Positions 1 to 64,000 of a stretch of DNA of 64,000 nt are shown here, in pieces (the stretch's first letter is position 1; each line of letters begins with the position of its first letter). The position numbers and the translations under genes were made by a program. Origin of the DNA: Bremerella volcania (GTDB lineage: Bacteria; Planctomycetota; Planctomycetia; Pirellulales; Pirellulaceae); the NCBI RefSeq assembly GCF_007748115.1, contig NZ_CP036289.1, positions 496,001 through 560,000 on the forward strand, given 5' to 3'. Under the pieces are notes generated by a model. The model worked only from the letters and a program-made list of their open reading frames with translations. It was not told the DNA's origin and searched no databases.

Positions 1-367
1 TCAAACTAGATCAACAACGAAACGAGAAATAGAGATAAGAGCGAATCGGCTCCCCTTGAATTCTCCTGAACGGTAAGACCGATCCACTATTCACTCACGG
101 ACGACTTTTTCTTTCCTGACACCCTCGAAAGAAAAAAATGAAGAAATTGTTCGTTTAGCATCAAAGCCCCCTTATTGTTGATGGTTTTTTGTCAGGATCT
201 GGGGCTTTCGGCGTTTCTAAGTCTGAACGCAGAGGCTATCCCCGTTGCACGATAACTTTCGATGGAATACGAATGAGGCTTAAGCCTGTGGTTCTTTCGG
301 GGGATTTGCTTTGCTGGTCAGCCATGCCGGCAAGACCATTCCAGTAGCGCCGCCAGGCGGAGAGAAA
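1..367. other. Non-coding left edge with a loose inverted repeat
   Basis: No convincing gene is seen before the sigma factor. An 8-bp inverted repeat, AAAGCCCC (163-170) and GGGGCTTT (201-208), is separated by 30 nt. It could be a weak terminator for a gene left of the window, but it has no good T-tract. A long minus-strand frame (236-1069) is the antisense shadow of the sigma gene. Confidence 0.4.
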
Positions 368-880
368 ATGCAAGAGAGCGACGTTGTACGTGTCTTGCTC
401 GAGGCACGCATTCGATTGACCGTCCCTATCTGGTCGATCGTGCGCGAATCTCAAGCCGTCGAGGACATCTTCCAGGAGGTTGTCCTGCGGGCGCTTCGGC
501 AGCGGGAACAAATCAACGACGAGGGACACTTGCTGGCTTGGTCTCGTACCACGGCCAAGAACCTGGCGGTCGACTGGCTGCGGCAGCGCGGCAAGTCGCA
601 GGTCATGGATGGTGGAGCAATGGACCGCATCTGGTCCATCTCGGACGAACAAGCCAAGGGGCTGTCCGATCGGAAGGACGCGTTGCGGTTGTGCTTGAAG
701 AAGATGCCTGAGCGCAACCGAGAGATGATTCAATTGCGGTATGGGGAAGGGCTGAGCTGCATCGAAGTGGCGAAGCAAATCGGAGCCTCGCTCGACGCGG
801 TCTATAAACGCCTGTCGCGTGCGCACCGGGACCTCAGACGCTGTGTCGAAGGGACGCTGTACGGGGAGATTACGCAGTGA
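368..880 (+). CDS. ECF-type RNA polymerase sigma factor
   Basis: A 170-residue sigma-70 family protein of the extracytoplasmic-function class, which would direct RNA polymerase to a small regulon. Region 2 occupies roughly residues 8-75 (VEDIFQEVVLRA, then HLLAWSRTTAKNLAVDWLR as the -10 recognition helix). Region 4 spans about 105-160 and contains a clear helix-turn-helix (GLSCIEVAKQIGASLDAVYK). The ATG at 368 is preferred over an upstream TTG at 311 because GGCGGAGAG lies just in front of it. The FecR-like membrane protein 30 bp downstream is the probable partner, an arrangement common in planctomycetes. The signal sensed is unknown. Confidence 0.88.
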   Translation: MQESDVVRVLLEARIRLTVPIWSIVRESQAVEDIFQEVVLRALRQREQINDEGHLLAWSRTTAKNLAVDWLRQRGKSQVMDGGAMDRIWSISDEQAKGLSDRKDALRLCLKKMPERNREMIQLRYGEGLSCIEVAKQIGASLDAVYKRLSRAHRDLRRCVEGTLYGEITQ

Positions 881-910
881 TGTCTGAGGGGGTCCGCCGG
901 GGGTTGTGGC

Positions 911-2245
911 ATGAACGATAACACGCCAACAAATGATGACCAGACGATATCGGATGACGACTTGATCGAATTGATCGTTCGCTACAACGACGATGATCTC
1001 GACGAGTACGAAATGACGGCTCTCTCGGCGGCTTTGGAAGGGGACGACCGCGCACTGGAACTCTTCCACAGCATTGCTCTACAGTCACTTACCATTGCCG
1101 AAGTCACCTCGCCGCGGCACAAGCCGGCACCATTTCCGCGGCAAACCATCTTCTGGTGGTCGGCCGCCATGGCACTGGCTGCCAGCGTGGCGTTCGCCGT
1201 CTTTCTCGATCTGCGGGCCGGGCAGCTTCCGACGGTTGCCAAGTTGGTGCAAGCCACCGGCAAGGTGACGGTCACGATGCCTGACGGGGAAGCACGAAAG
1301 CTTGCCGTCGGCGACGATATTCCCGTCGGTATGCAGATCACGACCGATGCGATCGGAAGTTCGGCGACCATTCAATTCCCCGATAAGACAAGCATCAGCC
1401 TGCATGGGGCCACCGAGGCCGCGTTTCGGGAAGAAGATCATAAGCAAGTCGACCTGTTCGTCGGCAACGTAGTGGCGGACGTTCAACCGCAACTGCCCGG
1501 CAAGCCGCTTCAGGTCATTACCGAACTGGCCGTCACCGAAGTACTGGGGACCGTGCTATCCGTTCAGGCTTCTCATCAACAAACCGATGTCGATGTCGTC
1601 GAAGGGAAGGTGCGCGTCATTCGTACCGGCGATCGGAGTACCATCAACGTTGCCGCCGGAGAGAAGGTGGCCGTTGCCCGCGATCTTCCCCTGAAGAGTC
1701 AACTTCGCACGCCGACGCCAGATCACTGGAAGATCGATTTCGAGAAGGAACTTCCCGACGACTGGCGAAAAGGAATCTGGGTTCAAGAGCAACTCCCCCC
1801 AGGCTCGGACGGCGCGGTGAAGGCGGAAACCAGACCGGGCTTCCTGGATCCGAGTCGGACCTGGTATCAGATCGAAACGTTCAACCGTTGGAGCGACGGG
1901 CTGTTCACGGTCCAGGAAGACACGCACATGAAAGTCGCCTTTCGTGTGAACCGAGCGGACAATGTGCAGGTCTTACTGCTGGCCCGAGGCGCCGACTTCC
2001 AGGGCTCCGATCGCTTCTACGAGTACGAGATCCGCGACTTCGCCCCTGGCAAGTCTTCCGACTGGCAGACGTTGGATGTCCCTCTTAGCGCTTTCAAGAG
2101 GGTGCCGTCCGAAGACGCGACGCTCAGCCCGCCCCAACTCGGGCAAGTCGTTTTCAAAGTGGTTCTCTCGACCCAGGATCGAGACGTCGACCTGATTGTC
2201 GACCAACTCGAGTTTGCTCCTAAATCGGTCACTCAGAACGACTAA
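911..2245 (+). CDS. FecR-domain membrane protein (putative sigma-factor regulator)
   Basis: A 444-residue protein. The first 75 residues are acidic and would be cytoplasmic; an anti-sigma role here is plausible but not shown by a zinc motif. One membrane segment lies at about 80-100 (FWWSAAMALAASVAFAVFL). A FecR-like beta-rich region follows at about 108-230 (repeated VxxGxVxV patterns, VLGTVLSVQ). The C-terminal 180 residues (about 265-440) are beta-rich and resemble a carbohydrate-binding or jelly-roll module (WYQIETFNRWSDGLF), so they could face the periplasm. It follows the ECF sigma gene by 30 bp and is probably co-transcribed. In FecI/FecR-type pairs this protein passes an outside signal to the sigma factor; that role is inferred from position and domain order. 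Confidence 0.75.
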   Translation: MNDNTPTNDDQTISDDDLIELIVRYNDDDLDEYEMTALSAALEGDDRALELFHSIALQSLTIAEVTSPRHKPAPFPRQTIFWWSAAMALAASVAFAVFLDLRAGQLPTVAKLVQATGKVTVTMPDGEARKLAVGDDIPVGMQITTDAIGSSATIQFPDKTSISLHGATEAAFREEDHKQVDLFVGNVVADVQPQLPGKPLQVITELAVTEVLGTVLSVQASHQQTDVDVVEGKVRVIRTGDRSTINVAAGEKVAVARDLPLKSQLRTPTPDHWKIDFEKELPDDWRKGIWVQEQLPPGSDGAVKAETRPGFLDPSRTWYQIETFNRWSDGLFTVQEDTHMKVAFRVNRADNVQVLLLARGADFQGSDRFYEYEIRDFAPGKSSDWQTLDVPLSAFKRVPSEDATLSPPQLGQVVFKVVLSTQDRDVDLIVDQLEFAPKSVTQND

Positions 2246-2465
2246 GACCGAAAACCAAGGATACGATCCCCTTCGTTGATCGCACCCTTTGGCTTCATCG
2301 AGGTCCCCCTAGAAGAATGTTTCGCGAGAACTTCAGGGAATTTATGCAACATCCGCCGTCTTCATTCGTTGATCTCATTGTCTGGAGGGAAATGAAGTCA
2401 AAGGCACTGAGGGCCTGGTTTTAAGCGTGCTTCCGAGTGAGCGCATCTCTACAAGGTTCCGAGCG

Positions 2466-2696
2466 ATGATTACGTTCGACATATTTCAATGGGAAGAAGC
2501 CGTACGAACGGCACTGGGAAGAGGAGGGCACCTGGTTGCTTTTTTGGTCGCGTTGGGCTTGATCGCTACCTACATGGGCGGTGGTCAACTATTGGAAAAC
2601 CCAGCCAAGTTGGTGATCGGCGGTTTTTTCGTCGGTTTCATGATGGACATCGTTTTCAGCGTTTGCTGGAACCAGTTGGCCGGCCCAAAGGCCTAA
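2466..2696 (+). CDS. Small two-helix membrane protein, unknown function
   Basis: A 76-residue protein with two hydrophobic segments, about residues 23-38 (LVAFLVALGLIATYMG) and 48-66 (KLVIGGFFVGFMMDIVFSV), and a short amphipathic N-terminus. I do not recognise the family. The ATG at 2466 is chosen over a GTG at 2427 because the residues added upstream are basic and look non-native. It stands alone between the FecR gene and an oppositely oriented group, so context gives no clue. Confidence 0.5.
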   Translation: MITFDIFQWEEAVRTALGRGGHLVAFLVALGLIATYMGGGQLLENPAKLVIGGFFVGFMMDIVFSVCWNQLAGPKA

Positions 2697-2777
2697 ACGC
2701 TCGCCCCTTTTCCCCGCCGATTTCCTGCCTTGCTGCCCACCTGAAAAATGCCACTCTTGATGCTGTTCACAAGAGAT

Positions 2778-3202
2778 CTAAGGCTTGAACTTACTGAGAT
2801 CACGACGCCAGCGCAGATGGTCTTCGTCCGGGTTTTTGCGAGCGTATTCCTGGTTGCCCAGCGTGATGGAACTCATGAACCACGCGCCGTCGATGTCACG
2901 TCCGACAGGCTTGTGCGTAGTAGATAGCGGTACGTTGCTGCGAACCTAACTCGTACTGATTTTCTGCGCGTTATCTTGCCGGTAGTTATTGACTGTACAG
3001 CGGAGCCCGCACCTTGACCATCGAGCTTGAGCGTCTCCAGGAACTTCTCGACTTCCTTCACGTAGATCCGATTGGGATAGCCACTGGGCCGCATCGGTAG
3101 ATCCGACGGGATATCGTCACGCGGAGGTTCCTGGCTGATAACAGCGGATGTCATAAGACAACTCAGGGCGAGACCAAGCAAGAGGTGGCATTTCATCTTC
3201 AT
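2778..3202 (-). pseudogene. Decayed or frameshifted small secreted protein
   Basis: The ATG at 3202 begins a good signal peptide (MKMKCHLLLGLALSCLMTSA) followed by a proline-rich mature region. The frame is convincing to about LKLDGQGAG, then turns into low-quality sequence ending at 2873. A second frame, starting after an in-frame TAG near 2945 and ending at a TAG at 2778, encodes a natural-looking tail (GRDIDGAWFMSSITLGNQEY and KNPDEDHLRWRRDLSKFKP). Together they look like one gene of about 140 residues broken between 2945 and 3010 by an indel and possibly a stop. A sequencing error cannot be excluded. Function unknown. Confidence 0.5.
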
Positions 3203-3299
3203 TCCACGGAGATTAGAGATGCCGGATGCATCGCTGAATGGTAGAGGGCTTCCGCAATAATGTCGAGCGCCGCGCGCGATCTGTGTGCGCATAAAAATA

Positions 3300-3331
3300 G
3301 GTGGCTGACCCTGCCAAGTCAGCCACCTTTT
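3300..3331 (-). terminator. Intrinsic terminator, possibly bidirectional
   Basis: A perfect 10-bp stem, GGTGGCTGAC (3300-3309) and GTCAGCCACC (3318-3327), with an 8-nt loop. TTTT follows on the plus strand, and the minus strand reads TATTTTT after the stem. It lies 26 bp beyond the stop of the minus-strand lipoprotein gene, which it most likely terminates. Confidence 0.8.
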
Positions 3332-3356
3332 CCGTTCGGGAATCATGCACAAGACG

Positions 3357-3806
3357 TTACATCTTGGCCATGCCCTCGGGAATCTTGCCGTCTTTCGTCA
3401 ACTGGAACTCGAAGTTCTTTTGATCGGGAGCCACCGTAATGCGTAGCTCCGACTGGCGGTTGTAAACCGCAGGAATGATCGAAACGCTGTCTTCAGTCAG
3501 ACCGCGTTCCACTTCTTCCCGCGTGGGGTTCTTCTTGGGAACCATCTTGTGGGCATGAATCTGGACCGCCATTTCGCCGGGGGACGACTTAGCTGTGTAG
3601 TGTCCGTTCTCGATCAGGCCGCCCCCCATGCTTCCACCGTTGATCGGCATTAGCGAGATCGAACCGTCTTGAACCGGCTCGCCGTCGAGGGTGACGCTGC
3701 CTGAGATCGTGATCATGCCGTCACTGGCGCTGCAGCCAGCCAGAAAGCTTAGCGAAGCCAGCAAAACAACAAAGTTACTCAAGGAGATAAGGTGTTTTTT
3801 GTACAT
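3357..3806 (-). CDS. Planctomycete lipoprotein, transthyretin-like fold
   Basis: A 149-residue predicted lipoprotein: a signal peptide with lipobox LAGC at about residues 22-25, then one beta-sandwich domain of the carboxypeptidase-regulatory/transthyretin-like type (ISGSVTLDGEPVQDGSISLM). Proteins of this length and pattern are abundant in planctomycetes and often sit beside DUF1559 genes, as here (the DUF1559 gene starts upstream on the same strand). They are thought to be cell-envelope proteins; no enzymatic motif is visible. The 78-bp gap to the upstream gene suggests one transcript ending at the hairpin at 3300-3331. Confidence 0.72.
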   Translation of the reverse strand: MYKKHLISLSNFVVLLASLSFLAGCSASDGMITISGSVTLDGEPVQDGSISLMPINGGSMGGGLIENGHYTAKSSPGEMAVQIHAHKMVPKKNPTREEVERGLTEDSVSIIPAVYNRQSELRITVAPDQKNFEFQLTKDGKIPEGMAKM

Positions 3807-3884
3807 GGTTGGGAATGCTCCATCTGGAGGTTGGGGGAAGACCTGCTTTCATCGCGAGTCTTCCCATCCAACGGTCAGATTGGG

Positions 3885-4844
3885 TTACTGACTAATAACC
3901 TCGCCACCTTGGGTCGACGTCCGGGCACGCCATGCCCAGATGTCGATCGTCTCGGGAACGAAGCTGACCGAGCCGTCGAAGTTACATGCGTTCACGCCGC
4001 CTGGGTGCATGCTGAATGCGGCAAACGTCGCGGCCCACCAGTTGTCGCCACCACTGTGGCAAGGGATCTTTTGCAGGTAGTCGTTCGGGGTCCAGCACTT
4101 GCGACCGCCGTCGATTGAGGCCTTGGTATTGGGCGTCAGGTAACCGGTGAAACCAGCACCGGAAGCATAGATGCCAGCGGCGTACATGCCTTGCCAGCCT
4201 TGATCGTTCTGGTTCATGGGGACTTCCGAAACCATCACGGTGTTGCTGGTCCCGTCCGTGATCGAGGCCATGCTGCGGATGTGATCCCCCATTTTGAAGG
4301 CCGAACCGCCGTTATCGTACGTCCAGACGCCATCCCAGTTGTTGGCGTTGTGTTGATCGTAGTTCGTGTTGCCAACGCAGACCGCATAGCTGTAGCGTTG
4401 GTGCGACCAGTGGTTGTTGCCGCTGTTCGATTCGCCCAGAGTCACTGTCTCTGAAGGGCACGAGTAAACGTCGATTGGTGTCGTGCGATACAACTTGTTG
4501 TTGCCGTCGTTGGCACGCACGTTGAAGTTCAGCGTTTCGTACATGGCCGTTTGTTCGACGAAAGGAAGCAGGCGACCAAACACCGAGATCGTGTCGCCAT
4601 TCCAACCGGTGAAACCGAGGTAGGGGAAGTTGCGATAGGTGTCGTGATAGTTGTGCATTGCCAACCCGATATTCTTGAGGTTATTAACGCACTGGGCACG
4701 TCGGGCGGCTTCACGAGCTTGCTGCACCGCAGGCAGAAGGAGTGCCACCAGCACGCCGATGATGGCGATCACAACAAGCAACTCGACCAGCGTGAACCCG
4801 CGTTTGGCTTGCGAGGATTCAGTAGTAAGCGAATGGGACTTCAT
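3885..4844 (-). CDS. DUF1559 protein with type IV pilin-like N-terminus
   Basis: A 319-residue protein. A prepilin cleavage/methylation motif lies at about residues 15-40 (RGFTLVELLVVIAIIGVLVA) and is followed by the hallmark AVQQAREAARRAQCVNNLKN of the planctomycete DUF1559 family. The C-terminal region has the family's Gly/Asn/Trp-rich pattern and ends after a short NFDGSVSFV motif. The family is hugely expanded in Planctomycetota and is presumed to be processed by prepilin peptidase and exported by a type II secretion or pilus-like machine; individual functions are unknown. It probably heads the operon with the lipoprotein gene. Confidence 0.9.
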   Translation of the reverse strand: MKSHSLTTESSQAKRGFTLVELLVVIAIIGVLVALLLPAVQQAREAARRAQCVNNLKNIGLAMHNYHDTYRNFPYLGFTGWNGDTISVFGRLLPFVEQTAMYETLNFNVRANDGNNKLYRTTPIDVYSCPSETVTLGESNSGNNHWSHQRYSYAVCVGNTNYDQHNANNWDGVWTYDNGGSAFKMGDHIRSMASITDGTSNTVMVSEVPMNQNDQGWQGMYAAGIYASGAGFTGYLTPNTKASIDGGRKCWTPNDYLQKIPCHSGGDNWWAATFAAFSMHPGGVNACNFDGSVSFVPETIDIWAWRARTSTQGGEVISQ

Positions 4845-5710
4845 AGCTGAGGACCTTTCACCGCCAATTGGCAGAACAAGGGGATGGGTTAGATGAGTAA
4901 CTTGTCCGTGGAGAAAATCAATGAGATAAGTCCACCTGGGAGGCTCATCCGGTAAAGCTTATTTTCCGTCTTTTTTATCGAAAGTGAATGAGAAGCGACG
5001 TTTAATTTTTGAGAAGTATTGCGCTTAGCAGTTCGGCTTCCAATCGAGTTTCCGGTAGAGATTTTCCATCTAAGACAATGTTTGCGGGGATGCATTCCAC
5101 TTAGCCGTTTCGGTGATAAAAGAATTGCCACCTCGAGCATGATACTTATTTCAGGTGGCCGAGTGAGAAAATGTTACGGCCTTTCCTGAGATTTATGCTC
5201 ATTGATTCCCTCGGAGGCGTGGGTAGAGGTTAAGAAGTGAAATAGGTGTTTTAGTGTTTTAGACGGTTGAATTGAGTTTTTTTGCCTTGTGGTCACTGCC
5301 TCTGCGTGTGGAGCCCAGAGATCCATATCTGGCCTGTCCGACAGGGCCTCGAAGGCAAGACTGGATGCCGAAAGCAAGCCTGCGTGAGGGGCTCAATTCG
5401 CCGGCGGTCTGGAAAATGGGCGTTTGATTTCTCTTTTCAAGACTTGGCAGTACGCCGAGCGCCTGATCTTTCGCCTTTGCGTACGATCTCCTCCAAGTTG
5501 GTTTAAGTGGTTGTGTTATAAAGATTTACGACCATGGTGCGGGTGGTCGCCAAGAAAAATATCCTGTTTATTTGGCAGGCAAAAAGCTTGACTTCGTCTG
5601 GGCAGGACGTAGATAGCTGGGACGCCGAAAACGACATTCTGCGGTAGTCCGCCGCGGTCGAGTCAACGTCCAACGATTCAAAAACACAATTCCTAGGGCA
5701 GGAGATCACC
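4845..5710. other. 866-bp intergenic region, no supported gene
   Basis: Separates the minus-strand DUF1559 gene from the plus-strand chemoreceptor, so it should hold both promoters. Short frames on both strands have no recognisable content. It is AT-richer than its surroundings, with T-runs around 4970-5010 and 5276-5282. A compact hairpin (GGCCTGT, CG, ACAGGGCC with a one-base bulge) lies at 5331-5348. No riboswitch or RNA family was recognised. Confidence 0.45.
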
Positions 5711-7705
5711 ATGCCAACCAGCGCAACACTCGATGCCACGCAATCCTTGACCAAACCTTCTACGCGTAAAGCTAAGACAACGACCGCAAGTTCGCGATCG
5801 GTGGAGGCCGAACTGCGAAACGAAATCGCGCTGCTGAAAGCCGAGAACGCAGCGATCCACAAGTCACAAGCCGTGATCGAGTTCCGACCGGACGGAACGA
5901 TCTTGAACGCAAACGACAATTTCCTCGGTGCCGTGGGCTACACGCTGGAAGAGATCCAAGGACAACACCACCGTTTGTTCGTAGATCCGTCCTACGCCCA
6001 AAGTCCTGAGTACCGTAACTTTTGGACCAAGCTTGCCCAAGGGAACTTCGACTCCGGCCAGTACAAACGCTTCGGCAAAGATGGCAAGGAAATCTGGATC
6101 CAGGCTTCTTACAATCCGATTCTTGATGAGGACGGTAAGACCATCAAAGTGGTGAAGTATGCCGTCGACATTACCGCTCAAAAGCTGCGGGACGCCGACT
6201 TCCAAGGCCAGATCAACGCTGTGAGCAAAGTCCAGGCGGTCATCGAATTCGACATGGATGGTACCGTCCGTACGGCCAACGAAAACTTCCTGAACACGCT
6301 CGGCTATTCGCTCGACGAGATTCAGGGTCAACACCACCAGATGTTCGTCGAACCCGAATATGCTCGCAGTGCTGAGTACCGAAAGTTCTGGGATAAGCTC
6401 CGTCGCGGTGAATACGAAGCGGCCGAGTACAAGCGAATCGGCAAGGGGGGCAAAGAGGTCTGGATTCAAGCTTCCTACAATCCGATCTTCGACGCCAGCG
6501 GCAAGCCCTACAAAGTGGTGAAGTACGCGACTGACGTTACCCAGCAGAAGTTGGAAACGGCGAACTATGCGGGTCAGATGGATGCGATCAGCAAGTCGCA
6601 GGCGGTGATCGAGTTCAACATGGACGGCACCGTCCTCACGGCCAACGAAAACTTCCTGAACACGCTCGGGTATACGTTGAGCGAAATCCAGGGACGTCAT
6701 CACCAGATGTTCGTCGATAAACAGTATGCCTCTAGCGAAGAGTACAAGCAGTTCTGGGCAAAGCTGAACCGGGGTGAGTTCGACGCCGCTCAGTACAAAC
6801 GCTTGGGCAAGGGGGACAAGGAGGTCTGGATTCAGGCTTCCTACAACCCAATCTTCGATCTCAACGGAAGTCCTTACAAGGTCGTCAAGTACGCCACGGA
6901 CATCACCAAGCAGGTCCGCATGCGTATGGCCATGGCCGAGTTGATTGCCAACGTGAACGAGAGTGCCAACCAGTTCAGCGAGAGTGCCGGCACCGTCAGC
7001 GAAGCTTCGCAGTCGGTTGCCGAAGGTGCTCAAACTCAAAGCGCCGCGGTCGAAGAGATCAGTGCTTCGGCTCAAGAACTGACCCGCAGCATTCAAGGCG
7101 TTCGGGAACGTGCCAACGAAACCGACAAGTTGGCCAACGAGACCAACGTGATCGCCGTCGAAGGTGGCCATGCCGTCACCAAGAGTGGCGAAGCGATGGA
7201 TCTGATCAGGGCTTCCTCCGAACAGATCAGCGAGATCATCCAGGTGATCAGCGAAATCGCCAGCCAAACCAATCTTCTGGCACTCAACGCCGCCATCGAA
7301 GCGGCTCGTGCCGGCGAGCATGGTTTAGGTTTTGCCGTGGTCGCGGATGAAGTTCGCAAGTTGGCCGAACGAGCCAGCAACGCCGCCAAGGACGTTTCGG
7401 CACTGATCAAGGAATCGACCGCTCGCGTTGCTAACGGCGTGGAACTGAGTGCTCAGGCCGGCAGCGCACTGGAAAAGATCGTCGCCGCCGTGGAAGCCAC
7501 TTCGGGCAAGATCGCCGAGATCGCAGCGGCCACCGACGAGCAGATGAGCATGTCAGAAGAGGTTTACAGCAGCGTCCAGCAAGTCGCTTCGGTGACCGAA
7601 CAGTCGACCGCTTCCAGCGAAGAAATGGCAGCCAGTGCCGAAGAACTCGGTGCCCAAGCCAAGTCGCTGCGAGACCTGGTCGAAAGCTTCGACATGAGCG
7701 AGTAA
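5711..7705 (+). CDS. Soluble methyl-accepting chemotaxis protein with three PAS domains
   Basis: A 664-residue receptor with no transmembrane segment. A basic/coiled N-terminus (1-48) precedes three PAS domains in tandem at about 50-165, 172-287 and 294-409. They are near copies: each contains KSQAVIEF or [10 protein letters not shown](I/V)xxANxNFL, GY(T/S)LxEIQGxHH and [11 protein letters not shown], then KVVKYAxDIT. The signalling domain fills 420-664, with the conserved hairpin tip at about 520-555 ([19 protein letters not shown]). Such proteins sense small molecules or redox state in the cytoplasm and control CheA. AGGAGAT lies 8 bp before the ATG. No other che gene is nearby, so it must act on a kinase encoded elsewhere. 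Confidence 0.93.
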
Positions 7706-7727
7706 CTCTCGCCGAGAAAAACATGGG

Positions 7728-7757
7728 AAGGCTGAATTCAAGGAAATATTCAGCCTT
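7728..7757 (+). terminator. Hairpin after the chemoreceptor gene
   Basis: A 10-bp perfect stem, AAGGCTGAAT (7728-7737) and ATTCAGCCTT (7748-7757), with a 10-nt loop, starting 23 bp after the stop. No T-tract follows, so it may act as a stability element or need a cofactor. Confidence 0.55.
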
Positions 7758-7865
7758 GGGTGACAGGGGTTTGCTACAACAAAAGCGGCCCCTTTCGCCG
7801 ATTCTTGAGGCAGGCCTTACGCGATAGGCCATTTCGCTCCATGTTGAATCCTCGTGCTCGATACG

Positions 7866-7889
7866 ATATTCTTAATTCGATAAGAATAT
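7866..7889 (+). promoter_or_regulatory. 9-6-9 inverted repeat, candidate metalloregulator operator
   Basis: ATATTCTTA (7866-7874), spacer ATTCGA, then TAAGAATAT (7881-7889): a perfect AT-rich dyad 27 bp before the CobW-family ATG. Size and composition suit a dimeric metal-responsive repressor such as Fur/Zur. The assignment is inference; only the symmetry is seen. Confidence 0.45.
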
Positions 7890-7915
7890 TTTCCCTTATT
7901 GAAAGAGCCCTGCCT

Positions 7916-9034
7916 ATGTCGACTGAACCCCACAAGATCCGTTTCGTGATGCTGGGCGGCTTCCTCGGTGCTGGGAAGACGACGGCGATTGGCCGCTTGG
8001 CCAAGCAGTACCAGGATCAAGGATTGAAGGTCGGGGTGGTTACCAACGATCAAGCGGCGGACCTGGTCGATACGAACTTGCTGCGCTCGCAGGGGCTCAA
8101 TGTGGGGGAGGTCGCCGGGGCGTGTTTCTGCTGCAACTTCAACGAGCTGACTTCCACCGTCGAAACACTTGCCGTTGACGAGCGTCCCGATGTGGTCATC
8201 GCCGAGCCGGTGGGCAGTTGTACGGACCTGGTCGCTACGGTCGTTCAGCCGCTAATGCAACTGTTCGACGCCCAGTTCGACGTGGCACCGTATGGAGTGA
8301 TCTTGAAGCCCTCGCATGGGTTGCGGATCTTACGCAAGCAGGCTCACGGAGGCTTTTCACCGAAAGCGGCTTACATATTCGAGAAACAACTGGAAGAGGC
8401 CGACTTTTTGATGATCAATCGCATCGATGAGCTGAGTGTCCAACAAGTCGAAGAACTCGCGACGTTGCTTAGCGAGTTCGCTCCGGAAACGCCCATCCTG
8501 AGGATATCGGCCAAGACAGGCGAAGGGATGGACGCGCTGAACGAAATGTTCAATCAGCGAGGATCGTTCGGACAAAAGATTCTCGAATTGGACTACGATG
8601 TCTATGCCGAAGGGGAAGCCGAACTGGGGTGGCTCAACAGCAGCCTGGATGCTACCAGCGACGAGCCCTTCGTGCTGGACGACTTGCTGTTGGGAATCGT
8701 CGAGGGATTGCGCGAGCGCCTGGCAGCCGCCCAGGCCGAGACGGCTCACCTGAAGACGATCGGCCTCTGGGAAGGGGCCTACGGTGTGGCCAACCTCGTC
8801 AGTAGCGATACGCCGGCCGTGCTTTCGCTGGCCTCGAACTGTCGGACGAAAATGGCTCATGTGGTGGTGAATGCCCGCGTGGCGGTCGACCCCGAGTCGC
8901 TTCGCACCCAGGTCGAAGAAGTCGTCCAGGAAGTGGCCAGCCAACTGGGCATTTCGGCCGCAATGCACCAAACGCAAAGCTTCCGGCCTGGCCGACCTGT
9001 CCCGACGCACCGGTTCTCTAAGCCCAACGCCTAG
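7916..9034 (+). CDS. CobW/COG0523-family GTP-binding metallochaperone
   Basis: A 372-residue P-loop GTPase of the G3E class. Walker A is at about residues 12-20 ([10 protein letters not shown]), the diagnostic metal-binding CxCC motif at about 70-73 (GACFCCNF), and the Asp/Glu-rich switch follows ([10 protein letters not shown]). NRID at about 170 serves as the NKxD guanine-specificity motif. COG0523 proteins insert or deliver metals (Zn, Co, others) using GTP. The ATG at 7916 is chosen because the P-loop must lie near the N-terminus and GAAAGAG precedes it; the frame is open back to 7760 but that extension is not protein-like. The dyad just upstream suggests metal-dependent repression. The metal served cannot be read from sequence. 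Confidence 0.85.
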
Positions 9035-9041
9035 GGGAGCT

Positions 9042-9084
9042 GTCGCCCCCGACATCAACATGCTTTGATGTTGCCGGGCGCGAC
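9042..9084 (+). terminator. Long GC-rich stem-loop after the CobW gene
   Basis: GTCGCCC and CGACATCAA pair with TTGATGTTG and GGGCGCGAC around the loop CATGCT, giving about 16 paired bases with a small internal bulge, 8 bp past the stop. No U-run follows. It probably ends or protects the upstream mRNA. Confidence 0.55.
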
Positions 9085-9281
9085 ATGCGTGTCACACGGC
9101 GCGACAGCATCGGCCTCGAAATGGCCAAAAACGAGGGGAAAATCGACCGGCGCGGTAGTTGCATTTACTGCTGAGGACTTCTTTTCGCGTGATTGCGAGG
9201 AAAGTCTTTCTCAAAAAGAAGTTATCCGAACGTTCGACGCGGCGTTCATCCGATTCCCTTAGCAGTGAAGTGTTCATCACC

Positions 9282-9482
9282 ATGCATCGTAGCTATGATG
9301 GCATGGGCGGTACCCAGGTAACTGACCGCCCTCAAGCAAACCCAAACGTAGAACAGCAGCATTCGGCGGCGATTGCCTCAGCCGACCTGCTGCAGGGCCG
9401 TCGTCAGGTATGGATTGATCATGACGGGACGCTCTACTGTTTGAAGGCGACCTCGAACGGCCGCTTGTATTTAACGAAATAA
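9282..9482 (+). CDS. hemP: HemP-family haemin uptake protein
   Basis: A 66-residue protein whose C-terminal 35 residues match the HemP family: ADLLQGRRQVWIDHDGTLYC, then a LKAT...GRLYLTK ending. The family is found beside haem and iron transport genes; in some bacteria it acts in regulation of haem uptake rather than as an enzyme. The ATG at 9282 is preferred to the frame opening at 9159 because the N-terminal addition is Arg/Ser-rich and unlike the family. The tonB gene follows 77 bp downstream, which fits an iron-uptake unit. No clear Fur box was seen in the 247 bp upstream. Confidence 0.82.
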   Translation: MHRSYDGMGGTQVTDRPQANPNVEQQHSAAIASADLLQGRRQVWIDHDGTLYCLKATSNGRLYLTK

Positions 9483-9506
9483 GAGTCCCGTGAGTTTCAG
9501 GGGCTC
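9483..9506 (+). promoter_or_regulatory. Small stem-loop between hemP and tonB
   Basis: GAGTCCC and GGGGCTC form a 7-bp stem (one G-U pair) around a 10-nt loop immediately after the hemP stop. It could adjust expression of tonB relative to hemP. No T-tract follows. Confidence 0.3.
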
Positions 9507-9559
9507 GCTTTGATGTGCCTGCCCCTGCGGTTGTTCTCAGCCGTGCCGCGGCTGTTTTC

Positions 9560-10300
9560 ATGCGACGACTCAAGACGACTCAATTTGCCATTCATTTTTC
9601 CGTCTGGAGTCATGCGGCTCTCGTGATCGTTCTTGCATGGCAAAGCATGGCATTGTTTCAGCCGGTCGATTTCGCTGGCCAACGCCAGGCGGTGACCGTT
9701 TCCGCCACGTTCGCTCCTCCGATCGTTCTCAGCGAACCGGAGCCGGTCGAGTTGGTGCAAAGCGAAATGCATGCCACTGAGTCGACCGTCGACGTCCAGC
9801 CGGATGATACCGTCGCGAAAGAATCGTTGCGGATCGAACCTACTCGCCAAACGGCTGAACTGTTGATCGAAGTCGAAACAGCCACGCCCAACGTTCAAGT
9901 CACCGAGCGTCGGCAGTTCAAGCTTCAGCCGAAGAAAGCCGAGCTGCTTGCCAGGCGATTGCCTCGGCATTCACGGCCTGTTCCGATGGCAACGACGGCC
10001 ATGTCGGTTCCCGTTCCGGTGGGGACTTCCCTGGAAACGCCTCCCGACTTCTCGATGAATGCGCCTCCGACGTACCCGGTCGAAGCCGTTCGCAATGGCT
10101 GGGAAGGGGAGGTTCTCTTGCGGATTGCGGTGGCCCCCGATGGCCACGTGAGCCACGTCAGCGTCGAGAAGAGCAGCGGTTACGAGATCCTCGATCAGGC
10201 TGCCCTTCGCGCGGTACGTCTTTGGAAGGGAATACCCGCCACCCAGGCTGGCGAGCCGGTGGCTGTCGTGCGCCTAATGCCTGTCCGGTTCCTACGTTAG
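9560..10300 (+). CDS. TonB-family energy transducer
   Basis: A 246-residue protein with TonB architecture: a short basic N-terminus, one signal-anchor helix at about residues 12-32 (FSVWSHAALVIVLAWQSMAL), a charged and Pro-containing periplasmic spacer, and a C-terminal TonB domain at about 165-246 (PPTYPVEAVRNGWEGEVLLR, then SVEKSSGYEILDQAALRAVR). TonB carries proton-motive energy from ExbB/ExbD to outer-membrane receptors. The ATG at 9560 puts the anchor close to the N-terminus; a GTG at 9515 would add 15 residues. Placement after hemP points to haem or siderophore uptake. No exbB, exbD or receptor gene is in the window. Confidence 0.85.
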   Translation: MRRLKTTQFAIHFSVWSHAALVIVLAWQSMALFQPVDFAGQRQAVTVSATFAPPIVLSEPEPVELVQSEMHATESTVDVQPDDTVAKESLRIEPTRQTAELLIEVETATPNVQVTERRQFKLQPKKAELLARRLPRHSRPVPMATTAMSVPVPVGTSLETPPDFSMNAPPTYPVEAVRNGWEGEVLLRIAVAPDGHVSHVSVEKSSGYEILDQAALRAVRLWKGIPATQAGEPVAVVRLMPVRFLR

Positions 10301-10451
10301 GTTCGTTCAGAACCCCTCTTTTGTCGCGATGGAATAATCGACACGTTCAACAAATTGCTTCTGGCCGAACTGCGGTAAGGCGAATTGCAGTTGGTTACTT
10401 TGCGTTTTGGACGTCACGTGCGTGCTGCGTAACCGATAACGATTCCGACGA

Positions 10452-10470
10452 CCAGGCAACCGGTGCCTGG
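10452..10470 (+). promoter_or_regulatory. Small hairpin upstream of the hybrid kinase
   Basis: CCAGGCA and TGCCTGG form a 7-bp stem with loop ACCGG, 33 bp before the kinase ATG. It may be a leftover terminator of tonB or part of the kinase leader. There is no T-run. Confidence 0.3.
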
Positions 10471-10503
10471 CAGTAAGAGTCGACGGTTGTCCCAGGACAG
10501 GGC

Positions 10504-13431
10504 ATGCAGGCGAACAAGCATCTACTTCGAAGTATCGTAGAGGTCGTGGGCACGGTCGTACTGGCGGAAGTCGTCTCGACGCTGCTGGTGCCGATGGTGA
10601 TTCCCCAGCTACCGACCTTCGCCGCGCATCTAATGGGTATGGCCGTTACCTTGCTGATTGCGGCTCCTCTCATCGTCTATCGCATGATGACCGTTTGGAG
10701 CATTAAATTGTCAACGGCCGCCCCCAAGTTGTCGACCGACGCGATGAGGCCGGTAATCTTGATCCTTGTTGGCGGCGTTGCCCTGACTTCAGGCATTGCC
10801 TATTGGATGGTCAGCGAAGCATACCGCCAGTCGGAAGTGGCCTTCGATGCTTTGAGTGAACGGGTCACAACGGAAGTTGCCCGGCGGATGAAAGAGTTTG
10901 AAGATGGTCTGAAGTCGCTGCGCGGACTGCATGAGGTAAGCCAGGAGCTTACGCTGGATGAATTCCGAGACTACTGCAAAGTGGTCGATCCCCAGTTGTG
11001 CTTTCAAGGGGCCATGGGGCAGGGCTACATTCAACGAGTTCCCAAAGACGACGTCAGCCAGTTCATGTCTTGGGCCAAAGAGAATCTTGGTGAAGACTTT
11101 CAAATCAAATCCGCAGGAAATCTTGATCAGTACGACGACTACTTTGTGATTTGTCACATCGAGCCGCTGGCCGACAACCAGGCTGCCTGGGGATTGGATG
11201 TTGGTTCGGAGACCAACCGCCGCGTGGCCGCGGAGAAGGCGCGGGCAACCGGCGTGCCGACACTGACCGCCAAGATCAATCTGGTTCAAGATCAACGAAG
11301 CCACCATGGTTTTCTGTATTACCTGGCCGTCTATCAGACCGGCGTTCCGCTTGATACGCGGCGGCAGCGGGAAGATGCCTTCTTGGGTTGGGTGTATATG
11401 CCGATCACCTCGGAGTCGGCCCTGGACGGCATCCTCTTGTCAGGCGACGGCAAGGTGGACGTCATGGTCTACGATACGATGGCGATCGATCCTAACAATA
11501 AGCTGTTTTGCGATCATGGTTATCATTTTGAAAGCGATCACCAGAAGCATAGCTACCAGCCGATCTTTTCCAAGTCGTACCCTCTGACTTTCGGCGGTCG
11601 ACAGTGGAACGTGCAGATCAGTAGTAACCCGAACTTCGATACGAGCGGGATCTTTCTGCGTCCCTTTATGGCGACAGCGATCGGCGCGACGTTGACTATT
11701 CTCTTGGCCACGATGGTATGGAACATGGGGACGTCACGATTACGGGCCATACAACTGGCCGAGTCGATGACGGTCGACCTGAAAGCCGCCAAAGAAGAAG
11801 CGGAAGAAGGCTTTCGCCGCTTCACGACCATCTATGAAAACGTGCCGGTGGGGGTCAACGTGCTGGACGAAGACGGACGTGTCCAGGAAACCAATCCGGC
11901 CGGTTTGAGGATTTGGGAGGCTCAGTCCGAGGACGAGATCCGCGGGGCATCGCTTCTCGATCAAGTGCCCAAGCAGTCGCACAACCAAGTGATTCGAAGC
12001 CTGTGCGACGCCATGGCAGGGCGTCCATGTTGTGTCGAATTTCAAATGACTGGGCTTCGCGGCACTACGCGTTTGATCGAATTGCACGCGGTCATGTTTG
12101 AGAATCCTACGCTTCAGTACAAACAGCAATACCTCTTGGCGGCCCTTCGCGACGTAACCATGCAGCGCAAGGCCGAAGCCGATCTTCGAGACGCGCGCGA
12201 GAAAGCCGACGAAGCCAATCAAAGCAAGAGCGAGTTTCTCGCCAACATGAGCCATGAAATTCGTACGCCGATGACGGCCATCCTGGGCTACACGGATCTC
12301 TTGGCGGAACAGGTTCCGTCCGATCAGGATCAACCGGAACGCAAAGAGTATATCAACACGATCCGCCGCAACGGCGAGCATCTATTGATGATCATCAACG
12401 ATATTCTCGACCTCTCGAAAATCGAAGCCGGCAAGATGACCATCGAGTCGGTTCCGATGCGGGTCGATTCGCTCGTGCGTGACGTCATGGACCTCATGCA
12501 GGTCAAAGCGGCAGCCAAGGGACTTGCTCTCGATTCGATCGTAGAGAACAAGATCCCCATGATCATTGATAGCGATCCAGTCCGTGTGCGGCAAATTCTG
12601 GTGAACTTGCTAGGCAATGCCATCAAGTTCACCGAGATCGGTCGGGTGCGACTTCGCGTGTGCTATGTGAAATCCGAGAACTGTTTGCGACTATCGGTCG
12701 AAGACACCGGTATCGGCATGAGCGAAGACCAACAGCAACGCTTGTTTCAAGCATTCGTACAAGCCGACAACTCTACCGCGAGGCGTTTCGGCGGCACCGG
12801 TCTTGGTCTGCGGATCAGCAAGCGTCTGGCTCAGATGCTGGGAGGGGATATCACCGTTACCAGCGAGCCCGAAGTGGGCAGTATCTTCTGTTTGTCGCTT
12901 GCGCTGAAATGGGTCAATGAGAATAATTGGCTAACCCCCGACGAAGCTTGTGCGGCGGCGAGCCCCAAGAAAGAAGAGGTCGAGAGTTCGCGGAACCCAC
13001 CAGCTTTTGCCTTGGAGGGAATGCGAATCTTGTTAGCCGAAGACGGTCCTGACAACATCCGCCTGATTTCGTTCCATCTGCGTAAAGCGGGTGCCGAAGT
13101 CGTCACGGTTGAGAACGGCAAATTGACCGTCGAGCAGTTGACCCAGGACGGTACGATCGACGGCCCGTTGGAAGAGCCAGCACGGTTCGACTTGATTCTC
13201 ACCGATATGCAGATGCCCGAGATGGATGGGTATCAGGCCACGCGACTCTTGCGCGAGAAAGGCTGCACGCTGCCCATCGTCGCCCTGACGGCTCATGCCA
13301 TGGCCGGGGATCTGCAAAAATGCCTGGACGCTGGATGCACCAGCTACACCACCAAACCGATCGATCGCAAGCGACTGATCGAGGTGCTGCAGCAATACCA
13401 CCCCGAGGCGATGGAGTCAGCGGTCATTTGA
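10504..13431 (+). CDS. Hybrid sensor histidine kinase (CHASE-PAS-HisKA-HATPase-REC)
   Basis: A 975-residue hybrid two-component kinase. Two or three N-terminal membrane helices (about 10-60 and 80-100) precede an extracellular CHASE domain at about 105-330. Another membrane helix lies at about 385-405 and a PAS domain at about 430-550. HisKA is centred on His584 (NMSHEIRTPMTAILGY). The HATPase has N, G1 and G2 boxes (LLGNAIKFTE, VEDTGIGM, FGGTGLGL). A receiver domain at about 842-970 has phospho-acceptor Asp901 (LILTDMQMPEMDGY) and the conserved Lys in TKPIDRKRL. CHASE domains bind small extracellular ligands. No response regulator is adjacent, so the output is probably a phosphorelay through a separate Hpt protein. 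Confidence 0.93.
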   Translation: MQANKHLLRSIVEVVGTVVLAEVVSTLLVPMVIPQLPTFAAHLMGMAVTLLIAAPLIVYRMMTVWSIKLSTAAPKLSTDAMRPVILILVGGVALTSGIAYWMVSEAYRQSEVAFDALSERVTTEVARRMKEFEDGLKSLRGLHEVSQELTLDEFRDYCKVVDPQLCFQGAMGQGYIQRVPKDDVSQFMSWAKENLGEDFQIKSAGNLDQYDDYFVICHIEPLADNQAAWGLDVGSETNRRVAAEKARATGVPTLTAKINLVQDQRSHHGFLYYLAVYQTGVPLDTRRQREDAFLGWVYMPITSESALDGILLSGDGKVDVMVYDTMAIDPNNKLFCDHGYHFESDHQKHSYQPIFSKSYPLTFGGRQWNVQISSNPNFDTSGIFLRPFMATAIGATLTILLATMVWNMGTSRLRAIQLAESMTVDLKAAKEEAEEGFRRFTTIYENVPVGVNVLDEDGRVQETNPAGLRIWEAQSEDEIRGASLLDQVPKQSHNQVIRSLCDAMAGRPCCVEFQMTGLRGTTRLIELHAVMFENPTLQYKQQYLLAALRDVTMQRKAEADLRDAREKADEANQSKSEFLANMSHEIRTPMTAILGYTDLLAEQVPSDQDQPERKEYINTIRRNGEHLLMIINDILDLSKIEAGKMTIESVPMRVDSLVRDVMDLMQVKAAAKGLALDSIVENKIPMIIDSDPVRVRQILVNLLGNAIKFTEIGRVRLRVCYVKSENCLRLSVEDTGIGMSEDQQQRLFQAFVQADNSTARRFGGTGLGLRISKRLAQMLGGDITVTSEPEVGSIFCLSLALKWVNENNWLTPDEACAAASPKKEEVESSRNPPAFALEGMRILLAEDGPDNIRLISFHLRKAGAEVVTVENGKLTVEQLTQDGTIDGPLEEPARFDLILTDMQMPEMDGYQATRLLREKGCTLPIVALTAHAMAGDLQKCLDAGCTSYTTKPIDRKRLIEVLQQYHPEAMESAVI

Positions 13432-13571
13432 TCTTTCGCCGCAGGCTACATTCAACCGGCCTTTCAGGCCGTAGGATTCGCGCATCCTTCGTTCCCTTTT
13501 CTGAAGAAGGAAATGCTCTGCGATTGATGCCGTGTAAGGTGCCATGCTCGCACGCTACTACGAGGTTGCTC

Positions 13572-13793
13572 TTACCGCTGCGGCACGGTTGTGGGCGGTT
13601 TTTCGCTTGATCCTTCTGCCCGGGCTGGCTTGCCGGCCATGAACCGGTTGCAGCCGCCGTTGCCGGTGATTCTCAGGTGGAAGGGCTGCAGTTCTTGTTC
13701 GATGCAGTACCCGCACGTTTGGTCTTCGATCGAAGCATCTGGCTCGATTTGCCACCACTTACAGCCTTTGCATAGACCCCATTGTTCGGACAT
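13572..13793 (-). CDS. Small cysteine-rich protein, putative metal-binding
   Basis: A 73-residue protein with paired cysteines: CKGCKWW near the N-terminus, then CGYCIEQE, and a later single Cys in GGCNRF. The pattern suggests one zinc site or a redox motif. The Met at 13793 (MSEQWGLCKG) is chosen over the frame opening at 13847 because the upstream residues look random. Short CxxC proteins of this kind recur in planctomycetes without assigned function. It is divergent from the PEP carboxylase gene, with a 168-bp shared promoter region. Confidence 0.6.
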   Translation of the reverse strand: MSEQWGLCKGCKWWQIEPDASIEDQTCGYCIEQELQPFHLRITGNGGCNRFMAGKPARAEGSSEKPPTTVPQR

Positions 13794-13961
13794 GGCTCGT
13801 CTCCTGGATTGGACGTCGTTAATTTTGACATGTGAGATACGGGTCATTGCACATAGCGTGCCGGATTCAGCTGGCGGGTCCCCCTACGAAATGCGGCCGA
13901 TTCGCGGTAACCTATTACCTAGGCGAAGATTAGGCATCGAAGAAGCGAGACGAGTACAAAC

Positions 13962-16679
13962 ATGTATCACGAAGAGCATGTACCAGGGTTGAATCTGTTG
14001 GTTGAGTTGCTCGACCAGGTTGTTCGCGAACAGGTCGGCGATTCGCTGGCCGAGACGATGAGCCGTATCCGCCGGATGTCGCTCGAGCGACGGTCCGGCA
14101 TCCCGGATGCCGAAGAACGCCTGCTGGCGGAAATCGGTCGCATTCCCAAAGATCAACTACGCAGCGTGATTCGCTGGCTGAGTCTCTATTTTGATCTGGC
14201 CAATCTGGCCGAAGATTACCACCGCGTACGAATTCTCGATCAGCGCGCCGAGGAAGCCGAATCGGAAGGCCTGCCACGCAGCGAATCGATCGCCGATGCG
14301 ATTCGCCAACTGTGCGAAAGTGGCTGCACGGCGGCCGAGATGCAGGACTGGCTCGACCGCCTGGCGATCACCCCTGTCTTCACCGCCCACCCGAGCGAAG
14401 CCAAACGCCGCACCACCCGCGAACTACTGCGGCGCCTGCGCGATCATCTGCCGTACTTGGAAGTCCATCCGCACGACGAAGACTTTCAGGCAGCCCTGAG
14501 TGATCTGACGCTACTGTGGCAGACCGACTCTCTTCGCCCGCAGCGCCCCGGCGTGATGGGGGAGGTCGAGCGTGGTTTGTTCTTTGCCGAAGCGTTGTGG
14601 GACGTCGCTCCACAAATCTATCACGAAATGCGTATGGCCTTGGCTCGCTACTACCCTACGCACCAGTTCGAGCTGAAGCCGTTCCTCACGTTTGGCAGTT
14701 GGATCGGTGGCGACCGCGACGGGCACCCGTTTGTGACCGCCAAGGTTACGCAAGCGACGCTGGGTCTGCTGCGTAAAACCGCCTTCGAACGGCATCTGTC
14801 TTATTGCCGCGAATTGAAGAAGACCTTGGTTACTTCCGATCGTCAGGCCGCCGTCAGCGACGAAATTCGCGAACGTCTGGCAACCGCGACCGAGCACTGG
14901 CCGGAGCTTTCGCAGCGTCTGGAAGAGGTTTCGCCTAACGAGGTTTACCGCTGCTATTTGAAGATGATCGAGTTTCGCTTGGAGGCCTCGCTCGGTTTAG
15001 CAAATGTCGAGGGAGACGAGCACGTCGCCTATCAACAGCCGGAAGAGTTGATGGAAGAGGTCGAAATGCTGCGCGATAGCATGCTCGAACATCAAGGCCG
15101 CCGCGTCGTCGAGCGATACCTGGACCCCTGGAAAGATCGTCTGCAAACGTTCGGCTTCCACTTCTTCTCGCTCGATATCCGGCAAGACTCGGACGTCCAT
15201 CGCAATGCGTTGCGCGAGATTCTGTACGCCGATCTTCCGGAAGATCAGAAGGTTGAAGAAGCCGACTGGCTCAAGCGGCTTTGCCAGCTCGAGCGGCCGG
15301 AGGTCGATACGGCCAAGCTCAGCGAGATGACGCAAGAGGTGTTAGCCACCTTCGGCGTACTGGCCGATACGATGGCGGTCGGTGGACCGAAGCCGTTTGG
15401 CGGGTACGTCATCAGCATGACGCATCAGCCTGCCGACGTGATCGCCGTGCTGTGGCTGTGGAACTTCGTTTGGAATCAGAAGCATCCCGGCAAGCCGCGG
15501 CCTTACCTGCCGATCTCGCCGCTGTTTGAAACGATCGACGACTTGGAGCGGGCTCCGATCATCTTCGAGGCGATGCTCAAGCAGCCGGTCTATCGTGATT
15601 ACCTGGGACAGCAAGCACGGCTGGAACAGATGATCATGGTGGGCTACTCCGATAGTACCAAGGATGGTGGTTACCTGACCGCTTCCTGGAACTTGCACCA
15701 GGCCCAGGAACGCCTGGCCGAGGTGGCGGCGAAGCATCATGTCGAAATGACCATCTTCCACGGTCGGGGCGGCAGCCTGGGACGCGGCGGCGGTCCGGCG
15801 GCTCGTGGTATTCAGTCGCTGCCTCCCCAAGCGGTCGATGGCAAGCTGCGTCTGACCGAACAAGGGGAAGTGCTGGCCGAACGGTATGACAACGCCGTGA
15901 TCGCCCATCGGCATATCGAACAGCTCACTAGCGCCACGCTGTTGGTCAGCGCGTCGACTCCTTCGCCCGAGATGGAAAACTGGAAGGAGATGAGCGAGTC
16001 GATGAGCCAGGCAGCGCTGGCCAAGTATCGGGAGTTGGTCTCGCATGAAGACTTCCTGCGCTACTTCGATCAGGCCACCCCCATCAGCGAGATCGAAGGC
16101 CTGCCGATTGGTTCGCGTCCCGCGCGGCGTCGTGCTCGGAAGTCGCTCAAGGATCTACGGGCCATTCCGTGGACGTTTGCCTGGACCCAGTCGCGGCAAC
16201 TGCTGCCGGCGTGGTACGGCATGGGGACCGGCATTCGCACGCTGGTCGATGCGCAGGGGGGCGACTGGGAACCGCTGCAAGAGATGTATCAAGAGTGGCC
16301 CGTCTTCCAGGCCACGATCGACAACGCCGAACTGGCGCTGGCCAAGGCCGACATGGACATTGCCCGCGACTACGCCGAGCTGGCCGGCACGGCTCAGGAA
16401 AGCATCTGGAAGATGATCGACGAAGAGTATCGATTGTCGTGCGGGGCGATCTGTCTGATTCGGCAGCAGCATGAACTGCTGGAAAAGATCGGCTGGCTCA
16501 ATCGCAGCATTCGCAGCCGCAACCCTTACGTTGATCCGTTGAACCTGATTCAGATTCAACTGATCAAGCAAAGCCGCGAGAGTGGCGAGGCGGCCAGCGA
16601 GGAAGGAACCGACGGCCTGGCCCAGATGGTTCGCCTTACCATCCAAGGCATCGCCGCTGGATTGCGATCGACGGGTTAG
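13962..16679 (+). CDS. ppc: Phosphoenolpyruvate carboxylase
   Basis: A 905-residue enzyme that converts PEP and bicarbonate to oxaloacetate, refilling the TCA cycle. Length matches bacterial PEPC. The catalytic His143 lies in VFTAHPSEAKRR, the family's TAHPTE-type motif with Ser for Thr. The second signature is IGGDRDGHPFV, with His where Asn is usual. GYSDSTKDGGYLTASWNL at about 565 and the glycine-rich loop HGRGGSLGRGGGPA at about 597-610 are conserved. The C-terminus ends in RSTG, comparable to the canonical QNTG. The gene appears monocistronic, and the next gene starts after a 217-bp gap. Confidence 0.96.
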   Translation: MYHEEHVPGLNLLVELLDQVVREQVGDSLAETMSRIRRMSLERRSGIPDAEERLLAEIGRIPKDQLRSVIRWLSLYFDLANLAEDYHRVRILDQRAEEAESEGLPRSESIADAIRQLCESGCTAAEMQDWLDRLAITPVFTAHPSEAKRRTTRELLRRLRDHLPYLEVHPHDEDFQAALSDLTLLWQTDSLRPQRPGVMGEVERGLFFAEALWDVAPQIYHEMRMALARYYPTHQFELKPFLTFGSWIGGDRDGHPFVTAKVTQATLGLLRKTAFERHLSYCRELKKTLVTSDRQAAVSDEIRERLATATEHWPELSQRLEEVSPNEVYRCYLKMIEFRLEASLGLANVEGDEHVAYQQPEELMEEVEMLRDSMLEHQGRRVVERYLDPWKDRLQTFGFHFFSLDIRQDSDVHRNALREILYADLPEDQKVEEADWLKRLCQLERPEVDTAKLSEMTQEVLATFGVLADTMAVGGPKPFGGYVISMTHQPADVIAVLWLWNFVWNQKHPGKPRPYLPISPLFETIDDLERAPIIFEAMLKQPVYRDYLGQQARLEQMIMVGYSDSTKDGGYLTASWNLHQAQERLAEVAAKHHVEMTIFHGRGGSLGRGGGPAARGIQSLPPQAVDGKLRLTEQGEVLAERYDNAVIAHRHIEQLTSATLLVSASTPSPEMENWKEMSESMSQAALAKYRELVSHEDFLRYFDQATPISEIEGLPIGSRPARRRARKSLKDLRAIPWTFAWTQSRQLLPAWYGMGTGIRTLVDAQGGDWEPLQEMYQEWPVFQATIDNAELALAKADMDIARDYAELAGTAQESIWKMIDEEYRLSCGAICLIRQQHELLEKIGWLNRSIRSRNPYVDPLNLIQIQLIKQSRESGEAASEEGTDGLAQMVRLTIQGIAAGLRSTG

Positions 16680-16896
16680 TGATCCAGTGCTTAGCATCCG
16701 TGACCATAGTTCTGGTTGGCAGGTCATTTACGGAAATTACCCTCTTGGTGCGATGCGCTATCGCTTCTCGCATCCCGCCAGAGGATGCCCCCTGCTATTG
16801 GGTGTTGGATTGAAAAGAAATGCTATGAATCTTGTCGCAAAACGCTAGACTAACATTCCTAGCCAATCCCTTATCCAACTCCCACCGACAACTGCC

Positions 16897-17979
16897 ATGA
16901 AATGCATCCGCCCCTTGCTACTGTGGGGATGGTTCGTCCTTGCCGTTGGTTGTGTTCCCACAGCTGATTTGTCGATGCCGCGGTTTCAGCCGCGACCGGT
17001 CGTCTGGTTGAATAACTGGCAGCCGCAAGAGCCAACCGCATCTCGCAGCGAGGCGGAGCAGTTCCTGCAAAAAGGGGATACCCTGAAGGCCCTCGGCATG
17101 TATGACTCGGCGGAAGAGATGTACGTCCGTGCGGCCAACGCCGATCTCGACTTCGCCTTTCCGATGTATCAACTCGCATGCAACTACGAGTTGTGTGGCA
17201 AGCACGACGAAGCTTACGTGGCGTTTCAACAGGCCATGCAGCGCGGCTTCGACGACTTTCCGACGGCGCTGCACGATGACGAACTCGGTAAGATTCGACG
17301 TCGTAGTGATTTCAATGAGTCGTTGGCAACGATTCGCACGAGATACATCATCGCCGCTGCCGAGCACGTCGGCCAGCCGATTGCCGTTCGGCCGGAAACG
17401 GACAAACCCCCACAAGGATGGCCCATCATCCTGCTGTTGCACGGTTACGGGGATAGCCACCTGAGCTATCTCGACGAAGCAAAACTCTGGTCCAAGCAAG
17501 GTTTCGTGGCCGTTGTTGTTCCTGGCAGCGTTCCCACGCATGGCAGCTATTACCAGTGGTCGCACGATTCGATCGAGCCCACTCACGAAGACCTGCAAAA
17601 AATCGTGAACGCGCCGCTGTTCGACGGCGTGATCGATTTGAATCGTGTTTACTTGTTGGGCTTTTCTCAGGGAGCCCTGCACGCGATGCTCGTGACCCAG
17701 GAGCACCCCGACCAGTACGCCGGTTGCGTGTCGCTTTCCCCCGGAGGAAGCCTGGTGAGTCAACTGACGCGGCCGTCGCTTGATCCCAGACAGGGGACGG
17801 CCCGGTTCGTTTTGATTCACGGCGACGAAGAACCGCACGCACCGCTGGTCAAAATCTGGGCTCGTGAGTGCGACAAGGCGAAGTGGATGTTCGAAAGCCA
17901 GACCCACCCAGGCGGTCATCATTTCCCAGACGATTGGGAACAACGCTTACCGGCGATTGCCACGTTCCTGCTGAAGTGA
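16897..17979 (+). CDS. TPR-containing alpha/beta-hydrolase lipoprotein
   Basis: A 360-residue probable lipoprotein: signal peptide with lipobox LAVGC (Cys at about 19), a TPR-like helical region at about 45-125 (FLQKGDTLKALGMYDSAEEM), then an alpha/beta-hydrolase domain from about 170. The nucleophile elbow is GFSQG with Ser257; the oxyanion region is LLLHGYGD; a likely Asp is in LIHGDEEPHAP and a His in the terminal HPGGHHFPDDW. The pattern resembles the phospholipase/carboxylesterase (PF02230) group. The fusion of a tetratricopeptide-like N-terminus to an esterase is unusual. It is convergent with the downstream sulfatase, 5 bp away. The substrate is unknown. Confidence 0.75.
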   Translation: MKCIRPLLLWGWFVLAVGCVPTADLSMPRFQPRPVVWLNNWQPQEPTASRSEAEQFLQKGDTLKALGMYDSAEEMYVRAANADLDFAFPMYQLACNYELCGKHDEAYVAFQQAMQRGFDDFPTALHDDELGKIRRRSDFNESLATIRTRYIIAAAEHVGQPIAVRPETDKPPQGWPIILLLHGYGDSHLSYLDEAKLWSKQGFVAVVVPGSVPTHGSYYQWSHDSIEPTHEDLQKIVNAPLFDGVIDLNRVYLLGFSQGALHAMLVTQEHPDQYAGCVSLSPGGSLVSQLTRPSLDPRQGTARFVLIHGDEEPHAPLVKIWARECDKAKWMFESQTHPGGHHFPDDWEQRLPAIATFLLK

Positions 17980-17984
17980 CGCCC

Positions 17985-19730
17985 TTACTTCGCGAGATTT
18001 CTTAAGGGAATTGTCTCGCTACCTTGGTCGATCGTGATCAACTCATGATAACGACCATCTAGGCTTTCGACCGAGAAGACATGCCCTACGAATGTATTGA
18101 TCGGACGTTTCTCGCCGGGGGAAATATCAAACCGATTGCGACGCCGCCCCGCCGGGTCTATCCAGGTGATCCGGACGTTGCCACCATGGCTATTCTCGAA
18201 TACGACGTTCGTTCTCTTGCCTCCCTGGGTCGAGTGTATCCGCGGCCGTAGAACGATCTTGTGGGGGACAAGCACCTTTTGAAAGCGGGCCTGCAGGTCG
18301 GCTTCCACTTCGGGGTGCTTGCCGAAGACGTTGACGTTTTCCTGGGGATCATTTTCGTGATCGTACAGCTCTTGATGCTTGATGGTGGCGTCGTTCGTGT
18401 CACGCCACTGGACGTAGTGCCAACGGTCGGTCCGAATGCCATTGCCCATCAGCGGCTGCCAGAGGTATTGGCTGTAAGCGACGCCTGTGTGGGTTGCCGT
18501 GGGGTCATCAAGCAGATGGGCGGCACTCTTACCGTCAACAAAATCGGGAACCGGCAGACCAGCCAGGTCACACAGGGTCGGGAAAAGATCGAGTGACTCG
18601 ACGATGCGATTGGTTCGCTGGCCGTTGGATTTGGCCTGCGGATCGCGAATGATCAACGGAATACGCGTGTCGATCTCCAGGTTGGTCATCTTGCCCCACG
18701 CGTTGTGTTCCCCCAGCTTCCAGCCGTGATCGCTCCAGAGAACCACAATCGTGTTGTCGGTTAGCTGCTCTTGGTCGAGGGCATCCAGCAACTTGCCTAC
18801 CTGGGCATCGATGAACGACACGGACGCGAAATAAGCATGGCGATACCGACGCGCGTCGGCCTCGTCGACGCTTCCTTCGTGCGGCTTGGGAACGTTGATC
18901 GCATCGGCGTAGTGGGTCATCTCGTAATTCGTACCGACCGACACCTCCGGCGAGTTCTTGGGTGGATAGGGATTGGGGGCCAGCGGCAACGACTCGCGGT
19001 CGTACTTGTCCCACCATCGCTTCGGCGGGCACCACGGCAAGTGAGGCTGGATATATCCCACGGCCAGCAGAAACGGCTGCTCGCTTTGAGAAAGCTCTTT
19101 CAAGCGATCGACCGCCATCTCGGTCAACTCGCCGTCGAGGTGTTCGACGTCGGCGATATCAGGGGCGTTGGCGATCACGCCGCGCAAGTTGTTGTAACGC
19201 CAGTCATCTTCTTCAATCGTTTGGGCAACCTTCGCGCGAAATGCTTTTTGCTCAGGGTTGTAGTGCGTCAATTCAGCACTGGGCCACCGATGCTCGCGGC
19301 TCCACGAGCGTGGATCTTGCCATGGGTTATGGAAGATCTTCCCCATGCCTTCGCAGGTGTAGCCATGCTGGCGAAAGTATTGCGGAAGGGTCACGGCATC
19401 GGGCATCGTTTCCCGAAAGTGAAAATGAAGCGTCCAGCATCCCAGTCGATCGGGGCGAATGCCGGTGAAGGTACTTGCCCGCGATGGATTGCAGACGGCA
19501 ACTTGCACGTAGCAGCGATCAAAAGCCACACCGCTCTCCGCCAAACGATCGATGTTTGGAGAAAGGATGTGGTCTGCCCCGTAACACTTCAGTTCCGGCC
19601 GTAGATCATCGATGCAGATCAGCAAAACGTTGGGACGCTCGGCTGATTCGGCCGCACAGGCAAACGCAGGCCCTAAGGGGGCCCCCCAAGCAATCGCAAA
19701 CAGCATATGGCGAATGAGTCGGACATACAT
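17985..19730 (-). CDS. Secreted sulfatase, iduronate-2-sulfatase-like
   Basis: A 581-residue sulfatase with a signal peptide (about 1-27). The metal-site motif NVLLICIDDLRPELKCYG opens the domain. The formylglycine motif is CNPSR with Cys at about 80 (VAVCNPSRASTFTGIRPDR), so a formylglycine-generating enzyme is required. A second metal site is in VVLWSDHGWKLGEH. It resembles the planctomycete iduronate-2-sulfatase group, which hydrolyses sulfate esters of algal polysaccharides. AGGTG lies 5 bp before the ATG. A second sulfatase ends 26 bp upstream on the same strand, so the two are probably one operon. Confidence 0.92.
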   Translation of the reverse strand: MYVRLIRHMLFAIAWGAPLGPAFACAAESAERPNVLLICIDDLRPELKCYGADHILSPNIDRLAESGVAFDRCYVQVAVCNPSRASTFTGIRPDRLGCWTLHFHFRETMPDAVTLPQYFRQHGYTCEGMGKIFHNPWQDPRSWSREHRWPSAELTHYNPEQKAFRAKVAQTIEEDDWRYNNLRGVIANAPDIADVEHLDGELTEMAVDRLKELSQSEQPFLLAVGYIQPHLPWCPPKRWWDKYDRESLPLAPNPYPPKNSPEVSVGTNYEMTHYADAINVPKPHEGSVDEADARRYRHAYFASVSFIDAQVGKLLDALDQEQLTDNTIVVLWSDHGWKLGEHNAWGKMTNLEIDTRIPLIIRDPQAKSNGQRTNRIVESLDLFPTLCDLAGLPVPDFVDGKSAAHLLDDPTATHTGVAYSQYLWQPLMGNGIRTDRWHYVQWRDTNDATIKHQELYDHENDPQENVNVFGKHPEVEADLQARFQKVLVPHKIVLRPRIHSTQGGKRTNVVFENSHGGNVRITWIDPAGRRRNRFDISPGEKRPINTFVGHVFSVESLDGRYHELITIDQGSETIPLRNLAK

Positions 19731-19756
19731 GAATCACCTGGGGATGCAGCGGGAAA

Positions 19757-21484
19757 CTATTTGGCAGGGATAATTGCCTGAGCGGAGCGATCGTCGACTT
19801 TGAAATACCCTAGCGGCTTATCTTGAAGGTCGGTAATTTGCCATACGGCACCTGGACGCGTGGCTTGCCGGGCGGTCTTGGTGGGCTGGATTTCCTCGTA
19901 GAATTTCGGTTGTCCTTGGCGGTCGATCCAATACAGCTTGACCGGTTCTTCCGTTTCGTTGATGAAGAAGACCGGAAACTGCGAACCATCCGGCCGCGAG
20001 GGAGGTGCCTTGTCTTCGCCAAGACGTACCCATTTCAACTTGTTGAGTGATTGAATGCTAGGCTCAGGCTTGTCGGCGAACCGGGTGGGACCTTTCGCGC
20101 GAAGCTCGGCCAGCTTGTCAGCGTACTGCGGATCGCCGGCCAGGTTGGTCCACTCGTACCGATCCGCTTCGACGTCGTACAGTTCTTCATCGCCGTTGGC
20201 GTAGTGAATGTAACGAAAGCGGTCGTCACTCAAGCCGTAGTCGCCTGGGTGGTGTAAGTAGGTCACCGAGACATGGGGCCAGTTCCCCTCAGCATCTTTC
20301 AGCAGCGGCGTCAGGCTCGGGCCATCATGCACCTTGTTCGCTGTCAAGCCGCACAGATCGAACAGCGTTGGAGCGAGGCTCACCAGGTTGACCGGCTGGT
20401 CGCAGATGCCAGGCTTGGTTCCTTCCGGCAGGCCAGGACAGTTCTTCGGGACGCGGATCATCAGTGGTATCCGCGTGCAGGCGCGCCAAGCGGTGTATTT
20501 CTGCCAGTGCTCTTTCTCGCCCAGATGCCAGCCATGGTCGGACCACAGCACGACGATCGTGTTATCGGCGTACTCGCTGTTATCTAGCGCATCGAGCACG
20601 CGGCCGAGCATGGCGTCGGCAAAGTGAATCGAAGCGAGGTACGATTGGATCGCGTGTTTCCACTCGCCATGTTTGCGGATGTGGTCGAAGTAGCGATTGG
20701 GACCATGCCGCTTTCCTTCCGGCGGCAGATCGGCCAGGTCGTCTTCCCTATAACCCGGCGGAATCTGGATCGACTCAAGCGGGAAGGGCTCGAAGTATTT
20801 CGCCGGCACAAACCAGGGTTCATGCGGGCGATAGATGCCGCAGGCAAGGAAGAACGGTTTGTCGTGCTTCTTGGCCAGTTGCTCAGATACCCACTGACTG
20901 ACCTTGTAGTCGCCACCAAACTCTTCATCGCTCGCATCGAGTGCGCCCCAGTCGGTTTCGACGTATTGCCAAGGACCAGCCCGCGGCAGGCTGAGGGGCC
21001 GCTTGTCTGGGTAAAGCGTCTCGGGAATCGGCATTTCGGAGGAGGGCTTGGGGAAGTAATCGTCCCAAGACTGGGCATCGATGATGTAGTGCAGCATCTT
21101 GCCTGAGCCGGTCGAGTTGTAGCCGTTCTTCGAGAAGGTCTTGGGAAGCAGTTCGACGTCGGGCAGAACTTCACGCAGAACTTGATCGTTGGCATACACG
21201 CCGGAGACGTTCGGCGCGATGCCGGAGAAGATTGAAATCCGCGAAGGATTACAGGCCGGCGCCGCGCAGTGAGCATTGGTGAACAGCACGCCTGATTGGG
21301 CCAACCGGTCGAGATTGGGGGTGATCGTTTGCGGATGCCCACCCATGCACCCGATCCAGTCGTTCAGATCGTCCATGGCGATGAAGAGTACGTTGGGCTT
21401 CGTCCCTTCCATGGCCTGTGCATGGCAGTTTCCTACACAGAAAACGAGTACGAACACGACGGTTGTGATTAGATAGTTGTTCAT
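19757..21484 (-). CDS. Secreted sulfatase
   Basis: A 575-residue sulfatase with a signal peptide (MNNYLITTVVFVLVFCVGNC). Motifs: NVLFIAMDDLNDWIGCMGGH for the metal site, APACNPSRISIFSG for the formylglycine Cys, and VVLWSDHGWHLGEKEHW for the second metal site. The C-terminal 80 residues contain a beta-rich segment (VFFINETEEPVKLYWIDRQG) that also appears in a related form at the end of the downstream sulfatase; such a tail is known in planctomycete sulfatases. The ATG at 21484 is chosen over 21535 because it starts the signal peptide directly. It is first in a two-gene sulfatase operon and divergent from a third sulfatase. Confidence 0.92.
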   Translation of the reverse strand: MNNYLITTVVFVLVFCVGNCHAQAMEGTKPNVLFIAMDDLNDWIGCMGGHPQTITPNLDRLAQSGVLFTNAHCAAPACNPSRISIFSGIAPNVSGVYANDQVLREVLPDVELLPKTFSKNGYNSTGSGKMLHYIIDAQSWDDYFPKPSSEMPIPETLYPDKRPLSLPRAGPWQYVETDWGALDASDEEFGGDYKVSQWVSEQLAKKHDKPFFLACGIYRPHEPWFVPAKYFEPFPLESIQIPPGYREDDLADLPPEGKRHGPNRYFDHIRKHGEWKHAIQSYLASIHFADAMLGRVLDALDNSEYADNTIVVLWSDHGWHLGEKEHWQKYTAWRACTRIPLMIRVPKNCPGLPEGTKPGICDQPVNLVSLAPTLFDLCGLTANKVHDGPSLTPLLKDAEGNWPHVSVTYLHHPGDYGLSDDRFRYIHYANGDEELYDVEADRYEWTNLAGDPQYADKLAELRAKGPTRFADKPEPSIQSLNKLKWVRLGEDKAPPSRPDGSQFPVFFINETEEPVKLYWIDRQGQPKFYEEIQPTKTARQATRPGAVWQITDLQDKPLGYFKVDDRSAQAIIPAK

Positions 21485-21738
21485 AGAACTGATTGAACTT
21501 CGTTTCCGCCAGCGGTTCAATGAATAATTCGCCATGGTCGACGCGGAAAAAATACAAAAAGGTGAAGGCCAGTCGCGGATCCGCGCAAGATGGGCCCGTC
21601 GTGCTGAAAAGTTCTGTCAAGCCGCGTTTGTTTTCCCAGCAATTCGCTTCGCGCGTTGACGCTCGGTACCAAACAAAACATACTGTGATTTCCCTAGATA
21701 TCTTCCCTCAGAAGCCGTTCTCGCCGGAGTCTACTGCC
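21485..21738. promoter_or_regulatory. Divergent promoter region between two sulfatase units
   Basis: 254 bp separate the minus-strand sulfatase operon (start 21484) from a plus-strand sulfatase (start 21739), so both promoters must lie here. No clear dyad or -35/-10 pair was identified by eye. Confidence 0.4.
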
Positions 21739-23199
21739 ATGCGTCGCCCGTTTTTCCTCATCCTCATGTTGGGCCTCAGCGGCCTGCTTGCCATGGCTTC
21801 AGTCAGCGACGCCGCCGAGCGCGCCCCGAACATCGTCTTCATCCTGGCAGACGATCTGGGTTACTCGGAACTGGGCAGCTACGGGCAGCAAAAAATCAAG
21901 ACGCCGAATTTAGACCAACTGGCTAAGGAGGGCATGCGATTCACCGACTTCTATTGCGGGAACGCCGTATGTGCTCCTTCACGTTGCGTGATGCTTACCG
22001 GCAAGCATGGTGGGCACGCCTATATCCGAGACAACGGCGATCCTGGCCAGATGCTGCCGGAAACGAAAGCACTGGGCGCCGAGTTCCCTGGTCAGAATCC
22101 AATCCCGGACGAAGAAGTCACCATCGCGGAGATGCTCAAGCAAAAAGGCTACGCCACGGCGGCGATCGGCAAGTGGGGCCTCGGGCACTTTGGCACCACC
22201 GGCGATCCCAACAAGCAAGGCTTTGACCTGTTCTATGGCTTCAACTGCCAACGCCACGCCCACAATCACTATCCGAAGTACCTGTGGCGTAATCGTGAGA
22301 AGGAAGTGCAGCCTGGGAACGATCGCACGCTGCATGGCGAGACCTATTCGCAAAGTCAGTTCCGTGATGTGGCGATCGAGTTCATCGAAGCCAACGCCGA
22401 TAGGCCGTTCTTCCTTTATTTGCCGTTTGCCGTGCCGCATCTCTCCATTCAAGTTCCCAACGAAGACCTGGATGAGTATGCCGACATGAAGGAAGACGAC
22501 TACGAGCACCATGGCTACCTCAAGCATCCCAAACCGCACGCTGGTTACGCGGCGATGATCACGCATATGGACCGCGACATCGGCGCGATCCTGGATACGA
22601 TTGAAAAGAAGGGGCTGACCGACAACACGGTGGTCATGTTCAGCTCAGACAATGGGCCAACATACGATCGACTCGGCGGAAGCGACTCCGACTTCTTTGC
22701 TTCGGCTGGCGGTTTCAAAGGGCTCAAGGGTAGCTTGTACGAAGGGGGCATTCGCGTGCCGCTGATTGTGAAGTGGCCAGGGCACGTGAAGCCGGACACG
22801 GTTTCGCATCACTTAGCAGCGTTCTACGACCTGATGCCAACCTTCGCCGATATTGCCGACGTGAAGGCGCCTGAAGGAATCGACGGCATCAGCTTCCTGC
22901 CGGAACTGCTTGGTAAGGAGCAGAAGGAGCACGAGTATCTCTACTGGGAATTTCGCGCATACGGTGGCCAACAGGCAGTGCGTATGGGAGACTGGAAAGC
23001 GATTCGCCAGAACATGATGCGTCCGAAGGTGGCCAATGCCGGCAAGCTCGAACTGTACAATCTGAAGAGCGACCCAGGCGAATCGAAGGACGTCGCTGCC
23101 GAAAACCCCGCAATGGTAGCCAAGGCAGAAGCGGCCATGAAAGAAGCTCACACGCCATCTGAATTGTTCCGCATTCCGATGCTGGACGGAAAGAAGTAA
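21739..23199 (+). CDS. Secreted arylsulfatase A-like sulfatase
   Basis: A 486-residue sulfatase. Signal peptide at 1-25 ([20 protein letters not shown]), then [19 protein letters not shown], the formylglycine motif CAPSR ([17 protein letters not shown]), and the middle motif [12 protein letters not shown] containing the catalytic Lys. The later metal site is [11 protein letters not shown], the arylsulfatase A subtype rather than the SDHG form of its neighbours. The ATG at 21739 starts the signal peptide; the frame extends to 21493 but that part overlaps the divergent promoter. A 45-residue membrane protein follows 6 bp later and may be co-translated. Confidence 0.93.
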
Positions 23200-23205
23200 C
23201 AGACT

Positions 23206-23343
23206 ATGTCAGGGCCAACGTTCGGTATCGGCATATTTGAACTCGTGATCCTGGCCGCTATGGGAGGCGGCTGTCTGATCGGTGTGGGTGGTCTGGTCGC
23301 GTTCGTTTTGCTATCTGCAAAGAAGTCGAACGACGAGAAATAA
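23206..23343 (+). CDS. 45-residue single-pass membrane protein
   Basis: A short frame starting 6 bp after the sulfatase stop: MSGPTFGIGIFELVILAAMG opens it, followed by a Gly-rich hydrophobic stretch and a charged KKSNDEK end. One long membrane helix (about residues 8-38) with glycine-zipper spacing is likely. Close coupling to the sulfatase and its membrane-protein composition support it as real, but I know no family and no role. Confidence 0.5.
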   Translation: MSGPTFGIGIFELVILAAMGGGCLIGVGGLVAFVLLSAKKSNDEK

Positions 23344-23662
23344 CTTCTTATCATCTACCGCCGTAGCAACGCTTTACCGCCACGGCTTTAGCTAAAATGG
23401 GCAGCTAGCGTCATTTTTGCGGAAATTTGCCCTAGGAACGTTACGTCCATTTGGTTAGCCTTTGAAAACTTTACAAGTCGGCGATACGCATTGCCACGGC
23501 TGAACGGATTGACGCCGGGACGCGTATCGAACTGGGCTGTCTGTGCTCCGATGACCCCAACAACCCACGGGATGCACGACAGCGAAGCCTGAATACGTTG
23601 CCGCCAAGCCACCGCATGATGCGACGGAGTGGACGGGAACCCCATTGCTTGGAGCCTGCTAT
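23344..23662. other. 319-bp intergenic region, nothing identified
   Basis: Lies between the small membrane protein and the peptidase-like gene. Short frames on the minus strand (to about 23690) have no recognisable content. No terminator with a T-tract and no clear promoter was found. Confidence 0.35.
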
Positions 23663-24799
23663 ATGAGCATGGATGCTCGCGTGACTCGTCACGCTTTGGT
23701 GACGATGTGCGTCTGGACCTTTCTAGTCGCCGCCGCTTCTGCCGCCAGCGTTCGCGGAACCAATTTCCTGGTTACCGCCCAAGACCCGCAACTGGCCAAA
23801 CAAGTTCTTGAATTGGCTGAAGTCTACCGTCGTGACCTGGCCAACGAGTGGCTCGGACGCGAACTGTCTCCCTGGTCGCAGCCATGCCCCATCACCGTTC
23901 GCGTCGGCGGCGGTGCAGGCGGGCAAACGAGCTTCGCCTTCCATCAAGGCGTGCCGTTCAACTGGACCATGGAAATCTTCGGCCCGCGTGAACGCATCCT
24001 CGATAGCGTTCTGCCTCACGAGATTCTGCACACGATCTTCGCCACCCATTTCGGCGGACCGCTGCCGCGCTGGGCCGACGAAGGAGCGTGTACCACGGTC
24101 GAACACACGTCCGAAAAAGATAAAAACACGACGCTGCTGTATCGCTTCCTGAAGAGCGACCGCGGCATCGCGTTCAACCAGATGTTCGCCATGAGAGAGT
24201 ATCCGGCCGACATCCTGCCACTGTACGCCCAAGGCTACTCGCTGGCTCGCTTCTTGATCGCCCAAGGTGGCAAGCAGAAGTACGTGCAGTACGTCGGCGA
24301 AGGGATGCGAACCAACAACTGGACCGCGACGACCAACAAGTTCTACGGACACCCCAGCCTGAGCAGCCTACAGATTGCCTGGTTGGATTGGGTTCGCGAT
24401 GGATCGAACGAAGGGATGATCGACAGCTACACGCCGACCCAGCTGGTTTCCAATCAGCAGCAACCGGATAACGGCGTCGGCATCGTCCGCGGTCAAAGCC
24501 CTCAAGCCAAGGGTAACGAAATCGCTTCGGCCCGCGATGATCAGAACCGTCCGTCACCCCTGACCGGACCGATCATGCCGGTCGGCCATCAGGAAGACAT
24601 CACGCCCCGCGAACAAGGCGTCAGTGGTGGTTTCTACTCAAGCGGAGGCCGCCTGGCCTCGGAAGAAACCGAACCGCGAACTTCATCGGTCCCTGCCGAT
24701 CGCCGCGAGATTCGCCAGATCGATGCCATGCCGATCCCGGGCAAGGCCAAGAGTGCTCCGACGTTCTACCTACCAGGCGGGACTTCGCTGTACCGATAA
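23663..24799 (+). CDS. Secreted HExxH metallopeptidase-like protein
   Basis: A 378-residue protein with a signal peptide (about 1-30, ending ASAASV). The zinc-binding HEILH motif is at about residue 123 (LPHEILHTIFATHF), followed 20 residues on by WADEGACT, whose Glu would be the third ligand as in gluzincin peptidase MA-like proteins. After about residue 250 the sequence is low-complexity, Gln/Pro/Gly-rich and probably disordered. Start chosen at Met 23663 (MSMDARVTRH); 23669 is equally possible. It stands between sulfatase genes, but a substrate cannot be inferred. Confidence 0.7.
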   Translation: MSMDARVTRHALVTMCVWTFLVAAASAASVRGTNFLVTAQDPQLAKQVLELAEVYRRDLANEWLGRELSPWSQPCPITVRVGGGAGGQTSFAFHQGVPFNWTMEIFGPRERILDSVLPHEILHTIFATHFGGPLPRWADEGACTTVEHTSEKDKNTTLLYRFLKSDRGIAFNQMFAMREYPADILPLYAQGYSLARFLIAQGGKQKYVQYVGEGMRTNNWTATTNKFYGHPSLSSLQIAWLDWVRDGSNEGMIDSYTPTQLVSNQQQPDNGVGIVRGQSPQAKGNEIASARDDQNRPSPLTGPIMPVGHQEDITPREQGVSGGFYSSGGRLASEETEPRTSSVPADRREIRQIDAMPIPGKAKSAPTFYLPGGTSLYR

Positions 24800-24961
24800 C
24801 AATCACAAAGCAATCCACACGTGATCGAAATGGCCGCTCGGGGCAACCTGAACGGCCATTTTGCGTTGGGGCTCGATTCGGGTTGTTGGGTTGGAGTACC
24901 ATGGAAGTCGACGTCCTCCTGGGTATTCACTTGCCGCTGCGAAACCTCTTCGAGACCCATC

Positions 24962-26428
<1,467 letters not shown>

Positions 26429-26686
26429 AGGGAAGCGAATGCGGGGAGGAGAGAGTTGTAGCCTTCCGATGTAAAAGGGCGACTATAGGCATTATGGTGT
26501 TCACATGCTGTGGGTTCTTACTGGATTGGTTGCTTGTTCTCAGAGGAAATCTAGGGAAACATTTCGTTGCTGCGTGCTTGCAGATGTTGTCCTGAGTGAA
26601 TCGCTCATGACGGTTCGTCCTGGGCTACCATGGAATTGGCAAAGTCGATTGCTATTAATTCATCGGCGCAGAAGAACATCATCGTG
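26429..26686. other. 258-bp convergent gap
   Basis: Separates the plus-strand sulfatase from the minus-strand TPR-CHAT gene. No stem with a T-tract was found by eye, and the short plus-strand frame here has no recognisable content. Confidence 0.3.
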
Positions 26687-29600
26687 TCATTTGCCCCCTG
26701 TGACTGTCCAAGCCGCCCAGTAAAACGGGTGGGCCGAACCATAGCGTTCCCGTCGACTTTCAATCCGTCTTAGCTGGGCACTGCGTAAGGCTTCCGATTT
26801 GTTTTTGCCGGCGGCCAGGTTCTGGAAAAAGTCGTTCATGATGATCGCCGAATCACGGTCAGGCACAGTCCACAAGGTTGCCACGACGCTTTGAGCCCCG
26901 GCCAATTGAAATGCCTGACGCAAACCGGCCACCCCTTCCCCGGTCTTCACATCGCCCAGCCCCGTCTCGCAGGCACTCAGCACCACGAGTTCCGTACCGC
27001 GAAGATCCATGCCAACGATTTCCATGCCGGTCAGTACGCCGTCGTCGGCCCCGGCTGCCGGTTGGTTGCAGCCAGCAAACAGCATCCCGCACCTCAAAAG
27101 CGGGTTCTCGACCGGCTTTCCATCGACGGTGAGCAGCGCGGCACTGCGAGTATCATTCGATGCAAGGTCACGATCATCCAGCTCGACTTCCTGATCGGGC
27201 AGAAAGAAGCCATGCGTGCTGAGGACCAGCATCCGCGGCCGGTCGACTCGCTTGGCAACCGTTTCCAGCGCGTACTTGCCCAGGTAGCTCACCGGCTTCT
27301 TTTCGGCAATCGTTTCCATGTTCGGTGCGATCACCGCTGCTTCCGCTCGCGTATTGGGCAGTGCCGGTACCTTCCCCAGTGCCGTTTGCGAGACGAGCCC
27401 GCGGGTGGCTTCCCGGTCGAATTTTTCACCGCGGAAGATCGCTTCCACGGCCGTTTGGGTTTGGTCAGGCGATAAATCAAAGGTCGGGTCGGCAAAGAGC
27501 AGTGGCGTTTGACGACTGACCGGTTGCGCCTTTTGAACTAACTCGCGACCGCTGATGACGTACTGAAGCGCGTAGTCCTCAATCAGGAAGCGATCCTCGC
27601 TCACAGGCAACGTGCTCCAAGGCAGCAGCCACATTGCGCCGTCTGGACTGAGAATAACATTCTCGGTTTCGGGGGGAAGTTTGTCGGCGATAGGTTGCCA
27701 GATATCGCCGCTAAGCTGGCTGAGATTCTTGGTGAGCTTTTCGGCAGATTTAATATCGGTCATCTGCTGGCGGACCTGTTCGATCTGCTTGTCCGTCTCG
27801 TCGGCCGGGCCCAGATCGATCAACTGCACTTCTCCCTGGCCAGCGGCAGGTATGATCCACACCACGTACCGTTCCGGTTTCCAGCGTGGCCGGTCGACGG
27901 TAGCCTGGAAATCAAGGATGGGCATCCGAACGATGTTCACCAGGACCGCCTGCGGCGGAAGTGCCGCCCGTACTTCGTCTAATTCCACCCACTCGCCCGT
28001 TCCCGCCGAACTTCCGACGGCCTGGGCAATCTGACGACTCAACTTCCGTTCTTGCAGGGTTAGCTGCGCGATTGACTTAGTCCGAGCTTCCGTCTGATCG
28101 GGTTTGGGCTTCGACATCACGATCGTTGCCAACGTATGCCGAACGTCCTTAAGTTGTTTAACGGCTTCTTTGACCTTGGGATCATTGGAATCTCGCTCAA
28201 GCAGTTGCTGTTGCGCCAACGCCGTACTGGCAATTCCCTTTCCATTGATTAGCCAGCTCGCGGCAGCTTCCACGGCAACAGGCCTTATGCGATTGACATA
28301 GCCGAGTGACAACGCACCATGGAAAGATCCGTTTTGGGTAGCCAGAAACTTAGCTTGCGATGGAGGATCCATCGAGGTAAGGGTCCGGGTCATGAAGTTC
28401 AACGAACCCTTGCGAGATCGATCAAAGCTCTCGATCGCGTCTTGCCACGCCCTTTGAGCCTGAAGTAGACAGCCAAGATTGTTGAGCGAAATAGCCACAT
28501 CGGGATGCTCTTCCCCCAGAATCTTTTTGCGGATCGCCAGAGACTGTTCATAGTAGGGAAGCGCGCCAGCATAGTCTCCTTGAGAATAAAGCAGAAAGCC
28601 TATAGCGATGAGCGAACTAGCCGTATCAGGATGCTCTTCCCCCAGAATCTTTTTACGGATCGCCAGGGACTGTTCATAATAGGAACGCGCACCGGCGTAG
28701 TCTCCCTGAACGCTGGCCAGAACGCCTAAGTCGTTGAGCGAACTAGCCGTATCAGGATGTTCTTCCCCTAGAACCTTTTCCTTAATTCTCAGGGCCCGTT
28801 CACAGCAGGAACGAGCGCCAGCATAGTCTTCTTGAGAATAAAGCACAGAGCCTAGATTGTGGAGCGAAGCAGCCGTAAGGGGATGGTCTTTCCCCAGAAC
28901 CTTTTCTTTAATTTTCAAGGCCTGTTCATAAGAGGTACGCGCACCGGCATAGTCTCCTTGAGCAGAAAGCAGACCGCCTAGATTGTCGAGCGAACTAGCC
29001 GTATCGGGATGTCCTTCCCCCAGAACCTTTTTACGGATCGCCAAGGCCCGTTCAAGATAGCCACGTGCGCCAGCGTAGTCTCCTTGATTCATAAGCAGAA
29101 TGCCTAGATTGTTGAGCGAAGTAGCCGTAACGGGATGCTCTTCCCCCAGAACCTTTTTTCGGATCGCCAAGGCCCGTTCATGATAGAGACGTGCACTGGC
29201 GTAGTCTCCCTGAACCTGAAACAGAGCGCCTAGATTGTTGAGCGATGTAGCCGTAACGGGATGCTCTTCCCCCAGTACCTTTTTACGGATCGCCAGGGCT
29301 CGTTCATAATAGCGACGTGCGTCGGCGTAGTCTCCTTGAGCCTGAAACAGAGCGCCTAGATTGTTGAGCGAAGCAGCCGTAAGGAGATGTTCTTTCCCCA
29401 GAGCCTTTTCACGGATCGCCAAGGCCTGTTCGTAATAGAGACGTGTGCTGGCGTAGTCTCCTTGAGCACCAAACAGATCACCTAGCCTGTTGAGCGAAGT
29501 CGCAGTGTCGGGATGTTCTTCCCCCAAAACCTTTTTTCGGATGTCTAGGGCTTGCTCATAGTAGGGAAGAGCGCCAGCGTAGTCCGCTTGATAGTAAAAT

Positions 29601-31000
29601 AGAGAACCTAGATTGTCGAGTGTCGTAGCGGTATCGAGATGTTCCTTACCGAGAACCTTTTTACGGATGACCAAGGCCTGTTTTAAGTTAGGAAGAGCTT
29701 CGGCGTAGTTCCCTTGAGCAATCAGCAGAGAGCCTAGATTGTGGAGTGAAGTCGCGGTATCGAAGTGCTCTTCCCCCAGAACCTTTTTACGAATTGTCAC
29801 GGCCTGCTCGTAGAAGGGCCGCGCAGTGGTAAGGTCTCTTTGAGCACTAAACACATCACCTAGCCTGTTGAGCAAAGCCGCAGTGGCGGGGTGATCTTCC
29901 CCCAGAACTTTTTTGCGGATAGCCAGGGCCCGTTCATAATAGAAACGTGCGCCGGCGTATTCCGCTTGATAGTAAAATAGTGAGCCTAGGTTGTCGAATG
30001 TCGTAGCGGTATCGAGATGTTCCTCGCCTAGAACCTTCTTACGGATGACCGCGGCCCGTTCTAAGTAGGGAAGAGCGTCGGCGTAGTTTCTTTGAGCAAC
30101 CAGCAGAGAGCCTAGATTGTGAAATGAAGTCGCGGTATTAAAGTTCTCTTCCCCCAGAACTTTTATACGGATGGCCAGGGCCTGTTCATAGTTGCGACGC
30201 GCGCCTGCATAGTCTCCTTGTGCTTGAAACAGTAAGCCCAGGTTGTTGAGCGAAGTAGCCGTATCAGGATGTTCTTCGCCCCGAACCTTTTTGCGAATTT
30301 TCAGGACATATTCGTAGTAGGGACGCGCGGCGGCGTAGTCGCCTAGATAATACAGCAGAGTGCCTAGGTTGTTAAACGAATCGATGGTATCGGAATGTTC
30401 GTCCCCCAGAACTTTTTTACGGATCGCCAGGGCCTGCTCACAGTGGGGACGTGCGGCGGCGTAGTTTCCTTGAGTAATAAGCAATTCACCTAGGGTGTTG
30501 TGCAACCCTGCGACCTTAGAATGTTCTTCTCCCCTAACTTTTATTTCTATCGCCAGGGCCTGCTCAAAATAGGGGCGTGCATTGGCGTAGTCGCGTTGAG
30601 TAAATAGCAGTAAGCCTAGGTTGTTGAGTGAATGAGCCGTATCGGGATGTTCTTTGCCCAGGACTTTTTTACGGATGGCCACGGCCTGCTCGTAATGGGT
30701 GCGTGCAGCGGCGTAGTTTCCCTGAACGCCTAGCAGAACGCCTAGGTCGTTGTGCGACGTGGCGGTATCGGGATGTTCTTCGCCCAGTACCCTTCTTCGA
30801 ATGGCGAAGGCTTCTCTGGCGTATTGTTCAGCCTTGGCGTATTGGCCCGCGATGAAATGTTGGCTGACCAGGCCATTTAGCTCGGTCGCCTTATCCAGTT
30901 GCTGTTGTTTCGTTGGGTCTTGCGCATCGCAGTTTGATACGAGCGGCTCAGCCCAGCCAGCGAGCCCAGCGACTAGCAAAAGTGGTAACCAAAATCGCAT
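26687..31000 (-). CDS. Giant TPR-CHAT protein
   Basis: A 1437-residue protein: an N-terminal hydrophobic segment (about 1-17, LLLVAGLAGWAEPL), nineteen 42-residue kinesin-light-chain-type TPR units at about 65-880, a helical linker, and a C-terminal CHAT domain from about 1090. CHAT is a caspase-like protease fold. The catalytic pair is visible: His1263 in VLSTHGFFL and Cys1344 in VVLSACETGLGD. TPR-CHAT proteins act in some bacteria as regulated proteases. The signal-like N-terminus suggests this one is exported or membrane-anchored. No CRISPR or gasdermin partner adjoins it. The high identity between units predicts copy-number variation among strains. Confidence 0.9.
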   Translation of the reverse strand: MRFWLPLLLVAGLAGWAEPLVSNCDAQDPTKQQQLDKATELNGLVSQHFIAGQYAKAEQYAREAFAIRRRVLGEEHPDTATSHNDLGVLLGVQGNYAAARTHYEQAVAIRKKVLGKEHPDTAHSLNNLGLLLFTQRDYANARPYFEQALAIEIKVRGEEHSKVAGLHNTLGELLITQGNYAAARPHCEQALAIRKKVLGDEHSDTIDSFNNLGTLLYYLGDYAAARPYYEYVLKIRKKVRGEEHPDTATSLNNLGLLFQAQGDYAGARRNYEQALAIRIKVLGEENFNTATSFHNLGSLLVAQRNYADALPYLERAAVIRKKVLGEEHLDTATTFDNLGSLFYYQAEYAGARFYYERALAIRKKVLGEDHPATAALLNRLGDVFSAQRDLTTARPFYEQAVTIRKKVLGEEHFDTATSLHNLGSLLIAQGNYAEALPNLKQALVIRKKVLGKEHLDTATTLDNLGSLFYYQADYAGALPYYEQALDIRKKVLGEEHPDTATSLNRLGDLFGAQGDYASTRLYYEQALAIREKALGKEHLLTAASLNNLGALFQAQGDYADARRYYERALAIRKKVLGEEHPVTATSLNNLGALFQVQGDYASARLYHERALAIRKKVLGEEHPVTATSLNNLGILLMNQGDYAGARGYLERALAIRKKVLGEGHPDTASSLDNLGGLLSAQGDYAGARTSYEQALKIKEKVLGKDHPLTAASLHNLGSVLYSQEDYAGARSCCERALRIKEKVLGEEHPDTASSLNDLGVLASVQGDYAGARSYYEQSLAIRKKILGEEHPDTASSLIAIGFLLYSQGDYAGALPYYEQSLAIRKKILGEEHPDVAISLNNLGCLLQAQRAWQDAIESFDRSRKGSLNFMTRTLTSMDPPSQAKFLATQNGSFHGALSLGYVNRIRPVAVEAAASWLINGKGIASTALAQQQLLERDSNDPKVKEAVKQLKDVRHTLATIVMSKPKPDQTEARTKSIAQLTLQERKLSRQIAQAVGSSAGTGEWVELDEVRAALPPQAVLVNIVRMPILDFQATVDRPRWKPERYVVWIIPAAGQGEVQLIDLGPADETDKQIEQVRQQMTDIKSAEKLTKNLSQLSGDIWQPIADKLPPETENVILSPDGAMWLLPWSTLPVSEDRFLIEDYALQYVISGRELVQKAQPVSRQTPLLFADPTFDLSPDQTQTAVEAIFRGEKFDREATRGLVSQTALGKVPALPNTRAEAAVIAPNMETIAEKKPVSYLGKYALETVAKRVDRPRMLVLSTHGFFLPDQEVELDDRDLASNDTRSAALLTVDGKPVENPLLRCGMLFAGCNQPAAGADDGVLTGMEIVGMDLRGTELVVLSACETGLGDVKTGEGVAGLRQAFQLAGAQSVVATLWTVPDRDSAIIMNDFFQNLAAGKNKSEALRSAQLRRIESRRERYGSAHPFYWAAWTVTGGK
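28390..30850 (-). repeat. Nineteen tandem 126-bp units inside the TPR-CHAT gene
   Basis: Each unit encodes one 42-residue TPR with the core KKVLGEEHPDTATSLNNLG and the helix-B pattern QGDYAxARxYYEQ. Many units share long stretches of DNA identity, such as the repeated TCTTCCCCCAGAACCTTTTT. Boundaries are approximate. Confidence 0.85.
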
Positions 31001-31316
31001 GGAAGAGTCCTCGAAGTACGTGGTGATATCGATCGGTAGGCCGGTACAGCGGTCGGTCGCTAGACATGCGGATGCACCTGTTTTAGACCAAAACGATCGA
31101 GATCACCAATTCTTCCCTCCCCAGAAGAAAATTTCCAAGAATCTGCAGGTGTCAATCGGGCAAGCAGAAGTGGTCGGCGGATCTATTGCGGGGTGAGAAA
31201 CCGCTCTTGTTCAAAATGTCCGAGCGTTCAATGTGCCCAAGGAGGGCGTGACCTGAGCGGTTTCAAGCGAAAACAGCATGACTCTCTTCGATTCGCAACC
31301 CGTCCCATATAGGCAA
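31001..31316. other. 316-bp region with a 10-bp inverted repeat
   Basis: Lies between the TPR-CHAT and HIT genes, both on the minus strand. GAAACCGCTC (31197-31206) and GAGCGGTTTC (31255-31264) are perfect complements 48 nt apart. On the minus strand this lies 50-120 bp downstream of the HIT gene and could be a terminator or a regulatory RNA stem. No gene was identified. Confidence 0.4.
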
Positions 31317-31661
31317 TTAACCCGGAGGCCAAGTCATCTGCCGCCCACCCAGCAAATGATAATGCAAATGCGGCACTTCTTGCCCGCCCGCTTCTTTGCA
31401 GTTGACGATCACGCGGTAGCCTTCTTCCAGGCCCAGGTCGCGGGCCAGGTTTCGGATGACGATCCAGATATGGCCGATCAATGCGGCGTCTTCATCGGTG
31501 AGGTCGTCGACCGTGGCGATTTCCTTTTTGGGGATGATCAGCACGTGCGTCGGGGCTTTGGGGGCGATGTCTTTGAAGGCCAGGCATTGGTCGTCTTCGT
31601 AGACGATATCGGCGGGGATTTCTTTGTCGATGATTCGCTTGAAGATCGTCTTTTCTGACAT
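31317..31661 (-). CDS. HIT-family protein (histidine triad nucleotide hydrolase)
   Basis: A 114-residue HIT protein of the HinT/PKCI type, which hydrolyses AMP-lysine and related phosphoramidates. The triad is HLHYHLLGG at about residues 100-108 (the H-x-H-x-H pattern), near the C-terminus as usual. The N-terminus TIFKRIIDKEIPADIVYEDD is characteristic. Length matches the family. It is convergent with nothing and probably monocistronic. Confidence 0.93.
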   Translation of the reverse strand: MSEKTIFKRIIDKEIPADIVYEDDQCLAFKDIAPKAPTHVLIIPKKEIATVDDLTDEDAALIGHIWIVIRNLARDLGLEEGYRVIVNCKEAGGQEVPHLHYHLLGGRQMTWPPG

Positions 31662-32049
31662 CGTGGTGCCTTTGCAGTAGGGAAGCAGATACGCTGTTCA
31701 GGCTACCACTTCCCGTTGGCAGTTCAAGCTGGTGAGAAAATTTTCGTACAAGCGATCGTCGATGAATGCATGCCGCCATCGGAGCGTCTCTTAACCAACC
31801 TAAGTTGCCATGGTGACTTAGATTTCATCGATGCCGCTGGATGCTCGTTGTGCACCTTCGTGATGGCATCGCTAGCGGAGGAAATTGTGTGAACTCGTGT
31901 GAAACCGCGTGCCGAAACGGTACTTAGGAGAAGCTGGAAAGTGCGGCAAGATGCGTGCTCCCGGCGAGTTCTCTTTCGACTTGGCTTTCGCAAGGATGCG
32001 ACTAGCTGACTCGCTTCTACATCGATTTCGACGCAAGGGGGTACGCAGG
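31662..32049. other. 388-bp divergent intergenic region
   Basis: Between the minus-strand HIT gene and the plus-strand repeat-rich secreted protein, so it should hold both promoters. The plus-strand frame is open from 31909 but that part lacks protein-like character. No operator or structured RNA was identified. Confidence 0.35.
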
Positions 32050-32631
32050 ATGCGCTGCCGCGAACTTCTCCTGGGGATGCTGCTTTTCGGGACCGCTCAA
32101 CCACTTCTGGCCGATGACGTTCGCTATGTGGAACGCAACGGTGTGACCTATCGCGAAGTCGTACAGAAAGTCAACGTGCCGGTCTCCGAGACCAACTACC
32201 AGACCCATACCGAGAAGTTCTATCAAGAACGTCTGACGACCGATATTCAAGAGTCGCAGCGAGCTTACCTGACGCCGGTCACCGAGTACCGCTGGGAAGC
32301 GTACACGCCGTTCACTATCAATCCATTCGCCCCGCCACGAGTTGCCTATCGCTGGGTACCGCGGACGCACTGGGAGCAGCGCACCGAAACGGTTCGCACG
32401 CCGGTCACGCGCCGCGAACTGGTTCCGGCCGAGCGGACCGTCTCGCGTCCGGTCACGACGCTGAAGATGGTCGAGCAGGAACAAGTCACGCGGATTGCGA
32501 TCGCCCCACCGCCACAACCGGCCGCAAGCGTCGCATCGCGCAATGCCATTGGCGGCGTTTCTAACTTGCAGAACGACCCGCCACGCATCGGTTCGACTTC
32601 GCTAACGCCGATGGGTAACCTGCGACGATAG
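32050..32631 (+). CDS. Secreted protein with Tyr/Arg/Thr-rich repeats, unknown
   Basis: A 193-residue protein with a signal peptide (MRCRELLLGMLLFGTAQPLL). The mature part is rich in charged and aromatic residues, with repeated short patterns such as RYVERNGVTYREVV, TEKFYQERLTTD and EQRTETVRTPVTRREL, suggesting a beta-rich fibrous or coat-like protein. Proteins of this style are common in planctomycete genomes but have no assigned function. The ATG at 32050 is preceded by AAGGGGG and starts the signal peptide; the upstream frame to 31909 is discarded. Confidence 0.6.
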   Translation: MRCRELLLGMLLFGTAQPLLADDVRYVERNGVTYREVVQKVNVPVSETNYQTHTEKFYQERLTTDIQESQRAYLTPVTEYRWEAYTPFTINPFAPPRVAYRWVPRTHWEQRTETVRTPVTRRELVPAERTVSRPVTTLKMVEQEQVTRIAIAPPPQPAASVASRNAIGGVSNLQNDPPRIGSTSLTPMGNLRR

Positions 32632-32858
32632 GTGAATCGATTCGCCTGGTAGTGATTCTGAGGATTATCAAGGGACGCGGTTTGGCCGCGTCCCTTTCTT
32701 TATCAATCCTGCACGATATGCCGGCTGTTCGCTCTGTGCCTGTGAAGACTGATGTAACTTCCCATGAGAAAAAGGTTTGGCTTCGCTAGCACGCGCTCCG
32801 ATACCTGCTTGTGTGAAAGGCAATGTGGCCAGTCGGTATTGAGGAGGCATCGGTAGAC

Positions 32859-33173
32859 ATGGCGAAGAAAGACACCTTCCGAGTAGTAACCCGCGGAGCA
32901 AACGGCGAGATCCGGATCAAAGATTACGACTCGGCCGAGCCACTGCTCAAGATGCACTCCCAAGTCGGTACCGAAGACAGCAGCACCGATCTCGCTCTGC
33001 GGGGGATGCCTGTGTTCCGCGGTCTGATTGGTCCGATGCCCGAAGGCAAGACCATCATCCGCTATGAATCGCCTGAGGTCTTTGAAACGCTGACCAAGGA
33101 ATGGGGTGCCGCCAAGCCGAAGCGTCGTCGCCGTCGTACGGCCGCTCCGGATGCTGCCGCCACCGAAAGCTAA
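32859..33173 (+). CDS. Small basic-tailed protein, unknown
   Basis: A 104-residue soluble protein. The N-terminal 80 residues look folded (FRVVTRGANGEIRIKDYDSA, then KTIIRYESPEVFETLTKEWG). The C-terminus is a basic tail (KPKRRRRRTAAPDAAATES) typical of nucleic-acid-binding or nucleoid-associated proteins. I do not recognise a family. GAGGAGG lies about 10 bp before the chosen ATG at 32859. An 8-bp hairpin 71 bp past the stop may end the transcript. Confidence 0.55.
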   Translation: MAKKDTFRVVTRGANGEIRIKDYDSAEPLLKMHSQVGTEDSSTDLALRGMPVFRGLIGPMPEGKTIIRYESPEVFETLTKEWGAAKPKRRRRRTAAPDAAATES

Positions 33174-33191
33174 ATCATAATTGAACTTAAC

Positions 33192-33217
33192 GCGGTTTTC
33201 CGATAGGTCGAAACCGC
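33192..33217 (+). terminator. Hairpin GCGGTTT/AAACCGC
   Basis: A 7-bp stem with a 12-nt loop, 19 bp after the stop of the small basic-tailed protein. No T-run follows, so termination activity is uncertain. Confidence 0.35.
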
Positions 33218-33243
33218 TCTATGAGTCACCCTCCCGGGCGATC

Positions 33244-33268
33244 CCGCCGAGTATCCTGTTCTCGGCGG
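33244..33268 (+). terminator. Hairpin CCGCCGAG/CTCGGCGG
   Basis: A perfect 8-bp GC-rich stem with a 9-nt loop. No T-tract follows. With the preceding hairpin it may form a transcript end. Confidence 0.45.
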
Positions 33269-33293
33269 TCGCCATAGCGAGAAGCGCGGATCA

Positions 33294-33379
33294 CGGGTGG
33301 TTGAGAAATATTGCACGAGAATTCTCCAGAACTGGGTATTGGAGAGTTTCTCTCCTTTACCCTGTTTCTCAACCACCCG
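33294..33379. repeat. Long imperfect inverted repeat upstream of the giant glycosidase-like gene
   Basis: Outer arms of 15 bp, CGGGTGGTTGAGAAA (33294-33308) and TTTCTCAACCACCCG (33365-33379), enclose a second dyad (TTCTCCA and TGGAGAG at 33322-33346). The whole could fold into one long stem. It lies 160 bp upstream of the next start and may be a leader structure or a small non-autonomous insertion. Confidence 0.6.
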
Positions 33380-33541
33380 GCGCTCTCGCCGATCTTCGAC
33401 AAGCACCTTCGCCCAGCTAATGCGAGGGAGAGGAATCGCCAGCTAATTTCGCTCTGGCAGCGGTTTCCGTTCTCTGTCTATAATCCGCGGCCATTGTCCG
33501 ATCAGGACACGTTTTTCCATTCCTTTGAGATATGCAGCGTT

Positions 33542-36500
33542 ATGCTGGAACGACTGGTACAGGGAAGTCCCGGCCGACAGCACTCCGATCGTCTGCGCCC
33601 TCACGCGAATAAGAAGTTCGCCTGGCGGCTTGCGTCGTTCTGTGCGCTGTTGATTGCGCTGTCGGCAACTGCCAGGTCGCACGCTCAAACGGATGGACCG
33701 GTCGAGACCATTCGCAGTACGTTGCGCATCGCCTGGGGTGGTTCTTCCGAGAAACGCTGGCGAGGCAACATCTCGTTGACTGCTGGCAAGATTCGCCTGG
33801 TCCATCTACTGGGGATGGAAGCGGACGAAGCCAGGGCCGTACAACCGGATCGAGGGCGGATCGAGATTAACCATCTCACCCCGCGTATCTACGATGGGTT
33901 CGATGTGCAGATCGAAGCACCCCCTGGCGCTCAACTCACCATTCAACTTTCAGGCAGTCCTACCGATCAGATCGCGCCGATTTCGATCCCGGTGGCGTCG
34001 CTACTTCAGCAGCCCTACCAGGCAGCACTCGATGACCAGGGCTCCAGGATCCTGGTGCAGCGTGCTCCCGGGGATATCATCCGGGCCGAACTCTATCGCG
34101 ATCACCTGGTCTTCTCTCCCCAAGAGGCATTACGAGCCAGCATTACCGGCTATCGAACGCAATTCCCCACCGGAACGACGGTGGAAACATTGGTACGCTT
34201 GCGCCCGGCGCGTTCCGGTCGATCGATCTGGGAAAAGAAGTTCACCAATACGGTGGATGTCGAAGGTAAGATCGACCTGGGCGAGGCGGTCGAAGTCGAA
34301 GTGCCGGCGGAAGAAGGGGTTTACGAACTCGCCATCACGATGACCGAGCAGCGGCTCAGTAGCCTGGTGTTCGCATCGAAGCCGACGCACCAGCGCATTC
34401 TTCAGTTTGTCGTCGTCGATCCCCAATTGCAGTACGTTCCCAGCAGCGAAGAACCGCGTATGCTGGCTTCCTTCGATCCGACCCATGCCGACTGGTGGCC
34501 CCGACTCTCGAAACTGGCTTCGTACAATCCCTGGACGAAATCGAAGACGTCGGAGCTGCATAACAATTTGACCAAGACGATCGATCATAACGATCGTAAA
34601 TGGCAACAGCTTCAGCCTGGTGGTTGGCATGCGTATCCTTTGCCGATCGAGACCATGGGGACGCCGCTGGTCGTCGAGATAGAATACCCGACCGATATGG
34701 CTCAGAGCCTGGGGATCAGCATTGTCGAGCCGGACGCAGCCGGCATGATCACCCCGATCGGAATCGATTCCGGCGTCGAGGTTCCTCAGCCACAGCCGGG
34801 GGATAAGCCAGGTGAAGCGAAGCATCGAATCGTCTTCTGGCCGCGTACGAGCACACCCATGGTGCTGCTGACATGTCGCGATGCCGAGTTGCCATCGACC
34901 TTCGGTCGTATTAGCGTGTTGGCAGGCCGACCGGTCATGCCGGGTAGCGAAGCCGAAAGTCCGGACGGTACCCCGTCATCCGACGATGACCGTCTAGCGA
35001 TCGCCTTTTGGGACAAGCCGTTGTTTGCCAAGGGATTCGGTGCGCCGGAAGATTTGAACACGGCATCGAATCGATCGCTGGAAGACTGGCTCACGTTCCT
35101 GGAAGGGAGCAATCGGGTCGTCGAGCATATGAAGCGCGTCGGTTTCAATGCCGCGTGCATCAGCGTGATGAGCGAAGGAGGAGCCCTGTACCCGAGCCCG
35201 CACTTCCGCTCGACCCCCAAGTTCGACAAGGGGTTGTTCTTTGATGACGGTCGCGATCCCTTCAAGAAGGACGTCGCCGAACTTTTGTTCCGACAGTTTG
35301 ATCGAGCGAACCTGCGACTCATTCCGGCGATGGAATTGAACTCGCCGATCGTCCGCCTGGAAGAAGCCCGGGTGAATTCGGCCGATCCCAACTATGCCGC
35401 GCCGTTGAATCACCTCGGTCAGCCGGCGATGGACCAACTTGGTTCATCGGTCGGGGAAGGTGCCTACTACAATCCATTGAATGAAGACGTGCAGCAGGCA
35501 ATCAGCGACCTGGTGCTCGACTTTGTTTCGCGCTACGGCCATCACCCATCGTTCGCGGGAATTTCGTTGAACCTGGATGGCGACGGGTACGCGATATTGC
35601 CGGGGCCTCAATGGGGCATGGATGAGAATACGCTGTTATTATTCGCCCAGACACTGCCTGCGGTACAGCAGCAAGTTTTCGCGAATCTGCCTGGCGATGT
35701 GATGACCCGCAGTAACTGGGTACTGCAGGAACACGAAGAAGATTGGCTCAAGTGGCGCGGCCAACGGATGTTCCAGCTGCATGCCCGTCTGGCAACCATT
35801 TTGCGAAGTGCGAACTCGAATGCCGTGTTGTATCTGAACACGGCCGGCTGCTTCCACGGACCGCATGCCAAGCTGCGTCTGACGCCGGAGCTTCCCCGCA
35901 CGGTCACCACGACCGACGTGCTGTTGGAACTGGGCATCGATGCCAAGCGTTACAAGGCGCACCCCAACATTGCCTTGCTGGAAACCAACTTCGTTCGTCC
36001 GAAAGGGAACGAGAAGCGAGCCCGTTGGTACGCTCACTACCAGGCCGCACGCGAAGAAGAGGTTTCCTACGGCGACGAAGACAACCGCAGCGTGTTGCAC
36101 TTCCACGTGCCTGATACGTTGCATGTCGCCGGTTTCGATCAAGCCAAGCCCTTCGGACGGGACGGAACGTTTACTTGGATCGCTTCGCAGTTTGCTGGTA
36201 GCGGTGCCGAAGTGCGGCGTCCGCTGGTCGAGCACTTGGCCCAGGAAGACGACCTCTCCATCTTCTACGGCGGGTGGATGGTTCCGATGGGACAGGACCA
36301 GTCGCTGCATGAATTCCTGTCAGTCTACAAGCTGCTGCCGCGTGGCAACTACCATCGCTTGAATGTGCCGCAATCGCAGCCGCTGGTGATTCGTAAGCTA
36401 TCGACCGGCAGCGAAACGACCCTCTACTTCGTCAACCCAACACCCTGGGATTTGAATGCATCTCTCACGGTGCAGCTTCCCAGCAATGGTGTGATTACTC

Positions 36501-37471
36501 CGCTGGCAAGCAGCCAGATATCTCGCGGTCCACAACCCAAGGGAGAAAGCCAATGGAGCATCACGATCCCGGCGTATGGTCTGATTGCCTGTAAGGTAAA
36601 CGTCTACGACGTCGCCATCACCGGGGCCAAGGTCTACTTGCCGACCGGCGTGATGCGAACGATGCGTGAGAAGCTCGATGCCCTGGCGCTACGCCTGCGA
36701 AGCATTCGGTCCATGCCCCCCGTTGCAATCCTTTCCAACGGCGACTTCGAACAGGCCTCCAGCGGCGGCGCGATCCCCGGTTGGACGGTCAGCAATCAGC
36801 CAGGCACGACGATTGGCCTCGAGAAAGTAAAGGTCTACGAAGGCCTGCAATCGCTGCGAATGCAAAGCAACGGCCAGGTCGTCTGGGCACGAAGCGAGGA
36901 AATCGAAATCCCCGATAGTCGGCGAATGATGCTCAAGATGCATCTGATGAACGACGGACGCAACATTCAGCCGAACCTGCGGATCGTGTTGGATGGATAC
37001 ATCGGCAATCAAAACGTTTACCGGCCGGTCTCGGTCGGTTCCGGCACACCGTTTCCGCTGCAATCGGAATGGAGCGAGTTCGCTTACCCAGTGCTCGATC
37101 TGCCGCCAGAGTTGGAACGCGCGAAGATCGGCTTCGACATGATGGGTGAGGGGAACGTCCTGGTCGATCGGATCGAAGTCTACGATGTCGCCTTCCGCGA
37201 TAACGAAATCAACCAGCTCAACAAGTTGGTAACGCTGGCCTATGCCAAGTACCAACAGGCCGACGTCGGAGATTGCCATCGTCTGCTGGGTAGCTACTGG
37301 GTGAAGTTCTTAGAACGTCACGTTCCCATTTCGCCGGCACTTGCCCAGCAATTGGAGCAAACCCGCGCGGCATCGATGGCCCAGAAGAATGCCCCTCCCG
37401 AAGAGCCCAAGGCGAAGACCTGGCTCGAGACCTTCCGCAGCTACACGCCGCGTCTTCCCCGTTTCCAATAG
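33542..37471 (+). CDS. Large secreted protein, family-10-like glycosidase domain with C-terminal binding module
   Basis: A 1309-residue exported protein. A hydrophobic signal at about 28-45 (WRLASFCALLIALSATARSH) follows a basic N-terminus. The first 450 residues are beta-rich. The middle (about 490-920) looks like a TIM-barrel hydrolase of the family-10-like glycosidase type (VGFNAACISVMSEGGALYPS, LRLIPAMELNSP, HPSFAGISLNLDGDGY). The C-terminus (about 1080-1240) resembles a carbohydrate-binding jelly roll (NGDFEQASSGGAIPGWTV). Start chosen at 33542 to place the signal sensibly. The downstream gene is convergent, 6 bp away. A polysaccharide substrate fits the sulfatase-rich neighbourhood, but catalytic residues cannot be named with confidence. 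Confidence 0.65.
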   Translation: MLERLVQGSPGRQHSDRLRPHANKKFAWRLASFCALLIALSATARSHAQTDGPVETIRSTLRIAWGGSSEKRWRGNISLTAGKIRLVHLLGMEADEARAVQPDRGRIEINHLTPRIYDGFDVQIEAPPGAQLTIQLSGSPTDQIAPISIPVASLLQQPYQAALDDQGSRILVQRAPGDIIRAELYRDHLVFSPQEALRASITGYRTQFPTGTTVETLVRLRPARSGRSIWEKKFTNTVDVEGKIDLGEAVEVEVPAEEGVYELAITMTEQRLSSLVFASKPTHQRILQFVVVDPQLQYVPSSEEPRMLASFDPTHADWWPRLSKLASYNPWTKSKTSELHNNLTKTIDHNDRKWQQLQPGGWHAYPLPIETMGTPLVVEIEYPTDMAQSLGISIVEPDAAGMITPIGIDSGVEVPQPQPGDKPGEAKHRIVFWPRTSTPMVLLTCRDAELPSTFGRISVLAGRPVMPGSEAESPDGTPSSDDDRLAIAFWDKPLFAKGFGAPEDLNTASNRSLEDWLTFLEGSNRVVEHMKRVGFNAACISVMSEGGALYPSPHFRSTPKFDKGLFFDDGRDPFKKDVAELLFRQFDRANLRLIPAMELNSPIVRLEEARVNSADPNYAAPLNHLGQPAMDQLGSSVGEGAYYNPLNEDVQQAISDLVLDFVSRYGHHPSFAGISLNLDGDGYAILPGPQWGMDENTLLLFAQTLPAVQQQVFANLPGDVMTRSNWVLQEHEEDWLKWRGQRMFQLHARLATILRSANSNAVLYLNTAGCFHGPHAKLRLTPELPRTVTTTDVLLELGIDAKRYKAHPNIALLETNFVRPKGNEKRARWYAHYQAAREEEVSYGDEDNRSVLHFHVPDTLHVAGFDQAKPFGRDGTFTWIASQFAGSGAEVRRPLVEHLAQEDDLSIFYGGWMVPMGQDQSLHEFLSVYKLLPRGNYHRLNVPQSQPLVIRKLSTGSETTLYFVNPTPWDLNASLTVQLPSNGVITPLASSQISRGPQPKGESQWSITIPAYGLIACKVNVYDVAITGAKVYLPTGVMRTMREKLDALALRLRSIRSMPPVAILSNGDFEQASSGGAIPGWTVSNQPGTTIGLEKVKVYEGLQSLRMQSNGQVVWARSEEIEIPDSRRMMLKMHLMNDGRNIQPNLRIVLDGYIGNQNVYRPVSVGSGTPFPLQSEWSEFAYPVLDLPPELERAKIGFDMMGEGNVLVDRIEVYDVAFRDNEINQLNKLVTLAYAKYQQADVGDCHRLLGSYWVKFLERHVPISPALAQQLEQTRAASMAQKNAPPEEPKAKTWLETFRSYTPRLPRFQ

Positions 37472-37476
37472 TTTCG

Positions 37477-38712
37477 CTACTGCACGACCAAGCGTAGTTC
37501 GTCCGGCATCTCTGGCAGGGGTAGATTGTTGCGATAGGCATGCTCCAGAGCAATCGCCGTTTGAAGACCTGTCTCGGCGATATTCTTGCAGCGGTCGGCG
37601 ACGTTGTTCACATCCCAGCGATCGTCCGGCTTGACGAACAGCTCGGTCACGATCTGATGAATGTCGATTTCATCCAGCGGCGTTTCCAGGTCTGGCAGAT
37701 GATATCGCAGACTCCAATGATCGCAGCGGAAGCATCGCTGGTCGGCCAGGCCGCACAGAACGAATTCGCGCTCGTCCCTTAGTTGGGCTTCCAACAGATT
37801 GAGACCTTCCTGCGAGGCCGTTTCAAGTCCGAACGCCTGTGCGATCGTGGGCAGAATGTCCCCGAGCCGTGCCAGGCCTTGGCAGCGGGCCAGCCCATCC
37901 TTTCCACCTGGCTGACGAATCAACAGCGGCACGTGCAGCGTATCGCTATAGAGACGGACGGTCGAATCGTCATCGCGGCCAATCTGACCGTGCAGTCCGA
38001 GCGGGTAACCACCGGTCGAGGTCAACACGACCAGTGGTTGTTCATCTTCCGGCAGTTCTTCAATCGTCGCCAGCAGTTCCCCAAGCAGCATGTCGAGCAC
38101 GGTGACCTGGCCAGCGTAGGCCTGGGTGATGCCCAGCACATGGTCCGAATCGAATTCGCGGTTTTCGCGTTCAAAGGGAGGATGCACTATCGTCGGCGGA
38201 GCAGGGTCTTCTTCGTCGGCGAGGTCTTCCCGAAAGCTATACGGGGCATCCCACGGCCCGAGCATTCCCCGGGCATGAGCCCAGATGATTTCCTCGCGGG
38301 CCGGTTCTTCCAGCCAATCGAGAAGGACCCCGGCGAAGCGGGCAAGGGTCGTCTCTTCCGGCGAAGCCGCCGCGACATCGGCAACCTCGGGAAACGTTTC
38401 GACCGACGTGAGACGCGTCGTCTCCCGCAGTGCGAGCAAGCGTGGATCGTCTGATAGTAGATGAACCGGAATGTCGGCATCGGTCAAAGCACTCATCAGG
38501 CCGTTAGGCTCGACGGGACCAACCGGATGCGAGCCTTCGAAAAGATGCGGATAGAGGTCCAGCGGGGCGGGGCACTCGGACAGACACTGCTCGAAGAGGA
38601 CCGACTGACAAGCCCATTGATCGAGCGCCGGCGTATCGAGCCACGAGTTCCCGTAACAACCGAGAAACCCGGCTCCCCAACCATCAACCACCAATACCAG
38701 CGCGCGACGCAC
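37477..38712 (-). CDS. Sulfatase-fold (alkaline phosphatase superfamily) protein lacking the formylglycine motif
   Basis: A 411-residue cytoplasmic-looking protein (no signal peptide) starting with GTG at 38712 behind AAGGA. The opening ALVLVVDGWGAGFLGCYGNS and the later LTSTGGYPLGLHGQIG match the sulfatase/alkaline phosphatase scaffold. Where active sulfatases have C-x-P-S-R, this has ECPAPLD: a Cys and Pro remain but the essential Arg is gone. The second metal site (usually SDHG) reads STGG, losing its Asp and His. It is therefore unlikely to be an active sulfatase and may be a binding or scaffold protein. Confidence 0.7.
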   Translation of the reverse strand: MRRALVLVVDGWGAGFLGCYGNSWLDTPALDQWACQSVLFEQCLSECPAPLDLYPHLFEGSHPVGPVEPNGLMSALTDADIPVHLLSDDPRLLALRETTRLTSVETFPEVADVAAASPEETTLARFAGVLLDWLEEPAREEIIWAHARGMLGPWDAPYSFREDLADEEDPAPPTIVHPPFERENREFDSDHVLGITQAYAGQVTVLDMLLGELLATIEELPEDEQPLVVLTSTGGYPLGLHGQIGRDDDSTVRLYSDTLHVPLLIRQPGGKDGLARCQGLARLGDILPTIAQAFGLETASQEGLNLLEAQLRDEREFVLCGLADQRCFRCDHWSLRYHLPDLETPLDEIDIHQIVTELFVKPDDRWDVNNVADRCKNIAETGLQTAIALEHAYRNNLPLPEMPDELRLVVQ

Positions 38713-38811
38713 GATTAGTCCTTCTCGTTACTTAAGGCTCAAACTGTCCGGGGAACACCCGAAAGCGAGCGAATGATTCGACTTCCTTGTCGCAACTATA
38801 GAGGGCTGGTG

Positions 38812-39603
38812 CTATTTGGAAAAGTCGGGGCTCCGCAGGCCTGGCTTCATCCATTCGTTCCAGAGAATGCGTGGAAAGACGACTGCGTCCTTTGCATAGC
38901 GTTTGGCCAGACGTTTAGGATCGGTGCCGATGCGGTACGCCCATTCCAAGCCGGTTCGCTGCATCCACTTGGGAGCACGGCTCTTTTCGCCGGCCAGAAA
39001 GTCGATCGTGGCCCCGGCACAGACTGCCACTTTGGCGGCCACCTGGTGACGGACCTTGTGGATCCAAAGCTCTTGCTTGGGGGCCCCCAGACCGATCACC
39101 AGCAGCTGCGGCTGGGCATCGGCAATGCGTTCCAAAATCTGCCGATTTTCTTCCACGTCGTTCTCGAAGCCCAGGGGCGGGCTGTACGTGCCGACGATCT
39201 GCACGTTGGGATACTGCTTGTGAACGTTGACTGCCGCTCGCTGAGCCACCCCAGGAGCAGCGCCCAGCAGGAAGGTCTTCAGCGGCGCCGAATCGTCCGC
39301 CGCACGAAACAGGGCCGGGATCAAGTCGCTTCCGGTGACACGTTCGGGAAGGGACTTGCCGAACATCCGCGAAGCCAGCACCACCGGCCATCCGTCGGCC
39401 AGCACCAGGTCGGCGTCTGCGTAGGCATCACGCAGGGGAGCACTGGTTTGCAGCAGCACCGTGTGATCGACGTTGGGGGTAACGACGAAACGGCACGTTG
39501 CCTCCGTTTCGCTATTGAGCCAGGTCATCAACCGATCAACGGCACCCGTCATGCGGAGCGAATCGATCTCGATTCCAAACATTTCAATGCGGTCAGAACT
39601 CAT
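38812..39603 (-). CDS. WecG/TagA/CpsF-family glycosyltransferase
   Basis: A 263-residue inverting glycosyltransferase of family GT26, which adds ManNAc-type or related sugars to a lipid-linked precursor at the inner membrane. Family motifs: TPNVDHTVLLQ near 40, LVLADGWPVVLASRMFGKSL, LLGAAPGVAQRAA, and the highly conserved GLGAPKQELWIHKVR with GATIDFLAGEKSRAPKWMQR. It starts 7 bp after the stop of the O-antigen ligase gene, so the two are translated from one message. It is the last of a three-gene minus-strand run wzz - ligase - transferase. Confidence 0.9.
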   Translation of the reverse strand: MSSDRIEMFGIEIDSLRMTGAVDRLMTWLNSETEATCRFVVTPNVDHTVLLQTSAPLRDAYADADLVLADGWPVVLASRMFGKSLPERVTGSDLIPALFRAADDSAPLKTFLLGAAPGVAQRAAVNVHKQYPNVQIVGTYSPPLGFENDVEENRQILERIADAQPQLLVIGLGAPKQELWIHKVRHQVAAKVAVCAGATIDFLAGEKSRAPKWMQRTGLEWAYRIGTDPKRLAKRYAKDAVVFPRILWNEWMKPGLRSPDFSK

Positions 39604-39610
39604 CGTAGGG

Positions 39611-41011
39611 TTAACCTCGCGCGGCGGCCTGGGGTTGCCAGGCAGTGGGTGGGGTGGTTCGCTCGGGGCGTTTCACCAGGCCAAAGTCGTAAGCCAGGGA
39701 AGCGTTCATACCGGCGACCAGGAAGATCAACAGATGGTCGTAAGGCATGAAGGTAATCTCGTGACCAATCATCTGGCAGAATGCGATCAGGACCACGCCG
39801 ACGCCCAGCGTTCCAACCGCTTTCGCCCAGCCAGGCGAATTGCTGCGGGCCTGACGCCAGCCGTTTCGCAGCCACATTCCATACATGGCTAAAAACGGAA
39901 TGAAACCCATCAGGCCCAGGTCGCACAGCACGCTGAGGAACGTGTTGTGATGGTCGTAGTCACGAATCGATTCGAGCACCAGATCGACGTTGCGGTCGGC
40001 CAGGTACGGCAGTTTCGCTTTCTTAAACTGACTGAAACCATGTCCCAGGATGGGCCGATCGACGAACATCTCCCACGAGACATACGTGAAGCTGGCTCGC
40101 ATGCTGACCGAACGACGCGTATCTTGGACCGAGCCTTCACGCTGCAGCCCCATGATCGCGTCCGACTTGGCAACCACGGCCAGGAGACCACAGGCAACCA
40201 TGCCGGTGAGAAGTACGGTTCGTGTCTTCCCTTGCATAGTCAAAAAGATGCCAGCCATCAGGCTCAAGCCGCAGCCCGCCCAGACGGTTCGTGTCTTGGT
40301 GAAAAAGATTGCCGCCAGGAACAAGGGTATCAGGCTGAAGATGAACCACTTCCACTTGTTCGACGCCCGCGTCCAGAGCAGGCAGGTCGTCAGTAGACAT
40401 CCGCACAAGTAAACGCCGTAGCTCACCGATTGAACCATCGGACCGCGAGCACGACCGAAGTGCAAACCAATCTTCGGATCGGCAATGTAACGAGGAAAGA
40501 CGAAGCCATACAGGCCCAGGCCTTCCATGATCCCGATCACCGCCAGATAAACGCCAAACGCGGTCATCGCCATCAGGAACCAGTCGATCTGTTTTTCGTC
40601 GTACTTCAGGTTTCGCGCGACGATATAAACCGACAGGGGAATCAGGTAGCCATTGATCAAGTGCTGAACCGGCGGAACCTGGCCTGGCTCGATATTGCGG
40701 AAGTCGTGGGTAAATGTGTTGAAGAACAGCACGCCGAATAAGATGGCGATCACCGTATCGATCGTCATCCAGGGACGGACTTCCACCTTGCCCATCTTCC
40801 ACTGCAAGACAAATGCGGCAGCCAGGCCGACAATCGCCAGGCGGTCGATCGACAGGGTGATGCCACCCAGATCGAATTGCAGAAAGTAGACGCCAGCAGT
40901 CGCCGTTGCCACCAGCAGACCGACGCATGCCATCAGCAAGTTGCCGCGCGTGGCCAGGATGGTTCCCCATACCAGGCCGACGAGAACGAAGATGGCAACA
41001 ATGGCGGTCAT
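39611..41011 (-). CDS. O-antigen ligase/polymerase-like membrane protein
   Basis: A 466-residue polytopic protein with about 11-12 hydrophobic segments and a large extracytoplasmic loop at about 290-350 that contains RPILGHGFSQFKK and YDHHNTFLSVLCDLGLMGFI. That HNxxL-type pattern is the signature of the Wzy_C (O-antigen ligase) family. It would polymerise or transfer polysaccharide repeat units at the periplasmic face. It sits between the wzz-like gene (62 bp upstream) and a GT26 transferase (7 bp downstream), consistent with an exopolysaccharide operon. Confidence 0.87.
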   Translation of the reverse strand: MTAIVAIFVLVGLVWGTILATRGNLLMACVGLLVATATAGVYFLQFDLGGITLSIDRLAIVGLAAAFVLQWKMGKVEVRPWMTIDTVIAILFGVLFFNTFTHDFRNIEPGQVPPVQHLINGYLIPLSVYIVARNLKYDEKQIDWFLMAMTAFGVYLAVIGIMEGLGLYGFVFPRYIADPKIGLHFGRARGPMVQSVSYGVYLCGCLLTTCLLWTRASNKWKWFIFSLIPLFLAAIFFTKTRTVWAGCGLSLMAGIFLTMQGKTRTVLLTGMVACGLLAVVAKSDAIMGLQREGSVQDTRRSVSMRASFTYVSWEMFVDRPILGHGFSQFKKAKLPYLADRNVDLVLESIRDYDHHNTFLSVLCDLGLMGFIPFLAMYGMWLRNGWRQARSNSPGWAKAVGTLGVGVVLIAFCQMIGHEITFMPYDHLLIFLVAGMNASLAYDFGLVKRPERTTPPTAWQPQAAARG

Positions 41012-41073
41012 TTCAGTGTCTTCAGCATTCAGTTTTCAGGACCCGAGTGGCTCGAAAGTGCTGAAAACGCGAA

Positions 41074-42543
41074 TCAGTTGGTTGAAGGGTTGCGATGTGC
41101 GAGGTTGAACAAAGCTTCCTTCAAAGATAGGCCATGCCCCGCCACAGGAGCAGGATGCCCAGCCGCACCGGATGCATTGTTCGCGGAGCCTGCCGAAGAT
41201 GCGGGTTGTGCCGATGATGCGTCCGAGATCGGGACGGTCAGAAACAGAATTCCCAGCCCCAAGGCCAGCCCACCGACAACGCCGGCTCCGGCGATCGCCT
41301 TGCGGGAAGGACCGACCGGATAGTCGCTCACTTCCGGAGTGCTCACTTTGGTGATCAGCGTGGTGGTGGTTGCCGCTTCGACCGACGATCGAGCGTCGGC
41401 CAGGTCGGTGCGGATTTGCGTCAGCTTGTTGTTCTTCTCGCGTACTTCCGCCACCAGGTTGTTGTACCCGGCACGTAGCGAAGCCAGCTTGGTCATTCGG
41501 CCGCTGACGTCGTCGAGCATCGTTTGAAGTTGAGCAATGCGGCTGGCGTTCACGCTTCGGTCGGCGCTCAGGCTGCGAATGGCGACGGCGATTTCCTGGT
41601 GCAGGTGACCGCGGATCTCTTCTTCGGCATGATGAGCCGCGACGACGCCAGGGTGACTTTCAGTACGAATTCCTTGCAATTGAGCCGAGCGAAGTTGTGC
41701 GTCGATCAGACCCTCTTTCATCCGGCGCAGGGCCGGTTGCGAATCGAGCAACTGGTTGGGAGTGGCAATCAGTTCACTCGCGTTTTGCTGGGCCGCTTCC
41801 AAGATCTCCAGCAGTCGCTGCGAGCTTTGCTGATTGGCCAAGGCGGTTCGCAGTTCGTTCTTGATCTGTACCATCTGTTCGCGAAGGTTGCCGTTGCCTG
41901 AGCCGACTTCGTTCAGGATACGCAGTTCGGCCAGGTCGGTGCCGACTTCTTCTTCCATCTCCGAAAGCCGATTGGTCACGCCGGTCAGGGCCTGGTCGGC
42001 TTGTTGTTCGCGATAGCTGAGTTCTTCCACGAGGCTCAAAGCACGGCTGTTTCGCATTTCACCCAGTTGCTGATCGAGCTGGGCGCAGATCAGTTGGTTC
42101 AGCTTTTTCGCACGCTCTGGCGTGTCGGCTTCGACGGTGATGTACAGCATTTCGGTCGTACCGAATTCGGTGCCGCTGGGGGAGTGAACGCTTATCGATT
42201 TGCGAGCGGTAGCGATGTCGTCTTTGCTCGGCCAGGCAGACGTCGACCAGCGATTGGCCGGTGCCCCCAGTTGGGTCAGTGCCTCCTGAATCACCTCTCG
42301 CGAACGCGTCAGTTGGAGTACCGTTTCCTGGGCGTGCTTCATGTCTTCGACTCGGGAGAATTGCCCCGGTCGGCCTAAGCTGCTGACCGCTTCATCACGC
42401 AGGACGATGCTTTGCGTGGCCTCCCAGGAGTTCGGCTTAATCACGGCGTACGCTAGTGCCGCGGTGGCGACCAGGACCATAGGAATGATCCAACGCAAGC
42501 GATAGTGAATAAGGGCGAAGAGGATGTCGGCCGGGTTGAACAT
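41074..42543 (-). CDS. Wzz-type polysaccharide chain-length determinant
   Basis: A 489-residue protein with two membrane helices, at about 20-38 (IIPMVLVATAALAYAVIKP) and 422-442 (AIAGAGVVGGLALGLGILFL), flanking a periplasmic domain with long coiled coil (about 190-400). This is the Wzz/PCP layout, which sets polysaccharide chain length. The usual tyrosine-kinase domain is absent, so the partner kinase, if any, is elsewhere. The ATG at 42543 (MFNPADILFALIHYRLRWII) is chosen because GAGG lies 8 bp before it. It is the first gene of the minus-strand polysaccharide run. Confidence 0.88.
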   Translation of the reverse strand: MFNPADILFALIHYRLRWIIPMVLVATAALAYAVIKPNSWEATQSIVLRDEAVSSLGRPGQFSRVEDMKHAQETVLQLTRSREVIQEALTQLGAPANRWSTSAWPSKDDIATARKSISVHSPSGTEFGTTEMLYITVEADTPERAKKLNQLICAQLDQQLGEMRNSRALSLVEELSYREQQADQALTGVTNRLSEMEEEVGTDLAELRILNEVGSGNGNLREQMVQIKNELRTALANQQSSQRLLEILEAAQQNASELIATPNQLLDSQPALRRMKEGLIDAQLRSAQLQGIRTESHPGVVAAHHAEEEIRGHLHQEIAVAIRSLSADRSVNASRIAQLQTMLDDVSGRMTKLASLRAGYNNLVAEVREKNNKLTQIRTDLADARSSVEAATTTTLITKVSTPEVSDYPVGPSRKAIAGAGVVGGLALGLGILFLTVPISDASSAQPASSAGSANNASGAAGHPAPVAGHGLSLKEALFNLAHRNPSTN

Positions 42544-42957
42544 AACCATTGCCTCGCGAAAGGGCACGTCAGAAGGGAGTGAAAAACGTGCGGGAAGCAA
42601 GACGCAGCCGCATGGGCCGGAGGTCCTGCTTCCCACAACCCCGATTCGCTGGAGCTAGAAGGCAACCCGAGTGCCAAGAATTCGAAAGATTGAGGGTCAG
42701 CGTGTGGTAAGCGTCTCTTAGGAAAGCACTTAGATGCGGTGACGTGTTGGCTTCCTACCTCTGCCGCGATGATGCCGAATGGCAAACGGTGTGGCGAAAA
42801 AGCAACGCATGATGCCGCGAGGAAACAATCATTGAGCGACAAGGATGCATCCCCTTCAATCCCGTCCAACTTTGTTTGCTTTTACCTAACAGTGGGGAAT
42901 GTTTGATAGTCCGTTGTCGAGAACAGAAGGGCCGCCGGTGCGCAACCGTTGGCCAGA
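42544..42957. promoter_or_regulatory. Divergent 414-bp control region between two polysaccharide operons
   Basis: Contains a stem-loop GGGAAGCA (42592-42599) and TGCTTCCC (42627-42634) that would lie in the wzz leader RNA, about 50 nt before its ATG. The region must hold promoters for both directions. No sigma-54 or c-di-GMP riboswitch pattern was recognised. Confidence 0.45.
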
Positions 42958-44088
42958 ATGTTAACTTCGTCCCCCAAGATATCTATGCACGTCGAACGGT
43001 TTTCAGATCCACAATCGGTCGAATCCTTGCGGTCTGCCTGGAACGCACTGGCTGGCAATGTGCCCTTTCGCACTTACGACTGGATGATGTCGTGGTGGAA
43101 GCACTATGGGGACGGTCATCAGTTGTTCGTCGTCGGTGTGTTTGACAATGACGGACTGATTGGACTGGCGCCTTGGTACAAAGCCGCCGGAAAAACGGGC
43201 GGACGTACGCTTCGCTTTCTCGGAGATGGTGAAGTGTGCAGTGACTATCTCGATATCCTGATTACCCCGGATGACCCGAATCGCGTCGCTCCGCTATTGG
43301 TCGATTGGCTACAGGAAGCCCTGACGACCTCCAATGCGTGGGATGCGATGGAGTGGGACAACCTGGAAAAAGGAACACCCATCGCGGCCGAGTTGAGTCA
43401 GCGGATGATGCATTGTCAGGCGATGGTGCACCGATTACCGGGACTCAACTGCTGGCGACTCGAACTACCAGAGACCTGGTACGACTTCGAGATGCAGCAG
43501 TCCAAGTCGCATCGCAAACAGATCCGACGACAAATCAGTCGCGTGCTCGATACCGATCGCTGCCAGCTGCACGTGTGCGACAGTACGACGAGCCTGGACG
43601 CTGCCATGCCGATTCTGATCGACCTGCACATGCGCCGGCGCAAGTCGCTCGATCAGCCCGGCTGCTTTGCCGACGATCGTTTCACGAAGTTCTTGTACGA
43701 AGCTGCCAGCCACATGATGGCCGACGGCAAGTGCGAGATTCTCTGGCTCGATCTGGACGACGTGCCGATCGCCGCCGAGATTCACTTCCCCTGCCAAGAC
43801 ATCGCGTACGCCTATCAGGCAGGCATCGATCCCGATCGCCTGAGTGACGAACCAGGCAGCTTGATGCAGATCGCCGTCATTCGCCGTGCGATAGAACAAG
43901 GCAAGACTGCCGTCGACTTCCTGCGGGGTGATGAACCGTACAAAGCCCATTGGCGAGCCGAGCCACGAGCCTGCGAGACGATCCGCATCGTGCCAAATAC
44001 GACCTTTGGATTGATCCGACAGGGGATCTGGACGACGAAAACCCAGGTAAAAAGCTGGCTCAAAGCGTCGCTCGGAAAGAACGAATAA
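42958..44088 (+). CDS. GNAT-like acyltransferase (CelD/BcsL, PF13480 type)
   Basis: A 376-residue protein of the FemAB/CelD acetyltransferase-like group common in planctomycete and proteobacterial exopolysaccharide clusters. Motifs: FRTYDWMMSWWKHYGDGHQL near the N-terminus, IGLAPWYK, and the second GNAT half with YAYQAGIDPD and AVDFLRGDEPYKAHW. It probably acetylates a sugar or sugar-lipid precursor. The start could be ATG 42958 or ATG 42985 (MHVERFSDPQ); the former is kept. It opens a six-gene plus-strand operon with gaps of -4 to 65 bp. Confidence 0.82.
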   Translation: MLTSSPKISMHVERFSDPQSVESLRSAWNALAGNVPFRTYDWMMSWWKHYGDGHQLFVVGVFDNDGLIGLAPWYKAAGKTGGRTLRFLGDGEVCSDYLDILITPDDPNRVAPLLVDWLQEALTTSNAWDAMEWDNLEKGTPIAAELSQRMMHCQAMVHRLPGLNCWRLELPETWYDFEMQQSKSHRKQIRRQISRVLDTDRCQLHVCDSTTSLDAAMPILIDLHMRRRKSLDQPGCFADDRFTKFLYEAASHMMADGKCEILWLDLDDVPIAAEIHFPCQDIAYAYQAGIDPDRLSDEPGSLMQIAVIRRAIEQGKTAVDFLRGDEPYKAHWRAEPRACETIRIVPNTTFGLIRQGIWTTKTQVKSWLKASLGKNE

Positions 44089-44095
44089 GACAAAC

Positions 44096-44965
44096 ATGCA
44101 GCGACTGAAAGAACACCTGATCGACGGCTACTACGCCGCGACCTGGCCCTGGCGAGCCCGGTTCCGCCAGGTCCGCGCGCGGGTTGGTCTTGCGCCGGTG
44201 ATGGTCCTTTTCTATCACCGCGTTGCCGATCAGAATCTGAACGACTGGACGATCACCAACGACGGGTTTCGCCGACACCTCGATTGGCTAGAGGCCAACC
44301 TGGAAGTGGTGACCCTGGCCGAAGCCCAGCGCCGCATTGCTCTGCGATGCAACCCACGCGCCTGCGTCGCGATTACCTTCGACGACGGCTACGGTGAGAA
44401 CTGCGATAAGGCCATCGGCGAGCTGATTCAACGGAACATGCCGGCCACTTACTTCGTGACGCTGGGCAACGTATTAAGTGGCCAGCCGTTTCCTCACGAT
44501 GCGAAGCTGGGGATCGAGACCCGACCCAATACGATCGACCAACTGCGTGAGATGGCAGCCAGTGGCGTGATCGAGATCGGTGGGCATTCGCGAACCCATC
44601 CTGACGTGGGCGCGATTCGTGATGCAGACATGCTACACGACGAAGTGATTGCGGCGACCCAGGAGTTGGCATCGTTGATCGATCAGCCGATTCGCTATTT
44701 CGCGTTTCCGTTTGGCCAGCATGCCAATCTGAATGACGCGGCGATCAACATGCTGCGTGCCAACGGCATCCTTGGGTTTTGTTCCGCTTACGGCGGCTAC
44801 AACTTTCCCGGCGACGATCCGTACCACATCCAGCGAATTCATGGCGATCCGGAACTCTCGCGTCTGCGTAACTGGATGACGATCGATCCCCGTAAATTGA
44901 ACGGCGTGAAACGTTATCAACCTCGCTATGTCAAACAGACCGTGGCGGTCGGAGGAGACGCATGA
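44096..44965 (+). CDS. Polysaccharide deacetylase (NodB fold)
   Basis: A 289-residue NodB-type (CE4) deacetylase. The first motif TFDDGYGEN holds the catalytic Asp and metal-binding Asp (about 100-101). The second motif is HSRTHPDV with both metal-ligand His. RYFAFPFGQH is the third motif. It would remove N-acetyl groups from polysaccharide or lipid-linked sugar. The stop overlaps the next ATG by 4 bp (ATGA at 44962-44965), showing tight coupling with the flippase. Confidence 0.9.
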   Translation: MQRLKEHLIDGYYAATWPWRARFRQVRARVGLAPVMVLFYHRVADQNLNDWTITNDGFRRHLDWLEANLEVVTLAEAQRRIALRCNPRACVAITFDDGYGENCDKAIGELIQRNMPATYFVTLGNVLSGQPFPHDAKLGIETRPNTIDQLREMAASGVIEIGGHSRTHPDVGAIRDADMLHDEVIAATQELASLIDQPIRYFAFPFGQHANLNDAAINMLRANGILGFCSAYGGYNFPGDDPYHIQRIHGDPELSRLRNWMTIDPRKLNGVKRYQPRYVKQTVAVGGDA

Positions 44966-46488
44966 GCGCTGCCTCGACGGTCAACAACACGGCTGAAGTA
45001 CCCAGCACACCGACCTATCAAACGACTTCACTGGCCGAAAGCATGTTGCTGCTGGCCATGCTGACGGTGTTCCAGCGTGGCATCGGGTTTGTCCGCGGAG
45101 TGCTCTTTTGCCGCTGGCTACCTGCGGAACAGCTAGGGCTTTGGGACCTGGTGTTTGGCTTTTTGATGCTGGCAGGTCCGCTGGTCGTGCTGGGCATCCC
45201 TGGCTCGTTTGGCCGGTATGTCGAGCATTATCGTCAAAAGGGGCAGCTGCGAACGTTCCTCTATCGAACGACAGTGGCCACGGTGGTCCTGTCGGCGGTT
45301 GGCTGCGGCCTCTTATGGTTGTTTCACGAACAAGCGGCCGTCGTGCTGTTTAAAGATGCCAGTTTGGCTCCGATCATTCCCGTGGTGGCTCTTACGCTGA
45401 TCGCGGTCGTGGGCTTCAACTACTTCGTCGAACTGTTCATTGCCATGCGGCAGATGCGGATGGTCTCGGCGCTGCAATTCGTCAACAGCGTTCTCTTCGC
45501 TGCGATCGGTTTGGGACTGCTGATGTGGTACGACACGTCGGCGGAAAGCGTCATCCTTTCGTACGGGATCGCCTGTAGCGTGACCGTGGTGATGGGGGGC
45601 GTTGTCCTAGCCCGCGATTGGAAGCAGGTCCCGCTGTGCGATCGCGTGCCGATGCAGTCGGAGTTCTGGAAGAAGCTTCTTCCTTTCGCCGCGTGGCTGT
45701 GGGCGATCAACCTGCTCTCGAATTTGTTTGAAGTGGTCGATCGCTACATGATCGTGCACTTCAGCGGATTGACGGCGGAAGAAAGCATTACCCTGGTCGG
45801 CGACTATCACAGCAGCCGCGTGGTGCCATGGCTGATGGTGGCGGTGGCGAACCTGTTTGGCGGGATCCTGCTGCCGCATCTTTCGGCCGATTGGGAACGG
45901 GGCGAACGTTCGAAGGTCTCGCAGCAACTTAATCTGCTGCTGAAGGCCAGCTCGATGGTGATGATGGCCGGTGCCATCGTGATCGGGCTGACGGCTCCGC
46001 TTCTGTTTGAATACGTATTCGAAGGCAAGTATAGCGGCGGCCTAGAAGTGCTGCCGTGGACGCTGACTTACTGCGTGTGGTACAGCCTGGTCGGATGCGC
46101 GATGCTCTATTTCTGCTGTGCCGAGAAGACCCATGTCGGCGCGATCGTCTTTGGAGTCGGGCTGGCCGCGAACGTCGGCTTGAATGCCTTGCTGTTGCCG
46201 ATGTGGGGACTCACCGGGGCGGTTGTCGCGACGGCACTGGCCAACGCGATCGCGATCGTTCTGGCATTGTACTTGGCTCATCGTCACGGCATGGAGATCC
46301 AGAAGTCGACGCTACTGCTCGCGGCGGCCCCGTTTCTGCTTGGTCTGGGCTGGCCGATTGCGCTTTCCGTTTGGATCGTCCTGCTATGGCAGGCCTATGC
46401 CGGCAGCCTGGTATTTGACGACCGGGAGAAGCAAACGCTGTGGGGTGGCGTCAGTGTGCTGACGAATAAATTTCGGTCACGAACTTAG
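44962..46488 (+). CDS. Oligosaccharide flippase (MOP/Wzx-type)
   Basis: A 508-residue integral membrane protein with 12-14 hydrophobic helices, a Wzx/MurJ-superfamily transporter that flips lipid-linked oligosaccharide across the inner membrane. The N-terminal region FQRGIGFVRGVLFCRWLPAE and EVVDRYMIVHF in the middle follow family patterns. Translationally coupled to the deacetylase; a glycosyltransferase follows 15 bp later. Confidence 0.88.
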   Translation: MSAASTVNNTAEVPSTPTYQTTSLAESMLLLAMLTVFQRGIGFVRGVLFCRWLPAEQLGLWDLVFGFLMLAGPLVVLGIPGSFGRYVEHYRQKGQLRTFLYRTTVATVVLSAVGCGLLWLFHEQAAVVLFKDASLAPIIPVVALTLIAVVGFNYFVELFIAMRQMRMVSALQFVNSVLFAAIGLGLLMWYDTSAESVILSYGIACSVTVVMGGVVLARDWKQVPLCDRVPMQSEFWKKLLPFAAWLWAINLLSNLFEVVDRYMIVHFSGLTAEESITLVGDYHSSRVVPWLMVAVANLFGGILLPHLSADWERGERSKVSQQLNLLLKASSMVMMAGAIVIGLTAPLLFEYVFEGKYSGGLEVLPWTLTYCVWYSLVGCAMLYFCCAEKTHVGAIVFGVGLAANVGLNALLLPMWGLTGAVVATALANAIAIVLALYLAHRHGMEIQKSTLLLAAAPFLLGLGWPIALSVWIVLLWQAYAGSLVFDDREKQTLWGGVSVLTNKFRSRT

Positions 46489-46503
46489 AGAGCCTTAAGA
46501 ACC

Positions 46504-47733
46504 ATGATGCGACGACGAATCAATCTTCCGCTCGATGGCCGCGGCCCTCTGCGTGTGATGTACCTGGTCACCAGTATGCCGGTCGGTGGTGCTGAAACGC
46601 TGCTGGTGAACCTAATTCGGCGGATGGACCGCCATCGGTTCGCACCGGAACTGTGCTGCATGAAAGAACTAGGCCCCTTGGGGGAAGAGATGCAGCAGGA
46701 AGTTCCCACGTTTCATAACATGCTCAGCGGGAAGTATGACCTGCGCGTCGTTCCGCGGCTGACCGAACTATTCGCTATGCGCGAAATCGACGCAGTCGTC
46801 ACGGTGGGTGCCGGCGACAAGATGTTCTGGGGGCGTTTGTGTGCCTGGCTGGCAGGCGTGCCGGTCGTCGCTTCCGCCATCCATTCCACAGGCTGGCCCG
46901 ACTCGATCAACTGGCTCAACCGTCGATTGACCTCGATCACCGATCGCTTCATCGGAGTGGCGGCACCCCATGGCAAGCACCTGGTCGAAGTGGAAGGTTT
47001 CCCGCAGCAGAAGGTCACGGTCATTCCCAACGGAATCGATACCGATCGTTTCGTCGCCAATCCCCAGACTCGCGAAAGGATCCGCGGTGAGTGGGGAGTC
47101 TCGGAAGATACCGCTGTGTGCGGAATCGTGGCGGCCCTGCGACCTGAAAAGGATCACGCGTTGTTTTTGAAGGCCGCGGCTCGCGTCATTCAGCAGTCGC
47201 CAAAATCGCACTTCGTGATCGTGGGGGATGGGCCTGAGCGAACAGGGATCGAGTCGCTGCGGGACGAGCTTGGCCTTCAGGATCACGTCACGATGACGGG
47301 CAGTCGTAGCGATATCCCTGAGCTTCTTTCGGCGATGGACTGCTTCGCGCTTACCTCGAAAAACGAAGCCAGCCCGGTCTCGATTCTTGAAGCGATGTCG
47401 ACCCAGCTTCCGGTTGTCGCCCCCCGCGTGGGGAGCATCCCGGATGCCGTGGACGACGGCGTGAATGGCTTGCTGGTGACGGCCAGCAACCTGGAGGAAA
47501 CGGCCCAGGCAATGGCCACGCTGATGCAAGATGCCGGAAAGCGAGCCGAAATGGGGAAAGCTGCCCGGGAGAAAGTGCTGCGGTACGGTTCGCTTGACGC
47601 GATGGTCTCCGGCTACCAGGACTTGATCAGCGGAGTCTACCGCCAGAAGGTTCAAGCGGCTTTGCATGCGGCCCGCCAGCCGGCTTCCAACCCGGTCCTG
47701 GTTCCCCAAAGAACCGACGCAAAAGCATCGTAA
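46504..47733 (+). CDS. GT4-family glycosyltransferase
   Basis: A 409-residue retaining glycosyltransferase of GT-B fold. The N-terminal GGAETLLVNLIRRMDRHRF is the usual acceptor-side motif. IPNGIDTDRF and GIVAALRPEKDH mark the start of the donor-binding domain. The E-x7-E pair lies in EASPVSILEAMSTQLPVVAP, followed by GSIPDAVDDGVNG. It adds one sugar during repeat-unit assembly; donor and acceptor are unknown. The C-terminal 25 residues are Ala/Gln-rich and variable. Confidence 0.92.
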   Translation: MMRRRINLPLDGRGPLRVMYLVTSMPVGGAETLLVNLIRRMDRHRFAPELCCMKELGPLGEEMQQEVPTFHNMLSGKYDLRVVPRLTELFAMREIDAVVTVGAGDKMFWGRLCAWLAGVPVVASAIHSTGWPDSINWLNRRLTSITDRFIGVAAPHGKHLVEVEGFPQQKVTVIPNGIDTDRFVANPQTRERIRGEWGVSEDTAVCGIVAALRPEKDHALFLKAAARVIQQSPKSHFVIVGDGPERTGIESLRDELGLQDHVTMTGSRSDIPELLSAMDCFALTSKNEASPVSILEAMSTQLPVVAPRVGSIPDAVDDGVNGLLVTASNLEETAQAMATLMQDAGKRAEMGKAAREKVLRYGSLDAMVSGYQDLISGVYRQKVQAALHAARQPASNPVLVPQRTDAKAS

Positions 47734-47798
47734 AGTCCCGTCAGCACTAGAGTTTCGTACTCAGGGTCCGCTAGTCTTACTGGCGGTCGTGCGATACG

Positions 47799-48458
47799 AT
47801 GGAGGTATTCCGTTTGTGTCGTGCTGGAGGCAAGGTTTCAGAGCAAGTGAAATTCAACTTCACGGGTCCGTTCTTGGCTGGTCTGGCGAAAGTAGTCGCT
47901 GGAAGCAGTGTACGTTGGGTGGATTGCCACCCTGATACGTGCCAACGGATCTACTTTGCCAATCACACCAGTCACATCGACGCGGTGATCATCTGGGCAT
48001 CGCTTCCCAAGCATTGTCGCGAGTTGACCAAGCCGGTCGCGGCGAAGGACTATTGGGACCGTGGCTGGTTCCGCCGTTACCTGGCGCATTCGTTGAATGC
48101 GATGCTGATCGATCGCGAGAACATCAAGGTCCATCGCAGCCCGGTGGAATCGATGCTCAAGGAGATCGGGGATAAGTACTCGGCGATCATTTTCCCCGAG
48201 GGAAGCCGCAACGACGGAACGAACCTCCGCGATTTCAAAAGTGGTCTTTTTTACCTGGCAAAGAAGCGACCTGACCTGGAATTGGTGCCGGTGTATGTCG
48301 ACAATATGACTCGCATCTTGCCCAAGGGAGAATACTTACCGGTTCCCCTGTTGAGCCGTGTGATTTTCGGCCCGCCTATTTGGCTGGAAAACGGCGAACC
48401 GAAGACCGACTTTCTCGTCCGCGCTCGGGAAGCGGTTTCCCGGTTGCGAGACGTCTGA
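47799..48458 (+). CDS. PlsC-family 1-acyl-glycerol-3-phosphate acyltransferase
   Basis: A 219-residue acyltransferase. The catalytic HX4D is in ANHTSHIDAV (about residues 55-60) and the glycerophosphate-binding motif is IIFPEGSRND at about 131-139. It makes phosphatidate from lysophosphatidate, feeding CdsA encoded next (15-bp gap). The start is uncertain: ATG 47799 is used, but a GTG at 47847 would also give a complete domain. Confidence 0.85.
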   Translation: MEVFRLCRAGGKVSEQVKFNFTGPFLAGLAKVVAGSSVRWVDCHPDTCQRIYFANHTSHIDAVIIWASLPKHCRELTKPVAAKDYWDRGWFRRYLAHSLNAMLIDRENIKVHRSPVESMLKEIGDKYSAIIFPEGSRNDGTNLRDFKSGLFYLAKKRPDLELVPVYVDNMTRILPKGEYLPVPLLSRVIFGPPIWLENGEPKTDFLVRAREAVSRLRDV

Positions 48459-48473
48459 CGCTGAAACGACATC

Positions 48474-49520
48474 ATGGACTTGCTGCACGCATCCCTTAGC
48501 ACGATTCTCACGGCACCGTTGTTGGCTCAACAAACGGCGTTTCTGCTGGATGGTGCGACCGGTATCTTGCTGGGGGTCGTGATCAGCTGCTTGTTGATCG
48601 CCACCGGGGCAGGACAGATCCTGCGGCGTCAGCCCGATTCAAGCGTGAACCCGGCCATCGTTCAGGCATTCATTCGCCGCGTGCGAGCCTGGTGGCTGAT
48701 GACCGCGATCCTGGCCGTCACGTTCACGATTCCGTCGCCTGTTGCCACGGTGATCTTGTTCTTTTTGATCTCGTTCTGGGCGCTCCGCGAGTTCATTACC
48801 CTGACACCCACGCGGCTGGGCGACCACCGTACGCTGTTCTGGGTCTTCTTTATCTTGACGCCGGCCCAATACGTACTGGTAGCGATGGGACAATCGCAGT
48901 ACGAGTTGTTCAGCATTTTGATCCCCGTATACGGCTTCCTGTTCATTGCCGCACGGATCGCCGTGGCTGGCGACTACAAACGTTTTTTGGAACGCATCGC
49001 CAAGATCCAGGCCGGCCTGTACATTTGCGTCTACTCGCTCAGCTATGCACCAGCACTTCTTTACCTGACCGATTGGACCGATCCGGAGTACTCGACCAAG
49101 AGCACCGCGGGCCTTTTGTTTTACTTTCTGCTGATAGCGCAGCTCAGCGATCTGTTGCACTTCGTTTGTAGCCGCTTGTTGGGTAAGAATGTGATCGCCC
49201 CGAACATCAACGCCAGCCGAACCTGGGAAGGCTTCTTCGCGGGAACTGGCGTTACCGCGGTCGTCGGAGCGATGCTGAGTCTTACCGGGGCCACGCCGTT
49301 TAACCCTTGGCAGAGTGCCGTCATGTCGATCGTGATCGCCGTGATGGGTGCCGCCGGTAGCATGGCGATGAGTGCCATCAAGCGTGATCGCGGCGTGCAA
49401 GACTACGGCACGTTGGTCGAAGGGCACGCTGGCGTGTTGGACCGTATCGACGCCATCTGCTTCGCCGCGCCGGTCTTCTTTCACTTGACGCGGTACTATT
49501 TCACGACGGCCAGCGGCTAG
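48474..49520 (+). CDS. cdsA: Phosphatidate cytidylyltransferase
   Basis: A 348-residue integral membrane enzyme making CDP-diacylglycerol from phosphatidate and CTP. About 8-9 hydrophobic helices. The CDP-diglyceride synthetase signature lies near the C-terminus: SAIKRDRGVQDYGTLVEGHA, then GVLDRIDA, with the conserved Lys-Arg, Asp, Gly-His and Asp-Arg-x-Asp. The usual Lys before Asp is Gln here, and GHGG is GHAG. It follows plsC, giving two consecutive phospholipid steps at the end of a polysaccharide operon. Confidence 0.9.
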   Translation: MDLLHASLSTILTAPLLAQQTAFLLDGATGILLGVVISCLLIATGAGQILRRQPDSSVNPAIVQAFIRRVRAWWLMTAILAVTFTIPSPVATVILFFLISFWALREFITLTPTRLGDHRTLFWVFFILTPAQYVLVAMGQSQYELFSILIPVYGFLFIAARIAVAGDYKRFLERIAKIQAGLYICVYSLSYAPALLYLTDWTDPEYSTKSTAGLLFYFLLIAQLSDLLHFVCSRLLGKNVIAPNINASRTWEGFFAGTGVTAVVGAMLSLTGATPFNPWQSAVMSIVIAVMGAAGSMAMSAIKRDRGVQDYGTLVEGHAGVLDRIDAICFAAPVFFHLTRYYFTTASG

Positions 49521-49676
49521 AGAGTTTCCAGGTTAGGGGTAGCGTCCTGGGCGTCGGAGAGGCAAGCTGGACAAGGCGACCGAAGCAGGCGAATCCTCTA
49601 GATTCGTCGATGCAGGTCAACGAAGTCCCGCGCAGCCGCAGCCAGCCAAAGACGCTACAGATGAATTGGAACCGCT

Positions 49677-51539
49677 CTAAGAGTTCGAATAGATATTCGA
49701 CACGCTGAGTTTTCGCAGCGTCGCCAGTTTTTTGTGCTGATGGTGTTGCATTCGTTCCAAGACATCGGAGAGAAACTGGACTGTTTCGACAATATGCTCT
49801 CCTTTGTTCAACATCACGCATTCTGCGCGGCCACTCATGGCCGCATCGGTGACTTCTGCCCGGGTCGGTAGTCCTTTCTTGGCCAGACTCTCCAGGACCT
49901 GCGTCGCCCAGACCACCGGTACGTGAGCCGCCTCGCTCAGCCAGAGGATTTCCTCTTGAACTTCCGACATACGGTTGAAGCCGATCTCGACACCCATGTC
50001 TCCGCGAGCCACCATCACCCCAATCGGCGGATGCTGAAGTGCCGCGAGCAGCAACTCGGGGAGATTTTGAAAGGCCTGTTGCGTTTCGATTTTAAGAATG
50101 ACTCCGAGTGAATCGGCGCCGCGAGCATTCAACTCGTCGATCAAGTCTTCCACGTCACGGACATGCCGCACGAACGAATAGGCTAAGAGATCCGCGTTCG
50201 CGACAATGAAATCAAGATCCGCCCGATCCTTCTGAGTCAACGCAGGCAGATTGAAATGGGTGTCCGGAAAGTTGATTCCTTTGTCACTCCTGATCTTCAC
50301 CGCGTCTTTGCGTGTTTGCGTGACTTCGATGACAACCTTTTCCGCGGACGCTTCGCGAACAACGGCTTGCAGTTCGCCGTCGTCGTAGAAAAAGCGATCG
50401 CCTGGACGCACGTCCTGGTAGATTTCAGGCAAGTTGCAACCGATGCTCGCAGGCTCAGTCATGTTGCCGTTGGCATCTTTTCGGGCAGGGTGCCCCGGAA
50501 TATCGCCATCAGTCAGCACGATAAGATCGCCAACTCGAACATTGAATTCATGGTCGGTTTGTCTGGCAAACGTTTGAGCGATGTTTCCTTGAAATACCTG
50601 CTCGTCACTTCGAAGCACACAGAAAGGGGCATTGGGTTCGACAAATGCTTCGTCTTCCCCCTCAGCCCAGCAGCCGCCGTCTTCCACGGAAATGACCGTA
50701 AGCGTTTGCTTGCGGCCGCGAGTATCGGTGACCAGTAACTTGTCCCCCTGTTGAATGTTGCCCATGGCATCAGGGGGAACTGGCAGGACTTCATCGGCGT
50801 TTTGATGCCCAGTGTCCCGAGAAGAAATCCATACCTTCGCGCGCGACCGGATCTTCCCGACGTCGTTCAGACGGGGACGCCAATGCAATACGCCGGGCTT
50901 CGATTCCAGCGGGCCGGTTCGTGGGTTAGGACCGGCCAGGTCCATCTGCACTTTGCACCGACGGCCCGTTTCCTTTTCGGCGCGCCGAAGGTGTTCGATC
51001 ATCTGCGCCCAGGTCTTGTGGTCATCTTTCGAGCAATTGATGCGCATGACGTCCATGCCTGCCTGTAACAGCTCAAAGATCAGACCATACTGCCGGGCGC
51101 CCTCGCTGGGAATCGTCACCATGATGCGCTGCTGCCGAGAACTACCTGGTTCGCCGAACAGAACATTCGTATTCTGATCGAGATGGGCGCGGCCGGCTTG
51201 GAAGCCCTCGTAGGAGTTTTGCAGATCGATCTTAGGCGGCGTCCGATCGGCCAGGCGATAAAGGGCCGTAAGCACGGCATCGATTGTCGGCAGCACGTAG
51301 GCTTCCATGCGGCCGAGCGAACTCAATCCCAAGGCATGCAACTGATATTGCAATTCACGGATATCATGCTGGCGAACACTCAGGTAATGCACCAGGTTCC
51401 GACCACATTGCCGCTGCGACTCAGGGATCTTCGCCAGGGAAGAGGAGAAATCCTCTTCCAACTTGAGGGCCCCCTCGCGAAGCTGAAGCAGGGAGTCGAT
51501 TAAAGTCGTGAATAGTTGATCACTTGAGTTGTCCATCAT
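49677..51539 (-). CDS. Pyruvate kinase-like protein with atypical architecture
   Basis: A 620-residue protein. Residues about 135-600 carry a pyruvate kinase barrel: IMVTIPSEGARQYG, MDVMRINCSKDD, KVQMDLAGPNPRTG, LPALTQKDRADLDFIVANAD, ILKIETQQAF, VMVARGDMGVEIGF and WATQVLESLAKKGLPTRAEV. Metal- and PEP-binding residues (Lys/Glu in KIE, Asp in RGDMG) are present. An N-terminal helical extension of about 130 residues is added, the B-domain region (about 220-400) is enlarged, and the usual C-terminal allosteric domain is missing. Effector regulation must differ from standard Pyk; catalytic activity is likely but unproven. Convergent with cdsA. Confidence 0.8.
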   Translation of the reverse strand: MMDNSSDQLFTTLIDSLLQLREGALKLEEDFSSSLAKIPESQRQCGRNLVHYLSVRQHDIRELQYQLHALGLSSLGRMEAYVLPTIDAVLTALYRLADRTPPKIDLQNSYEGFQAGRAHLDQNTNVLFGEPGSSRQQRIMVTIPSEGARQYGLIFELLQAGMDVMRINCSKDDHKTWAQMIEHLRRAEKETGRRCKVQMDLAGPNPRTGPLESKPGVLHWRPRLNDVGKIRSRAKVWISSRDTGHQNADEVLPVPPDAMGNIQQGDKLLVTDTRGRKQTLTVISVEDGGCWAEGEDEAFVEPNAPFCVLRSDEQVFQGNIAQTFARQTDHEFNVRVGDLIVLTDGDIPGHPARKDANGNMTEPASIGCNLPEIYQDVRPGDRFFYDDGELQAVVREASAEKVVIEVTQTRKDAVKIRSDKGINFPDTHFNLPALTQKDRADLDFIVANADLLAYSFVRHVRDVEDLIDELNARGADSLGVILKIETQQAFQNLPELLLAALQHPPIGVMVARGDMGVEIGFNRMSEVQEEILWLSEAAHVPVVWATQVLESLAKKGLPTRAEVTDAAMSGRAECVMLNKGEHIVETVQFLSDVLERMQHHQHKKLATLRKLSVSNIYSNS

Positions 51540-51750
51540 ATTCCCTATTGGCGAAAAGATTCTCGCAAGATCAGGGCATCAAACAGCTTAGAAACTGCAT
51601 CTTATGATGGTGAAGTTAATGGACAATTCAGATTTCGGAGATAGAAACGCAAAAACCGAAAGATGCGAAATGTCCGTCTCCGACCTGGCGCGAACCTCGG
51701 CCCGCGGAAATCGGTCCCAAGTTTTGCCCCAGGAACGATTTCAGACCGGG

Positions 51751-51778
51751 TTGATAGAAACCAAAGAGACAGTAAACT
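51751..51778 (+). promoter_or_regulatory. Promoter of tRNA-Ser
   Basis: TTGATA (51751-51756), 16-bp spacer, TAAACT (51773-51778). The predicted start near 51785 lies 11 nt before the tRNA 5' end. Confidence 0.6.
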
Positions 51779-51795
51779 GAGTAGTTCCCAAGCCG

Positions 51796-51878
51796 GGAGG
51801 ATACGCGAACTGGCTAGCAGCTTGACTCGAAATCAAGTGCCGGGTAACCGGTTGAGGGTTCGAATCCCTTGTCCTCCG
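51796..51878 (+). tRNA. tRNA-Ser (anticodon CGA)
   Basis: Cloverleaf: acceptor GGAGGAT pairs with GTCCTCC (51871-51877), discriminator G. The anticodon arm CTTGA-CTCGAAA-TCAAG gives anticodon CGA, reading UCG serine codons. A long variable arm (GCCGG, GTAA, CCGG) is typical of class II tRNASer. The T arm holds GGTTCGAATCC. CCA is not encoded. The 3' end is the attachment core of the element that follows, and integration leaves the tRNA sequence complete. Confidence 0.93.
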
Positions 51879-53176
51879 CTAAAGTCTTTTGTAGCAACAG
51901 GTTGCGTCTCGCAACGCTTCGCAGAAGTGGCCTCTGTATCACGCTTTAGGGGCGACTCCTGCGAATTGCTACGAACGCCAGCATGCCGGTGCTGCGTCGT
52001 TTTCTGCGCCACTTGTGCGCCGCTTTGTGCGTCTCTCTTCGATCCTTTAATTGCCCTCTGAAAATCTTCCTCCGTGACTTGAAGATAATGCTTGATGGCA
52101 ATGCTAGGGGTGTTCCCAAGCCAATCTGCTACCACATGGATTGAGTGCTGATCGGCGAGAAGTTCGGTTTCTCTGCTAGATCTAAGGTTTTGGAACAGTC
52201 GGGGCCATGGTGTAAGGCCGGCTCGATCGATAATTCTTTCAAATTGAGTTCTCAGGTTGATGTTGCGCCATCCCTGGGGAGTATTCGCTTTGTCTCGATA
52301 GTTGCCTCCGATAACGTAGATCGCGCCATCTGGGGCAATTTCCTGGGCGTCTCGGAGGATCGGAAACAACTCAGGGAAGATTGGAATCTCTCGTCGGTCT
52401 TTGCCGTGGTTCTCGGTCTTGGGGGATCGAACAATCATCCGGCATTTCGGTAGGTAAACGTCCTGCCATCGCAGTGAGAGCACTTCGCTAGGGCACCGCA
52501 AACCGCCATACCGTGCCAGCGCGACGATTACCCGCCATGTAGGATCGCAGACTTCTAGAAGCCGTTCCGTGTCCTCGCGCGTAATGAAGCGTTGTCTATC
52601 CTTTACGCCTATCGCTTTATGGTTGACGTTCTCAAAGGGATTTTCCGGAATCAATTTTCGTTTCTTGGCATTTCCAAAAAACGTTCTGCAAAACTGTAGT
52701 CGCTTGTGGATCGTCGTAGACGCTAGTCCAGTGCCGATCAGGTGAAGCTTAAAGTCTTCTGCGTCCCCTTCCGTGATAGTATCGAGGACACGATTTTCGC
52801 CAAAAAATTCCTTCAGGTTGCGGATTGGCTGGGACCAGACTTCCCGCGTCGCCGGCTTGACGTTGATTCTCTTGGCAACGTATTCCGTAAGAAACTGTCC
52901 CAATAATGCCCGCTCCTGTTTTTCTCGATCCTCAATTAGACCTACCTTGGCTAACTTCTTTGCTAGAGGGGGTTCCAAGGCTGCAACCCATCTTGCAGTA
53001 TCGCCGTCCAAGGCATGGCAGGTAATCTTTGCTGATAGCAGCAATTCGACTCGGTGTTTTACGGCCTCGCAGTTGCGTTTGCTAATCTTACCGAGACGGA
53101 TCGTCTTACGTTTGCCGTCGGGAGCGACAAATAGAATGCGACGGGTACCGTTCGGGTCATTACAAATCGATGCCAT
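51833..53176 (-). CDS. Tyrosine integrase of the tRNA-Ser element
   Basis: A 447-residue tyrosine recombinase. A SAM-like core-binding region at about 90-190 (FLTEYVAKRINVKPATREVW) precedes the catalytic domain from about 195. Catalytic Arg is in ARYGGLRCPSEVLSLRWQDV, the second Arg in PRLFQNLRSSRETEL, and the nucleophile Tyr in SIAIKHYLQV. The usual His residues are replaced (QNLR, GNT), as in planctomycete integrases I know. The frame runs into the attachment core, so its last residues (SGGQGIRT, then LNRLPGT) are read from the antisense strand of tRNA-Ser. In the excised circle the frame would instead continue into the sequence at 63459-63276, giving about 500 residues. Confidence 0.9.
   Translation of the reverse strand: MASICNDPNGTRRILFVAPDGKRKTIRLGKISKRNCEAVKHRVELLLSAKITCHALDGDTARWVAALEPPLAKKLAKVGLIEDREKQERALLGQFLTEYVAKRINVKPATREVWSQPIRNLKEFFGENRVLDTITEGDAEDFKLHLIGTGLASTTIHKRLQFCRTFFGNAKKRKLIPENPFENVNHKAIGVKDRQRFITREDTERLLEVCDPTWRVIVALARYGGLRCPSEVLSLRWQDVYLPKCRMIVRSPKTENHGKDRREIPIFPELFPILRDAQEIAPDGAIYVIGGNYRDKANTPQGWRNINLRTQFERIIDRAGLTPWPRLFQNLRSSRETELLADQHSIHVVADWLGNTPSIAIKHYLQVTEEDFQRAIKGSKRDAQSGAQVAQKTTQHRHAGVRSNSQESPLKRDTEATSAKRCETQPVATKDFSGGQGIRTLNRLPGT
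51858..51880. repeat. attL core, 23-bp direct repeat
   Basis: Begins GTTCGAATCCC and ends CCTCCGCT; spans the T-arm and acceptor of tRNA-Ser. An exact copy is at 63460-63482. Flanking bases differ on both sides, fixing the crossover segment within these 23 bp. Confidence 0.92.
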
Positions 53177-53414
53177 TCTTTGATTCTCCGTAATTACTGT
53201 TCTATGCGATTGTATGCCGCTTCGTGCGGGCTAGCTAGTTGTTTTTTTGTTCAAGCCGGCAAGTCCCAAGAAATCACTTACCGGTCTTGAGTGAATCGGG
53301 GCGAGAGGTCGCCGAGAGTATCTTGGATGCGAGTGTGAGAACTTACTCGCAGTCAACGTCTACGAAACCCGGGAGTTATTCGAAGACTGTTGGGGATACG
53401 TAGACAGTAGACAG
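53177..53414. promoter_or_regulatory. 238-bp region upstream of the integrase
   Basis: Holds the integrase promoter and the 3' end of the primase transcript, both on the minus strand. No clear dyad or T-tract stem was found. Integrase arm-type sites could lie here but none is visible as a repeat. Confidence 0.35.
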
Positions 53415-55601
53415 TCAATTGAGGCTGAAATAACGCGTAGGACGTCCCCCAGTGTTTCCAATGGATGATTGTTCCCAGGATCCCAACCCCTTCCGGGCCA
53501 GATTGTCTAGTGCTGACTCGGCATCTTCTGTTGTCTCAAATCGGCGGCTACTTTGCCGTGCTTGCCTAGCAGTTATCGGATTGCCCCTTCTCTTAATCCA
53601 ATCGACTAGGGCTCTCTCTTCTCGTTGAGATTGTGACTCTGCCATTATCTGGTAGACGCGTCGCGTCTCATGTTTGAACCACTCGGTTAATTCTAAGGCC
53701 ATGCAAAGTGTATCGCCGTCAATCGATCGATCATTCTTCAAATTGGCGTCTTTCGCGGCCCATCTAACGCAATGGATCACGAGTGCCAGCCTCGCCGCGT
53801 ATTCTTCAAGCTTCGACCAGGCCGATGCAAGTTCTCCGCTGAGTTCGCTTTGTTCCTTGGCATGTCGGTCATAGAACGTCGTATACAACGACTTAACCGA
53901 TTTCGAAAGTGTTATTACTGCCGGATCACGATTCACGTCTTCGACTATCTCCGGCTCTAGCGAGTACAGTCGATCAAACACATCAGAGAGGCATTGCTGC
54001 TGCTCATAGGAAATACCCGTTTCGGTCCACTTCTTCGCTCTGCGTGGTGGATGACTGAGAAGGAATCGGGCGGCCATACCGCTTTCGAAATGATCGCGGC
54101 CAAGAGTCTTCTTTAATACTGCCGGCTGTATTCCGCCGGTGATCGAAACAATGGAACGAGGTACCCGAAGCGTTTTGGGAATGCCTGACTTTCGGTCAAT
54201 CGTCACCTCCCCGCCTGTGTGCATCGAAAGATAGCGTGCGGCGTCTCCACCCCCTTTACCCTGCGTATATCGGTCAAAAGAGGAAAGCCACCCTGAGAGT
54301 TCATCTCGTGCAAGAAGCAGGCCCCTGGGATTTGATTTGAGAATAGGGACCAATGCTTCGAGCGTGGTATCGTCGACAATGTGGCGAGTCGCCTGAGGTT
54401 CTACCGGCTTCACTGGTGGTAACTCGTCTGCATTGCTACCTTTCTTCCATTTCTGGAACTGCTTGTCGTAGATAGCTATCGCATCTTCATGCTGTCGGAT
54501 CAAACCGTCGTATTCTTCGAGGTTTTCATTCTCACGAGTTCGAACGGCGCTCAATGCTGCTTTGAAGGCCGGTGTTTTTGCAGTTCCACTTTCCCCAACG
54601 ACGGCTGTCCATAGGATCGGTAGCACTTCCCACCCATCTTTTAGTCGCAAGCAACGAGAATCACCAATCGCAGATGCGAGAGCGGAAAGCAATGGAAGTG
54701 CAAGGAAGACTTCATCGCACCCGATCGCTCTTGCGCCGTCTCGGACAAAACTGCAAACTGGCTCGGGTAAAAACTCGATGGGAAACGGCTCGAAATCCAA
54801 GCTATCGCCTGTTTCATAGGCGACTTGTTGCGGTTGCCATATTTCAGATTCCTGCACCAGTTCAGCTAGTTTGTCGTCGGTTCCGCCTGATTCAATCCAG
54901 TCGCTCACATCACCCTTTAACGGCAAGCCGGGCAAGTGAATGAGTTTGATGCTACGAGCAAGCCCTACAAGCGTCTGTGCGACCTTCTCAGCGTGTTTCT
55001 CTCCGGCTTCATCATTGTCAGGCAGAATGATTACATCGCGATTCTGGAGGAACTGAGCGTGCTCTTGATTCCACTTTCCAGCGCCGCCGGCATTGCAAGT
55101 GGCAACGAGTCCGATTGCTTCCAGAGAATGAACGTCTTTCTCTCCTTCGACGATGAAAACAGAAGCGTCTGGGTTGGCTAGTAGCTGGGGAAGGCGAAAC
55201 GGGACAACTCGAACCCCTTTCACTGTCCAATCCCATCCGTCATGCCCATCGGGCTTTCGCTGACGGAATGTCTTATTCTCGTATCGCACCGATTCCATGA
55301 GCAACTTGCCGGCCTCGTCTTCGTAGGCGTATGTTTTCACGATTTTACCTTTGTCTGGTTTCTTGCTTGGGTTGAATTCCGTTTCGTTTGGCATGAGATC
55401 CGACATTTGCAGGCCCATCGACGCGCAAACTTGATCAGGAGGGCAGTCAGCATGACAGTGGATGAGGGCTCTTCCGTCTTCGCCTTCGGTAACGCTCAAA
55501 CTGGAATGCTGGTCAGAATGGGCTGGGCAATGCGCCTGCCAGCCCGATTTAGTCTTTTTCACGTTCTTGAGACTACTAAGAACAAGATTAACGGGCGTCA
55601 T
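53415..55601 (-). CDS. Mobile-element primase-helicase (CHC2-like, TOPRIM, DUF3987)
   Basis: A 728-residue replication protein. The N-terminus has a primase-type zinc ribbon (Cys25-x2-His28 and HCHADC at about 48-53). A TOPRIM domain follows at about 145-230 (ASVFIVEGEKDVHSLEAIG with the catalytic Glu, VIILPDNDEAGEKHAEKV with Asp-x-Asp). The DUF3987 helicase-like part starts at about 270, with a P-loop-like VVGESGTAKTPAF at about 340. Such proteins initiate replication of phage satellites and islands. Its ATG overlaps the end of the Xis-like gene by 14 bp, so the two are coupled. It supports replication of the excised element. Confidence 0.88.
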   Translation of the reverse strand: MTPVNLVLSSLKNVKKTKSGWQAHCPAHSDQHSSLSVTEGEDGRALIHCHADCPPDQVCASMGLQMSDLMPNETEFNPSKKPDKGKIVKTYAYEDEAGKLLMESVRYENKTFRQRKPDGHDGWDWTVKGVRVVPFRLPQLLANPDASVFIVEGEKDVHSLEAIGLVATCNAGGAGKWNQEHAQFLQNRDVIILPDNDEAGEKHAEKVAQTLVGLARSIKLIHLPGLPLKGDVSDWIESGGTDDKLAELVQESEIWQPQQVAYETGDSLDFEPFPIEFLPEPVCSFVRDGARAIGCDEVFLALPLLSALASAIGDSRCLRLKDGWEVLPILWTAVVGESGTAKTPAFKAALSAVRTRENENLEEYDGLIRQHEDAIAIYDKQFQKWKKGSNADELPPVKPVEPQATRHIVDDTTLEALVPILKSNPRGLLLARDELSGWLSSFDRYTQGKGGGDAARYLSMHTGGEVTIDRKSGIPKTLRVPRSIVSITGGIQPAVLKKTLGRDHFESGMAARFLLSHPPRRAKKWTETGISYEQQQCLSDVFDRLYSLEPEIVEDVNRDPAVITLSKSVKSLYTTFYDRHAKEQSELSGELASAWSKLEEYAARLALVIHCVRWAAKDANLKNDRSIDGDTLCMALELTEWFKHETRRVYQIMAESQSQREERALVDWIKRRGNPITARQARQSSRRFETTEDAESALDNLARKGLGSWEQSSIGNTGGRPTRYFSLN

Positions 55602-55797
55602 GCTGGCCTCCCTTCAGATTCGCTTCCAGATAGGCTTGCAGGTCCGCAATCCGGTATCGGGTCAATCGACCCATCTTCAGGTGCGGAAGGCCTGGGGTTT
55701 GGGTGAAGGTCATGTCCCAGAGCTTCCTTGGCGAGATGGACAGTAACCTCGCGGCTTCATTGGGGGACACGAGTAGTTTGCCGGTGTCTTCGTTCAT
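55588..55797 (-). CDS. AlpA/Xis-like helix-turn-helix protein
   Basis: A 69-residue MerR/excisionase-type DNA-binding protein: KLLVSPNEAARLLSISPRKL forms the helix-turn-helix, followed by the wing HLKMGRLTRYRIADLQAYLE. Length and sequence fit AlpA/Xis regulators that direct excision or activate int in islands. Met 55797 is chosen over 55833 because the upstream residues are Cys/Arg-rich and non-homologous in look. It is translationally coupled to the primase (14-bp overlap). Repeated GGGCGGACA motifs lie 100-190 bp upstream and may be its or another regulator's binding sites. Confidence 0.82.
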   Translation of the reverse strand: MNEDTGKLLVSPNEAARLLSISPRKLWDMTFTQTPGLPHLKMGRLTRYRIADLQAYLEANLKGGQHDAR

Positions 55798-55896
55798 GGT
55801 CGTACATTCCTTTGTGCGACAGGTCCGAACCACGAAGTGTGGCTCGCATATCTGTATTTTCCCGGAAATCAGCGTTTAGAGTTGCGGAAAGACGTT

Positions 55897-55981
55897 GGGC
55901 GGACATTTGTCCTCCCGCAGGACACGGCCTGTAGTCGCAAGAAAACGCTAGGAAAAGTTTTGGGCGGACAATGGGCGGACA
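55897..55981. promoter_or_regulatory. Triple GGGCGGACA repeat with an adjacent dyad
   Basis: GGGCGGACA occurs at 55897-55905, 55962-55970 and 55973-55981, all in the same direction. The first overlaps a short dyad, GGACA-TT-TGTCC (55901-55912). The position between the unknown protein and the Xis-primase genes suggests an operator or replication iteron region. Confidence 0.45.
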
Positions 55982-55993
55982 ACTAGGCTGCCG

Positions 55994-56671
55994 CTACTTG
56001 ACGTACCTGGAAGCCAGTTCTTGTATTGCCGTGGCATCCGCACGATAGAGAAAACGCGGTTGGTTCGGTTGCGGATTATGGACTTCCTGCCACGCTTCAT
56101 CGCCCAGACTCAAGCGTTTTCGTTGGAGTGCCTTGGAGAAAGCATCAAACTTGTCGGCGGGTACTTTATAGGCGTCCGCTAATTCCCGAACGCCCATCCA
56201 GCTAGTAGAGGTGGGAGCTGATTTCGAATTGGTCTTTTTCGCTGGGGTAGTTACGACATTTTTGGACTGTAGCCTGAGCCAAACAATATAGTCTGAAGCA
56301 GCCTTTTTTGCGTGGGCCACCTTCTGACGTAGTTCAAGATCGGCAGCCGTTGGCGATATGAACGCACTTCTACCAGCCGCCAGTAAGGCGGCCGTATGTT
56401 TCTGCAAGTCACGAAGTAGATCAGATACCTTTTCGGCATCGACGGGATTCAAGCAATGCAGATAGTTGTCTGCAGTGGCAATGACTGCATTTAACTTGCC
56501 GATATCGCAGACGAAACTCCCGTCTTCGCTTCGCGTCACTAACGCCGATTCGAAGTCATCAAGCCAAGCCAGGAAAGTCTGAATGGACTCAGGTGAACCG
56601 ACATATATTGGGAGTTGTTTTGCTGTCATTTGGCGCAGGTTTGGTTGAGTTTCATCGACAAGGAACAACAA
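55994..56671 (-). CDS. Element-encoded protein of unknown function
   Basis: A 225-residue soluble protein. The N-terminal 130 residues look helical (IQTFLAWLDDFESALVTRSE, DAEKVSDLLRDLQKHTAALL). A Lys/Ser/Thr-rich linker (about 140-155) leads to a C-terminal 65-residue domain (WMGVRELADAYKVPADKFDA, then ALQRKRLSLGDEAW) that could be a winged helix. I recognise no family. Met 56629 (MTAKQLPIYVGSPESIQ) is an alternative start. It is the first gene upstream of the Xis-primase pair and borders the CRISPR array region, so regulator or replication accessory are possible; nothing specific is shown. Confidence 0.6.
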   Translation of the reverse strand: MLFLVDETQPNLRQMTAKQLPIYVGSPESIQTFLAWLDDFESALVTRSEDGSFVCDIGKLNAVIATADNYLHCLNPVDAEKVSDLLRDLQKHTAALLAAGRSAFISPTAADLELRQKVAHAKKAASDYIVWLRLQSKNVVTTPAKKTNSKSAPTSTSWMGVRELADAYKVPADKFDAFSKALQRKRLSLGDEAWQEVHNPQPNQPRFLYRADATAIQELASRYVK

Positions 56672-57060
56672 CGAGTTGGTAATTTTTCGCGGCTCTGATC
56701 ACCTATAGCGAAAACGCGTTTCACTCGGGAAAATACGATATTCCCGGCATATTGGGCCTATTGCTAGATATTGAACTATAGGGGTGTTCGATACCGGTCA
56801 TCACGGACAGAAATGGAGGGGCCTCGCATGCGTACGGAAAACCGGTTTCCGCGCCGCAAATTGCGCCGGCTTTTCTGGTTGTAGCCCAATTCTACGGAGA
56901 AAACCGCCAATGTTCGAATGGGGGAAGGACCACTGATACCACGCATGGTCGAAAATCATATGATTCGACTCTGAAAATCCGCGATTGGGTGCCCGCAAAT
57001 TTTTTGAAATACATAAGGAGCCGGGAGAATCCTTTTTGCATATTATCATTTATCAGTGGC
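56672..57060. other. 389-bp non-coding region before the CRISPR array
   Basis: AT-rich next to the array (56996-57050), like a leader. A bulged dyad, GTCGA-AA-ATCAT and ATGAT-TCGAC, lies at 56948-56969. A GC-rich stretch near 56836-56872 has two near-palindromes (GGAAAACCGGTTTCC and GCCGCAAATTGCGCC). It must hold the promoter of the unknown gene, possibly a CRISPR leader and perhaps a replication origin. No protein gene is credible here. Confidence 0.5.
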
Positions 57061-58415
57061 ACCAATTGGCCATCCCAGGCAGGAATCAGATACACTGTGC
57101 AGGTGTAACAGCCCTGGGCGGTCAGTGTTGCGGATTGGTCCCAGGCAGGAATCAGATACACTGTACGACTTGTGCCGCATGATGCGAGAGATGTTGCGGA
57201 TTGGTCCCAGGCAGGAATCAGATACACTCAATTCTCGTACAAGGTCGGTACGATTTTCGTTGCGGATTGGTCCCAGGCAGGAATCAGATACACTCGTGAA
57301 GCTTGGCAACCTCAAGGACCAAGCGTTGCGGATTGGTCCCAGGCAGGAATCAGATACACTTTATCAATCGACTTCCCGCTTCCCCGAACTGTTGCGGATT
57401 GGTCCCAGGCAGGAATCAGATACACTCAGAGATCACGCTCGGCACGGTTGATAACGGTTGCGGATTGGTCCCAGGCAGGAATCAGATACACTATCCCAGC
57501 GCATCGCCCCGAGGGCGTGGTAGTTGCGGATTGGTCCCAGGCAGGAATCAGATACACTTCCCATGGCGGCGAGCCCAGCGAGTGGCCGGTTGCGGATTGG
57601 TCCCAGGCAGGAATCAGATACACTAAAGAACTCGACGGATGCTGGCGACTGGTGGTTGCGGATTGGTCCCAGGCAGGAATCAGATACACTTTCTCGATCG
57701 ACGCCTTCGACGTCGAACTAGTTGCGGATTGGTCCCAGGCAGGAATCAGATACACTTTAGTTTTCATGCGGCGATCACTCGCCGTGGTTGCGGATTGGTC
57801 CCAGGCAGGAATCAGATACACTGCGCGGTCCGGTGCTTGATTACTGGGTCGAGTTGCGGATTGGTCCCAGGCAGGAATCAGATACACTGCATCGACCACC
57901 GGCCACGTCGCCTCGGCCGTTGCGGATTGGTCCCAGGCAGGAATCAGATACACTTGGACCGATATGCGTTTGCGTGGGTCGCATGTTGCGGATTGGTCCC
58001 AGGCAGGAATCAGATACACTAGAAGAGCTTGCCGATGCAAAGGGCAAGATGTTGCGGATTGGTCCCAGGCAGGAATCAGATACACTCGCCTGCCAGTATG
58101 AAAACCCAACTCAGGAGTTGCGGATTGGTCCCAGGCAGGAATCAGATACACTGGCGGGCACGGGCAACGGTGGATTAGATGCGTTGCGGATTGGTCCCAG
58201 GCAGGAATCAGATACACTGGATCGCCGAGCCGGTAAGCTGCTGAAGCGTTGCGGATTGGTCCCAGGCAGGAATCAGATACACTCAAGAACTACATCCTGC
58301 CCTACCCGATCAAGTTGCGGATTGGTCCCAGGCAGGAATCAGATACACTCGTGCACGCGGTATGCCATTACTTCGGCGAGTTGCGGATTGGTCCCAGGCA
58401 GGAATCAGATACACT
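57061..58415 (+). CRISPR. Type II-C CRISPR array, 21 repeats and 20 spacers
   Basis: Repeats are 36 bp (starting GTTGCGGATTGG, middle TCCCAGGCAGGAATC, ending AGATACACT) on a 66-bp period; spacers are 30 bp except one of 29 (58219-58247). The first repeat (57061-57096) is degenerate: its first 12 bases differ but the last 24 are exact. All the others appear identical. The strand is set by the tracrRNA anti-repeat: crRNAs read on the plus strand, opposite to the cas genes. The array ends 48 bp from the cas2 stop. No spacer was seen to match this window by eye. Confidence 0.97.
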
Positions 58416-58463
58416 ACCTTCCTGCTAAGTGGCTTAGTCGCAATGAGTTACGCCTAAACGACC

Positions 58464-58793
58464 TTAAAAAAGTTCGAGTTGATCGGGCATTTGAGGAGAG
58501 CATTCGCGTAATTTTCCGAGCATAAATTCCATGCGTTCATACTGTTTGTCAGTGATGGAGAGCACTGCCACTTCTCCCTCAGGTGGGAGAAATGCGCGAA
58601 TCCGTCGCAAATGAACTTCCGTGCTTTCCTTCGATGAGCATGGGCGAAGGTAAATAGAGTATTGCATACGATGAAAGCCATCTTCAAGCAGACGCTTTCG
58701 GAATAGAGCGTATTCCTTTCGTGCTTGTTTCGTATCGGTCGGCAAGTCGAACATGGCCATGATCCACATCGCACGGTACCCTGTTATTCGCAT
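58464..58793 (-). CDS. cas2: CRISPR-associated endonuclease Cas2
   Basis: A 109-residue Cas2, the partner of Cas1 in spacer integration. Start chosen at Met 58793 (MRITGYRAMWIMAMFDLPTD), which has the Cas2 ferredoxin-fold opening with the conserved Asp after the first strand, and FHRMQYSIYLRPC as the second half of the core. It overlaps the end of cas1 by 10 bp, so the two are coupled. It is the last gene of the cas operon, 48 bp from the array. Confidence 0.93.
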   Translation of the reverse strand: MRITGYRAMWIMAMFDLPTDTKQARKEYALFRKRLLEDGFHRMQYSIYLRPCSSKESTEVHLRRIRAFLPPEGEVAVLSITDKQYERMEFMLGKLRECSPQMPDQLELF

Positions 58794-59674
58794 GGCACTG
58801 GGATCTCCAAGGTAGTCTGCTCTTTGCGCAAGCACCTAACCAAGGAACCGAGCATACGATGCAAATGAACCATGAAAGGACCGCTTTCGCCCACAATCGT
58901 TGTCTGGCGAGATAGGAGCTTTAACAACTCTCCCTTACACTCTTGGGTTAGAGATTCGTAACCTTGACGATGGAGTTCCCGAACCCGTTCGTCGACCATG
59001 GGACGAAAAGGTTCAATCAAGTCATCTGCCAGACAGAAAGGATTGGAGCGATTTCGATGATGAAGCCCTAATGCGGGCGTCAATCCGGCGGAAACAATGG
59101 CGCGGGCGATGGCTGCCCTAGCAATCGCGTATCCATAATTGAGCAATGAGTTGATTCCATTGCTGTCAGGATCGCGGCGAAACTCCACTTCTGGGTACCA
59201 GAACTGCCAATAAATTTTGGCTGCCCTTGCTTCCACATTGGATGCATCGCCTGACTTAACCTCAGGGACTAGTGCCTTTAACTTCCTGCGACCAGGACAA
59301 TGCTTTGGTAATATCGAAGCTTGGGCGTCAATCTTCGCGCGGATGATCTGTTGCCAAAGTCGTTTGCATAGCGGCTTTGACGCTTCAATCTGCTCATTCA
59401 ACCGCCATACAACCTGGCTATGATCGGCCAAAGGAAGCAAGATCGCGGCTGGAAGGTGATTCTCTCCACAAATGACAACGGCTGCGTCAGATTCCGCCAA
59501 ATGCCGGAGCGCCGCATGTGTATAGGTGGTGCCAGGATGATCGACAACCACCATTCCAATTTCTTCACAGGGAATCGTGTGAACGATATCCCCTTCTCGC
59601 TTGAGAGTGAGCTGCTTGTGCCGCAACCCTAAATGGAACGACTCACGGGAAATTTCAACGGTGCGTTTGATCAT
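58784..59674 (-). CDS. cas1: CRISPR-associated integrase Cas1 (type II)
   Basis: A 296-residue Cas1, the spacer-integration enzyme. Start chosen at Met 59674 (MIKRTVEISRESFHLGLRHK), the typical type II opening; the frame extends to 59734 but adds unlike residues. Metal-binding residues are present: Glu148 in SNVEARAAKIYW, His205 in LTPALGLHHRNRSNPF and Asp217/218 in CLADDLIEPFRPMVDERV. Overlaps cas2 by 10 bp. The system should therefore be able to acquire spacers. Confidence 0.96.
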   Translation of the reverse strand: MIKRTVEISRESFHLGLRHKQLTLKREGDIVHTIPCEEIGMVVVDHPGTTYTHAALRHLAESDAAVVICGENHLPAAILLPLADHSQVVWRLNEQIEASKPLCKRLWQQIIRAKIDAQASILPKHCPGRRKLKALVPEVKSGDASNVEARAAKIYWQFWYPEVEFRRDPDSNGINSLLNYGYAIARAAIARAIVSAGLTPALGLHHRNRSNPFCLADDLIEPFRPMVDERVRELHRQGYESLTQECKGELLKLLSRQTTIVGESGPFMVHLHRMLGSLVRCLRKEQTTLEIPVPCE

Positions 59675-59783
59675 AGAACCCAAACTTCCACAATACACAG
59701 ATGAAGTTGGGTCGTCCGTGACATAAATGCGCAACTAGCGCGTCAGAAGAAATTGTAATTACACCCGTGAGGTATTCAATATA

Positions 59784-62700
59784 TCAATCGCTTGCATCTC
59801 GTATTTGTCCCAATGGAGTCACTGTCACCTTACGGGCATCGCGCAGTTGCATGTTTTTGGGCGTTAGGTAGAGATTATCATAGTTAAGATCTGCTACCGG
59901 TCTCGCATCAGTGTGCTTTTTGTAAAAGACTCGCCTGCTACGTTGGTCGATTTTCCGAACAACACAAAGGACGATCTCGCCATCATCCTGGGTCATCTCA
60001 AACATCTCGCCGATAGACAGTGACATGACAAATCGCCCCTGATGGCCATCGTCGCGACAAACCATGCTTCCGCACTTATCAAGGTCTTTCGCCCGGCGAG
60101 CAGCGTCCCACATAACGGTCACTTCGCCTTTCCAGACCTCTTCTCCGTTTTCTTCCACGGCGAAATAAGCAATATGATGATTGCTACCAGGCTTCGTAAG
60201 CTGTCTATTGTCCCCTTCTCGGATCGGACGAAAAGTTTGTCCCTCCTCTACCATACGAACCTTTTTGATAGGCACACCAGATGGCATCTGTGGGGTATTG
60301 CTGCCGGTGAAAGCTTCTTTGGGAATTGCTCCGGGCTTGGCTGGATCGATCTTCTGTCGAAGCAAATGATCTTCAAGGATCTGGCGAGTCGCTTTGTCGC
60401 GAATTTTTGCTAGATGCTTGGTATTGGTCAGGTCGGAAACACTCTTGCGGCGGACAACGACTTGCTGATCTTCAATCCAATCCTTAGCCCAAGGCCTTTG
60501 TTCACTCGGTATCGGGCGCTCCTTCTTTTGGGTAGGCCCATAGATGGTGGCTTCATGCAATGCCCCTTGAATGCGTCTGCGAACACGATGAGAAACGTTC
60601 ATGCGTCCCAATGCTTTTGCGACATCATGACGAAGGTCCTTCCATGGCAATTCCACGTCTTTGCCGCGGGCGTTCGCCAAAGCATGGAGGCGTTTCGCAT
60701 CCGTCAGGCCAATGACAATCGCGTCGATTGCATGATGACGATGGTCGGAACGATTTTTCTTTTTCGATCCATCCTCGTTCAGCAAAGCATTCAGCCCCCA
60801 ATGATGTCTCAACTCCGCTGTCATCGACCCTTTGACGGTGGTAATCGGAACACCAAGCCCTTTTAAATATTGAGCAAGTAGACGGCTAATATACGTCGTA
60901 TCACGAAGTTGACGCTCAACAAACTCATTAAGCTCAACGTCCTGCTTGATGAAACGCTGGCGTTTTCCATAAGGCAACTTTTGGGTACGAAGGAGCAACT
61001 CGTCGAAGTGTTCCTTATTATGACTTAGCCACTCCCATGGCGTTCGATCCGCTTTTTCGTTATTGATGGAGCGATGGCAGATTACCTTGTTGGACATGGA
61101 GTCATCGAGGCTTCTCCATCGAGGGAGAATGTGATCGACATCTACTTCTCCGGAATTGAACAGCTGAGCTTGGCTAATACTTTTGCCTGAATAAATACAA
61201 ACACCTCCCTGTTCCTGCCACAACAAATACCGCTGAATGTTGCGCCGAGTCGGCTTGATAGCGGGGGACATGTCCTGCAATGCTTTGGCAATTTTGGCGT
61301 TTTCTCGCTCTCGCTTTGCGTTTGCAATCCGAATCTGGGTCCGTTCTTCTGCGGATTTCTTCGCCTCGCGGGCCAATTCCACACGAATAGTTCCTAGATT
61401 GCCGTATTCACGAATGAGTGAATTGATCACTTTCCGAATTTCATAGAGTGCTTGGCGAACCAGGGGATTGGGAACGTCAGGCGGCTCAGGTAAAAGGTCG
61501 TACTGTCTTACCTCTCTTTCATCAGGCCGGAGGTAACCAGCCGCATGCAGCGCGGAATCAGAAGCGTCATTTCCCATCAAAGGCATGCCAATCTCCAAAT
61601 GGGGAAGCAACTTGGAAATGGCAAGCCGCGAGTAATTCGTATACCCAGAAGGCAGGTGGAGAGACGCAGCCTTCTGGGCTTCTTCCGATGTAAGGCCGCA
61701 CTCGTTGGTCAACTTCAATAATGCTATATCTTCTCGATCTTCCTCCAGCACAATCCGGATGATTTCATCCTTGACCCTATCAGCGATTTCGCTCCAGCGT
61801 TTTTTGCCCAGTCCATTCTTCCCATTAAAGAGGGCATCCGTTTCATGCCCCTTTAATTTGGAACGCTCGCCACGCTCATAGTTAAACTGAATTGATTCTG
61901 GCAGCTTGAACTTCTTGCGAATCTGAGGAAAAGTTCTCTCTTTGGCCTCGCACAAATAGTCCACGAGCTTCTTATCGGAATCGGGACCGAGGAACTCGGC
62001 GAATGTATATTCCTTTCGGTCCGCGGGTGAAATAAGCCGCAGATTATTGACTTCCTGCAAGATCCGAAATCTCTGCGCCAAGCGATCCGCTTTCGGGCAG
62101 CGTTTTTCCCTGGGCTCTAAATCGCAACGTCCGATGATGCTTTTCGGCCAGTACATCTTGCGTTGAAAGAACAAGAGGCCATGTAGCCCAAAGCGTTCTA
62201 GCAGCGATTCATCTTTACGACGCGCAACTGGGGTAAGCGGATAGCTGCTTTTGCCTTCCTGGCCGTAACGCAACTTAACCGTGAGTAGCTTAGGATGATA
62301 GTTGGCCTGAGCATTCCAAATTTTCTCGAATTCATGTTCGTACATAGCACGAAGCGTATGGCGTCCACGCAGTCGTACCGGAAATGCGTCATTGCCACTA
62401 CCAAGATGATAGAGATATTCACCTAACGTCTCGTAGCCAGCAGATGTAATATCTGCATCTAGCTGAGCCATATCCGCTTTGATGCCCTTCAGTTCACTTC
62501 CGCCGCTCCGGTCGGTCGTACGATTAGACAGAAAGCCTCTACGTTTTGCTAAATGCAGAAATACGCGGCCGAGTTCATGCGGTGAAAGCTCTTCACGAAG
62601 TGCCTTCGCTCGAAGTTCGTACGGGTTCCGTGATAAAACCTTCTCCTGCTCCTGCGGTTCAACTGGGAAAAGACCTGCGTCAACAAGAGCCTTGGTCAAC

Positions 62701-62912
62701 TGCCGAATCCTTTGAGCACGACGACGAATCTGCCGCCGAATCCCCCGTGCCACGCGGCGGCTTTGCGACTTCGATTTCTCGCCACCTTGCTGATCACGGT
62801 CGACACCTTCGGGGAATATTCGCACTCCACAGTCAACTAGAGTGTTTTCAGAAAACAAAGCCCATCCAAGGGAAGTTGGGCCAATGTCGAGGCCAAGAAT
62901 AAGATCAGACAT
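59784..62912 (-). CDS. cas9: Type II-C CRISPR RNA-guided nuclease Cas9
   Basis: A 1042-residue Cas9, in the compact II-C size range. RuvC-I is LILGLDIGPTSLGWALF with Asp9. An Arg-rich bridge helix follows at about 52-72. The recognition lobe fills about 75-480. RuvC-II is TIRVELAREAKKS with Glu512. HNH is VDVDHILPRWRSLDDSMSNK with His594, plus NNEKADRTPWEWL. RuvC-III is SDHRHHAIDAIVIG with Asp730. The PAM-interacting region occupies the C-terminal 200 residues. All catalytic residues are present, so both strands should be cut. Followed by cas1 (109 bp) and cas2; no csn2 or cas4. The divergent tracrRNA starts 120 bp upstream. PAM cannot be read from sequence. Confidence 0.97.
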   Translation of the reverse strand: MSDLILGLDIGPTSLGWALFSENTLVDCGVRIFPEGVDRDQQGGEKSKSQSRRVARGIRRQIRRRAQRIRQLTKALVDAGLFPVEPQEQEKVLSRNPYELRAKALREELSPHELGRVFLHLAKRRGFLSNRTTDRSGGSELKGIKADMAQLDADITSAGYETLGEYLYHLGSGNDAFPVRLRGRHTLRAMYEHEFEKIWNAQANYHPKLLTVKLRYGQEGKSSYPLTPVARRKDESLLERFGLHGLLFFQRKMYWPKSIIGRCDLEPREKRCPKADRLAQRFRILQEVNNLRLISPADRKEYTFAEFLGPDSDKKLVDYLCEAKERTFPQIRKKFKLPESIQFNYERGERSKLKGHETDALFNGKNGLGKKRWSEIADRVKDEIIRIVLEEDREDIALLKLTNECGLTSEEAQKAASLHLPSGYTNYSRLAISKLLPHLEIGMPLMGNDASDSALHAAGYLRPDEREVRQYDLLPEPPDVPNPLVRQALYEIRKVINSLIREYGNLGTIRVELAREAKKSAEERTQIRIANAKRERENAKIAKALQDMSPAIKPTRRNIQRYLLWQEQGGVCIYSGKSISQAQLFNSGEVDVDHILPRWRSLDDSMSNKVICHRSINNEKADRTPWEWLSHNKEHFDELLLRTQKLPYGKRQRFIKQDVELNEFVERQLRDTTYISRLLAQYLKGLGVPITTVKGSMTAELRHHWGLNALLNEDGSKKKNRSDHRHHAIDAIVIGLTDAKRLHALANARGKDVELPWKDLRHDVAKALGRMNVSHRVRRRIQGALHEATIYGPTQKKERPIPSEQRPWAKDWIEDQQVVVRRKSVSDLTNTKHLAKIRDKATRQILEDHLLRQKIDPAKPGAIPKEAFTGSNTPQMPSGVPIKKVRMVEEGQTFRPIREGDNRQLTKPGSNHHIAYFAVEENGEEVWKGEVTVMWDAARRAKDLDKCGSMVCRDDGHQGRFVMSLSIGEMFEMTQDDGEIVLCVVRKIDQRSRRVFYKKHTDARPVADLNYDNLYLTPKNMQLRDARKVTVTPLGQIRDASD

Positions 62913-62999
62913 GTAATTGTCTTTTTAGAATGCAGTCGTTGTATTGCGGACAAGATATAGGAGAAATTCACTAGCCTAGAATATCACCATTTGACTGCG

Positions 63000-63027
63000 T
63001 TGACACCCCAATTGGAGTGGCTATACT
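63000..63027 (+). promoter_or_regulatory. Strong sigma-70-type promoter of the tracrRNA
   Basis: TTGACA (63000-63005), 16-bp spacer, TATACT (63022-63027). The predicted start near 63034 coincides with the first base of the anti-repeat region. Confidence 0.75.
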
Positions 63028-63033
63028 TCAGGG

Positions 63034-63143
63034 CGTGTATCTGATTCCTGCCTGTGACTCTTTTCGTAACAAGAATGAAAAATTCGCAGGCACTGCTCTA
63101 CGGAGCAACCAGCCGTCATGTCTAGTGCAGGGCGGCATTTTTT
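63034..63143 (+). ncRNA. tracrRNA
   Basis: The first 36 nt (63035-63070) are the anti-repeat: 20 nt from 63035 to 63054 are an exact reverse complement of the CRISPR repeat 3' half, then a bulge, then GAC and CG.AAC matches that pair with the repeat 5' end. Next come GAAT/ATTC, a nexus-like hairpin TGCTC-TACG-GAGCA (63094-63107) with a stable UNCG-type loop, and a terminator GCCGTC/GGCGGC (63112-63136) followed by TTTTTT (63138-63143). About 110 nt in all, divergent from cas9. Confidence 0.88.
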
Positions 63144-63275
63144 ATGCGCCGATTTCGTTGACCGTGCAAATTGGGCTGGCGAGGGTTAGGTGCCGTCGTT
63201 GATTATTCGAGACTACCAAGTCATTTTCTCGACAAGGGAAACGTCATGAGATCAACGGGGGTGAATCTCCGGCGG

Positions 63276-63482
63276 CTAGGGGGCGTTGTTGATACGAGCA
63301 TCTTGAACAAGCAGCATAATTTCGCGGCGTACGGACTCCGAGAGGCTATCCCAGGCGTTGACTACTGACAAAAGATCAGGTGACAATGTGGCGCGAAGTG
63401 CGCCGGATTCTGCGCCGCCTTGCTCGGAAGATATCGTTTTTCCAGTGGTTTCTTCATCTGTTCGAATCCCTTGTCCTCCGCT
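63276..63482 (-). pseudogene. Stranded integrase C-terminal segment at the right end of the element
   Basis: Read on the minus strand from attR, the frame SGGQGIRT continues into 60 residues ending at a TAG at 63276. It includes the helical stretch LSPDLLSVVNAWDSLSESVR and REIMLLVQDAR, which resembles the C-terminal helices of planctomycete integrases as I recall them. The frame is the same as the one in which the integrase crosses attL. In a circular form it would be the natural integrase C-terminus; in the integrated state it has no start and is not expected to be expressed. Confidence 0.75.
63460..63482. repeat. attR core, 23-bp direct repeat
   Basis: Identical to 51858-51880. It contains only the T-loop and acceptor end of tRNA-Ser, so it is not a second tRNA gene. 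It marks the right boundary of the element. Confidence 0.92.
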
Positions 63483-63504
63483 CAAAGGCAATATTCGAGC
63501 ACAT

Positions 63505-63537
63505 AAGGACTTACGTCGATTGGACGCGAGTCCTTTT
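63505..63537 (+). terminator. Probable native tRNA-Ser terminator displaced by integration
   Basis: Two-part stem: AAGGACT (63505-63511) with AGTCCTT (63529-63535), enclosing CGTC (63514-63517) with GACG (63523-63526), and a TTTT run at 63534-63537. It lies 22 bp right of attR with no gene before it. In the empty site it would follow tRNA-Ser directly. Confidence 0.72.
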
Positions 63538-63666
63538 GCTGCTTCTTGGGGGTAGTTAGCTTTGCCTGGGGCTTGCCCGTCCGATTTGTGTGATTCGGCT
63601 CTGTAAGAAGATCAGAACGTAGCGAACGTCTCTTCGGCAAGCCAGCACTCCCCGTTGGGCCGCTTC

Positions 63667-63999
63667 TTAGCGTAGCGGCGGTTTGCCTGAGAGACGGCGC
63701 AACAGCCCCATCTGCCCTAGGTGCATCATCATATGATAGGGGAGAAAGACGAGCGTCTCGAACTTGGTCTTGAAAAGGGGATGATCCGGCAAGCTCGGTT
63801 CGTCGAGTTGCTCGAGCGTGTAGGTTTCCAGTTCCTCCAGCAGTTGGTCGTTGGCTCGCTTATAGATCTCAATAAGACGTTCCTGAGAGGGGTAAATCGT
63901 TTGATCCTGCGAGGGAACGCTGCCGCGGCCGAAATTCGCCGAGTAGCTCTCAGGAATCAGGCCTGCGTCTTCGGCCCGTTTGCCGCGGATTCTAAGCAT
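63667..63999 (-). CDS. DinB-family protein, C-terminal part (cut by the window edge)
   Basis: At least 110 residues, probably truncated at the 5' side by the end of the window. YHMMMHLGQMGLLRRLSGKP is the typical ending of the DinB/YfiT four-helix bundle, with the His-x3-His pair that binds a metal; the third His should lie in the missing N-terminal part. SQERLIEIYKRANDQLLEEL forms one of the helices. These proteins are thiol- or metal-dependent enzymes of largely unknown substrate. This is host chromosome beyond the element. Confidence 0.75.
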   Translation of the reverse strand: MLRIRGKRAEDAGLIPESYSANFGRGSVPSQDQTIYPSQERLIEIYKRANDQLLEELETYTLEQLDEPSLPDHPLFKTKFETLVFLPYHMMMHLGQMGLLRRLSGKPPLR

Positions 64000-64000
64000 C

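Follow-up and report, generated by a model that had tools for sequence, protein, structure and literature searches.

A tRNA-Ser island carrying a type II-C CRISPR-Cas9 locus in Bremerella volcania, and an integrase family that appears to exchange its C-terminus upon integration

Background

Can a complete Cas9-based immune system be carried as cargo by a small element inserted at a tRNA gene and, if so, how does the integrase of such an element relate to the site that it recombines? Both questions are raised by a locus in the genome of the planctomycete Bremerella volcania, a single contig of 6,496,182 bases. The window, i.e. the whole stretch of 64,000 nucleotides analyzed in this work, corresponds to positions 496001-560000 of the contig, and all coordinates refer to it. 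An earlier note on this DNA had described a tRNA-Ser-integrated element, enclosed by perfect 23-bp tRNA-derived repeats about 11.6 kb apart and carrying a complete cas9-cas1-cas2-array-tracrRNA locus, as possibly new for planctomycetes. We report here an analysis of the boundaries, gene content and relatives of this element, which very probably is an integrative island of some 11.6 kb that a tyrosine integrase has placed at the tRNA-Ser(CGA) 3' end, and which contains a CRISPR cargo as well as an integrase gene with attP inside it.

Results

Boundaries and backbone of the element

The 23-bp perfect direct repeat was found at 51858-51880 and 63460-63482, with a start-to-start distance of 11,602 bases, and may be extended to 26 nt at 96% identity. 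GC content is 51.1% within the element versus 56.9% on its left side. The features delimiting the element and those of its backbone are the following:

51796..51879, plus strand: tRNA-Ser(CGA), integration target, whole after insertion (ARAGORN; Rfam RF00005, 29.5 bits)
51858..51880: att core, left copy, 23-bp perfect repeat from the tRNA-Ser(CGA) 3' end
51833..53176, minus strand: tyrosine integrase, integrated form (PF00589, PF13102; alignment; motif positions)
53415..55601, minus strand: Toprim + DUF3987 primase/helicase-like protein (PF13148, 4.5e-65; PF13155; PHROG DNA helicase / DNA primase)
55588..55833, minus strand: AlpA/excisionase-like HTH protein, 81 aa (PF12728, HTH_17; PHROG 66; TIGR01764 below cut-off)
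55994..56671, minus strand: 225-aa protein, no family above cut-off
63279..63458, minus strand: displaced 60-aa integrase C-terminal tail (in phase with int when read through the core)
63460..63482: att core, right copy (from 63483 outward, empty site of congeners G001 and G002)

Read from right to left on the minus strand, the order between the cores is cas9, cas1, cas2, array, 225-aa protein, HTH protein, DUF3987/Toprim protein and integrase. The integrase features the catalytic motifs (R in GGLR, LRSSRETE, HYLQVT), and its final codons are tRNA antisense. The HTH protein matches PHROG 66, "excisionase and transcriptional regulator", only weakly (3e-6), and the excisionase model TIGR01764 below cut-off; a Xis-like nature is plausible, and the protein would presumably act as Xis. 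Among 146 other genomes, 5 contain sequences similar to the C-terminal 80 aa or so of the 225-aa protein, in two cases within 4 kb of an integrase of the family. As judged from these matches, the predicted backbone consists of integrase, DUF3987 replication protein and AlpA-like HTH protein, and the cargo of a complete type II-C CRISPR-Cas system.

A tyrosine integrase, flanking core repeats and an intact tRNA are the hallmarks of a tRNA-targeting integrative element, and all were found. Relaxase or conjugation genes are absent from the 7 element proteins scanned, so that the island does not classify as an ICE.

Empty sites in congeners

The gene anchoring the left side encodes a pyruvate kinase-like protein of 620 aa, for which an 85% identical full-length homologue was found in two of the eight congeners, G001 and G002; the other six contain only a distant pyruvate kinase, and hence fall outside an empty-site comparison anchored on the left gene. 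In both G001 and G002 an exact copy of window 51796-51880 is directly joined to the sequence which follows the right core, so that the empty tRNA-Ser site, expected by the earlier note in related genomes as one core running on into 63483 onward, was found at base-pair resolution in 2 of the 2 congeners having the left flanking gene. Together with the integrase, the paired cores and the intact tRNA, these two sites bear out the description of the region as a tRNA-Ser-integrated element, which may presumably excise from the chromosome of the sequenced strain.

In G001, about 4.2 kb of different DNA are found slightly beyond the empty site. Among the eight congeners a Cas9 is present only in G002, where a different protein (33% identity) is encoded on a separate contig.

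The CRISPR-Cas9 locus

The features of the cargo are the following:

57061..58415, plus strand: CRISPR array, 21 repeats and 20 spacers (crRNA strand deduced from the tracrRNA)
58464..58835, minus strand: cas2 (TIGR01573, PF09827)
58784..59734, minus strand: cas1, type II family (TIGR03639 above cut-off; PF01867)
59784..62912, minus strand: cas9, 1042 aa, RuvC and HNH motifs (TIGR01865, 684.6 bits; HNH_4, PF13395; RuvC_III; Cas9_a; also PF18541)
63000..63027, plus strand: promoter-like site TTGACA-16-TATACT (11 of 12 matches; expectation for the region scanned, at a lower threshold, 0.7 sites)
63034..63145, plus strand: predicted tracrRNA with 36-nt anti-repeat, hairpins and T-run (anti-repeat; fold; homology to Blastopirellula marina)

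Repeats are 36 nt long and spacers 29-30 nt, with a degenerate repeat at the 57061 end. The match of cas2 to TIGR01573 is above cut-off. Neither csn2 nor cas4 was found, since 58416-62912 contains no further gene-sized ORF besides cas2, cas1 and cas9. A Cas9 with RuvC and HNH motifs, adjoining type II cas1 and cas2, the lack of csn2 and cas4 within these limits and a tracrRNA with anti-repeat are the features of a type II-C system, and the locus is complete, as had been claimed.

The tracrRNA was present, as the earlier note had it, but its strand calls for a correction. The anti-repeat is found at 63034-63069 on the plus strand, starting 7 nt past the promoter-like site; hairpins and a T-run come after it, with a fold of -46.5 kcal/mol (z -4.13); on these grounds, the tracrRNA is most likely encoded on the plus strand, at about 63034-63145, divergent from cas9. 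Its 3' end was not flagged by the terminator scan.

The system would be expected to confer immunity. No spacer target supporting active immunity was found among phages, plasmids, 3.4 Mb of fetched DNA and 147 relatives: the array gave no match to phages and a single weak, partial one to plasmids (E 0.1), the best match in the fetched DNA was 19/22, and matches in the relatives were mostly to other arrays, along with short ones, one of which, of 27/30, occurs both in the B. volcania genome itself and in G002. The idea of the earlier note that the CRISPR system might fight competing elements thus finds no support in these searches.

Related CRISPR loci and cargo of sibling elements

The nearest CRISPR-Cas system among 80 named loci is that of B. 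marina DSM 3645 (Cas9 77%, Cas1 86% and Cas2 81% identical), the next-best Cas9 being 53% identical. Homology at the nucleotide level extends over window 58183-63147, reaching from within the array to the tracrRNA. The B. marina locus contains 4 repeats and lies at a different chromosomal site, between genes which are presumably fliG and dnaX; an integrase was not detected at this locus by either of two tests, and CRISPR-Cas is absent from that place in three further genomes of the same genus. Three housekeeping proteins compared between the two hosts, presumably RecR, DnaX and YbaB, are 76%, 66% (over 384 aa) and 57% identical, respectively. The identity of the Cas proteins, as compared to the 57-76% of this small sample of three, gives a hint of transfer.

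The same Cas genes are thus found in a fixed setting in B. marina and within the island, which makes them cargo of the latter and apparently, on sequence grounds, a cargo that can be exchanged. The earlier note held that a CRISPR locus present at this site without the integrase would speak against the element; a locus without integrase does exist, in B. marina, but at another site, and being elsewhere it favours an exchange of cargo rather than counting against the element. The claim that CRISPR-Cas9 is cargo of the element is borne out both by this related locus and by the empty sites, which contain neither CRISPR nor integrase.

Twenty cargo proteins from nine sibling elements were compared to PADLOC, 8 of which gave some match. 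A type I restriction-modification system is clear in two of the nine (L160, L163), and the cargo of three more is suggestive: a kinase in L159, a GAP1-N2 protein, by Pfam, in L149, and a match below cut-off in L183. Nothing was recognised in the scanned proteins of L148, L166 and L167, and those of L153 gave a marginal match only. Cargo only partly supports the view of the siblings as a family of defence islands.

A second CRISPR-carrying element was searched for among 93 Cas9 loci, 80 named and 13 from relatives, 52 of them at least 12 kb long. An integrase matching the family profile was found near Cas9 in four (L083, L095, L211, L221), of which L083 and L095 are contained in the profile by construction; being tuned to the family, the profile may miss other integrases. 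Two candidates were rejected: in L083, cas9 lies beyond the int 3' end, thus outside the element by the logic of the family, and in L095, from congener G002, the contig ends without a second core having been found.

The att core lies within the integrase gene

The right repeat is contained in an ORF at 63276-63491 on the minus strand, absent from the listing of the earlier note, which has the frame and the core of int and runs on for a further 60 aa: it corresponds to a displaced integrase tail. The sole start codon of this ORF is a TTG at 63491, in the host flank.

Integrase relatives were found in 84 of 98 relatives' genomes, and at 16 of 20 fetched loci of the family the int 3' end falls within the antisense of a tRNA 3' end (Ser, SeC, Glu, Val, Leu, Ile). 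A search for the tail with its core (71 aa) within the class gave 141 matches in 105 of 397 genomes at E 0.01, 132 of them stop-free and 9 with an in-frame stop; the bare tail was found in 15 of 392 genomes of the phylum at E 0.001. An integrase domain was found in only one (L170) of the 12 long ORFs matched by the tail, which means that some of the 141 weak matches are false; the tail profile can also match the GGAESGA linker upstream of the core, as in L065.

In 9 of 22 orphan-tail loci, a set which leaves out five short ones (L156, L157, L158, L185 and L186, the first of which entered a later tail scan), the tail starts with an exact copy, 14-25 bp long, of a tRNA 3' core, the two being 5.2 to 20.9 kb apart. 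No partner core was found in the other 13 within the up to 23 kb examined, contigs being short or the partner beyond 20 kb. As a control for chance, at least 14 bp shared with the tail region were found in 12 of 3781 random 50-nt windows (8 of the loci). Core pairs are 10, including that of the window, and in 9 of them an int ORF reaches the core; L159, which has a core pair but no such ORF, falls outside the phase test, as does L103, because of a degenerate core and a stop in the tail. In all nine testable pairs, int and tail are in the same phase, with 52-64 tail codons beyond the core, at tRNAs for Ser, Met, Glu, Val and Leu; the probability of this by chance is (1/3)^9. The PF00589 domain and the catalytic motifs are whole in the integrated int. 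Integration is thus predicted to exchange the C-terminus of the integrase, a conserved tail of about 60 aa being moved to the far att site and a short tRNA-antisense ending being left in its place.

If the core lies inside int, circular elements are predicted to contain int and tail within one ORF. Such ORFs were found at 6 of 53 loci from viral collections, all of which were included in the tail scan. Four of them are distinct: L300 and L301 are identical over 9,564 bp, L302 and L303 are 99.9% identical over 10,090 bp, L312 and L313 are separate. Among the 35 of these 53 loci which were classified, 8 of them cut by a contig end, the tail was found in 6, a tRNA overlap in 3 and both in none. 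The contigs of L300 and L301, of 35,729 and 35,701 bases, are cut at different places, which suggests that this genome is circular; the L300 core resembles that of the window, and L301 features a Mu-portal match just below cut-off. The unsplit form is rare in genomes: an integrase domain is found in the single long ORF mentioned above (L170), int and tail share one ORF in G204, and G437 contains a fragment.

Predicted structure of the tail

The tail matches no family in Pfam or NCBIfam. The unsplit L300 integrase was modelled by AlphaFold2 from 12 sequences, with a mean pLDDT of 74 and a confident core; a linker at 381-467, below pLDDT 50, precedes a pair of helices, at 469-480 and 483-495 (block means 81, 88 and 71), a model of the tail resting on an alignment in which few of the 12 rows contain it. 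This arrangement might correspond to a docking module on a tether.

Discussion

The observations suggest the following scheme. The island would insert at the tRNA-Ser(CGA) 3' end by means of its tyrosine integrase. In the excised circle, int would read through attP into the conserved tail of about 60 codons, which integration would cut off and carry to the opposite end (63279-63458), leaving an int which ends in a few tRNA-antisense codons, with its catalytic domain whole. The tail, acting as a flexibly tethered helical module for docking, could be needed, or best used, in one direction only; by removing it, integration itself would make the inserted state the favoured one, until excision is brought about by the HTH protein. 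That the exchange of tails works as a directionality switch is a tentative proposal, which we consider possible rather than probable. Should the tail prove important, the enzyme would be rewritten by the very product of its reaction, and this would provide a handle on the choice between integration and excision.

The exchange might also be neutral, the core simply overlapping a dispensable end of the integrase and the tail having some other role, such as protein stabilisation. This is a serious possibility, though short of an even one: the tail is not required for a complete catalytic domain and int stays open in integrated copies, whereas conservation of the tail sequence across families of the phylum and its predicted folding as a helical pair are less easily explained. 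Conservation of the tail suggests that the circular form is frequent enough to keep it under selection.

A different question is whether the element is a helper-dependent phage satellite, PICI- or P4-like, for which CRISPR-Cas9 would be the defence cargo. This fits with its size, its att repeats, the lack of structural genes and the presence of integrase, AlpA-like protein and primase; in a viral-collection contig, a primase-like fragment and a Mu portal match below cut-off accompany an integrase of this family. However, no packaging, capsid-remodelling or terminase-like gene was found among the 7 element proteins scanned, no helper was identified, and no shared packaging module was noticed in siblings of 5-21 kb; we regard a satellite as possible but less likely than not.

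It is very improbable that the attR tail is not a piece of int, but a separate small gene or something left behind by a former element: the tail has its own open frame, and orphan tails occur in many genomes, but its phase agrees in nine pairs out of nine, fused ORFs are found in viral contigs and the only start codon of the window ORF lies in the host flank. Least credible of all is that CRISPR-Cas is old chromosomal DNA, beside which an integrase module inserted, a chance or secondary repeat mimicking cargo: the B. marina locus does lack an integrase, but it is at another place, and the two congeners with the tRNA, one core and a continuous right flank, without CRISPR or integrase, refute an old CRISPR locus at the tRNA-Ser site.

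Reading the tail as a displaced piece of int has a practical consequence, in that an orphan tail, in frame at attR, indicates where planctomycete islands and phages, otherwise hard to delimit, have their far end. The wider interpretation, that of a bacterial class of self-splitting integrases, working as a reversible directionality switch at many tRNAs without loss of the enzyme, the helical module being restored in the circle only, with one island being a self-contained CRISPR-Cas9 vehicle, is put forward with some reserve, as somewhat less than an even prospect.

Comparison with known systems

Phages and satellites of the P2/P4 type have defence hotspots. They share with the planctomycete island, for which neither a helper nor a packaging gene was found, a small size, an integrase and exchangeable defence cargo.

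According to the accessible part of the report (PMC6360697), tRNA islands of Vibrionaceae contain a complete type II-B CRISPR-Cas system, and resemble the present case in the cas9-cas1-cas2-type locus, the integrase, the tRNA insertion site and the empty site in a relative; they differ in being type II-B with cas4, about 30 kb long in V. natriegens, and in belonging to another phylum, and splitting of the integrase is not mentioned in that part. CampyICE1 of Campylobacter, as far as the available portion of its description goes (PMC8743540), carries a cas9-only type II-C system on an ICE at tRNA-Met, and shares with the island the type II-C cas9, the integration at a tRNA and a DNA primase; in contrast, it is a conjugative element of 70-129 kb, without cas1 and cas2, with up to three short arrays, whose spacers match plasmids. 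The novelty seen by the earlier note was therefore overstated with respect to bacteria at large, given these precedents (PMC6360697, PMC8743540); for planctomycetes, no CRISPR-Cas9 tRNA island was found in the open-licence literature. What the island adds is a complete Cas9 system, predicted to be capable of adaptation, on a small non-conjugative tRNA island resolved to the base pair, in a phylum for which that literature yielded no such case.

In the integration-dependent immunity of mycobacteriophages, att recombination alters the C-terminus of a phage protein; it is the repressor that is altered there, the integrase itself here. Self-disrupting integrases were described as exclusively archaeal in the accessible text of a 2021 review (PMC8371274). 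According to the same text (PMC8371274), in archaeal SSV-type integrases the att site also lies inside the integrase gene, which is split by integration, but the enzyme is cut into inactive parts and has a Phage_integr_3 domain, whereas here the enzyme is bacterial, with PF00589/PF13102 domains, and only a tail of about 60 aa is exchanged. Overlap of att with the integrase promoter, as far as the available parts of the reports go, is a different arrangement (PMC2951348, PMC6035254). No bacterial precedent for a self-splitting integrase was found in the open-licence literature, and cases in which att overlaps the integrase gene end by a short stretch may well be known elsewhere. Since the catalytic domain stays whole despite an att core in the reading frame, the planctomycete integrases, as predicted from their genes, are not members of the SSV type, and resemble it in having the site inside the gene. 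The split integrase, missed by the earlier note, is a more novel and more surprising feature than the CRISPR cargo.

In the integrase alignment (A2), several members of the family carry a GGAESGA stretch in the linker, before the tRNA-derived core (columns 401-440), and the displaced C-terminal tail has a GGAESGA stretch too. Because the motif occurs both before the core and in the tail, the sequences suggest that the tail may have originated by duplication. Two additional integrases of the same family were found in the same genome: one lies at tRNA-Glu(CTC) (L111, 8069-9427), the other, its reading frame broken by a stop, at tRNA-Val(TAC) (L112, 9888-11240).

Around the tRNA-Ser site, a pyruvate kinase-like protein of 620 aa is encoded on the left (window 49677-51539), and a full-length copy of it is present in only 2 of 8 congeners. 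In G001, a congener, the same tRNA-Ser right flank as in the window adjoins a stretch of unrelated DNA about 4.2 kb long (L081, 11007-15237), whose two ORFs measure 812 and 454 aa.

Within the CRISPR array, the spacer at window 57361-57390 is identical at 27 of 30 bases to positions 2917101-2917130 of the organism's own chromosome, within a large ORF; the equivalent place in the congener G002 also matches at 27 of 30 bases. This is either a diverged self-match or a chance one. The spacer at 57691-57720 is a near-palindrome, with short matches (21-29 bp) in the genomes of several relatives.

Cas9 loci near integrases were also observed elsewhere. G002 carries a type II-C locus unlike that of the window (L095, 1413-11848; Cas9 identity to the window protein 33%), located 3' of both a Phage_integrase gene and a tRNA-Ser(GCT); no second core turned up between there and the end of the contig (about 51 kb). 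A copy (86%) of the adjoining ABC/FtsX genes is present on a different contig. In a further relative (G065; L083, 8711-17781), diverged cas9 and cas1 genes, situated past the int 3' end, lie near a family integrase, an AlpA-like gene and a primase remnant, an rve transposase separating the two groups.
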